DNA from: Leptolyngbya sp. FACHB-8
GTDB taxonomy: Bacteria; Cyanobacteriota; Cyanobacteriia; Elainellales; Elainellaceae
Reading direction: 5' to 3'
Length of the DNA: 48,918 nt
Assembly (NCBI RefSeq): GCF_014695575.1
Contig: NZ_JACJOO010000090.1
Span: 1 to 48,918 of the forward strand
A program made the translations under genes and the position numbers. The notes beneath the pieces were generated by a model. It ran no database searches, had not been told where the DNA came from, and saw nothing but the letters and a program-made list of their open reading frames with translations. Positions 1-48,918 of this stretch are shown here, piece after piece (position 1 is the first letter of the stretch; each line of letters opens with the position of its first letter).

Positions 1-6
1 CAAAAA

Positions 7-113
7 CTAAGGAGATTTCCAGTAATGAATTTACCCAGAATGTTGGTGCTTTGCCCGCTTCGCGGGCAAAGCACCAACATTCTGGGTAAATTCTTATGCA
101 GAAACCTCCTAAG
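7..113. repeat. Family C palindromic element, copy 1
   Basis: A perfect 32-bp inverted repeat (27-58 with 62-93) has a TTC loop; its apex 57-63 is GCTTCGC. It sits inside imperfect outer arms: CTAAGGAGATTTC at 7-19 and GAAACCTCCTAAG at 101-113, 11 of 13 positions complementary. The second copy at 32654-32762 shares the outer ends and the outer part of the stem but has a different apex. No ORF lies inside. This looks like a small non-autonomous element rather than a simple terminator. Confidence 0.75.
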
Positions 114-360
114 GCTTATCAACTCTTCTAAAGATCTGTACCAATTTGCTGTGAAGAGATATGAAAGGGATTGGTTTTTGCATATTAAATACGTCAAAAA
201 CTAATCCCTTTTATGATTTTAGCCTTCATTGAAGAACCTGTTTCAATCCGAATTTGACGACATGCTGAGATCGCTAACCACTATAGGATTTTGATGAAAG
301 CAAATGGGTTAAATGCGGTCTAATTCTTAAAAGCCAGACATTTCAAAAAATGCTATGTAA

Positions 361-447
361 CTCAATTAAACATAGAATCCAGGATGCCGTGTTACCCGAT
401 TTGTGGGAAACACGGCATCCTGGATTCTATGTTTAATGATGCCCACC
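361..447. repeat. Family D palindromic element, copy 1
   Basis: A 29-bp perfect inverted repeat (365-393 with 409-437) surrounds a 15-nt loop. The outer end TTAAACATA and the right flank TATGTTTA-TGA-GCC are shared with the copy at 18511-18592, while the inner stems differ. The rest of 114-661 holds nothing I can call. Confidence 0.7.
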
Positions 448-661
448 TATTGAAGACTGTAAAGAATGGTGGCAAACTCAGCTCCCTAGGAATGTTTTTT
501 ATATGATTGAAGTAGGATAAGTAAGCATATCTTGCCTTCTACTCTCTCCATCGTTACGCTCTCTTCTCCCGCTTGTTGTCATAGCTACACCAACGACAGC
601 ATTGGGTATTCAGAAGAATTGATTTCTATACATTCCCTTCAGCCTGATTGTGAGGTCACCT

Positions 662-811
662 ATGAAAGCTCTGCAATCTGTTAGCTATGCATTGCAATAT
701 CTCTGGGATGGTGCATTACGTATCTTCTCCCCAAACCGGGATGAATACCCAGCAACCGGAGTACTACCCTACGATGGAGATCCAACAAAGGCTACCCGTC
801 ATTCTCGTTAG
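662..811 (+). CDS. Small conserved cyanobacterial-type protein (49 aa)
   Basis: A 49-codon frame starts at ATG 662 after a GAGGT-type ribosome site and ends at TAG 809-811. The product begins MKALQSVSYALQYLWDG and continues RIFSPNRDEYPATGV then a PYDGDP segment. The central pattern (aromatic/Leu-rich helix, RIFSP, D-YPATGV-P-GDP) resembles short hypothetical proteins I recall from many cyanobacteria; no function is known to me. There is no membrane segment or signal peptide, only an amphipathic first 20 residues. It stands alone between palindromic repeats and is too short for ordinary ORF cut-offs. The call rests on the good start context and protein-like composition. Confidence 0.6.
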   Translation: MKALQSVSYALQYLWDGALRIFSPNRDEYPATGVLPYDGDPTKATRHSR

Positions 812-913
812 AAGATGTTGATTTTGGGACATAACATCCACAAATTAAATGCTTTCAGACTTTCTAGTGTGACTCCTTGAGTTCATGGTGAGTCTACCAA
901 GTACATCCCATGT

Positions 914-1002
914 AAGCGAAGTGGATAAATCCGCTTCGCTTGCAGATCGGGGCCCAGAGGGGTATTTTTTGATGCAAAGCGTCAAAAAATACCCCTCTGG
1001 GC
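914..1002. repeat. Two adjacent hairpins
   Basis: First hairpin: 914-924 with 931-941 (AAGCGAAGTGG arm, one G-T pair). Second: a perfect 21-bp stem, 952-972 with 982-1002, with a 9-nt loop. No coding potential is visible. They follow the 49-aa gene by about 100 bp. Confidence 0.65.
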
Positions 1003-1042
1003 TTTGGTTTTGGAAAGAAAGATGTGAGTAAAATTCACCCTA

Positions 1043-1133
1043 TCTAATAGACCTCCTGTATGATTCCGGTTGTTGAGGGCGTGAATCGTAGCGCGGCTTA
1101 GCTGCGCTACGATTCACGCAGGAAGTCTAATAG
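1043..1133. repeat. Palindromic element with TCTAATAGAC-like ends
   Basis: The inner stem 1079-1094 with 1104-1119 is a perfect 16 bp. Outer ends TCTAATAGACCTCCTG (1043) and AGGAAGTCTAATAG (1120-1133) are near-complementary. This is the same architecture as the named families, but it has no second copy in this window. Confidence 0.55.
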
Positions 1134-1157
1134 AAATTGCTAGAACCATAAAACGCA

Positions 1158-1182
1158 AAAAGCGCAGTTTTACTGCGCTTTT
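1158..1182 (-). terminator. Possible terminator downstream of hemJ
   Basis: A 10-bp stem AAAAGCGCAG / CTGCGCTTTT with a 5-nt loop lies 130 bp past the hemJ stop. Read on the minus strand it ends in a short T run. It could also serve plus-strand transcripts. Confidence 0.45.
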
Positions 1183-1311
1183 GTGGATTTATTTAGTTTT
1201 TAGGAGTGCCATTTCAGGACAGTCTCCGTGAAAGATGAACTATTGAGTTAGACAGTATGCAATTGTTACGAAATCAATTCGATCCAGTGTAGATGCTTCC
1301 GGCAACAGATC

Positions 1312-1908
1312 TTAGGAAGCTGAGCCACTCATTTCAGTTTCACCCAGAGCCTGCGCTTGAGCAGCCCGTTCTTTGTCAAGTCGACGTTTACGGGCATAGA
1401 GCTGAATGATGGCGGCCATTGCCACGATCAGACCCAACGTTCCCCAGGCCGTTGCACTGGTAGGCAACTGGTTCTTGAAAACAGCCAGCAACACAATTAA
1501 GACCAGAAATACCGTAGGTACTTCATTCAGCCCTCGAAGTTGCTGTGCAGTCCATCGACAAGTCCCTGCTGCTAGTTGCTTCATGACTCGACCACAGTAA
1601 AAGTGGTAAGCCAATGTGAGCAATACAAAAGACAATTTCACATGAAGCCAGGTTTCCTTAAGCAGGTCGGGTGCGGATATAACCAGAGCGATCGCCATCG
1701 CCACTGTTAATACCATCCCAGGCGTTGTAATCAGGTTATAAAGGCGCTTCTCCATGATTTCGTATTGCTTCTGGAGAATGCTCTTGGCTGGCTCTGGCTG
1801 TTCATTCGCCTCCACGTGGTACACATAGAGGCGCACCAGGTAGAACAACCCAGCAAACCAGACAACGACGCCAATAATATGAAAGGACTTAAACCACAGG
1901 TAATTCAT
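1312..1908 (-). CDS. hemJ: HemJ protoporphyrinogen IX oxidase
   Basis: HemJ is the membrane heme-b enzyme that oxidises protoporphyrinogen IX to protoporphyrin IX in most cyanobacteria, feeding heme and chlorophyll synthesis. The 198-aa product has about four hydrophobic segments. It opens MNYLWFKSFHIIGVVVWFAGLFYLVRLYVYH, matching the family start (an F-K-xHI-xVVxWFAGLFYL-R-xVYH pattern with a conserved early His). It also has the EKRLYNLITTPGM stretch and the WLHVKLSFV segment with its conserved His. Length fits the family (about 190-200 aa). The C-terminus (KRRLDKERAAQAQALG...) is a charged tail. It is read away from the candidate origin at 2628-3005, together with the DUF2811 gene. ATG 1908 is the first and best start. 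Confidence 0.9.
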   Translation of the reverse strand: MNYLWFKSFHIIGVVVWFAGLFYLVRLYVYHVEANEQPEPAKSILQKQYEIMEKRLYNLITTPGMVLTVAMAIALVISAPDLLKETWLHVKLSFVLLTLAYHFYCGRVMKQLAAGTCRWTAQQLRGLNEVPTVFLVLIVLLAVFKNQLPTSATAWGTLGLIVAMAAIIQLYARKRRLDKERAAQAQALGETEMSGSAS

Positions 1909-1988
1909 GGGTTCAACTTCATCATCTTAATCCCCTGATCATACGCCCATTGCTTGAGGCATTTCTAGCCCTGGCCTATTTCCTGGGA

Positions 1989-2213
1989 CTAGACCGCTTG
2001 TTTGAACAGAGCATCTAAATAGACGCGAGCAGCCCGACGGTAGCTACGGGACGAGTCCACGGTATTGTGGCTGCCGTTTTGCAACAAAAACAACGATAGA
2101 GAGGCGACAAATACCCGATCCTGATCCCAGTCGGGGTGGGTTTCCAGATAGCTCTTGAGGGACTCGTGTAGCTCTTCGGGAATCTCGGCGAGAATGCTAA
2201 CCGTCGCGTTCAT
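1989..2213 (-). CDS. DUF2811 family protein
   Basis: A 74-aa protein beginning MNATVSILAEIPEELHESLK. It matches the DUF2811 family of short cyanobacterial proteins, where I-PEELHE-L--YL--HP-WD-DRVF-ASLSLFLLQN is the core. The family's function is unknown. The start at 2213 was chosen over a longer open frame from 2303 because the family begins here and a GAGGTG ribosome site sits just upstream on the minus strand; the extra 30 residues look non-coding. The C-terminal segment RAARVYLDALF resembles an amphipathic helix. It lies between hemJ and the candidate oriC, co-oriented with hemJ. Confidence 0.8.
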   Translation of the reverse strand: MNATVSILAEIPEELHESLKSYLETHPDWDQDRVFVASLSLFLLQNGSHNTVDSSRSYRRAARVYLDALFKQAV

Positions 2214-2627
2214 ACAACACCTCAATTTTGGGCAGTAAACATAGAAAGGGGCGACCCACCAAACAAGTAGCAGCCAGATCGGGTTTATGGCAGGAAAACA
2301 CACACTAAACCCTAGCCGCCAGGAAATTTAGTCTTGCCCGGAGCCGTCTCATTTATTTGCACAGCCTCCACTGAACACATAGCCTCTTAACAGCAGATGT
2401 CAATCCCCTAAACCGGAGATCCAGAAACCAGGGAATCCGCTGCTTTTGAAAGAGGCGTTTCAAGTGGTGGTCGCATCATTGTGCGCTACAGGGGGGAGGG
2501 GTTGTCAACGCCAGGTTCTGTAATATTTGCCTTCAGAATAGCTTTAGCTTTACGAGAGAATCAGGGTTTGAGGCCAGTTTTTTTTACACTACTTTACCTT
2601 TTTCTCATATTTCTCGGCCGATCGCCC

Positions 2628-3005
2628 TTTTCCACAGAATTCCCCAACAGACGCATCAACGCCTGATGTTTTCGTCACCCCCTGTGGAAAACTCGAGATC
2701 CCCTGTGGAAAACTTTTGTGGTTTTGTGGAAATCATGTGGAATGCTCTGGGGAAAAGTCTTACGGAAGATAAGAATTACAAACCCCGCTAAAAAAATCAA
2801 AAATCAAATTTTCCTGATTTTTCTACTCACGCAATCTGTAGATCCGTGTCATATTGTGGCTTGAGCCCTTCTGTATCCTGTGGATACATTGCGTTTTGTG
2901 TTGGAGAGGCTGTTGAAAACCTCAGATTTTCCCTGAGTGAGACTTGAAAATTCAGTAATAAATTTTTCGGTGGTTTTAAATCGACGTCACTTTGCCTGTG
3001 GAAAA
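2628..3005. other. oriC: Candidate chromosomal replication origin (DnaA-box cluster)
   Basis: Four exact copies of the cyanobacterial DnaA-box consensus TTTTCCACA occur: 2628-2636 forward, and 2683-2691, 2704-2712 and 2997-3005 reverse. The middle two are spaced 21 bp apart. Degenerate copies are TGTGGAAAT (2725), TGTGGAATG (2736), TGGGGAAAA (2748), TGTGGATAC (2879) and TGTTGAAAA (2911). An AT-rich stretch at about 2763-2830 could be the unwinding element. Genes to the left (hemJ, DUF2811) run leftward, and all genes called from 3180 to 16384 run rightward. dnaA and dnaN are not in the window, so this is inferred from box density, AT-richness and gene polarity. The part of the gap from 2304 to 2627 shows nothing else. 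Confidence 0.65.
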
Positions 3006-3179
3006 CGTGACTTTTTCTCTGGGCTTGAGAGTAAAGCGATTTATGAGAGTGAAACCCTTCAGGATGTGGTACATGCTATGTCTTTTGGTAGAGACAGCAG
3101 TTTGGGTGTGAATTGCTCGATGCTGCCTTCCTCTGCCTCTGGGGGTAACCTGAAGTCAGGACAGTGCCAGGAGAGCAAG

Positions 3180-4001
3180 ATGGAAGCGATTGTGTCAGGA
3201 GTGTTGGGGGCGATCGTTTTTATGATTGGAGCCTGCATCGGCAGTTTCCTGAACGTGGTGGTCTATCGCCTGCCAGCCGGAATATCGCTCATCCATCCCC
3301 CCTCTCGCTGCCCCAAATGCCGCAATACCCTTAAGCCGTACGACAATGTGCCTGTGCTGGGCTGGCTGTGGCTGAGGGGCCGTTGCCGTTATTGCAAAAC
3401 TCGTATTTCCCCTCGCTACCCTCTAATTGAAACGGCCACAGGGCTGCTGTTTGTGGCGGTGTGGTGGGCTTTTGGCTGGGGCTGGATCATGCTGGGCTAC
3501 TGGGTGCTGTTTAGCTGGCTCATTGCCCTGTCGTTTATCGATCTGGATACGATGACACTGCCCAATCCTTTGACCCAGTCTGGGCTTGTGCTAGGGCTGG
3601 TCTTTCAAGCTGCCTTGGGCTGGCTCTACCCAACCGCTACAGGTGGTGTTCCACACACCCTGATGACGGGTATTGTGGGAGCCGTGGTGGGAATGTGGAT
3701 CTTCACCCTGATTTCTGTGGTGGGGGCGATCGCCCTGGGGCAAGCAGCCATGGGCGGTGGCGATGCCAAACTCGCTGCCATGATGGGAGCCTGGCTGGGC
3801 TGGTCACACCTCCTGTTGGCTGGATTAATAGCCTGCTTTCTGGGTGCGTTAGTGGGTGGTGGGGCGATCGCCTTGAAGCTAATTAGCCGCCGCCAACCCA
3901 TCCCCTTTGGTCCCTTTCTCGCCCTCTCCGCCATCCTCGCCGTCTTCTTTGGCGACTCCCTGCTCTACGCTTACCGCCAACTCTTTTTCCCCATGTTCTA
4001 G
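3180..4001 (+). CDS. pilD: Prepilin peptidase (A24 family, PilD-type)
   Basis: A bifunctional inner-membrane aspartic protease that cleaves type IV prepilin leaders and N-methylates the new N-terminus. The 273-aa product shows the family order: an N-terminal hydrophobic segment (GACIGSFLNVVVYRLP), a cytoplasmic zinc-type domain with paired CxxC motifs (CPKC and CRYC), then several membrane segments. The two catalytic Asp motifs are FIDLDTMTLP and MGGGDAKLAAMMGAWLG. The start at ATG 3180 begins MEAIVSGVLGAIVFMIGACIG. The frame is open upstream to 2937, but that extension overlaps the last DnaA box and does not resemble the family. In cyanobacteria this enzyme supports phototaxis pili and DNA uptake. 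Confidence 0.93.
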   Translation: MEAIVSGVLGAIVFMIGACIGSFLNVVVYRLPAGISLIHPPSRCPKCRNTLKPYDNVPVLGWLWLRGRCRYCKTRISPRYPLIETATGLLFVAVWWAFGWGWIMLGYWVLFSWLIALSFIDLDTMTLPNPLTQSGLVLGLVFQAALGWLYPTATGGVPHTLMTGIVGAVVGMWIFTLISVVGAIALGQAAMGGGDAKLAAMMGAWLGWSHLLLAGLIACFLGALVGGGAIALKLISRRQPIPFGPFLALSAILAVFFGDSLLYAYRQLFFPMF

Positions 4002-4059
4002 GGCCTGTTCTAACGCTTGTTGTTTTGTGCAAGCGCCCGAAAAACAGCTCCATTCATCG

Positions 4060-4098
4060 AGAAGTTGTGTGCAGCGCATTGCGCCGCACACAACTTCT
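4060..4098. repeat. Hairpin downstream of pilD
   Basis: A 13-bp perfect stem (4060-4072 with 4086-4098) has a 13-nt loop that is itself partly self-complementary. There is no T run, so it may be a palindromic element rather than a terminator. Confidence 0.55.
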
Positions 4099-4161
4099 TC
4101 TAAACCCAACTGACTCTGATAAAATCTCCACAAGCGTCGTCAATCTACCCTTCAGGTTGGA

Positions 4162-4392
4162 GTGAACTGGATTACTCTCAAAACGACCAGCTCCCTCTGG
4201 GAAGCTGAGATGATGCAGCAAATGCTGGAGGCCCACGGTATTCCGGCCCGTGTCCTGAGTCGAGGGTTACAACCTCACTTTGGATGTGGAGCCCCTGCCG
4301 TACTGGAGGTTCGATCGCGCGACCAATGGACGGCTCTGCTGCTTCTCAGTCCCCTTGAAGAAGAAGCCACAGAAGGCTCCTTCGGCGGCTGA
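4162..4392 (+). CDS. DUF2007-like small protein
   Basis: A 76-aa product read from GTG 4162, beginning MNWITLKTTSSLWEAEMMQQ. The pattern W-TL-TTSS--EAEM-QQ-LEAHGIPARVLS---QP-FG-GAP--LEV is the small alpha/beta fold of DUF2007, sometimes labelled a putative signal-transducing protein. It has no known biochemical role. The C-terminal 15 residues are acidic and low-complexity. It is upstream of accD by about 150 bp on the same strand. The start is uncertain because GTG is the only candidate giving the full domain and its ribosome site (GGTTGGA) is very close. Confidence 0.65.
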   Translation: MNWITLKTTSSLWEAEMMQQMLEAHGIPARVLSRGLQPHFGCGAPAVLEVRSRDQWTALLLLSPLEEEATEGSFGG

Positions 4393-4540
4393 GCCCGGTA
4401 ACCCATGGGGAGGCGACCACCACTTTCCAGATTAGACGGCATCCAGGTGGCCCCATTTTTCGCTATTGTTGAGGTTTCTGGATCGTTCTTGGTTGAACGC
4501 TGTCCAGATATGTTATTCACTCTCTACCCCGTTACTCTTC

Positions 4541-5479
4541 ATGTCCCTGTTTGATTGGTTTGCGAATCGCCGGAAAGCTGGCCCCATTAGCCAGGAACGT
4601 CAGGAACGCGAAATTGCTGACGGCTTATGGAGCAAGTGTGTCGCCTGTGGGGTGTTGACCTACACCAAAGATCTGCGGGCCAATCAAATGGTCTGCCCAG
4701 ACTGCGGGCACCATAACCGGGTGGATGGCGAGGAGCGCATTTACCAGCTCATCGATGCAAAAACCTGGGAGTCGATGGATGATCATCTGCGACCCACAGA
4801 TCCTCTCAAGTTCCGCGATCGCAAGGCCTATGGCGATCGCCTGCGGGAGACTCAGGAAAAGATCGGGTTGCTGGATGGCTGTACCACAGGGATTGGCAAA
4901 ATTAATGGCGAGCCTGTCGCTCTGGGTGTGATGGATTTCCGCTTTATGGGTGGAAGCATGGGCTCGGTCGTCGGTGAAAAACTGACTCGGCTGGTAGAGC
5001 GGGGAACCCGTGAGCGGCTCCCTGTTGTGATCGTCTGCGCTTCGGGTGGAGCCCGGATGCAAGAGGGGATGTTGAGCCTCATGCAGATGGCCAAGATTTC
5101 TGCTGCGCTTCAACGCCACAAGGAAGCACGGCTTCTATACGTTCCAGTTTTGAGCCATCCCACTACAGGAGGCGTGACGGCTAGCTTCGCTATGCTGGGC
5201 GACATTATTATCGCCGAGCCAAAAGCGACGATCGCCTTTGCTGGACGCCGAGTTGTAGAGCAAACGTTGCGTGAGAAGCTGCCCGACGATTTCCAAACCG
5301 CTGAATATTTGTTGAATCACGGCTTTGTAGATCTGATCGTGCCTCGTACCCAGCTCAAGGTAACACTGACGCAATTGATTCAACTGCATCAACTTTCTGC
5401 ACCTAACCACGTTCCGTTTCACCACAATGCCTTACAGGTGCCCGACTCCTTCCCCCTGCCCACCCATACGGCAGATTGA
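4541..5479 (+). CDS. accD: Acetyl-CoA carboxylase carboxyltransferase subunit beta
   Basis: AccD pairs with AccA to transfer the carboxyl group from carboxybiotin to acetyl-CoA, making malonyl-CoA for fatty acid synthesis. The 312-aa protein starts [14 protein letters not shown], the usual AccD opening. It carries a four-Cys zinc ribbon (C33, C36, C52, C55) followed by the crotonase-type carboxyltransferase domain ([53 protein letters not shown]). The frame is open back to 4466, but the upstream residues are not family-like. The next gene begins 3 bp after the stop, so the two are probably cotranscribed. Confidence 0.96.
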
Positions 5480-5482
5480 GGC

Positions 5483-5764
5483 ATGGCAATGACACCGTTC
5501 GATGCAATTCAAGTTGTCTTCCAAGATCCAGCTATTCCCTACGAGTCGCAGAAGCATAGTCTAAAGGGCTGGGCGAAATACTGTCTGCAAGCACGCGGCT
5601 TTAAGGTGCTGTATGCAGAGCGAGCTGACTTTGCGGTGGAGACGAGCGATCGCCAAAAGCTTTACTTCAAGGTCACCACACAAGCGGATGAGCTAGACCC
5701 ATCAGTCGGCTGGATTATTTGGCAGGGCGATCGCGGCACTGCCAAAGTTTTGCCTCCGGGCTAA
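5483..5764 (+). CDS. Conserved hypothetical protein downstream of accD
   Basis: A 93-aa protein directly behind accD. GAGG at 5478-5481 is too close to ATG 5483 but well placed for ATG 5489, so the true start may be 5489. It contains GWAKYCLQARGFKVLYAERADFAV then KLYFKV, and ends with GWIIWQGD. The order (helix, strand with Asp, strand with F-K-V) recalls a minimal restriction-endonuclease-like fold, but the catalytic D/ExK triad is not convincing, so I infer only a possible fold. I recall similar short proteins in cyanobacteria, without a function. Confidence 0.6.
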   Translation: MAMTPFDAIQVVFQDPAIPYESQKHSLKGWAKYCLQARGFKVLYAERADFAVETSDRQKLYFKVTTQADELDPSVGWIIWQGDRGTAKVLPPG

Positions 5765-5797
5765 TGCAATAGAAAAACTTATATCTTTTACGAATCC

Positions 5798-6745
5798 ATG
5801 CGGGAACTTTACCCACCGATTGACCCCTATTTCAGGGAAATGCTCCCCGTGTCGGGGTTGCACACACTGTATGTGGAGCAAGCGGGAAATCCACGGGGTA
5901 AGCCCGTCGTATTTTTGCATGGGGGGCCAGGGGGCGGTAGCAACCCGATGTATCGGCAGTTCTTTAACCCCGAAAAGTATCGCATCATTTTGTTTGATCA
6001 ACGGGGCTGTGGTCGCAGTACGCCCCATGCAGAGCTGCGGGAGAATACGACCTGGGATCTGGTACGCGATATTGAAGTGATTCGTCAGCATCTGGGGATT
6101 GAACAGTGGGTTGTATTTGGTGGCAGTTGGGGCAGCACCCTAGCCCTAGCCTATAGCCAAACTCATCCAGAGCGCTGCAAAGGCTTAATCTTAAGAGGAA
6201 TTTTCACGCTCCGTCAGAAAGAGTTGCTGTGGTTTTACCAGGAGGGATGCAGTTATATCTTCCCCGATACCTGGGAGGACTACCTGAAACCCATTCCTCC
6301 AGAGGAGCGGCATGATTTAATTCATGCTTATTACAGACGTTTGACTAGCGATAATCTTCGGGTACGTCTAGAAGCTGCCCGCGCCTGGTCTGTTTGGGAG
6401 GCCAGCACCAGCAAGCTGCTGCCCGATGTCAGGCAGCAGGAACGCTTTGCCCAGGATGATTTTGCGGATGCCTTTGCGCGAATCGAGTGTCATTACTTTG
6501 TCAACAAAGGCTTCTTCGAGACGGAAGATCAGCTGTATCGAAACGTGGATCGCATTCGCCACATCCCGGCAGTCATTGTGCAGGGTCGCTACGATGTGGT
6601 GTGCCCCATGATTTCTGCTTGGGAACTTCACCAAGCCTGGCCTGAAGCTGAGTTTCTGGTTATTCCTGACGCTGGGCACTCCATGAATGAGCCAGGGGTT
6701 CGGGATGCTTTATTGGATGCGAGCGATCGCTTCGCTGACCTATAA
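5798..6745 (+). CDS. pip: Proline iminopeptidase
   Basis: A serine peptidase of family S33 that removes N-terminal proline from peptides in the cytoplasm. The 315-aa product matches the family from its first residues (MRELYPPIDPYF). It has the oxyanion segment HGGPGGG at 41-47, DQRGCGRSTPH, the nucleophile elbow GGSWGS with Ser110, and the charge-relay Asp in QGRYDVVCP with His in PDAGHSMNEP. No signal peptide is present. It lies 33 bp after the preceding small gene on the same strand and may share its transcript. Length and motifs are typical and nothing is missing. Confidence 0.95.
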   Translation: MRELYPPIDPYFREMLPVSGLHTLYVEQAGNPRGKPVVFLHGGPGGGSNPMYRQFFNPEKYRIILFDQRGCGRSTPHAELRENTTWDLVRDIEVIRQHLGIEQWVVFGGSWGSTLALAYSQTHPERCKGLILRGIFTLRQKELLWFYQEGCSYIFPDTWEDYLKPIPPEERHDLIHAYYRRLTSDNLRVRLEAARAWSVWEASTSKLLPDVRQQERFAQDDFADAFARIECHYFVNKGFFETEDQLYRNVDRIRHIPAVIVQGRYDVVCPMISAWELHQAWPEAEFLVIPDAGHSMNEPGVRDALLDASDRFADL

Positions 6746-6771
6746 GTGGATGGCATTGACATAAAAGATTT

Positions 6772-6804
6772 AGACCCCTAGTTTTTTAGAAAAATCGGGG
6801 GTCT
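6772..6804 (+). terminator. Hairpin after pip
   Basis: AGACCCC (6772-6778) pairs with GGGGTCT (6798-6804), enclosing an AT-rich loop that pairs partly with itself. It could end the accD-pip transcript. No clean T run follows. Confidence 0.4.
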
Positions 6805-6935
6805 GCGTACCCAGGTTTCGCCTATGTCAAAGTCCTGCTCATAAATGAGTGCAGAATTTATGCAGTTTTGTTGTGTGTGGCGTGTGAAGTACACTACACG
6901 CCACACACAACAAAACTGCCCTAAATATAGGGAAC

Positions 6936-7195
6936 CAGCAATTCTCGTTTTGAAATCAGGCCCGAAAACCGCGCGCCAAAGGCGCGCGGTTTTCGGGCAT
7001 CAAAGCCAAGAGTTCACGCCCGTAGGGCGTGAACTCTTGGCTTTGATGCCCATACTGAACCTCAGTTCGGGATAAGCTGAAGTGCTTATTTTGACGTGCG
7101 CAAAGCGCACGCCAAAATAAGCGTTTTCGAGTGCCGCGCAACGCGTGGCACTCGAAAACGCCCTTAACCCGAACTGAGGTTACTGAGAATTGCTG
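6936..7195. repeat. Family B element, itself carrying a family A insertion
   Basis: The ends CAGCAATTCTC (6936) and GAGAATTGCTG (7185-7195) are inverted repeats. Two long hairpins lie inside: the CCCGAAAACCGCGCG / CGCGCGGTTTTCGGG stem and the AAGCCAAGAGTTCACG / CGTGAACTCTTGGCTT stem. An exact 9-bp direct repeat ATAGGGAAC flanks the whole, as expected of a target-site duplication. The right arm is split by the family A copy at 7058-7181. Other copies are at 15076-15210, 21216-21335, 21345-21476 and 24284-24355. Confidence 0.8.
7058..7181 (+). repeat. Family A double-hairpin MITE-like element, copy 1
   Basis: A 124-bp unit begins AACCTCAGTTCGGG and ends CCCGAACTGAGGTT, so its ends are inverted repeats. 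It contains two long hairpins in tandem (around GCGCAAAGCGC and around GTGCCGCG). It is flanked by ACTG (7054-7057 and 7182-7185; TACTG if one T is shared), and the flanking family B sequence is restored when the unit and one repeat are removed. No ORF of its own. Confidence 0.85.
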
Positions 7196-7370
7196 ATAGG
7201 GAACTTGCGTAAAGCCTAAGTGAATGAATTGTGGAACAATGTAGCGCACTGAATGAGATCTATCCGTATATTCAGCCGGAGTTCAAATTCCTGATTAACC
7301 TCTCCATTTTTTACGGATCACTTTGCTTAGAGTAGTTAAAGGGAGAGAATCCCTATACTCTGAACTAGTT

Positions 7371-8123
7371 ATGCGGTTTAAGCCTCTCGCTCTCTCAACT
7401 CTGGCTGTTTTTGCCCTTCAAGAAGTCTCGCAAAAAGCCAGTGCAATTCCTTCTCCTGATTCCACGACAGGTTCCAAACTAAATGCTTTGGATCCGGATT
7501 CTGATATAGCGGTAGAGATCAGCCCAGAGGTTTCCGTTGCGCCACCTGAATTGCCAGCACCAGATAAAGGTTTAGCCAAAGCCGTTGTGCAGCCGTTGGC
7601 TTCAACCCATGTAATGCCTGAAATGACGATGCCTATGTTTTCACCTTTATCTGTCTCTGCATCAATGGAGCAAGTCTCAGCTTCTGAAGCGCCTATTTTA
7701 ATCAGCCAGGTTCCAGTTGACAGAGATGTTTATGTGTTGCCTGTAGCTACGACGGTCACCTATGGTGAGCCGATTCCTATTGCAGAAGATGATCCATTGA
7801 ATCAATTTCCCGTCGGCTCGTATCATATGGCTACAGACCAAACTGTTCGACGGGGCGAGCAGGAAAATACAGAGCAAACTGGAGATGAGTATGTCATGGA
7901 AATTCGCTCTTGTTTGGCTGCCAATCCTGATCTCTTTCGGATTCGTCAAATGGATGGGGAACTTGTTCTTGTTCCCATTCTATTTAATGGCCAACGAGGC
8001 ATGATTGTTGGAGACGCTAGTGGTCGGCCTATGTGTCCATCCGACCGTTCATCACTGACACGCGACAATTCTAGAGGCGTTAATATTCACGTGCCTGCAC
8101 CTGAAGGTTTTCCACCTTCTTAG
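7371..8123 (+). CDS. Putative exported protein of unknown function
   Basis: A 250-aa product starting at ATG 7371 (MRFKPLALSTLAVFALQEV). Residues 1-25 look like a signal peptide with a short n-region and an A-x-A-like end near QKASA. The next ~130 residues are rich in Pro, Ala, Ser, Val and Glu, with little predicted order. The C-terminal third (EIRSCLAANPDLFRIRQMDGELVLVPILFNGQRGMIVGD...) looks folded, with two cysteines (in RSCLAAN and in GRPMCPS). I recognise no family. An upstream TTG at 7323 would add 16 residues ahead of the signal peptide and is less likely. The gene stands alone between repeat arrays. Confidence 0.6.
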   Translation: MRFKPLALSTLAVFALQEVSQKASAIPSPDSTTGSKLNALDPDSDIAVEISPEVSVAPPELPAPDKGLAKAVVQPLASTHVMPEMTMPMFSPLSVSASMEQVSASEAPILISQVPVDRDVYVLPVATTVTYGEPIPIAEDDPLNQFPVGSYHMATDQTVRRGEQENTEQTGDEYVMEIRSCLAANPDLFRIRQMDGELVLVPILFNGQRGMIVGDASGRPMCPSDRSSLTRDNSRGVNIHVPAPEGFPPS

Positions 8124-8220
8124 TAATTAATATTCATAGGTTTTTTACTAAGAGCAGAGCTCTCTGACAAGTGCTAGAAAGAGAGTTCTGCTTCTAATAC
8201 CATTCTTATATCAATACTCT

Positions 8221-8362
8221 GGACAGTTTTTCTGAAACCCTTGATTTTGCGTACGCGGAGCGCACGCAAAATCAAGGGTTTCAGAAAAACTGTCCGAACT
8301 AATGTTATATGAAGCTGCGCGGAATAGAAGGGGATGGTGCTACATACTATTCCCTTCTATTC
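8221..8362. repeat. Long hairpin plus second hairpin
   Basis: A perfect 32-bp inverted repeat (8221-8252 with 8264-8295) is followed by an 11-bp stem at 8322-8332 with 8352-8362. TTATATCAATA just left (about 8207) and AATGTTATATGA just right (8301) may be the outer ends of an element enclosing the first hairpin. Confidence 0.65.
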
Positions 8363-8415
8363 AGGTGCGTCCTGGTTTTGCGATTGTGGCAGACGAAGTT
8401 CGCTGTAACCACAAC

Positions 8416-8515
8416 ACTAGTAGGCTACGGCCTAAGTCCGTAACCTATTTTTCAGTGGGGGTGCGAAGCACCCCCACTGAAAAATAGGTTATATATTTAC
8501 GCCTCAGCGTACTAG
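8416..8515 (+). repeat. Family E palindromic element, copy 1
   Basis: The ends ACTAGTAGGCTACGGCCTA and CGCCTCAGCGTACTAG are shared, in reverse orientation, with the element at 48660-48762. The heart is a perfect 23-bp stem (8442-8464 with 8468-8490) with a GAA loop; apex 8463-8469 is GCGAAGC. The stem differs from that of copy 2 while remaining self-complementary. The remaining gap to 9052 is AT-rich and holds no gene I can support. Confidence 0.75.
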
Positions 8516-9052
8516 ATTTTCAATCTGTAGAAATTGGTATACCCCTCCTATTCTGTGTAACTGCATATTGATTTGGAAGTACCTGGTGAAAGTTGTATGC
8601 GGTTTCTCAGTACAAAACAAAAATGAATTCCTTCCAAAAACCAGATTCTTGTTGTAACAGCGAAGTCACTGCAACACGAATCCAAGTTCTGGAGGTTTTG
8701 TTCTGGGCTTGGATACGGGTTAAATAACGTGAAAAGCTTTAGAAAACCGGTAGCTCTCACTCAAAATATGAGCTTTTCGTGAAGCAAAAATAACTCTGCC
8801 TATCTAAAGAGATAAATAAAGTTTGTCAAAAGTTGGAATTTTTTTGATTTATAACTTCGTAACTGCAGACTGAGATGAAAAGTGCTTAATTTCTGTTGTA
8901 ATTGATGCACTTTGTCATTAGTTTCTGTCTACAGATGGACGAGCTTGTTACATTAAATTAACTACAGTCTCATTAGACAAAAGTAGTTGGTTGGTTGGGC
9001 AATGCTTGCACCAATGGGCTACTGATTAAGAAAAGATTCCTATCACTGTCCT

Positions 9053-10177
9053 ATGGTCGCTTCTGTAAATCCTCGGCAATTAGTAGAAAAAGTCGAAAAA
9101 TCAATATCTTCAACACCTAAAGATGTCGATTTCCTAAAAGCAGAAAATCGATTGGTTGAGCTGCTTGGAATGGAGGACTTAGATCGTTACGTTGCTCAAT
9201 CGCCTGAGCAACTTGAGACTTTAGAATCTGCGATCGCCACTGCACTTTCCCTCGCCTATACCGATCCACTGGAACCGGGTGATGAAGCGGCCCATCGTTT
9301 TCTACAGCGAGTTCTCTATCGCATTAATCGTTTGAACTTATTTTGGTATGACGATTTAGGTTCCTATCGTAACGAGCGGTCATACTATCTGCAATGGGTA
9401 CGCGATCGCATCGAGTCTGTCTGGCAGGAGTGGGAACTGGCCCAGATGAATGTCGAGCAACTGAAACAGATGGATGTTGCTCAAACCCTGCATGAGTGGG
9501 GTGATGCAGATCTCGAACCACCCGTCACTGAAAACCGCCGGTTCTTGCGGGAAGAGATGGATTTTGAGGGGTATCGCCGGTTGTTGGCGATCGCTTCCCT
9601 TGATGGCCTGGTGGAAGCTAGCCGCATGTCTCGCATCTTAGGTGGGGCTAGCAATGAAGTTCAAGCTACGCTCATTCGAGTCCTGCTTGAGGAATATGGC
9701 AATGGTCGCCTGTCGCGCAAGCATTCCACTTTCTTCGCCAAAATGATGGCTGAATTGAGCCTCAATACTCAGCCCGAAGGCTATTTTGATTTGGCTCCCT
9801 GGCAACTGTTGGCGGGTATCAACCACAACTTCTTGTTGACAGAATGCAAACGCCACTTTCTACGCTACAACGGTGGCCTGACCTACTTTGAAATCGCTGG
9901 CCCCTCCATCTACACCGATTACCTGATAGCGGCTCAAAGGCTGGGTCTCAGTGACGATGCTTCAGGTTACTGGGCGTTGCACATTCGGGAGGATGAGCGG
10001 CATGGGCAGTGGATGCTGCAAGATGTCGCCCTGCCGCTAGCTGAGCAGTATCCCGAACAAGCATGGGAAATTCTGTTGGGATATGCCCAGGAGAAATTTA
10101 TCGGGGAACGAGCCGGTAATGCTGTTATTCAACGCATCAAAGATGCTCGGGAACCTCTCCCAGCTATCACGTCATAA
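9053..10177 (+). CDS. Heme-oxygenase-like diiron oxidase (HDO) family enzyme
   Basis: A 374-aa protein whose C-terminal ~200 residues fit the iron-containing redox enzyme (HDO) superfamily, which includes UndA, BesC, SznF and CADD. These enzymes use a labile diiron centre for decarboxylation, C-C cleavage, N-oxygenation or similar O2 chemistry. All six expected ligands are present with family-like spacing: Glu188 (LVEAS), Glu214 and His224 (EEYGNGRLSRKH), and His310, Asp314 and His317 (HIREDERH). An unusual N-terminal helical extension of about 160 residues precedes the domain. It is cytoplasmic by sequence. The substrate is unknown. The next gene downstream on the same strand is a SAM methyltransferase (10354), suggesting a short biosynthetic pathway; a hairpin lies between them. 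The start at ATG 9053 is the first in frame. Confidence 0.8.
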   Translation: MVASVNPRQLVEKVEKSISSTPKDVDFLKAENRLVELLGMEDLDRYVAQSPEQLETLESAIATALSLAYTDPLEPGDEAAHRFLQRVLYRINRLNLFWYDDLGSYRNERSYYLQWVRDRIESVWQEWELAQMNVEQLKQMDVAQTLHEWGDADLEPPVTENRRFLREEMDFEGYRRLLAIASLDGLVEASRMSRILGGASNEVQATLIRVLLEEYGNGRLSRKHSTFFAKMMAELSLNTQPEGYFDLAPWQLLAGINHNFLLTECKRHFLRYNGGLTYFEIAGPSIYTDYLIAAQRLGLSDDASGYWALHIREDERHGQWMLQDVALPLAEQYPEQAWEILLGYAQEKFIGERAGNAVIQRIKDAREPLPAITS

Positions 10178-10180
10178 CAC

Positions 10181-10219
10181 AATTTATTTTTCGGGTGTTT
10201 AATACCCGAAAAATAAATT
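10181..10219 (+). terminator. Hairpin between the HDO and methyltransferase genes
   Basis: A perfect 16-bp AT-rich stem (10181-10196 with 10204-10219) with a 7-nt loop starts 4 bp after the HDO stop codon. It is followed by TTCTTTTT, so it can act as a Rho-independent terminator or attenuator between the two genes. Confidence 0.6.
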
Positions 10220-10353
10220 CTTTTTAGAGTCCTCAAGGATACTCAAACAGGATTCTTAGCCCTGGTTTTGAGCCATGTCATGCTGCATGGAATTAGCATC
10301 AGCGATCTTTTTCCAGCACTTTTCACCTTTTCATTCTTTACAGAACCATTACC

Positions 10354-11094
10354 ATGAACAAAAGTCTATTGACCTCCGATTCGATGATTGAGGTTCACTC
10401 CCCCAATCAAGTCTTCTTTTGCCCTGAAGAATCACAATTCTATGCACAGTGTTTAGAGAAAATGGTGTTTTCTCAGGGTGCGGCAGGGGAGTCAATTGTC
10501 GAATTTGGGGCAGGGGATGGTAGTCCTGTGATTCGAGCGCTCTTGAAAAGCTCCTTTGATGGTGTGATTCAAGGGTTTGAATTAAATCCCGATGCTTGTG
10601 CATTAGCACAATTAAGAATTGAGCAGTATGGCCTGGGTTCGTACTACCAGGTCCATAACATGTGCTTCTTTGATAACTCTCCTGAAGAAGCCGAGTGCCT
10701 GATTGCGAATCCTCCTTACCTTCCGGCTCCCGACGATCAGCTCTACATGCCATCCCTGCATGGTGGGCATGATGGCGCTAGCATTACCAAACAGCTTTTG
10801 GCCCATGGTTGTGAGCGAGTGATGCTAATGATTTCTGCTTACTCCAACCCAGTTGATACCGTCGACTACGCTTTGCAGATGGGTTATCAGATTGCTGATT
10901 TTATGGTGTCGCCCCTCAAGTTTGGTTATTACAGCTGCGAACCAAAAGTGCGCAACACTATTACAGAACTGCAACGTAAGCGTAAAGCATTTTTCTCAGA
11001 AAAAATCTACTTCCTGGCAGGGGTTTTGTTTGAGAAAGACGGCTCTGATTCATGCCTTTCGGAAGAGTTTCTGAAGGTCATGACAGCTTTATAA
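10354..11094 (+). CDS. SAM-dependent methyltransferase with NPPY motif
   Basis: A 246-aa class I methyltransferase. Motif I is VEFGAGDGSP (about residues 49-58), the acidic end of strand 2 is GFELNPDA, and motif IV is ANPPYLPAP. NPPY is the catalytic loop of enzymes that methylate planar nitrogens (PrmC/HemK, N6-adenine and RsmC/TrmN6-type enzymes), so an N-methyltransferase is a reasonable inference; the substrate is unknown. The C-terminal part (FGYYSCEPKVRNTITELQRKRKAFF) has no known substrate-domain signature. Its position behind the diiron oxidase gene suggests joint action on a small molecule. ATG 10354 has only a weak ribosome site. Confidence 0.75.
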   Translation: MNKSLLTSDSMIEVHSPNQVFFCPEESQFYAQCLEKMVFSQGAAGESIVEFGAGDGSPVIRALLKSSFDGVIQGFELNPDACALAQLRIEQYGLGSYYQVHNMCFFDNSPEEAECLIANPPYLPAPDDQLYMPSLHGGHDGASITKQLLAHGCERVMLMISAYSNPVDTVDYALQMGYQIADFMVSPLKFGYYSCEPKVRNTITELQRKRKAFFSEKIYFLAGVLFEKDGSDSCLSEEFLKVMTAL

Positions 11095-11109
11095 GATAGG
11101 CATTAATGA

Positions 11110-11230
11110 ATTGATTTTCTGTACCCTCAGGGTACGGAAAATCAATTTCCATGAAATAGATAGTTTTTCTAGAGGCATTCATGTTGTGTATGCATTGCGC
11201 ACAGGATTAGTGTTTCTAGAAAAACTATCT
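11110..11230. repeat. Two hairpins between methyltransferase and TspO-like gene
   Basis: Stem 11110-11125 with 11131-11146 (16 bp, one G-T) is followed by a perfect 16-bp stem 11158-11173 with 11215-11230 enclosing 41 nt. The second lies 35 bp before the TspO-like start and ends just before its GGAGG site. Confidence 0.6.
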
Positions 11231-11264
11231 GGGTTCATCACATCAATACAGGAGGTTAAGAATT

Positions 11265-11738
11265 ATGCTTCAACCCTGGATGATCATTGGAGGTGTGACC
11301 TTTGTGGTGGCGCTGGGTACATTCTTCTTCCGCCCCCGCGACATTTTCTGGGCCAAACGATTAGACCGTCCTTGGTGGCTCTTTTTTGAACCAGCGATTC
11401 CATTCATTTGGACAGTGATTTTTATCTGTGGGGCCGCGTCCGCAAACTATACCTGGAATGCTGACCCGGGCAGTTTAAAGACCTGGCTCCTGATGGGCTG
11501 GTATTTGTTGATTGAGATTTTGACAGTGGCTTATATTCCAGCAACGTTACGGAGTCGTAGCTTAGCGGTCGGAACGTTTCTGGGTGGGGCAGGGTTGGTG
11601 CTGGCGATCGCCCTCATTCCCCTCCTGTTGCCCACTTCTTCCACAGCCGTTCTGCTCCTGATTCCCTACATCCTCTGGACGCCTGTTGGTACCTATACAA
11701 CTCGCCGTATGATCGATCTCAATCCTGAAGCTGCCTAA
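11265..11738 (+). CDS. TspO/MBR-like membrane protein
   Basis: A 157-aa protein with five hydrophobic segments, the number expected for TspO (translocator protein), which binds tetrapyrroles and affects pigment metabolism. RPWWLFFEPAIPFIWTVIF resembles the RPPWWxPP-F-xVWT-LY signature in modified form. The last segment (PYILWTPVGTYTTRRMIDLNP) corresponds to the P-xxW-xFA-xL-xxxxxLN end of the family. A strong GGAGG (about 11252) precedes ATG 11265. Its relation to the HDO/methyltransferase genes is only positional. Divergence from typical TspO is large, so ligand binding is not assured. Confidence 0.7.
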   Translation: MLQPWMIIGGVTFVVALGTFFFRPRDIFWAKRLDRPWWLFFEPAIPFIWTVIFICGAASANYTWNADPGSLKTWLLMGWYLLIEILTVAYIPATLRSRSLAVGTFLGGAGLVLAIALIPLLLPTSSTAVLLLIPYILWTPVGTYTTRRMIDLNPEAA

Positions 11739-11756
11739 ATTCAGGCTGATTTCCCA

Positions 11757-11807
11757 TGTAGTAAAGGGAGAGCGTGGAGCTAAGCTTCACGCTCTCCTTT
11801 TACTACA
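11757..11807 (+). terminator. Hairpin after TspO-like gene
   Basis: A 20-bp stem (11757-11776 with 11788-11807, one mismatch) starts 19 bp after the stop codon. The right arm contains TTTT. It may be a terminator or a palindromic element. Confidence 0.6.
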
Positions 11808-11821
11808 TCAAAACCGAACCT

Positions 11822-11906
11822 ACCTTCAGGTTAAGGGCGTTTTCGAGTGCCGCGCACTGGGCGGTACGCCAAAATGGGCACTTCAGCTTATCCCGAACTG
11901 AGGTTA
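11822..11906. repeat. Degenerate, shortened family A copy
   Basis: TTCAGGTTAAGGGCGTTTT-type left end and CAGCTTATCCCGAACTGAGG right end match family A. The centre is deleted and decayed, leaving about 85 bp without clean hairpins. Confidence 0.65.
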
Positions 11907-11918
11907 ACTGACGCGACA

Positions 11919-12030
11919 CTAGTACTCTGCCAAGAAGTGTTTTGAGGGGTTGCAGACCCCTCAAAACACTCCTCAAATTTCATGTTTGAGTGTGAGGTTA
12001 CCCAACACTCGAACATTGACAGACCACTAG
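11919..12030. repeat. Palindromic element with CTAGTACTCTG-type ends
   Basis: The ends CTAGTACTCTGCCAAG (11919) and CATTGACAGACCACTAG (to 12030) are imperfect inverted repeats. The heart is a perfect 15-bp stem (11936-11950 with 11956-11970). It is a single copy here, between the decayed family A copy and the phytochrome gene. Confidence 0.6.
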
Positions 12031-12156
12031 CAATGGCCGTAGGTGTGGCTAGAGCGGATGTAATTTCCCGGAGGCTGTTTCAGGTGTGTTTTGTTAAGTT
12101 GGAGGATACTCTCTCGCTCCGTTTATGCGGGCTTCCTGTGATTTAGCCCTCCTCCT

Positions 12157-14886
12157 ATGAAATCGTTCCCGCTTTCGACTGCTGAACTTCGCAATTTAGA
12201 ATCCGAAACCTACGAACCCCTTCATACCATTGGTCATGTTCAGCCCCATGGGGCCATTCTGGCTATTCATCCTACTGATCTGACCATTGAGGTTGTTAGC
12301 CAAAACATTCAAGAATTTTTAGGGCGCTCCCCGGAGGCAATATTAGGCCAGCCCTTAGTTGCGGTTGTTGGGGAGGATATAGGCGAGAGGTTGGAACAGG
12401 CGATCGCCAAACCCGGAAGCAACAGTGCCCTACCTTTTGTGCTTCCTTCAACTTTCGCGGGAGATGCTCCCTATTCCATGGTTCTGGGTAGCCTCCATCA
12501 AACTGAAGGCGTCTGGCTTCTAGAATTGGAACGGGTGACAACAACCCACAACTTCAGCCAATCAAATTTGTTCTACACCCAAGCCAATCATCTCATCGGC
12601 CGTATTAATCAAGCTGCAGACCTATCTGATTTCTTTCAAAACGTTGCCAGGGAGATCCGCGACTTGATCCAGTTCGATCGGGTCATGGTTTACCGCTTTG
12701 ATGGCAGCTTTAATGGACAAGTCGTTGCTGAATCCGTGCGAGATGATTGGGAGCCGTATTTGGGGTTACATTATCCAGCAGCAGATATTCCCATGCTGGC
12801 AAGAACGCTGTTTATGAATACGCGTCCTCGCCTAATTCCCCACGTGGCGTACAAGCCAGTGTCTTTTGTCGGTACAAAAGTTACCTCTGTGCCGATTGAC
12901 CTCACAACTCTTAGCACGCGAGGGGTTTCCTCCTGCCATCTGGAGTATTTGCAAAATATGGGTGTGGCAGCATCCATGTCCATCCCCCTCATCGGTCAAG
13001 ATGGATTGTGGGGGTTAATCGCCTGTCATCATGGCTCCCCTTGCGCTGTCGAGTATCCAATGCGCAACCTCTGTGAGTTGGTGGGGCGATTAATCTCTCT
13101 GGAGCTAGTTGTGCGTGAAGAACAGGAAGCAGAACGATACCGCAAACAAATTCAGCAAATTGAAGAGGCGCTTCGTCAAGAGCTGGCTCAACATCCCCAT
13201 CAGATCGAACGGATTTTGCAGCACAATCAGCAATCACTGTTGGAGTTGGTGAAGGCTCAGGGCATTGCGATTGTTTTGGGACAACGGCTGATGCTGGGCG
13301 GAGAAACCCCGACCCGTGAACAAGTTGAAGCTTTACGAGACTGGTTGGGAGAGCAGGATGGACAACCCTTGTTCTACTCAGACCGCCTGGTTGAGGAGTA
13401 TCCGGAAGCGGCATTCTATCAGCCCCAAGTCGGGGGAATTTTGACCATTTCTATGGATGTTCAGTCTCGCTCGTACCGGGTGATCTGGTTCCGGCCTGAG
13501 CAAAGCTACACCGTACGATGGGGAGGAGACCCAAAACTGTCGCTGCAAGCTGTTGCAGAGGGGGAATTGCGACTGCGCCCTCGCACTTCCTTTGCTCTCT
13601 GGCAGGAACAGGTGCAGGGGCGATCGCTCCCCTGGCAAGCAATGGAACTAAAAGCCGCGCAGGAACTCCGTTACAGTCTTCTGATTACAGCCCTGGAGGT
13701 TTCGCAGACAGAACTGCGGGAAGCGGCTATTCAAGCGGAACAAGCGAATCAGGCAAAGAGCGATTTTTTGGCTAATATGAGCCACGAAATTCGCACACCG
13801 ATGAATGCCATTCTGGGTTTTACCCAATTGCTAGAAACCACCACTCTGGATGCCGAGCAGCAAGGCTATGTGCAATCCATTACTCGGGGTGGCGAAAACT
13901 TGTTGGCTATTATTAATGACATTTTGGATCTTTCAAAGTTGGAAGCGGGAGAACTACGATTGAACGCACGCGAGTTTTTCCTGACGGAGATGATTCAGGA
14001 TTTGATTCAGTTCTTCCAGCCTCAGGCAGTTGCCAAGGAACTGATTATTGCTTCTTCCATTGCTCCAGATGTTCCCCCCCATCTGATTGGGCCTGTGGAT
14101 CGCTTGCGGCAAGTGTTGACCAATCTCATCGGTAACGCCATCAAATTTACGGATGAAGGTATGGTGGTGCTGCGGGTAGAGCGCAATCTGGAGAACCCTC
14201 AAAACTCGCTCTCCGCCGTCACGTTGCGGTTTAGTGTGCGGGATACCGGCATTGGCATTCAACCAGAGGATCAGGCCAAAATTTTTGAAGCCTTTACTCA
14301 AGTTGAGACATCTGCTACCCGGCAGTATGAGGGAACGGGGCTGGGGCTGACCATCTGCCGCAAGATTGTGCATCTCATGGGCGGTACCATTGGGGTTGAA
14401 AGTGTTTTAGGCAGAGGTTCAACACTCTGGTTTACCGTTCCCCTAGAGCAACCTAAAGCCGTTGAAGCGACAGTAGACCCCCTTGCCCTAAACCTGCCTT
14501 CCCCTGTGATTGTCAGCAACGCGCATCCCCGTATTCTCGTCGTGGAAGATACTGTACAAAATCAGACGCTGCTCTTGAGTATGTTGGGGCGGTTGGGTTA
14601 CCAGGCTGAAGCCGTTAGCAATGGTCAGGAAGCGTTGGATCGTTTAGCCGAATGTTCCTACGATCTGGTATTGATGGACTGTCAAATGCCTGTGTTGAAT
14701 GGGTACGAAGCAACCCAAAAACTCCGTTATCGCGAGGGCTCTGCAACTCATACGACCGTTGTAGGGGTGACGGCTTACGCTATGACGGGCGATCGCGAAA
14801 AGTGCTTGGCCTCGGGGATGGATGATTATCTCAGCAAGCCCTTCCGTTTAAAAGATCTGGTCAGCATTCTCGAACGCTGGCTTTAG
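12157..14886 (+). CDS. Cph1-type phytochrome hybrid histidine kinase
   Basis: A 909-aa red/far-red photoreceptor with order PAS (about 15-130), GAF (145-320), PHY (330-495), HisKA, HATPase_c and a C-terminal receiver. The GAF domain has the YPAADIP motif and Cys260 directly before His261 in [13 protein letters not shown], the Cph1-type bilin attachment site. The N-terminus lacks the biliverdin-binding Cys of bacteriophytochromes, so phycocyanobilin is the likely chromophore. The PHY tongue shows [17 protein letters not shown]. The kinase has His543 (MSHEIRTP), the N box [16 protein letters not shown] and GTGLGL. The receiver has phospho-acceptor Asp841 (LMDCQMP) and the conserved SKPF Lys. 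No effector domain or partner gene is adjacent. The start at ATG 12157 fits the PAS opening. Confidence 0.95.
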
Positions 14887-14908
14887 GCGCAACTGGTTCA
14901 TTTAAATT

Positions 14909-15032
14909 AACCTCAGTTCGGGTTAAGGGCTTTTTCGAGTGCCGCGCTTCGCGCGGCACTCGAAAAAGCCCATTATTGTGTGCGCGTCGCGCACGCAATA
15001 ATGGGCGGTTCGGCTTATCCCGAACTGACGTT
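14909..15032 (-). repeat. Family A element, copy 2 (reverse orientation)
   Basis: A 124-bp copy beginning AACCTCAGTTCGGGTTAAG and ending CTTATCCCGAACTGACGTT. It contains two hairpins whose apexes are GCGCTTCGCGC (14946-14952 is GCTTCGC) and GCGCGTCGCGC. It is flanked by the direct repeat AAATT at 14904-14908 and 15033-15037. It is inserted 23 bp after the phytochrome stop. Confidence 0.85.
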
Positions 15033-15075
15033 AAATTAGAAGCGTTGCTTCTGTCGAGAATGACGGGCTAAATCT

Positions 15076-15210
15076 CAGCAATTCTCATTTTGGAATTCAG
15101 CCCGAAACCCGTTTGTCCTGGGCGAGCGGGTTTTGGGCTTCAAAGCCGAGAGTTCGTGCCCGTATTAGAGTGCGAACTTCCGGCTTTGAAGCTCACAATG
15201 AGAACTGCTT
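15076..15210. repeat. Family B element, decayed copy
   Basis: CAGCAATTCTCATTTTG at 15076 and AATGAGAACTGCTT at the right end frame two hairpins related to those at 6936-7195, with many mismatches. No clear direct repeat flanks it, which suggests an older insertion. Confidence 0.65.
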
Positions 15211-15292
15211 CGCACTTTCCCCTTACGGGCTGTTTAACCAGATTTGATATAAGATCAGCAAGCGTTGATTGCTATTTCCTCACAGACCCGTC

Positions 15293-16384
15293 ATGTTACA
15301 AGCTGGAATTGTCGGACTTCCCAATGTTGGCAAATCGACCCTGTTCAATGCAGTGGTTGCCAACGCGAAGGCCCAGGCCGCGAACTTTCCCTTCTGCACC
15401 ATTGAACCGAATACCGGAGTGGTGGCCGTTCCGGATGAGCGGTTGCAAGTGCTGGCCAATATTTCTAGCTCTGCAGAAATTATTCCCGCACGGGTCGAGT
15501 TTGTGGATATTGCTGGATTGGTCAAAGGGGCCAGCCAGGGGGAGGGGCTGGGCAACCAGTTTCTCGCCAATATTCGAGAAGTGGATGCGATCGTCCATGT
15601 TGTGCGTTGCTTTGAAAATGACGACATCATCCATGTATCTGGTTCTGTCGACCCCGTACGCGATATTGAAGTCATCAACCTGGAGTTGGCCTTGTCTGAT
15701 CTGGCTCAAATTGAGAAACGGTTAGATCGCGCTCGAAAGCAAGCCAAAGGTAACAAAGAAATTCAAACAGAAGTCGCGGCTTTAGAGAAGTTTCTGCCTG
15801 TGCTCAACGAAGGTAAATCGGCACGGACTGTCGACCTCGAAGAAGAGGAAGAACTCCTGATTAAGCCGTTGGGTCTCCTCACCCGCAAACCTGTCATTTA
15901 TGCCACCAATGTGTCTGAGGATGATTTGGCAACAGGGAATGCCTGGGTAGAGCAGGTGCGGGCGATCGCCGCTCAAGAGAATGCTCAAGTGATCATCATT
16001 TCAGCCCAGGTGGAATCTGAGTTGGTTGAGTTGTCCGAAGAGGAACGAGTTGATTTCCTGGAATCTTTAGGGGTGAAAGAAGGCGGCCTCAAATCCTTAA
16101 TTCGTGCAACTTACGAGTTGTTGGGACTACGTACCTATTTCACCACCGGGCCTAAAGAAACTCGCGCCTGGACAATTCGTGCGGGTATGCTGGCTCCTCA
16201 AGCCGCTGGAGTGATTCACTCCGACTTCGAGCGGGGCTTTATTCGTGCCGAAACTGTGGCTTATAACGACTTAGTTTCCACCGGTTCCATGACCGCCGCC
16301 AAGGAAAAAGGCCTGGTGCGCAGTGAAGGCAAAGAATATGTTGTACAGGAAGGAGATGTTTTACTCTTCCGTTTCAACGTGTAG
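15293..16384 (+). CDS. ychF: Redox-regulated ATPase/GTPase YchF (EngD/Ola1 family)
   Basis: A 363-aa Obg-related P-loop protein that binds ribosomes and preferentially hydrolyses ATP. The start at ATG 15293 gives [20 protein letters not shown], the exact family opening with the Walker A motif. It is followed by [11 protein letters not shown] (switch I region), [28 protein letters not shown] (G3/switch II), a coiled-coil helical region, YATNVSED (family-specific G4 NxxE-like) and the C-terminal TGS-like domain ending DVLLFRFNV. Eight more in-frame codons precede 15293 but are not family-like. Length matches the family. A clean bidirectional terminator separates it from the convergent glmM. Confidence 0.95.
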
Positions 16385-16391
16385 CTGAATC

Positions 16392-16428
16392 AAAAAAAGA
16401 TGGGTGGCTGGGCCACCCATCTTTTTTT
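16392..16428. terminator. Bidirectional terminator between ychF and glmM
   Basis: A perfect 17-bp stem (16392-16408 with 16412-16428) has a GC-rich top and A/T tracts on both outer sides. It can end transcripts of both convergent genes. Confidence 0.85.
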
Positions 16429-16459
16429 ATTTGTATTGCTTTACGCCTTTTGCATCAGC

Positions 16460-17923
16460 TTAGGCCAAATGAGCTTGCACAGCTTCAGCCAATGCTGCTG
16501 TCCAATGCTCTGTTAGGGAAGCGCTGGCGGCTTCAACCATAACGCGAATCACGGGTTCAGTGCCGGAAGCCCGTACCAAAACACGGCCATTGGCACCCAT
16601 GTCAGCTTCAGCGGCAGCGATCGCCTGCTGCACCGGTTCGCACTGTTGCCAGTTGAGGCGGCGATCGCGATCCTCTACCCGCACATTTCGCAGCAATTGT
16701 GGGAAGGTCTGGAAACTCTGATCTCGCAACTCGGTGAGTGATTGTCCCGACGCTTTAACAATGGAAGCCAAATGTAATGCTGTCTGCAAGCCATCACCAG
16801 ACAACCCATAATGAGGACAGATGATGTGGCCCGACTGCTCGCCACCCAGCATGGCTCCCCGTTTCACCATTTCCGCATGAACGTACTGGTCGCCTACTGA
16901 GGTACGCACTAGAGTGCCACCCTGCTGCTGCCAGGCCCGCTCAAAGCCCAGGTTTGCCATGACCGTGGAAATAATCGTATTGCCGGGAAGTAAACCCTGC
17001 CGTTTGAGCTCCATACCCCAGAGATACAGGATGTAATCACCATCCACAACGCGGCCTTCTCCATCAACGGCGATCGCCCGATCTGCATCGCCATCAAAAG
17101 CAATGCCCAGGTCAGCCTGATGGGTCTGTACAGTAGCCTGAAGGGTTGCCAGGTGGGTAGAGCCGCAGTTGACATTGATGCGATTGCCATCAGGAACATC
17201 ATGCAGGGAAATGACCTCTGCCCCCAAGTGACGGAAGACTTCAGCACCGATTCCTGCCGCTGCGCCCCAGGCCAAATCCAGCACAATTCGCAGACCGCAG
17301 AGACTCCGCTCCGGTAAAAACGGTGTATGCAGAGCATCAATATAGGTCTGTATCAGGTCAGCGCGATGGAAGGCTTTTTCTGTAGAGCTATTCAGCCATC
17401 GGACATTAGTCGCATCGCCCTGTCGCAAATTGGCTTCAATGGTGGCCTGGATGCTGCTGCTAAGCTTCGTTCCATCCGGGCCAAAAAACTTGATACCGTT
17501 ATCTTCAGGAGGGTTATGGCTGGCAGAGATCATCACACCGCCTGCACCCTTAACGTGATGGCAGAGGTGAGCTACGACAGGGGTTGGGCACAGGCCAACG
17601 GTCCAAACTTCCCCGCCTGCTGCCATGAGACCATCGGTGAGGGCGATCGCCAGCGTCTCACTAGAGTTCCGCGAATCCCATCCTAAAATAAAGGGTCCAT
17701 CTGCATTAGCAGACAATACTTGACCTGCACAGAAACCTACTTGAAATGCCAGCGCAGGGGTGAACCAATCTCCCACACGCCCACGGATGCCGTCGGTACC
17801 AAACAGCTTGCTGGCAGGTAAGTCTAGGGATTTTCCATAGTCTATCCCTACAGCATCTAGTACCCGCTGCTTCGAAGCACTCGTATACGGTTCCGATTCT
17901 TCAAAAACAGAAGACAAAACCAT
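16460..17923 (-). CDS. glmM: Phosphoglucosamine mutase
   Basis: GlmM interconverts glucosamine-6-phosphate and glucosamine-1-phosphate for UDP-GlcNAc and peptidoglycan synthesis. The 487-aa product (ATG 17923) begins with a ~30-residue extension. Then come [14 protein letters not shown], the active-site phosphoserine loop [19 protein letters not shown], the metal-binding loop [12 protein letters not shown], the sugar loop GGEQSGHII and the phosphate loop [12 protein letters not shown]. All four catalytic motifs are intact. GTG 17941 would add six residues; ATG 17923 has a GGAG site at reasonable distance. The N-terminal extension is longer than in E. coli GlmM, as is common in cyanobacterial homologs. 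Confidence 0.95.
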
Positions 17924-18373
17924 TGATTTACCACTCCACACATCACATCAGTGGAGCATACCACTTGTTGTTTAAGAAGTCTAAATACCTATTGACACTC
18001 ACCCTGATTGTCAAAATTAAAACGTGGTATGTTCCTAAGAGGCTAATCGTATCGCTTCTCAAATAAATTAGCCTCCTTCTTTCCATAGAATTTTCATAAC
18101 CTAACGGCAAAATCCGGCTGAATTGAACGGTTCGCTCGGCGAATATTTAGGAGCGCTTGAGTACAGGCTGTAGGCCAATAAAATAAACCCTTCTTTCATT
18201 TTTGAAGTGTTAGTTTGAATGGTTGAAGGTTACTAAGCGGCTTCATCTAATTCTTATAAAACAGTATATTTACGGATTCTATACTTGCTTCAGGCGACTT
18301 CCTAAAGCTGCGTAGCGTTTTCTTTAACCACTTTTCGAGAGCTGCCCTTTAAGGCAGCTACATGACTTTAAGT
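17924..18373. other. Intergenic region upstream of glmM
   Basis: No gene is supportable. It contains TTGACA (17992-17997) and TTGTCAA (18008-18014) arranged as an inverted repeat, which may be a control site for a divergent promoter. Otherwise it is AT-rich with many stops in all frames. Confidence 0.3.
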
Positions 18374-18497
18374 AACGTCAGTTCGGGATAAGCCGAGCCG
18401 CCCATTATTGCGTGCGCGTCGCGCACGCAATAATGGGCTTTTTCGAGTGCCGCGCGAAGCGCGGCACTCGAAAAAGCCCTTAACCCGAACTGAGGTT
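18374..18497 (+). repeat. Family A element, copy 3
   Basis: A 124-bp copy, AACGTCAGTTCGGG to CCCGAACTGAGGTT, in the same orientation as copy 1. Its two hairpins have apexes GCGCGTCGCGC and GCGCGAAGCGC (18454-18460 is GCGAAGC). It is flanked by the direct repeat AAGT at 18370-18373 and 18498-18501. Confidence 0.85.
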
Positions 18498-18510
18498 AAG
18501 TAGGTGATTG

Positions 18511-18592
18511 CAATTAAACATAAGACCCGGAATGCTGTGCCACCTGCAAAGCGGGCAGCACAGCATTTAGGTCTTATGTTTAGTGACGCCTA
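18511..18592. repeat. Family D palindromic element, copy 2
   Basis: The outer stem 18515-18527 pairs with 18570-18582 and the inner stem 18531-18540 with 18558-18567. It shares AATTAAACATA and TATGTTTAGTGACGCC ends with the copy at 361, but its inner stem has a different sequence. Confidence 0.65.
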
Positions 18593-18696
18593 CTGACTTA
18601 ACTACAGAAAGTTTGTCGAGCTGACAAATGCTTTCACAGCGAGAATCTCGTTCGAGAGGTACGATTAAGCTGTAAGACAGGTAGGATTCGCAAGAT

Positions 18697-18987
18697 TTAA
18701 GGTTGTAAATACGATTCCATCGTTGCCCAGGTAATTCCCTGTTCCAAATAGCGCGGGTTTTCAGGATTATAAGGAGCGGCTAGACGGTCAATGCTGACTA
18801 TTTCACTATCGTCAGGTAAGACGGGAATATCAGGGTCAAAAGCCGTCGGTCGCATTAAGGAACTGGAGAAGCCCCGGAAAATTGCAATTTGATCCATTTC
18901 ACCCTTTATTGTGACCGTAACAAGCAATACTTCATCAGGATGTTTAATCGTATATTTCTCAAGGCGTTGACCAATTGATGAATTCAT
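18697..18987 (-). CDS. Conserved cyanobacterial protein (DUF7734-like)
   Basis: A 96-aa protein starting MNSSIGQRLEKYTIKHPDEV. The body VLLVTVTIKGEMDQIAIFRGFSSSLMRPTAFDPDIPVLPDD and the end PYNPENPRYLEQGITW form a pattern I recall as conserved in cyanobacteria and plastid-bearing eukaryotes. No reaction is known to me. It looks like a small beta-rich soluble domain with no signal peptide or cysteines. The DUF label is from memory and should be checked by profile search. The start at ATG 18987 is preceded on the minus strand by an AGAAAGAGG-type site. Confidence 0.7.
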   Translation of the reverse strand: MNSSIGQRLEKYTIKHPDEVLLVTVTIKGEMDQIAIFRGFSSSLMRPTAFDPDIPVLPDDSEIVSIDRLAAPYNPENPRYLEQGITWATMESYLQP

Positions 18988-19143
18988 CTCGTATCCTCTT
19001 TCTCCGAAGAATTACGTATTTGTCCTGAAGAGAACATCGTTATTTTATGAAGTATGGACGAGAGTAATAAGCCTTGGGAAGATTAAGAAAGGAGTCGTTG
19101 GCAAGTTGATCACCCTACTTATCATGAAGGACGATTGAGTAGT

Positions 19144-19410
19144 ATGTTTTTAGCTGAGTTTTCGTTTAATGGAACCGCAGAACTGGCTGATGAACTTCTA
19201 ATTCAGGCAACTTCTGAATTGGATGCCCGCCGTTTTGCGGAGGAGCATGCCTCCACTCTAGGTCTCGATCTTTTTTCGTTTGCTTCGGCAACTCAACAGC
19301 AAATTTGGCTCTATCAGACTTTGCACAAATTTATTCGTCTTGAGAGCTCTCAAGAGGAAACGAAATCAGCCGAATCTGTTTCATCAGAACAGCCTGTTGC
19401 TCAAGCCTAA
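19144..19410 (+). CDS. Small acidic protein of unknown function
   Basis: An 88-aa product from ATG 19144 (MFLAEFSFNGTAELADELLI). A TTG three codons earlier (19135) is an alternative better spaced from GAAGGA at about 19126. The first 65 residues look like a compact alpha/beta domain (strand, helix ATSELDARRFAEEHASTLGLD, strand). The last 25 are Ser/Glu/Gln-rich and probably unstructured. I do not recognise a family. It converges on cyAbrB with a shared terminator. Confidence 0.6.
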   Translation: MFLAEFSFNGTAELADELLIQATSELDARRFAEEHASTLGLDLFSFASATQQQIWLYQTLHKFIRLESSQEETKSAESVSSEQPVAQA

Positions 19411-19509
19411 GATGCTTATATATTTGGGTGCTCAGGGGTAGAGGCACGAGATATCGAAGGCTTTATCCTACAAATAACCGCTAAAAAATCGACTTAAAAT
19501 TTTGTCCAA

Positions 19510-19552
19510 AAAATAGGCAGGCACAGTATACAACCTGTAGCCTGCCTATTTT
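19510..19552. terminator. Bidirectional terminator
   Basis: A perfect 13-bp stem (19510-19522 with 19540-19552), extended by ACA/TGT inside, has A/T tracts on both sides. It lies between the convergent 19144 gene and cyAbrB. Confidence 0.75.
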
Positions 19553-19571
19553 GATAGGTGAGATAGAAAAC

Positions 19572-19967
19572 TTAGTTTTCCATTTCTTCACCATCTTCAT
19601 CCAGTTGCTTCAGACGAATATGCTTCCGTCCTAGAGAAATCTCAAACTCGTCTCCAGGTTGCAAGTTCATCTGCTTAGTGTAAGCAGAGCCTATCAACAG
19701 GTTTCCGTTGGATTGAACAGTAATGCGATAGCTCGCACTCCGCCCACCACGGCCATTAGAACCTGACTTTCCATCTAGTTGAATGCCTTCTGCTTCAATC
19801 AGGGCATTCAGGAACTTCATCATATTGACGCGCTCTACCCCAGCCTTGGTAGTCGTGTAATACCCACACTCTTTAGCTTTTTCCTCTTTACTGAGATGGT
19901 CAAGCTGCTTTACCTTGGCTAGCAGTGCCTCGCCTGTTAGCGGTTCGCCTTTCTTCTTTTTTGTCAT
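19572..19967 (-). CDS. cyAbrB transcriptional regulator
   Basis: A 131-aa member of the cyanobacterial AbrB-like family (Sll0359/Sll0822 in Synechocystis), global DNA-binding regulators of carbon/nitrogen balance, hydrogenase and other genes. The basic start MTKKKKGEPLTGEALLAKVK, the segment LSKEEKAKECGYYTTTKAGVERVNMMKFLNALIEAEGI and the C-terminal AbrB-type fold (SYRITVQSNGNLLIGSAYTKQMNLQPGDEFEISLGRKHIRL) all match. Unlike Bacillus AbrB, the DNA-binding fold is at the C-terminus. ATG 19967 is used; a preceding TTG codon is unlikely. Cys35 lies in the position that cyAbrB2 proteins use for redox control (recalled, not verified). Confidence 0.9.
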   Translation of the reverse strand: MTKKKKGEPLTGEALLAKVKQLDHLSKEEKAKECGYYTTTKAGVERVNMMKFLNALIEAEGIQLDGKSGSNGRGGRSASYRITVQSNGNLLIGSAYTKQMNLQPGDEFEISLGRKHIRLKQLDEDGEEMEN

Positions 19968-20532
19968 CAACTTAACTCTGGGTCATTCAACTCTGAACGG
20001 CATGTAGAACACACAATCGAAATACAGTCGGAGAAACATCCGAGGTATTGCTAAATAGCAATCAGGCTGATTTCTGATTGGGTAACCTCATATTACCCCG
20101 CAGTAGTTGAATTTGTTCAAGTTTTTTCTGTCACGATTAGAGGATTTAGATAAACTTTGATATCCAGGTTTTTACAGAAAGTGGTCGATAGACGATGGGC
20201 TTTTAGGAAGACTTCGATTATCAGTAACAAAAGCTCTAGGATAATATCTTGAATGGGCTCTTATCTCCAGTGGATGGATGAATGCCGCAACCAAAAATCC
20301 ACTTTAAATTGGCTACTTACAATGCGAAAGCAGGGAGATCGTTGAACTTTGCCTTCTATCGAATTAGTTTGGTTCTTCGTGTTCTTCGCCATCAAAAAAA
20401 CTGCCCCTAAGAACAACTGACCAGTGTATTGCAGGTCAATTGAGGGGACATGTTCTTCGGGGGAACACTTAAGTCACGACCATAGTATATAGATAAACTT
20501 TCAAAAACTCACAGTTTCTTGTGTGGATAGAG

Positions 20533-20558
20533 CAGATTAGGGCGATCGCCCTAATCTG
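20533..20558. promoter_or_regulatory. 26-bp perfect palindrome upstream of the Rrf2 gene
   Basis: CAGATTAG + GGCGATCGCC + CTAATCTG forms a perfect 26-bp palindrome with the HIP1 octamer at its centre. GTGGA (20523-20527) and TCCAC (20559-20563) add partial outer symmetry. It is 144 bp before the Rrf2 start and has no loop, unlike the hairpin elements, so an operator is possible. The rest of 19968-20701 shows nothing I can call. Confidence 0.4.
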
Positions 20559-20701
20559 TCCACGGTTTTCCTAAGAAGAATATTTATTTCTTCTTACTTT
20601 GGCTGGCTACAACTACAGTAAGGTTCTATCCAGTGGGGGCTTTATACTTTATATGCCGATGTTCGGATCAAGCCTGTCTCCCACTACCAACAGTTATCCA
20701 G

Positions 20702-21145
20702 ATGAAGTTAACAACCCGTGGGCATTACAGTGTTAAAGCCCTGCTGGATTTGAGTTTACAGCCAGGTTATGGCCCTGCTTCGGTAAAGGCGATCGCCGAA
20801 CGACAGGGAATACCGGCTCCTTACCTGGAAAAACTATTAATTGAATTACGTCAGTCCAGCATTGTTATTTCCATTCGCGGATCTCAAGGGGGATATCGGT
20901 TGGCGCGATCGCCTGCCCATATTTCTCTGGGGCAAATTTTAGAGGCTGTCGGGGAAACTATTGATCCTCTCCCGCGTCATCAACCCAACGCAGAGCAGGC
21001 AGAAGACTGGGTGACGTTCGCGTTGTGGAATCGCCTTTATAAAAAGCTTCAGGAAGCACTCTACAACATTTCCCTTGAGGATCTGTACTACGATGCTCGG
21101 AGCTGGCAGGCATCTCAGGGAGCGACCACCAGCTTTGTGGTGTAG
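20702..21145 (+). CDS. Rrf2 family transcriptional regulator
   Basis: A 147-aa winged-helix regulator (MKLTTRGHYSVKALLDLSL...). The recognition region is SVKAIAERQGIPAPYLEKLLIELRQSSIVISIRGSQGGYRLAR, the classic Rrf2 helix-turn-helix plus wing. The protein has no cysteines at all, so unlike IscR or NsrR it cannot bind a Fe-S cluster through the usual three-Cys loop. It belongs with cluster-free members such as the cyanobacterial paralogs and CymR-type proteins. ATG 20702 matches the family opening; the longer frame from 20633 does not. The perfect palindrome at 20533 is a candidate autoregulatory site (inference). Confidence 0.9.
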   Translation: MKLTTRGHYSVKALLDLSLQPGYGPASVKAIAERQGIPAPYLEKLLIELRQSSIVISIRGSQGGYRLARSPAHISLGQILEAVGETIDPLPRHQPNAEQAEDWVTFALWNRLYKKLQEALYNISLEDLYYDARSWQASQGATTSFVV

Positions 21146-21163
21146 CTATTTTGGTGGTGCTAG

Positions 21164-21214
21164 GAGCTATGAAATGAGAGGTGGAACCGCGTGCCACTTC
21201 TCATTTCATAGCTC
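21164..21214. repeat. Hairpin after the Rrf2 gene
   Basis: A 21-bp stem (21164-21184 with 21194-21214, one mismatch) with a 9-nt loop lies 18 bp after the stop. There is no T run, so it fits the palindromic-element pattern. Confidence 0.6.
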
Positions 21215-21215
21215 T

Positions 21216-21335
21216 CAGCAATGAGATTTTGTTCTGTCGTGAGCCCTAAGGGGATGAGCTCTTGACTCTAAAGCCCGAAAACCGCTCCCCCCAGGCGAAC
21301 GGTTTTCGGGCTTCATTCGAAAATGAGAATTGCTG
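21216..21335. repeat. Family B element, partly decayed
   Basis: CAGCAATGAGATTTTG (21216) to AAAATGAGAATTGCTG (21335). The CCCGAAAACCG / CGGTTTTCGGG hairpin is intact; the second hairpin is decayed. A second family B copy starts 9 bp further on. Confidence 0.65.
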
Positions 21336-21344
21336 AACATGAGA

Positions 21345-21476
21345 CAGCAATTCTCAGTATGGGCCTCAAAGCCAAGAGTTCACGCCCGTAGGGCGTGAAC
21401 TCTTGGCTTTGAGGCCCGAAAACCGCGCGCCTTTAGTGCGCGGTTTTCGGGCCTGATTTCAAAATGAGAATTGCTG
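21345..21476 (-). repeat. Family B element, intact copy
   Basis: A 132-bp unit from CAGCAATTCTCAGTATG to AAAATGAGAATTGCTG with two long hairpins. It is flanked by AACATGAGA (21336-21344) and AACATAAGA (21477-21485), a 9-bp direct repeat with one difference. This is the uninterrupted form of the element at 6936-7195, in the opposite orientation. Confidence 0.8.
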
Positions 21477-21613
21477 AACATAAGAACTCAGTGTTGACGA
21501 ATAGGGCTCAATTCCGGCACAATGATATATTGTCTGTTTTCGGCTCGGATCAGGTAAGAATGCGATTCCTGAACCAGGCACGCAACCTGTACGGCCACTC
21601 ATGAGAGGGATTT

Positions 21614-21991
21614 ATGACCTACGCAATTATTGAAACGGGCGGGAAGCAGTTCCGCGTTGAGCCCGGTCGCTTCTATGATGTAGAGCGTTTGGCGGTAGAA
21701 GAGAACGGTAAAGTATCCATTGACCGTGTTCTATTTGTCGAGAACGATGGAGACATCTCCATTGGGCAACCCTGGGTTGAAGGGGCCACGGTTGAGGGTA
21801 CAGTCTTACGTCATTTGCGGGGTCGTAAGATCGTCGTCTACAAGATGCGGCCTAAGAAAAAGACTCGTAAAAAGCAGGGTCATCGCCAAGAGCTGACACG
21901 CTTGATGATTGATTCCATTAATGTAGGCGGTTCCAGCAGCCAAGCTGCGGCTAAGTCTGAGCCTACTGATACCGCTGCCGCGGCTGAATAA
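21614..21991 (+). CDS. rplU: 50S ribosomal protein L21
   Basis: A 125-aa protein that binds 23S rRNA in the large subunit. It opens [26 protein letters not shown], has [30 protein letters not shown], and ends in an Ala/Ser/Glu-rich tail of about 20 residues common in cyanobacterial L21. A GAGAGGGA site precedes the start. It is followed after 85 bp by rpmA, the usual L21-L27 operon. Confidence 0.97.
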
Positions 21992-22076
21992 GGCCTCACA
22001 ACAGGGCGTGTTGCTGCACGGGCGATCGCTTTTTCGCTAAAGTAAAACCAGAACCAGGATGTAACGGGTTAGCAGT

Positions 22077-22349
22077 ATGGCTCATAAGAAAGGTACAGGT
22101 AGTACACGGAACGGACGCGACTCTAATGCCAAGCGCTTAGGTGTTAAGCGTTATGGTGGTGAGGTTGTCAAAGCAGGCAATATTCTCATTCGTCAGCGCG
22201 GTACTCAAGTTCACCCCGGTGTGAATGTGGGTCGTGGTAGCGATGATACGCTCTTTGCTCTGGTTGATGGGATTGTCACCTTCGAGCGTAAGGGCAAGGA
22301 TCGCAAGAAAGTTAGCGTTTACCCAGCAGTAGCAGAAGCTTCTGCCTAA
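22077..22349 (+). CDS. rpmA: 50S ribosomal protein L27
   Basis: A 90-aa protein near the peptidyl transferase centre. The start [29 protein letters not shown] is canonical and lacks the cleavable N-terminal extension of Firmicutes L27. Also present are [22 protein letters not shown] and [20 protein letters not shown]. It is second in the rplU-rpmA operon and is followed by a hairpin and a probable terminator. Confidence 0.97.
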
Positions 22350-22363
22350 GTGGTTTGTTGAAC

Positions 22364-22402
22364 GGTTAATGTTTTGTTTGTAAAACGCGCAAAACATTAA
22401 CC
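22364..22402. repeat. Hairpin after rpmA
   Basis: A perfect 13-bp stem (22364-22376 with 22390-22402) lies 14 bp past the rpmA stop and before the T-rich terminator at 22466. Confidence 0.55.
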
Positions 22403-22465
22403 TTCTCCAAGGCTTTTCTAGCGTAATCGTGTAGACGCTATAGCTCAAAGATTGCACGAATTCTT

Positions 22466-22497
22466 AGCTCGGTTTTCTACTGGAAACCGGGCTTTTT
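22466..22497 (+). terminator. Terminator of rplU-rpmA
   Basis: A 10-bp stem (22466-22475 with 22484-22493, one G-T) ends in GCTTTTTG, a standard Rho-independent layout. Confidence 0.7.
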
Positions 22498-22565
22498 GCT
22501 GGATTGCTGTTTATTGATAGCGCAATCCAAATCTATTTTTGTCCTTGGCAGGATATCTGGTTAGA

Positions 22566-22614
22566 GAAGCATAATATGCAGTACATTGCGCGGCACCGCT
22601 GCATATTATGCTTC
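22566..22614. repeat. Hairpin in the rpmA-MFS gap
   Basis: A perfect 16-bp stem (22566-22581 with 22599-22614) with a 17-nt loop. A further short stem, 22752-22759 with 22771-22778 (AAAGGCAG / CTGCCTTT), lies just before the MFS gene. No gene is visible in this gap. Confidence 0.55.
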
Positions 22615-22805
22615 TTCAACTGGGTTTGATATGAGTGAAGCACTCCACATTTCCGTTCTGTGCAAAGGATTCAGATTGCCGAACGCACTTACATGCTTCT
22701 ATAAAGCTCCATTTGGGGGATGCCCGAAGATAGGCCTTTCTTCATGATGTAAAAGGCAGAAGGAATGCTCCTGCCTTTCAAACGTTGTACGCAAGAACGC
22801 GATTC

Positions 22806-24059
22806 GTGAAAATTCTTTTAACCTTGCAGCCTCAGACTCGGCGCAACTTATTGGTGTTGTTTACGGCGGGCCTTTTGTTTTGGGCTTCGTTGGCCGCAAT
22901 GTTACCGGTGTTGCCGCTTTATCTTCAATCTATCGGTGGCAATGGGCAAGTTATTGGAATTGTGATGGGAGCTTTCGCGATTGGGCTCCTGGCTACTCGC
23001 GCCTTCCTGGCTCGCTTAGCTGACACCCGCGGGCGGAAGTTAGTGTTACTGATTGGCATTGCGACGGTAGCGATCGCTCCCTTTGGCTATGGTCTAACCG
23101 ACTCATTCTCCTGGTTAATTGCCTTACGAGCGTTTCACGGTATTAGCATTGCGGCCTTTGCGCTGGCGTTTAGTGCTCTTGTCGTAGACCTATCTCCCGT
23201 TGCAAATCGAGGGGAGGTGATTGGTTACATGAGCTTAGTGAATCCCATCGGCATGGGAATTGGGCCGGCTTTAGGAGGTTTTCTACAATCTCGTTACGGA
23301 TTCAATGCTGCGTTTTTGGCGTCAGCCTTGTTGGGAATTCTAGGATTGCTCTTTACCTTAGGGGTACGAGAGAGTGCACGTCCTGCTGGAAACACCCCAA
23401 CTCCTGGGGGCTTGCAGTTTTGGGGAATGTTGGGCGCTCCTTCAATTCGTACACCAGCCGTGGTGCTGCTGTTGATTGGTCTGTCGTTTGGCGCCCTAAC
23501 AACCTTTGTGCCGTTGTTGGTGACTGAGGTAGACGTTTCGATTAATGTGGGACTGTTCTACAGCACAGCCGCAATCGCTGGTTTTTCCAGTCGTCTGCTG
23601 GTGGGACGAGCATCCGACTACTATGGCCGTGGTCCTTTCATCTCGGGTAGCCTGATTCTCTATGCACTTGCCATGGCAACTCTATGGACAACGGATAGCG
23701 TCGCTGGATTTCTGCTGGCTGGGGTGCTGGAAGGGGCCGGAGCTGGAACGTTGATCCCGATGATGGCGGCACTAATGGCAGATCGCTCGGCTCCGGATCA
23801 ACGGGGACAAACCTTTAGTTTGGCGATGGTAGGCTTTGATTTAGGGATTGCGATCGCAGGGCCAGTGTTAGGGGCGATCGCCATCCAGACAAGTTTCCGT
23901 ACTGTGTTCGCCATTTCAGCGGGGCTTTCGCTGCTCGGGCTACTGGTATTTTTGACGTTATCTAGCAAAGACTTGCTCCACTCAGTGCGCTTTGCCCTGG
24001 GCCGAGGAAGGGATGTTTATGCCCTGGATGCGGTTCCAGTTCACTTGAGCAAGAAGTAA
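22806..24059 (+). CDS. MFS transporter
   Basis: A 417-aa (GTG 22806) or 424-aa (TTG 22785) major facilitator. Twelve hydrophobic segments are visible, with the family A-loop motif (ARLADTRGRKLVLLIG) between segments 2 and 3 and its weaker repeat GRASDYYGRGPFISG in the second half. LRAFHGISIAAFALAFSALVVD and GYMSLVNPIGMGIGPALGGFL resemble the drug/sugar efflux branch, but the substrate cannot be told. No ATG start is available before the first membrane segment; GTG 22806 places a short basic N-terminus (KILLTLQPQTRRN) before segment 1. The stop codon lies inside the hairpin at 24056-24094. Confidence 0.85.
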   Translation: MKILLTLQPQTRRNLLVLFTAGLLFWASLAAMLPVLPLYLQSIGGNGQVIGIVMGAFAIGLLATRAFLARLADTRGRKLVLLIGIATVAIAPFGYGLTDSFSWLIALRAFHGISIAAFALAFSALVVDLSPVANRGEVIGYMSLVNPIGMGIGPALGGFLQSRYGFNAAFLASALLGILGLLFTLGVRESARPAGNTPTPGGLQFWGMLGAPSIRTPAVVLLLIGLSFGALTTFVPLLVTEVDVSINVGLFYSTAAIAGFSSRLLVGRASDYYGRGPFISGSLILYALAMATLWTTDSVAGFLLAGVLEGAGAGTLIPMMAALMADRSAPDQRGQTFSLAMVGFDLGIAIAGPVLGAIAIQTSFRTVFAISAGLSLLGLLVFLTLSSKDLLHSVRFALGRGRDVYALDAVPVHLSKK

Positions 24060-24094
24060 GAGGTTCGCGGTGTAAAGCGCAGCGAACCTCTTAC
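24056..24094 (+). terminator. Hairpin overlapping the MFS stop codon
   Basis: A perfect 13-bp stem (24056-24068 with 24082-24094). The TAA stop of the MFS gene (24057-24059) is part of the left arm. Confidence 0.6.
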
Positions 24095-24114
24095 CGTTAG
24101 ATTCTGAATACAAA

Positions 24115-24140
24115 AAAGGAGCAGTTAATACTGCTCCTTT
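24115..24140 (-). terminator. Terminator of tRNA-Arg copy 1
   Basis: AAAGGAGCAG (24115-24124) pairs with CTGCTCCTTT (24131-24140). Read on the minus strand it ends in TTTTTTG directly after the tRNA. Confidence 0.85.
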
Positions 24141-24147
24141 TTATTAA

Positions 24148-24221
24148 CGGGCCAGGAGGGATTCGAACCCCCGACACCGTGGTCCGTAGCCACGTGCTCT
24201 AGTCCACTGAGCTACAAGCCC
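24148..24221 (-). tRNA. tRNA-Arg(ACG), copy 1
   Basis: A 74-nt cloverleaf on the minus strand (GGGCTTG acceptor, D arm AGCTC, anticodon stem CGTGG/CCACG with loop CTACGGA, T arm with TTCGAAT). The anticodon is ACG, normally modified to ICG, reading CGU/CGC/CGA. The 3' CCA is not encoded. Acceptor position 6-67 is a T-T mismatch in both copies. It is 195 bp from copy 2. Confidence 0.93.
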
Positions 24222-24283
24222 ATCTCACAACTTCTTACTATACCACGATTGAGATGCAATACCTAGTCCCGTAAGCCTTTAGC

Positions 24284-24355
24284 CAGCAATTCTCAGTATG
24301 GGCATCAAAGCCGAGATTTGACTCTCAGCTTTGAAGCTCAAAATGAGAATTGCTG
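24284..24355. repeat. Short family B element between the two tRNA-Arg genes
   Basis: CAGCAATTCTCAGTATG (24284) to AAAATGAGAATTGCTG (24355) contains only one of the two hairpins (AAGCCGAGA / TCTCAGCTT). AGCCTTTAG and AGCTTTTAG flank it, a near 9-bp direct repeat. Confidence 0.65.
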
Positions 24356-24382
24356 AGCTTTTAGATTAGTTTAAAGAACAAA

Positions 24383-24408
24383 AAAGGAGCAGTTAATGCT
24401 GCTCCTTT
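24383..24408 (-). terminator. Terminator of tRNA-Arg copy 2
   Basis: The same stem as at 24115: 24383-24392 with 24399-24408, part of the duplicated block, ending in T's on the minus strand. Confidence 0.85.
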
Positions 24409-24415
24409 TTATTAA

Positions 24416-24489
24416 CGGGCCAGGAGGGATTCGAACCCCCGACACCGTGGTCCGTAGCCACGTGCTCTAGTCCACTGAGCTACAAGCCC
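24416..24489 (-). tRNA. tRNA-Arg(ACG), copy 2
   Basis: Identical in sequence to copy 1, 268 bp to the right, with matching terminator and 5' flank (CATCTCAC, TTCTTACTATACCA). The flanks differ at a few positions. The block is a tandem duplication of about 140 bp that includes its own promoter-proximal and terminator sequence. The remaining 24490-24796 holds no gene. Confidence 0.93.
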
Positions 24490-24796
24490 ATCTCACGAGT
24501 TCTTACTATACCATAGTCGAGATGGTCTCTGCAAGAACCGCGCAACACATTTGTTTTTGTCATTCAAACCCAAACCGCTGCGCCTTACTAATAATAACTT
24601 GATGGGGGAACATTTTTAAGCCTGTTTTTTCGGAAAATTTTCTAAATATTTTCACATCCACTTTGGGGAGAGGCGGGCTGCGTTATATTCCGTTTCTTCG
24701 TTTCCAAGATGACAAGATCAGTCATAACGCTGAAGCCATGAATCCAGTACGGTGGAGGAAGGCGCACAGAATATCGCTCCACATGGGTAAAACGTT

Positions 24797-25288
24797 ATGA
24801 CGAATTTTTCCTCCAACTCCCTGACTCACCTGGATGCTCAGGGGCAGGCCCAGATGGTTGATGTTTCTGCAAAGGCACAGACGGTGCGAGAGGCGATCGC
24901 CTCGGGTCTTGTTCGCATGCAAAGCACAACCTTGGAAACTATCCAATCGGGCAACGCTCCTAAAGGAGATGTTCTGGGAACGGCACGGATCGCAGGCATT
25001 ATGGCAGCTAAGCAAACCTCCCAACTGATTCCCCTCTGCCATCCGCTGCCTCTGCAAAAAGTGGAAGTGCAAATTACCCCTGATTTTGATCTGCCGGGCT
25101 ATCGAATTCAGGCGACCGTCCGCACGAAAGCGGAAACGGGTGTCGAAATGGAAGCTCTAACCGCTGTTTCCATTGCGGCTCTGACCTTGTATGACATGGC
25201 AAAAGCACTGGAAAAATCGATGCAAATTGAGTCTATTCATCTCGTCAGTAAAACGGGTGGAAAATCGGGGGATTATCGAGCCGAGTGA
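24797..25288 (+). CDS. moaC: Cyclic pyranopterin monophosphate synthase
   Basis: MoaC converts the MoaA product into cyclic pyranopterin monophosphate in molybdenum cofactor synthesis; the enzyme is a hexamer. The 163-aa product has [25 protein letters not shown] at the start, [24 protein letters not shown] (active-site region), [30 protein letters not shown] (signature) and a [10 protein letters not shown] end with the conserved Lys and Gly residues. It is complete and family-length. No other moa genes are nearby. Confidence 0.96.
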
Positions 25289-25413
25289 ACGTAGATGAGG
25301 GATCTCGTGCAGCCTGGAGAAGGTCGACCTCATCCCTCACCTGATCGGAAAAAGATATAAAAAGGTTGCCCTTATCCTCCCCTGTCTCCTTGCTCCTCTG
25401 CCTTTTTGCCTTC

Positions 25414-25520
25414 TTACAGCGCTTTGCGCTTGAGCCAGTCAGAGTTGTTTTTGTGAGAGCCGCGCAGAGCGCGGCTCTCACAAAAACAACCAGATTTTAA
25501 GCGCTTGAAAAGCGCTGTAA
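25414..25520. repeat. Palindromic element with TTACAGCGCTTT-type ends
   Basis: Outer ends TTACAGCGCTTTGCGCTT (25414) and AAGCGCTTGAAAAGCGCTGTAA (to 25520) form inverted repeats with internal symmetry. The heart is a perfect 22-bp stem (25444-25465 with 25469-25490) with an AGA loop. It sits 31 bp before the 2TM gene and may contain part of its promoter region. Confidence 0.7.
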
Positions 25521-25550
25521 AATAGATATATTCATTGCTCAGGTGTTCCT

Positions 25551-25790
25551 ATGCCCCCCCGTTGGTCTCGTGTTCCGACTCGCCAGGATCCCGATTTTCG
25601 TCGTCTGGATGATCGCATGACGTTTGCTGTGCATGTGGCTGCGTTTATCGCCGTTAACAGCGGTCTGTGGTTTTTCCGGTTGGTACAGATGGAGTCGTGG
25701 CCCTGGACAGTCTGGGTAACGGGAGCCTGGTTGACTGCACTGGTGGTGCATGGACTTGTGATCTTTGCGATCGCCGATTATTCTAAATAA
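25551..25790 (+). CDS. 2TM domain protein
   Basis: A 79-aa membrane protein. Residues 1-20 are basic and Pro-rich (MPPRWSRVPTRQDPDFRRLDD). Two membrane segments follow: FAVHVAAFIAVNSGLWFF and WVTGAWLTALVVHGLVIFAIA, joined by a short Trp-rich loop. This fits the 2TM domain family found alone or fused to kinases; no specific activity is known. The conserved pattern R-DDR--F--H---F--VN--LW is present. Confidence 0.7.
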   Translation: MPPRWSRVPTRQDPDFRRLDDRMTFAVHVAAFIAVNSGLWFFRLVQMESWPWTVWVTGAWLTALVVHGLVIFAIADYSK

Positions 25791-25800
25791 GCAGTAATAC

Positions 25801-25885
25801 ATGTAGAACGGACGCATTTTGTTGATTGTGGTGTGTTCACCCCACAATCAACAAAGATCACCAAATATAACGGATGTGTGCAAGC
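25801..25885. repeat. Family F palindromic element, copy 2
   Basis: A 13-bp stem (25819-25831 with 25842-25854) is followed by CACCAAATATAACGGATGTGTGCAAGCCCTGA, which aligns with the right side of the family F copy at 40370-40466. Boundaries are approximate. Confidence 0.5.
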
Positions 25886-25982
25886 CCTGACATAGGTGCG
25901 TCACAGATTGATTATGTAGAGATCAACAGAATTCGTCCTCACCAGGAATTGACCCCATATAAAATTCCGTTTTAGAACGGGA

Positions 25983-26015
25983 AGAGAGCGTGAGACAGAA
26001 TCTACGCTCTCTTTT
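25983..26015 (+). terminator. Terminator-like hairpin
   Basis: AGAGAGCGT (25983-25991) pairs with ACGCTCTCT (26004-26012), followed by TTTTG. It could end a transcript of the 2TM gene 190 bp upstream. Confidence 0.5.
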
Positions 26016-26041
26016 TGTCTTAATCTTTGTCATATCAAAAC

Positions 26042-26134
26042 TGAGGTAGCCCCAATTCGGGATACGCTCAAGTGCCCATTTGAGTATGCACTCCGCCCTC
26101 GCAAAAGCCCTAACCTGAACTCAGGTTGAGGTAG
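26042..26134. repeat. Degenerate family A copy with flanking direct repeat
   Basis: A decayed family A sequence (AATTCGGGATACGCTC at left, CTAACCTGAACTCAGGTT at right) lies between two copies of TGAGGTAG (26042-26049 and 26127-26134). The inner hairpins are lost. Confidence 0.6.
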
Positions 26135-26156
26135 CGTTAGTGCTGTTCTAGAGGTG

Positions 26157-26251
26157 TATAGCGCTGTGCACGTTGATTAAGTACGGTGGTGTGGGGCACG
26201 AAGTGCCCCACACCACCGTTGCTGTACTTAACGCACTTGCACATTGCTATA
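26157..26251. repeat. Palindromic element with TATAGC ends
   Basis: TATAGCGCTGTGCACGT (26157) and GCACTTGCACATTGCTATA (to 26251) are inverted repeats. Inside are TTAAGTAC/GTACTTAA and a perfect 17-bp stem (26183-26199 with 26203-26219) with a GAA loop. Confidence 0.65.
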
Positions 26252-26299
26252 GTTAGTTATTGTCAGAGGGATGTTGAACATAAAAGCGGAATAAAAATA

Positions 26300-26324
26300 G
26301 GGAAGCTTCTTTAAGAAGCTTCCC
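26300..26324 (-). terminator. Terminator of ftsH
   Basis: GGGAAGCTTCTT pairs with AAGAAGCTTCCC around a minimal loop. On the minus strand it is followed by TATTTTTATT. It lies 24 bp past the ftsH stop. Confidence 0.8.
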
Positions 26325-26347
26325 TTGCATCACAGTGTAGATGGAAA

Positions 26348-28210
26348 TTAAACGGCAACTGGAGACTTAACGCAGCCCAGATAAGCGTATAGTTCCTCAC
26401 CCTCGATCACTTCCCGGTCGAGGAGTTGGGTTGAAATTTCTTCCAACAAGTCGCGGTTTTCTTTGAGAATGTCCAGGGCTTTCTCGTGAGCAGATTCTAC
26501 AATGCCCTTGACTTCCTGGTCGATCGCCTCAGCAGTTTGAGCACTAACCATACGGCGAGGATTTGAGCCATCCGCTCCCAGGAAATTGTTGCCCTGATTT
26601 TGCTGATAAGCCAGAGGCCCTAACACCTTACTCATGCCGTAGGTGGTAACCATGCGCTCAGCCATTTCGGTGGCCCGCTGTAGGTCGTTCGCGGCTCCAG
26701 TAGTAATACTGCCGAAAACAACTTCTTCAGCCGATCGCCCACCCAACAGGGTCGCAATCTGTCCTTCCAACTCGATCTCGCTTAGTAGGAAGCGATCCTC
26801 TGTTGGCAGTGAGAGAGTGTAGCCCAGAGCCGCCATACCTCGGGGAACAATGGAGATCTTCTCCACTTTATTGCTACCGGGCATCACGGCACCGACCATA
26901 GCATGGCCGACTTCGTGGTAAGCCACAATTTTCTTCTCTTTTTCGTTAAGGACGCGACTCTTCTTCTCCAAACCGGCGACAACCCGCTCGACGGCTTCAG
27001 CAAAGTCCTCTTGGGTGACAAGTTGGCGATTGTTACGGGCAGCCAGTAGGGCAGCCTCATTTACCAGGTTGGCCAGATCCGCTCCGGCAAAACCGGGGGT
27101 ACGGGTGGCGATCGCCTTCAGATCCACACTCGGCCCCAACTTTACATCCTTGGCGTGGATTTCGAGAATAGCGAGGCGACCGGTCAGGTCAGGGCGATCG
27201 ACCAGCACCTGGCGGTCAAATCGACCGGGACGTAATAGAGCTGGATCCAGGCTTTCGGGACGGTTGGTTGCAGCCAACACAATCACCGTCTGCCCACCTG
27301 CAGCAAAACCATCCATTTCGGTGAGCAACTGGTTCAGGGTTTGTTCCCGTTCATCATTGCCACCATAGAAGCCGCCGGTTGCTCGAGACTTACCAATGGC
27401 GTCCAATTCATCAATGAAGATGATACAAGGAGATTGCTTTTTGGCTTGCTCAAACAGGTCACGAACCCGCGCAGAACCAACCCCTACGAAGAGTTCAACA
27501 AACTCGGAACCCGAGATACTGAAGAAGGGGACTCCCGCTTCGCCGGCTACAGCACGTGCCAGCAAGGTTTTTCCAGTACCAGGAGGTCCAACCAACAGGA
27601 CTCCTTTGGGAATTCGGGCACCAATATCTGTAAATTTCTGGGAGTTTTTTAAGAAATCTACAATCTCGACTAATTCAGTTTTGGCTTCTTCGACCCCAGC
27701 CACATCGGCAAAGGTAATTTTGCCAGCATCGCCTTCCACATAAACCTTGGCCTTACTCTTGCCAATAGAAAGGGCACCCTGAGGGCCGCCACCGCCCCGG
27801 TTCAGGAAGAACTGCCAGATCCCTACAAAGATTAAGGGGGGAATGACCCATCCCAGCAGGCTGGTAAACCAGTTACCTCGAGCCGGAGGGATAGCGGAAA
27901 ATTCTACTTTTTGTTCTTCTAAAAGTTTGGGCAGGTTCAGGTCAAAAATGGGAGTGGTAGAAAGCACCGATCCGGCTGTTTCCCCTTCATCTTTAAGCTG
28001 ATACCGAATTTGATCTTGTCCAATGGAAGCACGCGCTACTTCCCCTTCGCTAACCTGATGGATAAACAAGCTGTAGGGAACCCGTGGAATGGAAGGGCCA
28101 AAGAACACGGGAAGTAGCAGATTGATTAACAGGTAAATGCTCGATCCAATTAGCAGAAATCTGCCAATAACACGAGACCGTGGGGGTTGCGGCTGATCTT
28201 TGATTGGCAT
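26348..28210 (-). CDS. ftsH: ATP-dependent zinc metalloprotease FtsH
   Basis: A membrane-anchored AAA+ protease for membrane-protein quality control. The 620-aa product (ATG 28210, [20 protein letters not shown]) has two N-terminal membrane segments (about 17-37 and 118-138) around a periplasmic/lumenal domain. Then come Walker A GPPGTGKT, Walker [10 protein letters not shown], the pore loop region [13 protein letters not shown], the second region of homology ([19 protein letters not shown]), and the zinc motif HEVGH. The N-terminal sequence most resembles the Synechocystis FtsH4 (Sll1463) group as I recall it, rather than the FtsH2/FtsH3 thylakoid pair; this sub-typing is tentative. The frame extends to 28339 but the added 43 residues are not family-like. 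Confidence 0.95.
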
Positions 28211-28505
28211 TGCGAAGAATGCTCCTTGGCTAAACAGATTAACATCGGGCGCTATGGGCAAACACCTTCTCCGACACCGTAAAGGTTGGCAGGCTCTCCA
28301 GTGATCCTCCTGTGGAGGGGAAATGGAGACAACTGCCATGGGATGGCACAGCCGAACGTCCCGTTGATTTATGAGAGACGCTGCTCGTTATGTTACGAAT
28401 TGCAATCTCTGTACCGATCTTAGATGCTTTAGGGAATAGGGGCGGGGCGGTTAAGGGGAGGAAACCCGAACTCAAGTATTCGTAGGTGTATATTGATAGC
28501 CATTT
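28211..28505. other. Upstream region of ftsH
   Basis: No gene is supportable here. It should contain the ftsH promoter. Open frames on the minus strand in this stretch lack protein-like composition. Confidence 0.3.
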
Positions 28506-28508
28506 ATG

Positions 28509-28545
28509 AGAAGAGAGGGCCGTGCTAAGCACGGCCCTCTCTTCT
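28509..28545. repeat. Perfect hairpin with TAA loop
   Basis: A 17-bp perfect stem (28509-28525 with 28529-28545) with a 3-nt loop in the ftsH-DUF2949 gap. A second, imperfect hairpin (28568-28588 with 28604-28624, 18 of 21 paired) follows. Confidence 0.65.
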
Positions 28546-28663
28546 ATAGCTTTACTGAAGCTGGTTAGAAAAGATTATTGTTGAAAAGCTATACGGAGCG
28601 CGACTTCTCAACGATAATCTTCTCGTTTTGAAGGGCGTGAGACCTTATGAATATAGGGGACAA

Positions 28664-28687
28664 AAAAGGGGCCAAGCGGCCCCTTTT
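28664..28687 (-). terminator. Terminator of the DUF2949 gene
   Basis: AAAAGGGGCC pairs with GGCCCCTTTT around a 4-nt loop. On the minus strand it ends in TTTTTTG, 29 bp beyond the stop codon. Confidence 0.8.
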
Positions 28688-28715
28688 CCGCATCCGGTAG
28701 TTTGAGTGGTGGTGG

Positions 28716-28916
28716 TTAGGCAGTTTCCATCCAGTCGAAGATTTTGTCGAGTTGCTCCAGCGTAATGAGGCCGTACTGCCAGAGCACCATCGGCAGCATG
28801 TTGGAGTCCTGACCCTGCTTCAAAGCAACGGCAATGGACGCGGCGGGGATAGCCAGTTCGTCTCGGAGGAACTGGATGAGGCGTGTCTGGGTTGAGGAGG
28901 TAGTAGTCATTGCCAT
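28716..28916 (-). CDS. DUF2949 family protein
   Basis: A 66-aa product (MAMTTTSSTQTRLIQFLRDEL...). The segment L--FLRDELAIPA-SI-VALKQ----N-LPMVLWQYGLITLEQLD-IFDWME is the DUF2949 core, a small helical protein found in cyanobacteria with unknown function. ATG 28910 is an alternative start giving MTTTSS. It has its own terminator, so it is probably monocistronic. Confidence 0.8.
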   Translation of the reverse strand: MAMTTTSSTQTRLIQFLRDELAIPAASIAVALKQGQDSNMLPMVLWQYGLITLEQLDKIFDWMETA

Positions 28917-29154
28917 TGCCCTTAAGAAAAATACCGGATTGTTAAGTTGTGAAACAAAAATTCAGAATTGATGATGATGATTATAGCGACAATCTTTGTA
29001 CTCTGATCCGATCCAAAGAAATGCTTGCTAGGTCCCTAAAAAGGTAGACTTCCGGCCGCTGAGCTAAGCCCAAGGGGGAATCCGGTTGAGAATGATCCCC
29101 TAAAACTTTTCTCAGATTATGACGGTAAAAGATGAGTTTTTCGTGAGGACAATA

Positions 29155-30132
29155 TTAATCTACACTCACAACGCGTCCGGTTTCCGAGGCGCAACGGATG
29201 GCTTCAGCAACTCGCAGGGCGTATAGGCTCTCTTGAGGCGTGACATATAGGGGCTGGCCCAAGGTTAGGGCGTCCAGCACCATAGCAGTATCTTTGGCGA
29301 AGAGCCCACGACGGCTACCCAAATCGAGCGATCGCTCCTGATCTGCCAAAATCAGCGTGCCAACTTCTCCAGCAATCTGAATGGCACCCTGTTCTCCATG
29401 AATGAGTAAAACCCGTTCATCACTCCAGAGGGCCTCACCTTTGCCGTACACCACATCGGCAATCAACCCGTTGGTAAATTTTAGCTGGGCTGAGGCGATA
29501 CATGTGGTGAAGGCTTGGCCGGGTAACCCGTCTCCCCAAAACCGGGACTCGCAGGAAACGTGAGCAACAGAACCAAATAGATTCGTTAGACGGTGGATGC
29601 GTGAAAGTGCTCCCACAAAGGGGAAGCCAAATAAATCATTGTGGTAGCTCCATCGGTCAGGAGCAGGGCGTTTGGCAGTCAGATCGGTATACCGTACATA
29701 AAACGGTGTGCCAATTTCGGGGAGGGATTGGGCGATCGCCCCATGAATCCCACTTAATAATTCAATATGCTCAACGTGGAGCAGCCGTTGTTTGGATGCG
29801 GCTAGTTCCAGCAAAGACTCAGCTTCGGCGACGGTGAGAGCCAGGGGATATTCCAGCACGACATGCTTGTGAGCTTCCAGGGCAGCTCGGGCGATGGTTC
29901 CGTGATCCCGGTTAATGGTTGCAATAACGACCAGATCAACGCTGGGGTGAGTGACGAGGGCATGCCAGTCGGTGAGGGCGATCGCACCATAGGGGGCTAC
30001 TAGCTCCTGCGTTTTTTCTAGATTGCGCCCAGCCATGGCAACTAAGTGTGATCGCCTGTCCCCGTGAAAGGTTTCTGCACGCACTTTTGCGGCATACCCT
30101 GTCCCAACAATACCAACCCCAATGGAATCCAT
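29155..30132 (-). CDS. Gfo/Idh/MocA family oxidoreductase
   Basis: A 325-aa NAD(P)-dependent dehydrogenase. The Rossmann motif is at the start (MDSIGVGIVGTGYAAKVRAE), followed by AMAGRN, VDLVVIATINRDHG and HVVLEYPLALTVAEAESLL. The last corresponds to the family EKP motif, here EYP, so the usual catalytic Lys is replaced by Tyr. The C-terminal alpha/beta domain has HIELLSGIHGAIAQSL. The substrate is unknown; in cyanobacteria some relatives act on sugars or on biliverdin (BvdR), but I see no specific match. ATG 30132 was chosen over the frame start at 30168 because the Rossmann strand begins there. Confidence 0.85.
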   Translation of the reverse strand: MDSIGVGIVGTGYAAKVRAETFHGDRRSHLVAMAGRNLEKTQELVAPYGAIALTDWHALVTHPSVDLVVIATINRDHGTIARAALEAHKHVVLEYPLALTVAEAESLLELAASKQRLLHVEHIELLSGIHGAIAQSLPEIGTPFYVRYTDLTAKRPAPDRWSYHNDLFGFPFVGALSRIHRLTNLFGSVAHVSCESRFWGDGLPGQAFTTCIASAQLKFTNGLIADVVYGKGEALWSDERVLLIHGEQGAIQIAGEVGTLILADQERSLDLGSRRGLFAKDTAMVLDALTLGQPLYVTPQESLYALRVAEAIRCASETGRVVSVD

Positions 30133-30814
30133 AAATATAAGTGGATCTGTCCCTGTATTCAGCAACACTAAATTGTAGGGTCAGATGGTCGATCTTATGG
30201 GTCAGAGGATGATTTTCGTGGAAAAATTACCGTTTGAGAAAGGCCATCTGAAGTTCCTCAGGCTGATGCATAAATAATCTTTTCCTATTACATGGATAAT
30301 CCTGGCAGAAGCAGGCTGATTCCTTGTCCAAAATTATTCGTAGATATCAAGTCTAGCTATAGATTAGCTGAGGTGCTTTGAACTACACGAAGCCTGCAAC
30401 TCGTAGAGTGTAGACCTTGAGTTCGCTGGCCATAAACTTTTCTGAGAACGGTCAAAATTTCTAGACTTTTGAGCTATAAATGCCTCTCAGAGCCAGATAC
30501 AGTGTTGTTTCTAATGCTTGCCTGACGACTGATTTCAAGTTTGGAGAGGACAGTTTTTTTGAGCTTCTTTTTTAAGGGGTAGTGATCGTCGCATCGGATG
30601 GTCTTTCTTGCCAGATGCGTTTTCGCAAGTATAAGTAATCTGACATTAATACCCAGCCTTTCATTACGAATCCCGTTCACCCTTAGGGGCAAGATACGGT
30701 TACAGGGTATAAGTTTTCTCGTAGTATCAGAAGGAGAGTTTGCCCTCAAAGAGGTATCTTGATCTTTGTGCGGTAAGCGCTTAAAGCCGTTTTCAGAATT
30801 GAGAGGATTGTTGC
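30133..30814. other. Long gap upstream of petF
   Basis: A 680-bp region with no convincing gene on either strand; a 115-codon minus-strand frame has composition unlike a real protein. It should contain promoter(s) for the divergent oxidoreductase and petF genes and perhaps a long petF leader. GAGAGGA (30799-30805) is the petF ribosome site. Confidence 0.35.
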
Positions 30815-31114
30815 ATGGCAACTTTTAAGGTCACCTTAATTAACGAGTCTGAAGGTCTGAATACAACGATTGATGTCGCTGACGACGTTTATATTCTGGA
30901 TGCTGCTGAAGAGCAAGGCATCGACCTTCCTTACTCCTGCCGCGCGGGTGCTTGCTCCACCTGTGCTGGCAAGATCAAAGAAGGCACGGTAGACCAGTCT
31001 GACCAATCCTTCTTGGATGATGATCAGATCGAAGCAGGTTATGTTCTCACCTGCGTTGCCTACCCCACCTCTGACTGCACCATCCTGACCCACCAGGAAG
31101 AAGAACTCTACTAG
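30815..31114 (+). CDS. petF: [2Fe-2S] plant-type ferredoxin
   Basis: A 99-aa soluble electron carrier accepting electrons from photosystem I and passing them to FNR, nitrite reductase, thioredoxin reductase and others. It begins [15 protein letters not shown]; Cys42, Cys47, Cys50 (CRAGACSTC) and Cys80 ([12 protein letters not shown]) are the cluster ligands. It is acidic and ends HQEEELY, as in Fd1. The strong GAGAGGA site suggests high expression. This is the photosynthetic-type Fd1 by length and motif. Confidence 0.96.
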
Positions 31115-31135
31115 GCTGCGCTCTAAAGTTCTGCG

Positions 31136-31172
31136 CTTGATTTTTCGCGCGCTTCGCGTGCGAAAAATCAAG
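31136..31172 (+). terminator. Hairpin after petF
   Basis: A 13-bp stem (31136-31148 with 31160-31172), continued by GCG/CGC around GCTTCGC (31151-31157), begins 22 bp past the petF stop. Confidence 0.6.
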
Positions 31173-31177
31173 TATTC

Positions 31178-31242
31178 ATTAAAACCAAGAACCTTGCTGT
31201 GCCATCGTTTTGCCATAACACAGCAAGGTTCTTGGTTTTAAT
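31178..31242. repeat. 24-bp perfect hairpin
   Basis: 31178-31201 pairs perfectly with 31219-31242 (17-nt loop). It follows the petF hairpin by 5 bp. Confidence 0.7.
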
Positions 31243-31320
31243 TGCTTCTGCTGGGGCGAGATGTTGGTGCAGTAGACGTTTCACCAAAAATGTCTGTTCC
31301 TTTGTGTGCAGATTTTGAAT

Positions 31321-31443
31321 AACCTCAGTTCGGGTTAAGGGCTTTTTCGAGTGCCGCGCGTCGCGCGGCACTCGAAAAAGCCCCTTATTGCGTGCGCGTC
31401 GCGCACGCAATAAGGGCGGTTCGGCTTATCCCGAACTGACGTT
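31321..31443 (-). repeat. Family A element, copy 4
   Basis: A 123-bp copy, AACCTCAGTTCGGG to CCCGAACTGACGTT, in the same orientation as copy 2 (14909). It is flanked by GAAT (31317-31320 and 31444-31447; TTGAAT with shared T's). Both hairpins are intact. Confidence 0.85.
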
Positions 31444-31683
31444 GAATAGCAGGATGTGTTTAAAACTTTGCATGGGTGGTGTTGGATCGCTTCGCATCTG
31501 TGGGTTTCAGGTCAGGTTTGGGTGATGTAGTGGATGATCTGCCATAGTTTTTTGAGGCGACGTGATGCTGAATAATCCTTCGCTGCTTTTTAGGGAGCTC
31601 ATTACAGTAAAGGAGGGGCGCGTTATCTCGGTGTATCGGCGTATCGGATGGCGATCGCAGGGATAGAGATTGGAGGATTGTGG

Positions 31684-32658
31684 ATGATGGCCGATAAGGA
31701 GCGACAGAGGGAATGGCCTGACGCTGTAGCCGTGAAGCAGAAGGCGTTGGAATTGGGTTTTCATAAGGTGGGAATTGCGGCAGTAGATGGCTGGGATCAG
31801 GCCGTTGCTGTGCATCTTCAACGGTGGTTGGATCGGGGGTATCAGGCGGATATGGCCTGGATGGCGCGCCCGGCTCGGCAGGATGTGCGTCAGGTGATGC
31901 CGGGAGTGCAGTCAGTGATTGCCGTGGCGTTGAACTATTACGCAGGGCAGGAGCGATCGCCCGAACCCGGTCATGCCAAGATTGCGCGTTACGGTTGGGG
32001 GCGCGATTACCACCGGGTAATGGATAAACGCCTGAAGGCTCTGACCCGGTGGCTGTTAGAGCAAGGGGATGGAATTGAAGCTCGCTATTATGCTGACACA
32101 GGCCCCATTCAAGATAAGGTTTGGGCTGAGCGGGCCGGATTGGGATGGATTGCGAAGAACAGCAATGTGATTACGCGGGAGTATGGCTCCTGGGTGTTTT
32201 TGGGGGAGGTGTTAACGAATGTGCCCCTGATCCCAGATTCTCCCCATACGCAGCATTGTGGAACTTGCACTCGCTGCCTGGAAGCGTGCCCAACGGGGGC
32301 GATCGCCCAACCCTTTGTTGTCGATGCCAACCGCTGCATTGCTTACCACACGATTGAAAACCGAGCGGAAGATCTGCCAGAAGCTCTCAAACCGAATCTG
32401 CAGGGTTGGGTGGCGGGGTGTGACATTTGTCAGGATGTATGTCCCTGGAATCAACGGTTTGCCCAACAAACAGATGTGGCCGACTTTCAGCCATACCCGT
32501 GGAATGTCAACCCAACTTTGGCGGAACTGGCAGAGTTGTCGGATGAGGAATGGGGCGATCGCTTTCAGGGTTCTGCCTTGCGGCGTATCAAGCCAGCCAT
32601 GCTCCGACGCAATGCTCAGGCGAATTTGGAGTCCCAGAATCTAACATCAGAGCCTTAG
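31684..32658 (+). CDS. queG: Epoxyqueuosine reductase
   Basis: QueG performs the last step of queuosine tRNA modification, reducing epoxyqueuosine with cobalamin and two [4Fe-4S] clusters. The 324-aa product (ATG 31684, GGAGG at about 31672) has [29 protein letters not shown] (cobalamin/active-site region with the conserved Asp). The two cluster motifs are [17 protein letters not shown], followed by [12 protein letters not shown], and [12 protein letters not shown]. It is complete and single. The last codons and TAG stop overlap the left end of the family C element at 32654, so the element supplies the stop codon context. Confidence 0.94.
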
Positions 32659-32762
32659 GAGATTTCTGAGAAACAATATCCCCATTATTTGGAAAAAAGG
32701 CGCGGCGAAGCCGCGCCTTTTTTCCAAACAATGGGGAAGTTCTTATCTGGAAATCTCCTTAG
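32654..32762. repeat. Family C palindromic element, copy 2
   Basis: A 109-bp unit with ends CTTAGGAGATTTC and GAAATCTCCTTAG (perfect 13-bp inverted repeats). The heart is 32680-32706 with 32710-32736, 26 of 27 bp paired, with GAA loop and apex GCGAAGC (32705-32711). The outer ends and outer stem resemble copy 1 at 7-113; the inner stem differs. It overlaps the queG stop codon. Confidence 0.75.
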
Positions 32763-32781
32763 TTCTGACGAATGTTGCTCT

Positions 32782-32847
32782 AAACGTGTGGCTGGTTGTT
32801 GTGGGAGGGTGCTTATCGTACCTCTACCAACAACCAACCACACGTTT
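32782..32847. repeat. Hairpin downstream of queG
   Basis: A 20-bp stem (32782-32801 with 32828-32847, one mismatch) with weak pairing continuing into the loop. Confidence 0.6.
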
Positions 32848-32870
32848 GAAATTTGAGTTTGTGAGAAGAC

Positions 32871-32978
32871 GTTAGGTAATCGGAGTTCGGGTTAAGGCGT
32901 TTTCGAGTGCTGCTGCGTATTGCGCAGTACTCGAAAACACCAAAATGAACACTTCAGCTTATCCCCGAGGTTAGGTAA
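32871..32978. repeat. Degenerate family A copy with direct repeat
   Basis: A decayed family A unit (GGAGTTCGGGTTAAGGCG ... CTTCAGCTTATCCCCGAGG) lies between two exact GTTAGGTAA repeats (32871-32879 and 32970-32978). One hairpin remains recognisable. Confidence 0.65.
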
Positions 32979-33209
32979 AAACTACAGCATCCTGACAACC
33001 AAAGCTTTTGTGACAGCTAGAAGATTGCCACGCTTTCCCGGACGACGGCGGGAGATTGAGGATAAGAATTGCTATGGCAATCTGTGAGTAAAAGGGCAGC
33101 CATTTTCAGTCCATCTCCTACAATTGGGAAAATGTCTTGAGCCCAAGGCTGCCTTGCTCAAGAAAACGCCTTGTGGAATGGGTTCAATCAAACTGGGGCA
33201 AAAATCGTG

Positions 33210-34076
33210 GTGAAGCGTGTGGTAAAGCGGAGTTCTATCATTGTTATTTCTCTTCTCTGTGGTCTGGTAGGGCTTGGGAAGCCGGTCTACAGTCAGGCTT
33301 TAGTGCCTCACGTACCGCAATTAGATGCCCAACGGTTACGGGAACAGGGATTAATTCTGGCCCAGGAGTCAGCTCAGTTAGCCCAATTTCAGCAGTTTGA
33401 CTTGGCCCTGGTGCGTGCCCAATTAGCAACTCAACTGATTCCAGACGATCCACAAATTTGGGCGCTGCTTGGGAGTTTGTATCTTCAGGTGGGGCAGGAG
33501 GAGCCAGCAATTACGGCGCTGCAACAGGCACGTAATTTTGATCGCGAGAATGCGGCTGTTTTGTTTGCCCTGGGTACCGCTTACTTCCGTACACAGAATT
33601 ACGGTCAGGCGGTGGAATCGTTGCAGGCTGGGCTGCGTATCCAGTCAGAGGAACCAGGGGCGCTGTTTGACCTGGGTAATTCGTATTTCAAGCTGAAGCA
33701 GTATGACAAGGCGATCGCAGCCTATCAGGATGCCTATGAGATAGAAGAAAATTTTTGGCCTGCGATTAACAACATCGGCCTGGTGCTGTACGAGCAGGGC
33801 GATGTTGATGGAGCCCTGGAACAATGGCGGACGGCCGTAGCAATTGATGAGCTGCAACCGGAACCGAGGCTGGCCATGGCGATCGCCCTCTACAGCAAAG
33901 GAGATGTAGAGGCGGCAATTACGGAAGGGCAGCAGGCACTCCAATTAGATGTTCGCTATGCGGATGTGGAATTTTTGAAGGAAAATTTGTGGGGCGATCG
34001 GTTGCTGTCGCAAACGCAGTCGTTTTTAGCGCTTCCTCGCGTTCGCGAAGTGGTGGCGCGGCTACAGCAGCCTTAG
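33210..34076 (+). CDS. Exported TPR-repeat protein
   Basis: A 288-aa product from GTG 33210 (TTG 33171 and GTG 33207 are alternatives; there is no ATG). The start VKRVVKRSSIIVISLLCGLVGLGKPVYSQA is a signal peptide with a basic n-region and an S-Q-A cleavage site. About five tetratricopeptide repeats follow (for example PQIWALLGSLYLQVGQEEPAI, AAVLFALGTAYFRTQNYGQAV, PGALFDLGNSYFKLKQYDKAI and WPAINNIGLVLYEQGDVDGAL). It is likely a periplasmic or outer-membrane scaffold. The partner is unknown; no neighbouring gene suggests one. Confidence 0.8.
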   Translation: MKRVVKRSSIIVISLLCGLVGLGKPVYSQALVPHVPQLDAQRLREQGLILAQESAQLAQFQQFDLALVRAQLATQLIPDDPQIWALLGSLYLQVGQEEPAITALQQARNFDRENAAVLFALGTAYFRTQNYGQAVESLQAGLRIQSEEPGALFDLGNSYFKLKQYDKAIAAYQDAYEIEENFWPAINNIGLVLYEQGDVDGALEQWRTAVAIDELQPEPRLAMAIALYSKGDVEAAITEGQQALQLDVRYADVEFLKENLWGDRLLSQTQSFLALPRVREVVARLQQP

Positions 34077-34096
34077 CACTGGTTTGTTTCGTTATC

Positions 34097-34137
34097 AAAG
34101 AGAGAGGATGAGTGCAAAGCACCCATCCTCTCTCTTT
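34097..34137 (+). terminator. Hairpin after the TPR gene
   Basis: A 14-bp stem (34097-34110 with 34124-34137) closed by GTGC-AAA-GCAC begins 20 bp after the stop, with CTTTG after the right arm. Confidence 0.6.
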
Positions 34138-34171
34138 GTGGTTCTGAACCATAAGGCTATGGTTATCGCTA

Positions 34172-34242
34172 TAGGCATTTTCATTAGGACAAAAGGAGTG
34201 AGTGCTTTGCACTCACTCCTTTTGTCTTAATGAAAATGCCTA
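34172..34242. repeat. 34-bp near-perfect hairpin
   Basis: 34172-34205 pairs with 34209-34242 at 33 of 34 positions, with a TTT loop. This is the longest single stem in the window, between the convergent TPR and GHL10 genes. Confidence 0.75.
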
Positions 34243-34318
34243 GGATTATTTATGCTCCACCCGAGCAAGGCGTATAACAGTAGGCGCATCTCCCTATTGA
34301 GAAGACGTGAGTATACCG

Positions 34319-35572
34319 TTACCGGCGTTGAGCAGAAGCGACCAGGGGCCGCTGCGCAGGGCTGCTAAACAGTTGTTGGAGCATATTGTCTCGTCCGTTT
34401 AGGGTTTCGTAGAAGAAGAAGGAAACTCCCGCGTATTGGCGATCGCGTATAGCTTGTATTTGTTGTTGCAAGAGGTTTTGGTCTGTCAAACGATTGCGTA
34501 ATCCTGCAAGTACACCAACAGCTACGGGAATGTGGCTGCGGGCTTGCTGGACAGCAGGATGATTTAACTCCTGGGTGAAACCTGTCAGGTTGTCGCGATA
34601 AACCTGGAGGATTAATTCTTCGATATAACCGGCTCGTTCCCAGGAGCTCCAGTCTTGAAGGTAGTGGTTGTAGGAAAAGTCTTGGGAGTTTGGAGAGAGG
34701 GCAACGATCGCATTGGGTTTTACCCGTTTAATCGTGGTAAACGTCCGCTGCATCAAGCTCGTAATCTGGTTCGCCCGCCAGCGCATCCACTCGGGGTCTT
34801 GGGAGTTGGCAGGAGGGGTGCGCCCGTTGTGTTGCTGACGGTAAAGGTTGACGGTGTAGGGGTCATAGCCCAGTTCGGCAGGCAGGCCGAAGTGGTCATC
34901 CAGTTGCAGACCATCCACATCGTAGCGGGTGACAATTTCCCCGATCAAACCCAGAAGAAATTGCTGCACTTCTGGGTGAAAGGGATTGAGCCACACGCGG
35001 GGATAAATCCCTTCCATAATGACCTTAGAGCCATCGCGTCGTTGGGTGACCCAGTCGGGATGCCGAATGACTAGCTCAGAATCCGCTGGGGCCATTAATC
35101 CAAATTCAAACCACGGCACCACTGCCAGGCCCATATCATGACCGTTTTCTACAGCCTCCTCTAACACATCTCGTCGTCGCAGGCTGCGATCGGGGAGCTG
35201 GGCGCGACCAATCACCTGCTCAGCGAGAGGGCTGGGGTAAAGGGTGTAGCCCCAGTTCCAGACGGTGGGGTAGACCGTATTGAAGTGGAGTCGGGCGAGG
35301 CGCTGCATCCCATTGCGCAGGTTGCGACGGGAGAACATGACGCTGCTATCAATGTTGGTCAGCCAAACCCCTCGGAGTTCTGTGGGGGCCGAAGCAGGAA
35401 CGCGTTGGGCAACGGCTCGCATAGCTTCCCAGGGTTGGGCTACGACAAGCGCACAGATCAGAAGGCTCAGAAAAAACAGGGAAAGGCGTCGAAAAGATTG
35501 TCGCAGAGGTCGTAGAACCAAGCGAAAACCGGATTCCTGATGGAACCCACCCAGTTGAGAAGAAGTACGCAT
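34319..35572 (-). CDS. Glycoside hydrolase-like (GHL10/DUF187) protein
   Basis: A 417-aa predicted exported protein. A hydrophobic segment (SLFFLSLLICALVVAQPW, about 31-48) serves as signal anchor or signal peptide. The GHL10 TIM-barrel domain starts at ELRGVWLTNIDSSVMFSRRNL and continues through NTVYPTVWNWGYTLYPS, LAVVPWFEFGLMAP and YDVDGLQLDDHFGLP, the last carrying the Asp pair typical of the family's active-site end. Relatives are thought to act on peptidoglycan or polysaccharide, but the substrate is unproven. The start at ATG 35572 is moderate; a TTG at 35599 is possible. It stands alone. Confidence 0.85.
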   Translation of the reverse strand: MRTSSQLGGFHQESGFRLVLRPLRQSFRRLSLFFLSLLICALVVAQPWEAMRAVAQRVPASAPTELRGVWLTNIDSSVMFSRRNLRNGMQRLARLHFNTVYPTVWNWGYTLYPSPLAEQVIGRAQLPDRSLRRRDVLEEAVENGHDMGLAVVPWFEFGLMAPADSELVIRHPDWVTQRRDGSKVIMEGIYPRVWLNPFHPEVQQFLLGLIGEIVTRYDVDGLQLDDHFGLPAELGYDPYTVNLYRQQHNGRTPPANSQDPEWMRWRANQITSLMQRTFTTIKRVKPNAIVALSPNSQDFSYNHYLQDWSSWERAGYIEELILQVYRDNLTGFTQELNHPAVQQARSHIPVAVGVLAGLRNRLTDQNLLQQQIQAIRDRQYAGVSFFFYETLNGRDNMLQQLFSSPAQRPLVASAQRR

Positions 35573-35767
35573 GGCTAAGAAAGAAGGAAATGGCCTCAAT
35601 ATCTCCTCTTCGCTCTGGAAACCAAGCTCCCAGGAAAAATTGAGGACTCTTCTCTACCTGACGGTAGAGAACTCACTAAAGTTGCTGCACAGGAAGGAGG
35701 ACAATGTGGTACAAATGTACGTGTAACACGTAGAAGGCTGACCAGGAAATGACTCTGCTGAGTTTGA

Positions 35768-36160
35768 CTACTTCAACAGCCCCATCACCTGATCAACAAA
35801 CTGCTGGTGATCGACGACAGGTTTCGAAATGTAACCATCGGCACCGCTCTGCTTGAGGAAGGTCTCGCGATCGCCCTCCATAGCATGGGCTGTTACCAAG
35901 ACCACGGGCAAGTCTGATGTGGAGGGATCTTCTTTGAGCATCTGGGTAATCCGAATGCCGTCCACAGGTTTTCCTTGATAGACACTATGGGAGAGGGAAA
36001 CATCCATGAGGATGATGTCGACTTCGCGCGATCGCGCAATCTGCATCACTTCGTCAACGTTCTCGGTGTGCTTGACGTCTAGCCCACCCCGCTTAGTCAG
36101 AATTTTGGAGAAAACCCGCGCATTAATAGGGTCATCTTCCACAATCAGCACTGTTTTCAT
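35768..36160 (-). CDS. Stand-alone response regulator receiver protein
   Basis: A 130-aa CheY-like domain without an output domain. The acidic pair is at residues 9-10 (VEDD), phospho-acceptor Asp53 (IILMDVSLS), switch Thr90 (LVTAHAM) and Lys113 (ISKPV). A loop of about six residues after the Asp (SHSVYQGKP) is longer than in CheY and typical of the DivK/CpdR-like cyanobacterial group. No histidine kinase is adjacent, so its partner is unknown. Confidence 0.9.
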   Translation of the reverse strand: MKTVLIVEDDPINARVFSKILTKRGGLDVKHTENVDEVMQIARSREVDIILMDVSLSHSVYQGKPVDGIRITQMLKEDPSTSDLPVVLVTAHAMEGDRETFLKQSGADGYISKPVVDHQQFVDQVMGLLK

Positions 36161-36493
36161 ATTGTGAACCTACTGCATAGTGTTTAGAATGAGCCATTTT
36201 GACAAACAGAACACAGCCATTTTCAAAAAATATGATTCTTTCACTGGCTCAGTCTGTTAGGAGTAATAGCTTATCCCATCATTTTTAGGTTCCTCAGGAG
36301 GAACATTTCCTGCTCACCTTCACATAATTTTTAAAGAAGGAGGGCCAATTACCCTAAAATCCATCGTTGCGAGGTGTGGTTACCGCTATAGTCACTTAAG
36401 CACACCTGATGAACGGTTTACCTGACACGTTGACCGATCTTCGGCCCCCTGACCATTTCCCCTAATCTGCATTGGAAGGATTAAAGATACACC
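36161..36493. other. Intergenic region upstream of gyrA
   Basis: No gene is supportable. GGTTACCGCTATAG (36378) resembles GGTTATCGCTATAG near 34160, perhaps a relic element end. The gyrA promoter should be here. GGAAGGA (36473-36479) is the gyrA ribosome site. Confidence 0.3.
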
Positions 36494-39034
36494 ATGGCTG
36501 AGCAATTGAACCTCCCCACTGGAAATGTCGTTTCTACGGCCCTCCATACCGAGGTGCAACGATCCTACCTGGAATACGCCATGAGTGTAATCGTAGGGCG
36601 GGCACTGCCGGATGTGCGCGATGGCCTGAAACCCGTGCATCGGCGCATTCTCTACGCTATGCATGAGTTGGGATTAACGCCCGATCGCCCCTTCCGAAAA
36701 TGCGCCCGTGTGGTGGGAGACGTGCTGGGTAAATACCACCCCCACGGCGATCAGGCGGTTTATGATGCTCTAGTGCGGATGGTGCAAGATTTTTCTAGCC
36801 GTTATCCGCTCTTGGGTGGCCATGGGAACTTTGGCTCGGTAGATGACGATCCTCCAGCAGCGATGCGATATACGGAGACGCGCCTCTCTCCCGTCAGCAA
36901 CGAGGCCATGCTGACGGAGATTGGAGAAGCCACCGTCAACTTCATCCCCAACTTTGACAACTCTCAGCAGGAACCCGTTGTTCTTCCAGCCCAGCTCCCA
37001 TTCCTGGTGCTGAATGGCTCCTCAGGAATTGCGGTGGGTATGGCGACCAACATTCCGCCCCACAACCTGGGGGAAGTGGTGGATGGGTTGATTGCCATGA
37101 TCGATAATCCCAACCTGTCGGATGAAGCGCTATTTAATTTCATCCCCGGCCCGGATTTTCCCACGGGAGGCGAAATCGTCGGTACGGATGGCGTGCGAGA
37201 AGCCTATCGCACAGGGCGGGGCAGTATTCCTGTGCGAGGAGTGGCGCAGTTTGAGGAGATTCAGCCAGGACGAGGACGGCATCGACGTCCAGCGATCATC
37301 ATTACGGAACTGCCCTACCAGGTCAACAAAGCAGCCTGGATTGAGAAGGTAGCGGATCTAACCAACCAGGGCCGACTGGAGGGAATTCAGGACATTCGGG
37401 ATGAGAGCGATCGCGACGGGATGAGAGTCGTGATTGAACTAAAGCGGGAGGAGAATCCCCAGCGGCTCCTGAACAAGCTTTACAAGATGACGACGCTGCA
37501 AGTCAACTTTGGCGCAATTTTCCTGGCTCTGGTGGATGGCCAACCCCGGCAGATGCCTTTGAAAGAGGTACTTCAGCATTTCCTCTCCTTCCGGGAGGAA
37601 ACCCTGACCCGGCAGTATCGCCACGAATTGCAAAAGGCGGAAAACCAGATCCACGTTCTGGAAGGACTGCTGCGGGCCTTGGATAACCTGGATGCCATTA
37701 TCGATATTCTGCGGAATGCCCCCGATGGGACGACGGCGAAGACGCAGTTCCAGGCACAGTTTGGGTTTAGCGATCGCCAATCCGACGCCATCCTCTCCAT
37801 GCCCCTGCGCCGACTCACCGGGATGGAGCGGCAAAAGCTTCAGGACGACTTTGATCAAATTCGTACCCGCATTCAGGAGCTACAGCGACTTTTGACGGAG
37901 CGCAAAGAGTTGCTGAAAGCCCTCAAGAAGGAACTGCGGAGCCTCAGAAAACAGTTTAACGATGCTCGTCGTACGAAAGTGCTGAGCGCTTCAGAACGGG
38001 CAGAAGAAGTGGAAGGTTTGGCGGGGTTGGAATCCGAAGTGCTCGAAGATGAGGTGGTGTTAGAGTTCACCCAACGCGGCTATGTGCGCCGTTCCACCCC
38101 GAAAGCCTTCCAGCGTCAACAAGCTCGCCTGGAACCCCCGGCTCCCAAAAAACTGGTGGAGTATGACGACCTGGCAACCCAGGTGGAAGCAGCAACCACT
38201 GGGCAGCAGGTGTTGGTGTTAACGCGCAGTGGTAAGGCGTTTGCGATCGCCGTTCGCGACATTCCTCAAACCACGCGGCAATCGAAGGGAACCCCCCTGG
38301 TGACCCTGCTGCCCCAAGGCGGTAGCCCCGAGGAGATCGTGGCCCAGTTTGTGCTTGGGGATGCCGTCGATGAAGTGGAGTTGATTTTGTTGACGACCAA
38401 GGGCCGGATCAAGCGGTTGCCGTTGAGCGAATTTACGAACCTGACCGCCCGAGGGTTAACGGCTCTCAAGCTGAAAGAGGATGATGAGCTGCAACAGGCT
38501 ATTTTGGCCTTTCCGGGAGATAACTTGGTGCTGGCCACCACAGGTGGGCGGTTGCTCCGGTTTGAAGTAAACGACGAGCAATTGCCCATTCAGGCGCGTT
38601 CTGCTCAAGGTCTGGTGGCCTTGCGACTGGGTAAGAACGAAAGTTTGGTCGGTTGTGTTGCTCTGGCCCCTGAGGATAGCTTTGTGCTGGTGACTACCCA
38701 GGGTTTTGGGGTGCAGCGGCAGGCATCGTCTTTGCGGTTAGCCAATCGAGGTGATTTAGGTGTGCAGGGCTTGCAGTTCCCCAATAAGACCGATACCTTG
38801 CGATCGCTTGCTCCGGCCTGGAGTAATACCTCGTTGACAGTGCGAACGGAGGGCGATCGCATGGCTCTGATTCCCGTCGATGACATTCCTGTTGCCAGCC
38901 GGTCAGTCGCTGCTGAGGCTCTATTGAAGCTGCCCAAGGGGGAGAAGATTGCCCAGGTACTCCCTGATCCGTTACCTCCCGATGAGGAAGAGGGAGAATC
39001 TGATCTCGACCAACAGGAAAATTCGGAAGAATAG
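36494..39034 (+). CDS. gyrA: DNA gyrase subunit A
   Basis: GyrA is the breakage-reunion subunit of gyrase (with GyrB), introducing negative supercoils. The 846-aa product has [61 protein letters not shown], and the catalytic Tyr in RYTETRLS (about residue 121). A long coiled-coil (about 440-500) precedes a six-bladed C-terminal beta-pinwheel. Where E. coli GyrA has the QRRGGRG GyrA box in blade 1, this protein reads [19 protein letters not shown], so the canonical box is absent. An acidic tail ([19 protein letters not shown]) ends the protein. A ParC-like paralog is an alternative name, but the N-terminus is standard for the cyanobacterial gyrA gene. Confidence 0.93.
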
Positions 39035-39128
39035 GGGAGAATAAGCAGATTGGTTTCTACGATTGCCCCAACTAAATCGGGGCGTCGTCGTTTCCTCCCT
39101 TTCCTCAGCGAATTCTGAACTAATTACT

Positions 39129-40364
39129 GTGGCGCAGGTTGTTCTCGAAAATATCTACAAAAGCTTTCCCCCCCGGAAAGGTCGCTCGTCGTCCTCTACG
39201 GAGGAGGGTGCCGATAGTCAGGCGGTAAGCGTGCTGCGCCGGATTAACCTGACGGTGTATGACGGGGAATTTATGGTGCTGGTGGGGCCATCGGGCTGCG
39301 GTAAGAGTACGCTACTGCGCCTGATTGCTGGGCTGGAGACGGTGACGGGGGGCAATATTTGGGTGGGCGATCGCCGTGTCAATGACCTCCCTCCCAAGCA
39401 GCGGGATATTGCGATGGTGTTCCAGAGCTATGCTCTGTATCCCCACATGTCGGTGTACGAGAATCTGGCCTTTGGGCTGCGGCGATCGCAGGCTCCCGGT
39501 AATGTTGGCAATGACTCAGCCTGGGAACGGGCGTTGGTAGCGGCAACTCGGCCTCTTCCCAAGGGGCTGCGCTATTGGTCAGAACCGGAGCGGCAGGTGG
39601 AGCAGCGGGTGCGAACGGTGGCACAGATGCTTCAGATCGATACCCTGTTGGATCGGTTGCCGAAGCAGCTTTCGGGTGGGCAAAAGCAACGGGTGGCCCT
39701 GGGGCGAGCGATGGCACGAAATCCGCAAGTTTTTTTGATGGATGAGCCGCTATCGAATTTGGATGCAAAGTTACGGACGGAAACCCGAGCACAGATCGTG
39801 AATTTGCAGCGGAAGTTGGGGACAACGACCATCTATGTGACGCACGATCAGACGGAAGCGATGACGATGGGCGATCGCATTGCTGTCCTGAATGCGGGGC
39901 AAATTCAGCAGATCGCAACGCCGCTAGAACTTTACAATCATCCAGCTAATGAATTTGTAGCGGCATTTATTGGTTCGCCACCGATGAATTTTTTGGAGGT
40001 GCAGGTGCAGGCTCCGTTGCTGATCGCCGATGGTCAGTTTCGTCTGACGTTGCCGGAGTTTTGGGAGCCAGCGTTGAGGCCGTATCAGGGGCGATCGCTT
40101 CGCCTTGGAATTCGGCCGGAGCACTTTAGCATTAGTGCTCCAGCTCCTAAGAATCTGCCTGTGCGCGTGGAGCGGGTCGAGGCATTGGGTTCGGAAACCT
40201 ATTTGACGGTGCGACGAACGGATGTGGCAGATGAGCCGCTGCTTCAGATTCGTGTTGAGCCCGATCGGCGGGTTTCGTTGCGAGAGGATTTGTGGTTGGC
40301 GTTGGCTCCGGATAAGTTGCATTTGTTTGATCGGGAAACGGGGTTGGCGATCGCACCATCCTGA
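39129..40364 (+). CDS. Sugar-type (MalK/UgpC family) ABC transporter ATP-binding protein
   Basis: A 411-aa ATPase (GTG 39129, MAQVVLENIYKSFPPRKG; a TTG at 39063 would add 22 residues). Walker A is GPSGCGKS, the Q-loop VFQSYALYPHMSVYENL, the signature LSGGQKQRVALGRA, Walker B VFLMDEPLSNLDAKL and the H-loop YVTHDQTEAM. A TOBE/OB regulatory region at the C-terminus places it in the MalK/UgpC/SugC group. Two insertions are visible: Ser/Glu-rich residues after the first strand, and about 35 residues in the helical domain (SQAPGNVGNDSAWERAL...). No permease is adjacent; in this family one ATPase often serves several importers. It starts 94 bp after gyrA. Confidence 0.9.
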   Translation: MAQVVLENIYKSFPPRKGRSSSSTEEGADSQAVSVLRRINLTVYDGEFMVLVGPSGCGKSTLLRLIAGLETVTGGNIWVGDRRVNDLPPKQRDIAMVFQSYALYPHMSVYENLAFGLRRSQAPGNVGNDSAWERALVAATRPLPKGLRYWSEPERQVEQRVRTVAQMLQIDTLLDRLPKQLSGGQKQRVALGRAMARNPQVFLMDEPLSNLDAKLRTETRAQIVNLQRKLGTTTIYVTHDQTEAMTMGDRIAVLNAGQIQQIATPLELYNHPANEFVAAFIGSPPMNFLEVQVQAPLLIADGQFRLTLPEFWEPALRPYQGRSLRLGIRPEHFSISAPAPKNLPVRVERVEALGSETYLTVRRTDVADEPLLQIRVEPDRRVSLREDLWLALAPDKLHLFDRETGLAIAPS

Positions 40365-40369
40365 ATATT

Positions 40370-40466
40370 CAGGACTTATTATTGTGCATTCTTGTTGTGT
40401 GTGGTGTGCGAAGCACACCACACACAACAAGAATGCACTAAACGTAGTGGATCTGCGTAAGTCCTA
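40370..40466. repeat. Family F palindromic element, copy 3 (intact)
   Basis: Outer AGGACTTA (40371-40378) and TAAGTCCT (40458-40465) frame a perfect 26-bp stem (40384-40409 with 40413-40438) with GAA loop and apex GCGAAGC (40408-40414). Its right side aligns with the interrupted copy at 6841-7222. Confidence 0.75.
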
Positions 40467-40498
40467 TAAGTAAGCTACGGGAGTAGCTTACTTATAGG
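40463..40498. repeat. 16-bp hairpin abutting family F copy 3
   Basis: CCTATAAGTAAGCTAC (40463-40478) pairs perfectly with 40483-40498 around GGGA. It overlaps the TAAGTCCTA end of the previous element. 40499-40704 shows no gene. Confidence 0.65.
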
Positions 40499-40704
40499 AA
40501 AAGGTTGTAGAAATGTTTGGGAATGTTTTTCTGGTATCTGAGGAATACTGCTTTTGTGTATGGGAAGTGCAAGTAGAATCAATACTTTAGACATTTTATT
40601 TCTAACCTGAAGACAGTTAAATTGGTAGGGGCTTTTATTAAGAATTGGGGTATGAGTCGTACCTGTTAGCTCTACTGGACAGGTAAGGGTTGGAGGGATA
40701 CGTT

Positions 40705-41259
40705 ATGAAGACTAGAAAATCTGGGCTCAATCGAGCTTTTGGGTCAGCTGTTGCACTGTTGGGATTGGGTGCGTCTTTGGCGGGAGGGGTGGCACTTCCG
40801 GCCACGGCGCAGAGCAATTTGCTTGATTTGGGGCAGGCTGTTGGAGGGCAACGGGTGCGGCTCGATGTGGACTCAATACGACGGGCGAGTGGTCGTAGTG
40901 TCGATTTCACCTATTATCTTGGAGACGATTCTCGCTACAGTCAGGCTAACTGCGAGAATGGCAGTTGGACGACGTTTGAGGATGGCGTGGTGCATGCTCC
41001 TCAGTCAGGTGCGACGTCGGATATGATACGCATCGTTTGCGAAGGAGATACACGGACAACAGTTGCACAGCCGACATTGCGTTGGTTTGTATTTGCACCC
41101 CCCAGTAATGTGCGAGTGAGTCCTAATGGAACGGTTCAGTGTGTCATTCGTGAACAGCGCAATATTAATGTTTTAGGTTCAGAAGGGGATTGGTATATCA
41201 CGGACGTGTGTGGAGCACGGGGCTATATTCACAACAGCCAGGTAGAGCCGATTGATTAG
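40705..41259 (+). CDS. Exported SH3b-domain-like protein
   Basis: A 184-aa product from ATG 40705, with GGAGG at 40692. The signal peptide is MKTRKSGLNRAFGSAVALLG through the ATAQ region (cleavage near residue 36). The middle domain (GGQRVRLDVDSIRRASGRSVDFTYYLGDD) resembles stress-type beta domains in cyanobacterial exported proteins. The C-terminal ~55 residues (PSNVRVSPNGTVQCVIREQRNINVLGSEGDWYITDVCG then RGYIHNSQVEPI) match a bacterial SH3 domain, usually a cell-wall or peptide-binding module. Four cysteines could form two disulfides. Function is unknown. Confidence 0.75.
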   Translation: MKTRKSGLNRAFGSAVALLGLGASLAGGVALPATAQSNLLDLGQAVGGQRVRLDVDSIRRASGRSVDFTYYLGDDSRYSQANCENGSWTTFEDGVVHAPQSGATSDMIRIVCEGDTRTTVAQPTLRWFVFAPPSNVRVSPNGTVQCVIREQRNINVLGSEGDWYITDVCGARGYIHNSQVEPID

Positions 41260-41266
41260 ACAAGTC

Positions 41267-41319
41267 TGCACAGCAAGAAATAACACGGCATTTTGTGCCG
41301 TGTTATTTCTTGCTGTGCA
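41267..41319. terminator. Bidirectional 24-bp hairpin terminator
   Basis: A perfect 24-bp stem (41267-41290 with 41296-41319) with a 5-nt loop lies between the convergent SH3b gene and the ABC ATPase gene. It lacks clean T tracts, so it may also be a palindromic element. Confidence 0.6.
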
Positions 41320-41329
41320 AATGCAATTT

Positions 41330-43171
41330 CTATTCGTGCTCAGATTTGGCTAACACCAAATCCCGTTGTTCTTGGCGTGCTTTGATATGTTCCAACCCTG
41401 TGTTGGGAATAGAGCGAATTAGTTGACGCGTATAGTCGCGTTGAGGATTGGTGTAGACCGTGTCAGCGGGGCCAATTTCTTCGATACGGCCAGCGTTCAT
41501 CACCATGATGCGATCGCTCACAAATTTCACCACGCTCAAATCATGGGAAATGAAGATGTACGTCAACCCAAAATCCTTCTGCAAATCCTTCAGCAGGTTC
41601 AATACCTGAGCCTGTACGGATACGTCGAGGGCGGATACCGATTCATCACAAATGATGAATTGAGGGTCACAGGCCAAAACTCGGGCGATGCAGATCCGTT
41701 GCCGTTGACCACCTGAGAACTCGTGGGGCATCCGGTTCATGGCTCCGGGATCGAGGCCCACCCGTTGTAGAAGGTCGATGGCGCGATCGCGCCGTTCTAC
41801 TTCGGAGGGGTATAGGTTATGAATGATCATTGGCTCCATCAACGCGGCTCCAATCGTTTGCCGCGCATTCAAGGAACCGTAGGGATTCTGGAAGACAATT
41901 TGCATCCGGCGGCGCAACTGCCGCATAGAGTGTTCATCCAGCGCCATGATGTCTTGCTGATCGAACAGAATTTCGCCTGAGCTGGGCTCGATCAGCCGTA
42001 ACAAACAACGGCTCAACGTAGACTTTCCGCAACCCGATTCTCCCACTAACCCCAAGGTTTCGCCGGGGTATACCTCAAAGCTGACATGGTCGACTGCGTT
42101 CAGCAGGGTCTTTTGGGCAAAAAAGCCTCGGCTCACCGGGAATGCCTTGGTCAAATCGCGAACGACCAACAAAGGCTCCTGCTGGTGCAGGGTTTCGTAA
42201 TGCTCCTGGGTTTCCTCGGCACTAATTTGTGAGAAAAGAGCCAGCTCTTGTTCAGGGGTATGTTCCTTTGCCTGAATTTCTAACTCGCCATTGGCATTGG
42301 TGGTCACGGTCATGAAATCGGCCACCGTTGGCAGGCGCTTAAGCCGTTGATCAGGGCGAGGGCGGCAGTTGAGCAAACCCTGGGTATAGGGATGCTGGGG
42401 GTTGGAAAACAGCTCGTAGGTCGGAGCCGTTTCCACGGCATCACCGCGATACATGACCACAACGCGATCGGCAATCTCGGCTACCACGCCCATATCATGG
42501 GTGATGAAGATAACAGACATCCCCCGCTTGAGCTGAATCTCCCGTAGCAATTGCAGGATCGTAGCCTGGATGGTGACATCCAGGGCGGTGGTCGGTTCAT
42601 CTGCAATCAAAATGGCTGGGTTGCCCGCCAACGCCATGGCAATCATCACCCGCTGTTGCTGTCCCCCTGAAAGCTGGTGGGGATAGCGGTTAATGATGCG
42701 CTCTGGGTTGGGGAGTTTGACCTCACGGAAAAGGGCGATCGCCCGCTCTCTTGCTTCTTCCCTGCTCACCACTTGATGCAGTCGAATTGCCTCTGTTACC
42801 TGATCTCCACAGGTATATACCGGGTTCAGAGATGACAGTGGCTCCTGAAAAATCATCGAGATCAGCCCACCTCGATACAACCGACGCTGCTCGGAACTAA
42901 GGGCGAGTAGATTGACGGGGTTGGCGTCGGGCAAACGGGGATTGCGGAAGAGGATTTCCCCAGTCTGAATGGTTTTGGGTGGCAGCAGGCCAATAATGCC
43001 AAGGGATGTAACGGATTTCCCAGAACCAGATTCACCCACAATACCGAGTGTTTCACCGGGGTTGAGCGTAAACGAAATTTGGTTAACCGCTCGAACCGTT
43101 TCCGCTTTACTACGGAACTCAACAGAAAACTGACGAACATCCAGAATGGGAAGTGAGGAGGTTGGATTCAC
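41330..43171 (-). CDS. Fused dipeptide/nickel-type ABC ATPase (DppD-DppF)
   Basis: A 613-aa protein with two complete ATPase domains: residues about 8-260 and 325-590. Each has Walker A ([16 protein letters not shown]), Q-loop ([30 protein letters not shown]), signature ([30 protein letters not shown]), Walker B ([28 protein letters not shown]) and H-loop. Each ends in the oligopeptide-type extension ([22 protein letters not shown]). This GsiA-like fusion powers the importer encoded divergently at 43862-47707. The linker (about 262-320) is acidic. The gene is on the opposite strand from the binding protein, so the system has two transcripts. Confidence 0.93.
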
Positions 43172-43861
43172 AGATTTAGCAACAGAAATATGAGTGGATG
43201 TGAAAACAATTCGATCGAATAAGCTACTTCTAATTTTTCCCGATACTTGCCTTTAAGGGAATCTTTGAAAAGACGAAAACTAGCTTGTAAAGCATCCCCC
43301 AAAAGGATGAGATTTAGAATCTATTGTTGATAAAACCTTCTATTTTTATCGAGTGTTTCAATCTTCACATTCTAGTGAAAAAGTATCAACAAGATCTAGA
43401 ATTCGCTAATACATTCGTGCCAGCGAATGCTTGCTAAAAAAGACTCTTAAGTGCTCCATCTGTTAGCCCAGGTCTTTTGATGGTAAAGCTTTAGTGCTTC
43501 TCTAGTTATGTTAAGAAGACATCATCATTATCTCAAGTAACCCAAATTTTATGTCAACATCATTATTGATGAAGAGAGCTTAAGGGATAGACTATCTCAA
43601 TTCTGAACGGTAACAGCGATCGCCCCTCTAAACTGTGCCCAGTAAGCAAACTTAACAACGATGTCATAGAATTCTCAACACATTCCTAAAACTTTCTTTA
43701 GATCTACAGTTGCCCTCGTTTCTAATGCGTAAACTGCCTTTAATGTGCGGAGATCTGCTTCTCTAGCAAGTCATCCTTTTTGCCCATTCCAACATGATGG
43801 AACTGGGCCTGTTTGACACTCAATGCACGTCCAGATGAGTCCATAAAACAAGGAGATTAAA
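43172..43861. other. Divergent intergenic region of the peptide importer
   Basis: A 690-bp gap between the ATPase gene (minus) and the binding-protein gene (plus). No ORF or RNA gene is supportable, and no long hairpin is seen, unlike most gaps of this size. A shared regulatory region is likely. AAGGAGA (43850-43856) is the ribosome site for 43862. Confidence 0.4.
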
Positions 43862-45523
43862 ATGCGACTCTGGCGACGCTTTATAAAATTTGTAAGTTTA
43901 GCGATTGTGACCTTTGGATTGGCGATCGCCCTCGTGAACTGCACGGGCCAATCTGAAACTAGTACTGGGACAAGCCCCGCAGCGACGGGCAGTGCCAGTG
44001 GTACATCAGCTCTGGTGTTTGCTTCCAGTGGCCCTCCCGTCAACCTGGAGCCTGGCAACATCACGGATGGCAACTCTCTGTATGTCCAGCAGCAAATTTA
44101 TGACCGCCTGATCGACTTTAAGCCAGGTAGTACAGACCTTGTTCCAGCTCTGGCTGATAAGTGGGAGGTATCCGACGACAACCTCACCTGGACATTTACC
44201 CTGAAGGAGGGGGTAAAGTTCCACGACGGCACCGACTTTAATGCTGAAGCCGTAGCCTTCAACTTTAACCGCTGGTGGGATCCCGAGTTTGAGTATGGTT
44301 ATCGGGATGCTGGAAAGCTCTACGAAATTTGGACAAATCTCTTTGGCGGTACTAAGGGCTCGAAAGAGTCTCTGGTTCAATCAGTTACAGTTAAGAGCCC
44401 AACCGCCATTGATATCAAGCTAAAACAGCCCTTCGCAGCATTCCCGGCTGCCGTAGCTGCGGGATACTTCGGTATTGCCAGCCCCACAGCCATTCAAAAA
44501 TCCGCTGCAGATTATGGCACACCCTCTGGTGCGGCTGTGGGTACTGGCCCCTATGTGTTTGAGGAATGGCGGTCAGGTGAACGAGTCAGCCTGAAGGCGA
44601 ACCCTGACTACTGGCGGGAAGGGGTTCCTAAAGAACAACAATTGATCATTACCTTCGTGGAAGACCCGGCGGCTCGCCTTGCACAACTGCGGGCTGGCAC
44701 TGTTGATTTCACTGTCGACCTTACCCCTGACCAGTTGGCCGAAATTGAAGGAGATTCTAGCCTTAAAGCAGTCTATCGCCCTTCCTTTAACGTGGGATAT
44801 CTGGCGCTAAACCCCGGCTATGAGCCTTTGTCGAAGCCAGAGGTGCGGCGAGCGATCGCTGAGGCTATCAACAAGCCCGAAATCGTGAAAGCCTTTTGGG
44901 GCGAGCTGGGCCAAACTGATGCCCACTTCGTGCCGCCTTCCATGGAGAATTTCCGCTCGAAGGATGTGACGGATTATCAGTACAACCCCGATGCGGCGAA
45001 GCAAGCTCTCGCGGCAGCTGGCTACCCCAACGGCTTTGACTTGCAGCTCTGGTATATGCCCGTCAGCCGTCCCTACTTCCCGAACCCTAAGCCAATCGCG
45101 GAAGCGTTCGCTGCTGAACTGAACACCATTGGCATTCGAGTTAGTTTGCAAACTAAAGACTGGGGTGCGTATCTGGAGGATCGCAACACGCCTCCCGGTT
45201 TCCAGTCCTTCATGCTGGGCTGGACGGGTGACTACGGCGACCCCGACAACTTCCTATATGCCCACTTCGGCCCTGGTTCCACCGATGACCTCGGCAAATG
45301 GAAAAATCAGCAGGTCTTTGATCTGCTAGACCAGGCCCGTGCTGAAGCTGACACCGCCAAGCGGGGCCAGATGTATGCCCAGGTTGACAAAATTCTCTTC
45401 GACGAAGCTCTGCGGATTCCTATCGTCCACTCCCAACCGTTGCTGGCCCAACGTAGCAGTCTTGGCAACTGGAACCCAAGCCCGTTAGGGTCGGAGTCTT
45501 TCGAGGAAATCGAAAAGTCCTAA
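43862..45523 (+). CDS. Peptide/nickel ABC transporter substrate-binding lipoprotein
   Basis: A 553-aa family 5 extracellular solute-binding protein (DppA/OppA/NikA type). The signal peptide ends at Cys27 (IALVNC-TGQ); Asn at -1 of the lipobox is atypical, so lipidation is probable rather than certain. A Ser/Thr/Gly linker precedes the domain, which opens ALVFASSGPPVNLEPG. Family landmarks are YDRLIDFKPGSTDLVPALADKWEVSDDNLTWTFTLKEGVKFHDGTDFNAEAVAFNFNRW, GTGPYVFEEWRSGERVSLKANPDYW and MLGWTGDYGDPDNFLY. The last segment (W-GDY-DPDNFL) resembles peptide and glutathione binders. Permease genes follow at 45609 and 46826. Confidence 0.93.
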   Translation: MRLWRRFIKFVSLAIVTFGLAIALVNCTGQSETSTGTSPAATGSASGTSALVFASSGPPVNLEPGNITDGNSLYVQQQIYDRLIDFKPGSTDLVPALADKWEVSDDNLTWTFTLKEGVKFHDGTDFNAEAVAFNFNRWWDPEFEYGYRDAGKLYEIWTNLFGGTKGSKESLVQSVTVKSPTAIDIKLKQPFAAFPAAVAAGYFGIASPTAIQKSAADYGTPSGAAVGTGPYVFEEWRSGERVSLKANPDYWREGVPKEQQLIITFVEDPAARLAQLRAGTVDFTVDLTPDQLAEIEGDSSLKAVYRPSFNVGYLALNPGYEPLSKPEVRRAIAEAINKPEIVKAFWGELGQTDAHFVPPSMENFRSKDVTDYQYNPDAAKQALAAAGYPNGFDLQLWYMPVSRPYFPNPKPIAEAFAAELNTIGIRVSLQTKDWGAYLEDRNTPPGFQSFMLGWTGDYGDPDNFLYAHFGPGSTDDLGKWKNQQVFDLLDQARAEADTAKRGQMYAQVDKILFDEALRIPIVHSQPLLAQRSSLGNWNPSPLGSESFEEIEKS

Positions 45524-45608
45524 TCACGCAATCAGCAGGGCGTGGGATTCAACACCTTCCACCCCTGCTTGCCCGCCCTTTTTCCACTCATCTACCCCTC
45601 CACCCCTC

Positions 45609-46619
45609 ATGGGCCGCTACATTCTCCGCCGTCTCTTGAATCTGTTACCCGTTCTTTTCGGCATTACGCTGCTGGTGTTTCTCTTCCTGCACCTGATTCC
45701 AGGGGATCCAGCAGTAGTGATGTTGGGCGATCGCGCTACCCCTACCCAGGTCGAAGCGCTTCGTGAACGCATGGGTCTAAACGAACCGCTGCCGTTGCAA
45801 TACCTGGCCTTTATGGGCAACCTGCTTCGCTTTGATCTGGGGCGTAGCATCTTTACCGGAGTTCCCATCATCCGGGAGATCTTGAATCGCTGGCCTGCTA
45901 CGTTTGAGCTGTCTGTAGCGGCGATGGTCATTGCTCTGGCGATCGGCATTCCCGCCGGGGTAATCGCCGCTGTCCGTAAAAACAGCCTGTGGGACAACGC
46001 CACTATGAGCGGTTCGCTGATTGGGGTATCAATGCCTGTGTACTGGCTTGGCCTACTGCTGGTATACCTGTTTGCGGTCAACTTGCGATGGCTTCCCCCC
46101 AGTGGCCGCATTAGTGTGGATGCGGGATTGGCTTTCAAACCGATTACGGGCTTTTATGTTTTTGATGCCCTGGTGCAGGGCAATTTTGCTGCTCTGGGTG
46201 ATATTCTGGCGCACCTGACCCTTCCTGCCCTCACCCTCAGCACCATTCCCCTTGCCATTCTTGCTCGCATCACTCGCAGCGCCATGCTAGAAGTCCTCTC
46301 TCAGGACTATATCCGTACCGCTCGCGCAAAGGGTTTATTGGAGTACTGGGTGATTTTTAAACATGCTTTGAAAAATGCCATGCTTCCTGTCGTCACTATT
46401 ATTGGTTTAGAGTTTGGCACACTTTTAGGTGGAGCCATTCTTACAGAAACCATTTTTGCATGGCCAGGAATTGGTAAATGGATCTACGAGGGCATTCTTA
46501 CTCGCGACTATCCAGTTGTTCAGGGAGGTGTCATTTTTGTTGCCACTGCCTTTGTATTGATCAATCTTTTAGTTGATATTTCTTATGCCCTATTAGATCC
46601 ACGAATTCAGTACAAATAG
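45609..46619 (+). CDS. ABC transporter permease (DppB type)
   Basis: A 336-aa inner-membrane permease with six membrane segments. It starts MGRYILRRLLNLLPVLFGITLLVFLFLHLIPGDPA, the DppB/OppB signature start. The EAA loop is LEVLSQDYIRTARAKGLLEYWVIFKHALKNAMLPVVTIIG, which docks on the ATPase. It lies 85 bp after the binding protein on the same strand. With 46826 it forms the transmembrane dimer. Confidence 0.95.
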   Translation: MGRYILRRLLNLLPVLFGITLLVFLFLHLIPGDPAVVMLGDRATPTQVEALRERMGLNEPLPLQYLAFMGNLLRFDLGRSIFTGVPIIREILNRWPATFELSVAAMVIALAIGIPAGVIAAVRKNSLWDNATMSGSLIGVSMPVYWLGLLLVYLFAVNLRWLPPSGRISVDAGLAFKPITGFYVFDALVQGNFAALGDILAHLTLPALTLSTIPLAILARITRSAMLEVLSQDYIRTARAKGLLEYWVIFKHALKNAMLPVVTIIGLEFGTLLGGAILTETIFAWPGIGKWIYEGILTRDYPVVQGGVIFVATAFVLINLLVDISYALLDPRIQYK

Positions 46620-46825
46620 GTTTGAGTGAGATTCGACAATCAACGACAGTTGATCATCCCCGTGTGTAGAGGCGCGTTATAAAACATATGACTCTTGAAA
46701 ATGTATTACTCGGATCAGCGCGGGTTTGATTGAACATCTTTGGTTTTGACGTCAACATGGCGTTAAAACCCGCCCCCACAGAAGAATTTAGTTCAAACTC
46801 TTACATTGAAATATTCTTTCCTCCT

Positions 46826-47707
46826 ATGACCACCGCTACCCCAGCTACTCGCTTTGCCCGTTTCCGCAAACAACGTGCTGTTCAGCGCTTTCTGCAATCT
46901 ACGTCTGGCATGATTGGCCTGGTGCTAACTGCACTGATTATACTGATGGCTGTGCTGGCGCCCATCCTTCGACCTTATGATCCTGCTGGCGATCGCAACT
47001 ACGCTGCTCGCCTTAGACCCCCTAGCCCTGAGTTCTGGTTTGGCACGGACGGTTTAGGCCGCGACATTCTCAGTCAGGTTTGGTATGGATTGCAGACGTC
47101 GCTGCTAATTGGGTTGGTAGCCGTGGCGATCGGTATGCTCATCGGTGTGGCCTTAGGGCTACTGGCGGGATACTTTCGGGGGCGGTTGGAAACGGTGGTG
47201 GGTTGGATGACCGACGTGATGCTGGCGTTTCCCTCGATTTTGTTGGCGATCGCTATCGTCACCGTCACGGGTCCCAGTGTTGTCAGCGTCATGTTTGCCG
47301 TCGGTCTGGTGCAGTTGCCCAAGTTTATCCGCCTCACCCGCAGCATGGTACTTTCCCTGCGCGAGCAGGAATTTGTGCAAACTGTCCGCGCCTTTGGAGC
47401 CACGCCGCCACGGATTATTCTGCGGCACATTTTGCCTGCGAGTCTTGCGCCGATTGTGGTGCAGGCGACCCTGGCGATCGGTACCGCTACCCTGGAAGCG
47501 GCAGGTCTGGGCTTCCTGGGACTGGGCGCACAGCCCCCTACCCCAGAACTGGGCACGATGCTCTCTGATGCCTTCAAAGGAGGCTATTCTTTGTCATCAC
47601 CCTGGACCATTATTTTTCCTGGTCTTTTTATTACGTTGACAGTGCTTGCCTTTAATCTTCTGGGTGATGGTCTCCGAGATGCCCTCGATCCTCGCAGTGG
47701 ACGGTAA
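46826..47707 (+). CDS. ABC transporter permease (DppC type)
   Basis: A 293-aa permease (ATG 46826, MTTATPATRFARFRKQRAVQRFL). FGTDGLGRDILSQVWYGLQTSLLIGLVAV is the family N-terminal signature. The EAA loop is LREQEFVQTVRAFGATPPRIILRHILPASLAPIVVQ, and GLGFLGLGAQPPTPELGTMLSDA is near the end. Six membrane segments are visible. A TTG at 46730 would add 32 residues that do not resemble the family. There is no purine-rich ribosome site before 46826. It completes the importer. Confidence 0.94.
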   Translation: MTTATPATRFARFRKQRAVQRFLQSTSGMIGLVLTALIILMAVLAPILRPYDPAGDRNYAARLRPPSPEFWFGTDGLGRDILSQVWYGLQTSLLIGLVAVAIGMLIGVALGLLAGYFRGRLETVVGWMTDVMLAFPSILLAIAIVTVTGPSVVSVMFAVGLVQLPKFIRLTRSMVLSLREQEFVQTVRAFGATPPRIILRHILPASLAPIVVQATLAIGTATLEAAGLGFLGLGAQPPTPELGTMLSDAFKGGYSLSSPWTIIFPGLFITLTVLAFNLLGDGLRDALDPRSGR

Positions 47708-47709
47708 TA

Positions 47710-47740
47710 AAAAAAGAGCGACCATTGGTCGCTCTTTTTT
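47710..47740. terminator. Bidirectional terminator
   Basis: AAAAAAGAGCGACCA (47710-47724) pairs with 47726-47740 around a small loop. It lies 2 bp after the DppC-type stop and 2 bp before the convergent carbonic anhydrase stop. Confidence 0.85.
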
Positions 47741-47741
47741 A

Positions 47742-48410
47742 TCAACTTGCCATAATCAGCGGATCGGGGACGGGGAACGATCGCTGTTCCAGGGGGGTAA
47801 ACTTCCGATGGGCTGCGTCGAAGGCATATACAGAACCTGTTTCAATCTCATACATCCAGGCGTGTAAGTTTAACTTGCCAGAGTGGAGGTTGGAGCGTAC
47901 CACCGGATAAGTTTCCAGGTTCTCAATTTGAGTCAAGATGTTTTGCTCGATCGCAATCTTGAGCAACCGCTCCGGGGTTTCGTGGGAGTAGTTATCCATC
48001 ACAAGGCGACGGGTGGCTTCACCGTGGGTACGCAACCAGCTATACACCATCGGCATTGTCTCGGCGAGGTTGCCTACCTGTAATAGCCCTCGCATGGCTC
48101 CGCAGTGGGAGTGACCACAAATAATGATGTCCTTCACGCCCAGAGCTTGCACGGCGTATTCGATCGCCGCAGACTCAGTAATGCTAGCCGCTCCGTAGGA
48201 CGGAACAATGTTGCCTACGTTCCGCATGACGAACAGCCGCCCAGGAGGGGATTGTGTAATCAGGAAGGGATCAATCCGCGAGTCCGAGCACGTGATGAAC
48301 AGCACGTCAGGCGACTGCCCCTGAGAAAGCTCCTCAAAGAGTGCCTGATGGTTCCGGAAGTAGTTGTCGTGGAACTGGTTTACGCCCTGGAGGATGCGAG
48401 TCAACGGCAT
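47742..48410 (-). CDS. Beta-carbonic anhydrase (CcaA/IcfA-like)
   Basis: A zinc enzyme interconverting CO2 and bicarbonate. The 222-aa product (ATG 48410, MPLTRILQGVNQFHDNYFRN) has the zinc and catalytic residues Cys41, Asp43 and Arg45 (CSDSR), then His100 and Cys103 (CGHSHCGAM). ATRRLVMDNYSH, NILTQIENLETYP and LHAWMYEIETGSVYAFD are close to the carboxysomal CcaA of Synechocystis as I recall it. However, the protein ends soon after (FTPLEQRSFPVPDPLIMAS) and lacks the long C-terminal extension through which CcaA is linked to carboxysome scaffold proteins. It may therefore be cytosolic or a short variant. The frame continues to 48506, but the extra 32 residues look non-native. Confidence 0.92.
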   Translation of the reverse strand: MPLTRILQGVNQFHDNYFRNHQALFEELSQGQSPDVLFITCSDSRIDPFLITQSPPGRLFVMRNVGNIVPSYGAASITESAAIEYAVQALGVKDIIICGHSHCGAMRGLLQVGNLAETMPMVYSWLRTHGEATRRLVMDNYSHETPERLLKIAIEQNILTQIENLETYPVVRSNLHSGKLNLHAWMYEIETGSVYAFDAAHRKFTPLEQRSFPVPDPLIMAS

Positions 48411-48606
48411 AAGAATGGCCTGTATTCGGCAAGGGAAGGGACTTGAATGGGTAGTTAAAGGTGCGGAGTGGCAAATTGTCAATCCGGTTTTCTTAATAAT
48501 ACCCATTAGTTTACATTTATATACAATGGTGCGATCGCGATTTCCAGGAAGAAAACACGTATTTGCTGAAACTTTATGTGTCTTGTAGAGTTTTGGCCCG
48601 GTTAGC

Positions 48607-48659
48607 TAGGGCATCAGGAGTGAATGGGCGCACTGCTTCCACTCGCTCCTGATGCCCTA
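48607..48659. repeat. Hairpin upstream of carbonic anhydrase
   Basis: TAGGGCATCAGGAG (48607-48620) pairs perfectly with 48646-48659. It directly abuts the family E element that starts at 48660. Confidence 0.6.
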
Positions 48660-48762
48660 ACTAGTACGCTGAGGCGGAAATCCATCACCTATGTTTTTGT
48701 GTGGGGTACTTCGCACCCCACACAAAAACATAGGTTGCGAACATAGGCCGCAGCCTACTAGT
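48660..48762 (-). repeat. Family E palindromic element, copy 2
   Basis: ACTAGTACGCTGAGGCGG (48660) to CCGCAGCCTACTAGT (48762) is the reverse orientation of 8416-8515. The heart is a perfect 21-bp stem (48687-48707 with 48715-48735). ACCTAT/ATAGGT at its base is shared with copy 1; the upper stem differs. 48763-48918 has no supportable gene. Confidence 0.75.
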
Positions 48763-48918
48763 GGGTCATCTGGCGTGAGTATTGCCATTTCAGGTGGAGC
48801 ATTTTAGGCCACCAAGGACTGGGTTACAGCCCCAGACCCTCCTAATCGATGCTTAGGTCGTTTAGATCGCGCTCGTTGTCGTCGTGCCGCTCGCTTGCCA
48901 CCCCACTCAAACGGTGTT

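Follow-up and report, generated by a model that had tools for sequence, protein, structure and literature searches.

Arm-to-arm copying as a probable source of covarying stems and flipping loops in the palindromic hearts of cyanobacterial MITEs

The two arms of the palindromic hearts in small mobile elements of Leptolyngbya sp. FACHB-8 change together, and the loops between the arms occur in both orientations. Comparison of the copies makes it probable that both features arise by copying from arm to arm at the DNA level, which also flips the loop and proceeds by template switching or recombination, in otherwise ordinary MITEs. A preliminary description of the window (the whole stretch of 48,918 nucleotides analysed here) had offered gene-conversion-like copying of one arm from the other as the first of two alternatives, and the inverted loops favour it, as they point to DNA-level copying or inversion. 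The same description knew of no standard element class with this behaviour, a view that we could not uphold: family E looks like an IS630-type MITE, and REPINs, template-switch stems and concertedly evolving arms have already been published.

The elements of the window and the nature of family E

The window is contig C90 of a 6.93-Mb draft genome in 95 contigs (G000, 99.5% complete; the own genome below). Compared with NCBIfam, 25 of its proteins belong to housekeeping and transporter families, and GCGATCGC, the cyanobacterial HIP1 octamer, occurs 62 times where 0.65 occurrences are expected. The minus strand carries two tRNA-Arg(acg) genes (24147-24222 and 24415-24490), separated by about 190 nt in which a hairpin (24284-24355) lies. 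In the window, 38 hairpins score at least 13, against none in each of three first-order Markov simulations, and the hairpin families C, D and E of the preliminary description are present at the places given below.

The first copy of E occupies 8417-8515 on the forward strand, running from CTAG to CTAG with CTA and TAG as flanks; the element inside the likely TA duplication spans 8420-8512. Its heart, of type c (8441-8491), has perfect 24-bp arms (8441-8464 and 8468-8491), a GAA loop and a paired change, TCAG/CTGA, that is absent from all other type-c copies read. The second copy (48661-48761, element 48664-48758) lies in reverse orientation and has a heart of type a1 (48687-48735) with arms at 48687-48707 and 48715-48735 and a one-arm change adjoining the tip. 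The copy of C at 7-113 carries a heart of type alpha with perfect 32-bp arms (27-58 and 62-93) and a TTC loop, and that at 32654-32762 a heart of type beta with arms at 32679-32706 and 32710-32737, one mismatch and a GAA loop. Family D is represented at 361-447, where 33-bp arms (365-397 and 405-437) with one mismatch enclose a 7-nt loop, and at 18511-18592, where the ends are related to those of the first copy and the heart is degraded; it gave only five matches in the 1.22 Mb read. The hearts had been called perfectly self-complementary, which is true of the first copies of E and C, nearly true, with one mismatch each, of the second copies of E and C and the first of D, and untrue of the second copy of D. 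They had also been called interchangeable: the two C copies do combine common ends with unrelated hearts, but the two E hearts, different as they are, can be aligned as relatives within one family. A further hairpin family with changing loops is formed by the palindrome GGGCTTTTTCGAGTGCCGCGC, found at 14927-14971, 18435-18479 and 31339-31383 with the loops ttc, gaa and gtc.

The left end of E, CTAGTAGGCTRCGGCCTA, occurs in the own genome at 125 places with up to two mismatches (reversed control 0) and at 156 with up to three (reversed control 8). The stretches read, picked for their E copies, total 1.22 Mb or about 18% of the genome. The element pattern matched 104 times there, and four matches that are not E (three ends of another IS and one other element) were removed, leaving 100 copies. 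E is 99-101 bp long and ends in imperfect terminal inverted repeats, CTAGTAGGCTRCGGCC / GCCTCAGCGTACTAG; it thus has the small size and inverted ends of an IS630-type MITE and, being so small, no coding capacity. IS630 elements prefer CTAG. Since 93 of the 104 matches are flanked by CTA and TAG, E is a MITE, about 100 bp in length, that sits at CTAG sites, and TA is, from the flanking letters, likely to be its target duplication. Both E and C look like ordinary small non-autonomous transposons, and the ends of E look IS630-like.

Elsewhere, a match to the E end with up to two mismatches occurs, once or more, in 13 of 59 genomes, where the interiors differ or the matches are due to chance, and 13 of 290 other genomes have the exact degenerate end. 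Similar ends occur in three stretches of two cyanobacterial MAGs, and viral contigs gave no match to the E end. G001, the only same-genus genome among those compared, has no E end at up to two mismatches; set against an 8-kb stretch, it gave two long matches, 70 and 73% identical, and two short matches on a hairpin. E has probably multiplied recently in this lineage.

In G007, an E-like end with two mismatches adjoins an ORF fragment that matches DDE_3 over the cut-off (E-value 1.6e-12) and the NF033545 IS630 transposase under its 100-bit cut-off (E-value 8.7e-13, 48.4 bits). Two related IS ends of the own genome break off at five and six contig ends, and a seventh place, which is internal, resembles another small element. 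The body of an autonomous element behind these ends was not found in the own genome, and a 26-aa transposase end had no match in Pfam. The DNA read around the single DDE_3 match of the own genome has only one weak end-like match, which is not an E end.

At L093:10720-10827 a C element lies inside an E element, which gives their relative age and an insertion site of C at TTA. In one E copy, at L078:18651, a deletion between short repeats (TTCGCA) has removed most of one arm, as slippage at a hairpin would be expected to do.

Paired changes in the arms

The copies of E and C were collected by their ends, so that the sample is not biased by hairpin perfection. Over 100 E and 23 C copies the ends are kept and the heart varies while remaining mostly paired, so that in this general form the preliminary description holds. 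The 22-nt arms are perfect in 67 of the 100 E copies. Five copies with an indel or a rearrangement were dropped from the comparison of hearts, and the other 95 fall into seven types (b 32, a 31, a1 15, d 8, c 6, f 2, g 1).

When the stem of each copy was compared with that of its own type, 12 cells (9 distinct) carried the same change in both arms and 39 (25 distinct) a change in one arm, 11 of the 39 being one stem-foot base common to types a and a1; no site was altered in both arms and yet unpaired. If the arms changed independently at the one-arm rate, only 0.06 paired cells would be expected. Permuting the right arms within types gave a mean of 1.8 paired cells and a maximum of 7, and none of 10,000 permutations reached 12. 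This is the excess of paired changes over independence looked for in a template-switch hairpin, and it bears out the earlier statement that the arms change together. A second count, which took in 45 type-a and type-a1 copies (34 distinct), found 97.2% of 782 cells paired and 17 cells changed on both sides, compared with a shuffled mean of 5.1 and with 0-1 when the partners were slid; 12 of these 17 are the single difference between a and a1, and the number of pair types is no higher than in the shuffles (9 vs 9.2).

The same change can be found in the one-arm state in one copy and in the two-arm state in another (L110:11675 and L101:6164; L106:552 and L081:9994), as expected of precursor and product. 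The paired changes include transversions, T>G in type c and T>A private to the first E copy of the window, which count for arm copying because they have no wobble intermediate. In family C, 27 matches were listed and 23 used, the length rule having removed a 65-nt copy and chance matches. They show 21 paired cells (15 distinct) vs 6 one-arm cells (5 distinct), as plain counts without a permutation control, and 13 of the 21 sit in three divergent copies.

Hairpins with a score of at least 15 number 450 across 1.2 Mb. Between nearest neighbours in hairpin families (250 pairs) we counted 113 paired cells, 86 one-arm cells and 3 changed on both sides yet unpaired, but these hairpins were picked for good pairing, and the case therefore rests on the E and C sets ascertained by their ends. 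Among distinct arms, G exceeds C in the 5' palindrome arm in 185 vs 34 (1.2 Mb of the own genome) and in 38 vs 14 (193 kb of G058, a genome of another genus), while the T/A bias of that arm runs in opposite directions in the two. The G/C bias is not a leading/lagging effect, because a palindrome is identical on both strands.

Could the hearts simply be a few fixed subfamilies spread by insertion, whose arms match because each began as a perfect palindrome? The preliminary description had named this as an outcome that would speak against it, and for the broad heart types it remains true: there are seven types in E and two, unrelated to each other, in C, and most assigned copies equal or nearly equal their type. 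Part of the interchangeability of the E hearts is therefore due to subfamilies spread by insertion. Within the types, however, paired changes keep arising. Private paired changes in single E copies refute fixed subfamilies as the full explanation; in addition, several E types can be aligned and are separated from one another by paired changes or paired indels, and the two commonest types each contain both loop orientations. As an account of the whole pattern, fixed subfamilies are thus very unlikely.

Loop orientation and fixed loci in another genus

We read the loop relative to the asymmetric ends in the 90 E copies with an intact GC-NNN-GC tip and found 47 GAA and 43 TTC. Nine groups comprising 42 copies are identical outside the loop, and six of them contain both forms; within these groups 70 of 133 pairs are discordant (53%), vs 50% over all pairs. 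The loops of family C are GAA in 12 copies, TTC in 9 and something else in 2. Loop inversion in E is either far commoner than substitution or occurs at transposition. A setting of loop orientation by replication direction was considered as well; the absolute orientation, a weak proxy, agrees in 12 of 32 within-locus pairs and gives no sign of such an effect.

Hairpins are also dense in the genus of G058, which belongs to the same class: 193 kb contain 59 of them, whereas the single-contig genomes G003 and G159 have 0 and 1 in 100 kb. Nineteen genomes of the window's family besides G001 have 0 or 1 hairpin per short stretch (1.5-20 kb). Orthologous sites were anchored on both flanks, and an orthologue was found for 19 of 41 hairpins in three G058 stretches; these hairpins belong to other families, in a genus other than that of the window. 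Changes were counted in same-length orthologues only, that is at 14 of the 19 loci, and are paired at 12 stem sites and confined to one arm at 26, which are counts without a null model. Of the 12 paired sites, one belongs to a decayed hairpin and four to a single conserved hairpin that may have a function; in the pairwise table, 9 cells are altered on both sides yet unpaired. At some orthologous loci the palindrome has decayed (L124:10402, L125:15617). The hairpin at L124:10964, with its self-complementary TATA tip, is nearly perfect across many species and may be functional.

Four fixed loci have inverted loops (TAT/ATA, TTTAG/CTAAA, AAA/TTT and TTT/AAA), and another four of the 14 are unable to show inversion because their loops are self-complementary (TATA, CATG twice, CTAG). 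A GAA/TTC pair with identical arms separates G226 from G107, and another GAA/TTC pair G191 from G254. Loop inversion, the second sign of a template-switch hairpin, is therefore seen in E, in C and at fixed loci. As both signatures occur at fixed loci, they do not need transposition and can develop in situ, at least in the genus of G058.

The own genome is a draft of 95 contigs with many repeats, and short reads cannot phase a palindrome, so that loop orientation and arm agreement might be errors of assembly. We regard such an artefact as extremely unlikely. Among 24 contig ends compared, those that share sequence do so over 113-195 nt; as the element measures 99-101 bp, the assembly word was probably the longer of the two and an error of orientation is unlikely; private paired changes need real variants in both arms, and the same signatures are found in separately assembled genomes of another genus.

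The stem might instead be kept paired by selection, as an RNA terminator, a stability element or a transposition structure, and the paired changes would then be ordinary compensatory mutations. The hairpins are indeed very stable (single-stranded DNA folding of the two window E copies gives z = -12.1 and -9.7), the conserved hairpin at L124:10964 could have a function, and the accessible text of the REPIN study terms the capacity to form a hairpin a critical feature of these elements (PMC3116915). Selection on pairing may operate at some hairpins. It predicts no reverse-complement loops, however, yet in E the two forms are almost equally frequent and randomised among otherwise identical copies, and at fixed loci they are inverted; selection alone is insufficient, because it leaves the loop flips unexplained. 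Moreover, unpaired one-arm states are tolerated (the 39 cells above), paired changes appear in otherwise nearly identical copies where 0.06 are expected, and Rfam at gathering scores over the window matched two tRNAs and nothing else. As an explanation of the pattern, selection on the stem is improbable.

Mechanism, wider meaning and known systems

Arm copying would start from the palindrome at the centre of each E and C element, which is near-perfect and in most cases has a 3-nt loop. During DNA synthesis, the growing strand would switch to the other arm and copy it as template, rewriting one arm to match the other, so that a point mutation in one arm would be either erased or copied across as a paired change. 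Where the switch crosses the tip and continues on the other strand, the loop would be inverted, GAA becoming TTC. The hearts could in this way drift in sequence and yet remain palindromes, while transposition would spread particular hearts as subfamilies. We infer that no selection on the stem is needed. Changes confined to one arm are the more numerous both in E (39 cells, against 12 paired) and at the fixed loci (26 sites, against 12 paired), which means that correction either lags behind mutation or remains incomplete.

In place of replication template switching, the two arms could recombine or be processed as a cruciform, with the tip inverted or an extruded hairpin mended by mismatch repair. 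This overlaps with arm copying, to which we gave our main confidence by either route, and taken by itself it is possible, though rather less likely than not to be the actual route. The arms are long and often perfect, and inversion between short inverted repeats yields identical loop states; the available texts on chloroplasts describe loop inversions flanked by inverted repeats (PMC2903610) and hairpin formation thought to aid them (PMC3123225). A simple reciprocal inversion, however, shifts a one-arm mutation to the other arm and leaves it unpaired, so that an extra repair step is required. Template switching accounts for all of these observations and, rather than arm-arm recombination, is our inference for the enzymatic step, although the data fit both.

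More tentatively, as a serious possibility that falls somewhat short of probable, the hearts may be self-healing neutral palindromes: arm copying would mend and re-spread mutations fast enough, and flip the loop often enough to hold its orientation at equilibrium, for very stable and strongly covarying hairpins to persist without any function. This state would be common to several mobile families unrelated to one another and to two or more genera within one class. Covariation between paired bases counts as the best evidence that an RNA structure is functional. If this reading is true, near-perfect covariation can come from mutation alone, and the hearts would serve covariation-based RNA discovery as a natural negative control and as a warning. 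With hundreds of parallel element copies, arm correction and loop inversion would become countable and timeable.

The hairpin nuclease SbcCD may be missing from the own genome: among 26 genomes of the class, SbcD (TIGR00619) falls under the cut-off in this genome only (G000:C7:134702-134974, 39.8 vs 77.65 bits). Loss of SbcCD as a general cause of the hairpins was rejected, as nine genomes of the hairpin-rich other genus carry SbcD, and so does G001, which nevertheless has 8 hairpins in 22.6 kb (in stretches partly chosen by hairpin match).

E shares with cyanobacterial IS630-type MITEs a length of about 100 bp, imperfect terminal inverted repeats and a high copy number; its CTAG site, with a likely TA duplication, and the similar ends beside the DDE_3/IS630-like transposase fragment in G007 would fit such elements too. 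It differs from such MITEs in its arm-matched, mutating palindromic heart and its flipping loop. Nezha, reportedly a named cyanobacterial MITE, is set beside E by name and not by sequence; ISY100 is described, in the accessible part of its source, as a Tc1/mariner/IS630 element. Quasipalindrome correction, or template-switch mutation, is reportedly also the subject of van Noort 2003; in it, as proposed for E, an arm is rewritten from the other arm, with paired changes and loop inversion. REPINs consist of two inverted GTAG-tagged REP sequences and are linked to the RAYT transposase. The ends of E also contain GTAG, but a REPIN is a REP doublet, whereas in E one central palindrome is enclosed by terminal inverted repeats and the ends are IS630-like. 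According to the accessible text of Bertels and Rainey 2011, REPINs have conserved ends and a variable hairpin-forming middle in which compensatory changes are common, and loop inversion, a feature of E, does not figure in that text (PMC3116915).

Monttinen and Loytynoja 2022 (PMC8794818) hold, in the part available, that template switching maintains stems, that copying of arm from arm gives paired changes in one event and that the interstrand route inverts the loop. Compensatory change with loop inversion is termed there the strongest possible support and 'extremely rare' in RNA genes, in contrast to the mobile elements of family E, where loop orientation is randomised. Mutations at yeast quasipalindromes lengthen the identity of the arms, as the accessible text states (PMC3820800). 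The chloroplast hairpin inversions at trnH-psbA, as far as the available text goes, concern a loop between inverted repeats with both orientations within species; unlike E, they involve one locus and a 25-27-bp loop, with no arm covariation described there (PMC2903610). Nematomorph mitochondrial genes contain perfect inverted repeats with concerted arm evolution, for which template switching has been proposed; these palindromes are coding and mitochondrial and are not MITEs, and the accessible text describes no loop equilibrium such as that of E (PMC6649704).

In a literature search whose coverage leaves out most subscription papers, none of the matches listed had a title or abstract start on arm-corrected, loop-flipping MITE hearts in cyanobacteria, and none was found that joins cyanobacteria with perfect palindrome, hairpin, intergenic and repeat. 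The mechanism is already in print, with REPINs, chloroplast hairpin inversions and nematomorph palindromes as its close precedents, and what the elements described here add is the density, the loop equilibrium and the natural replication.
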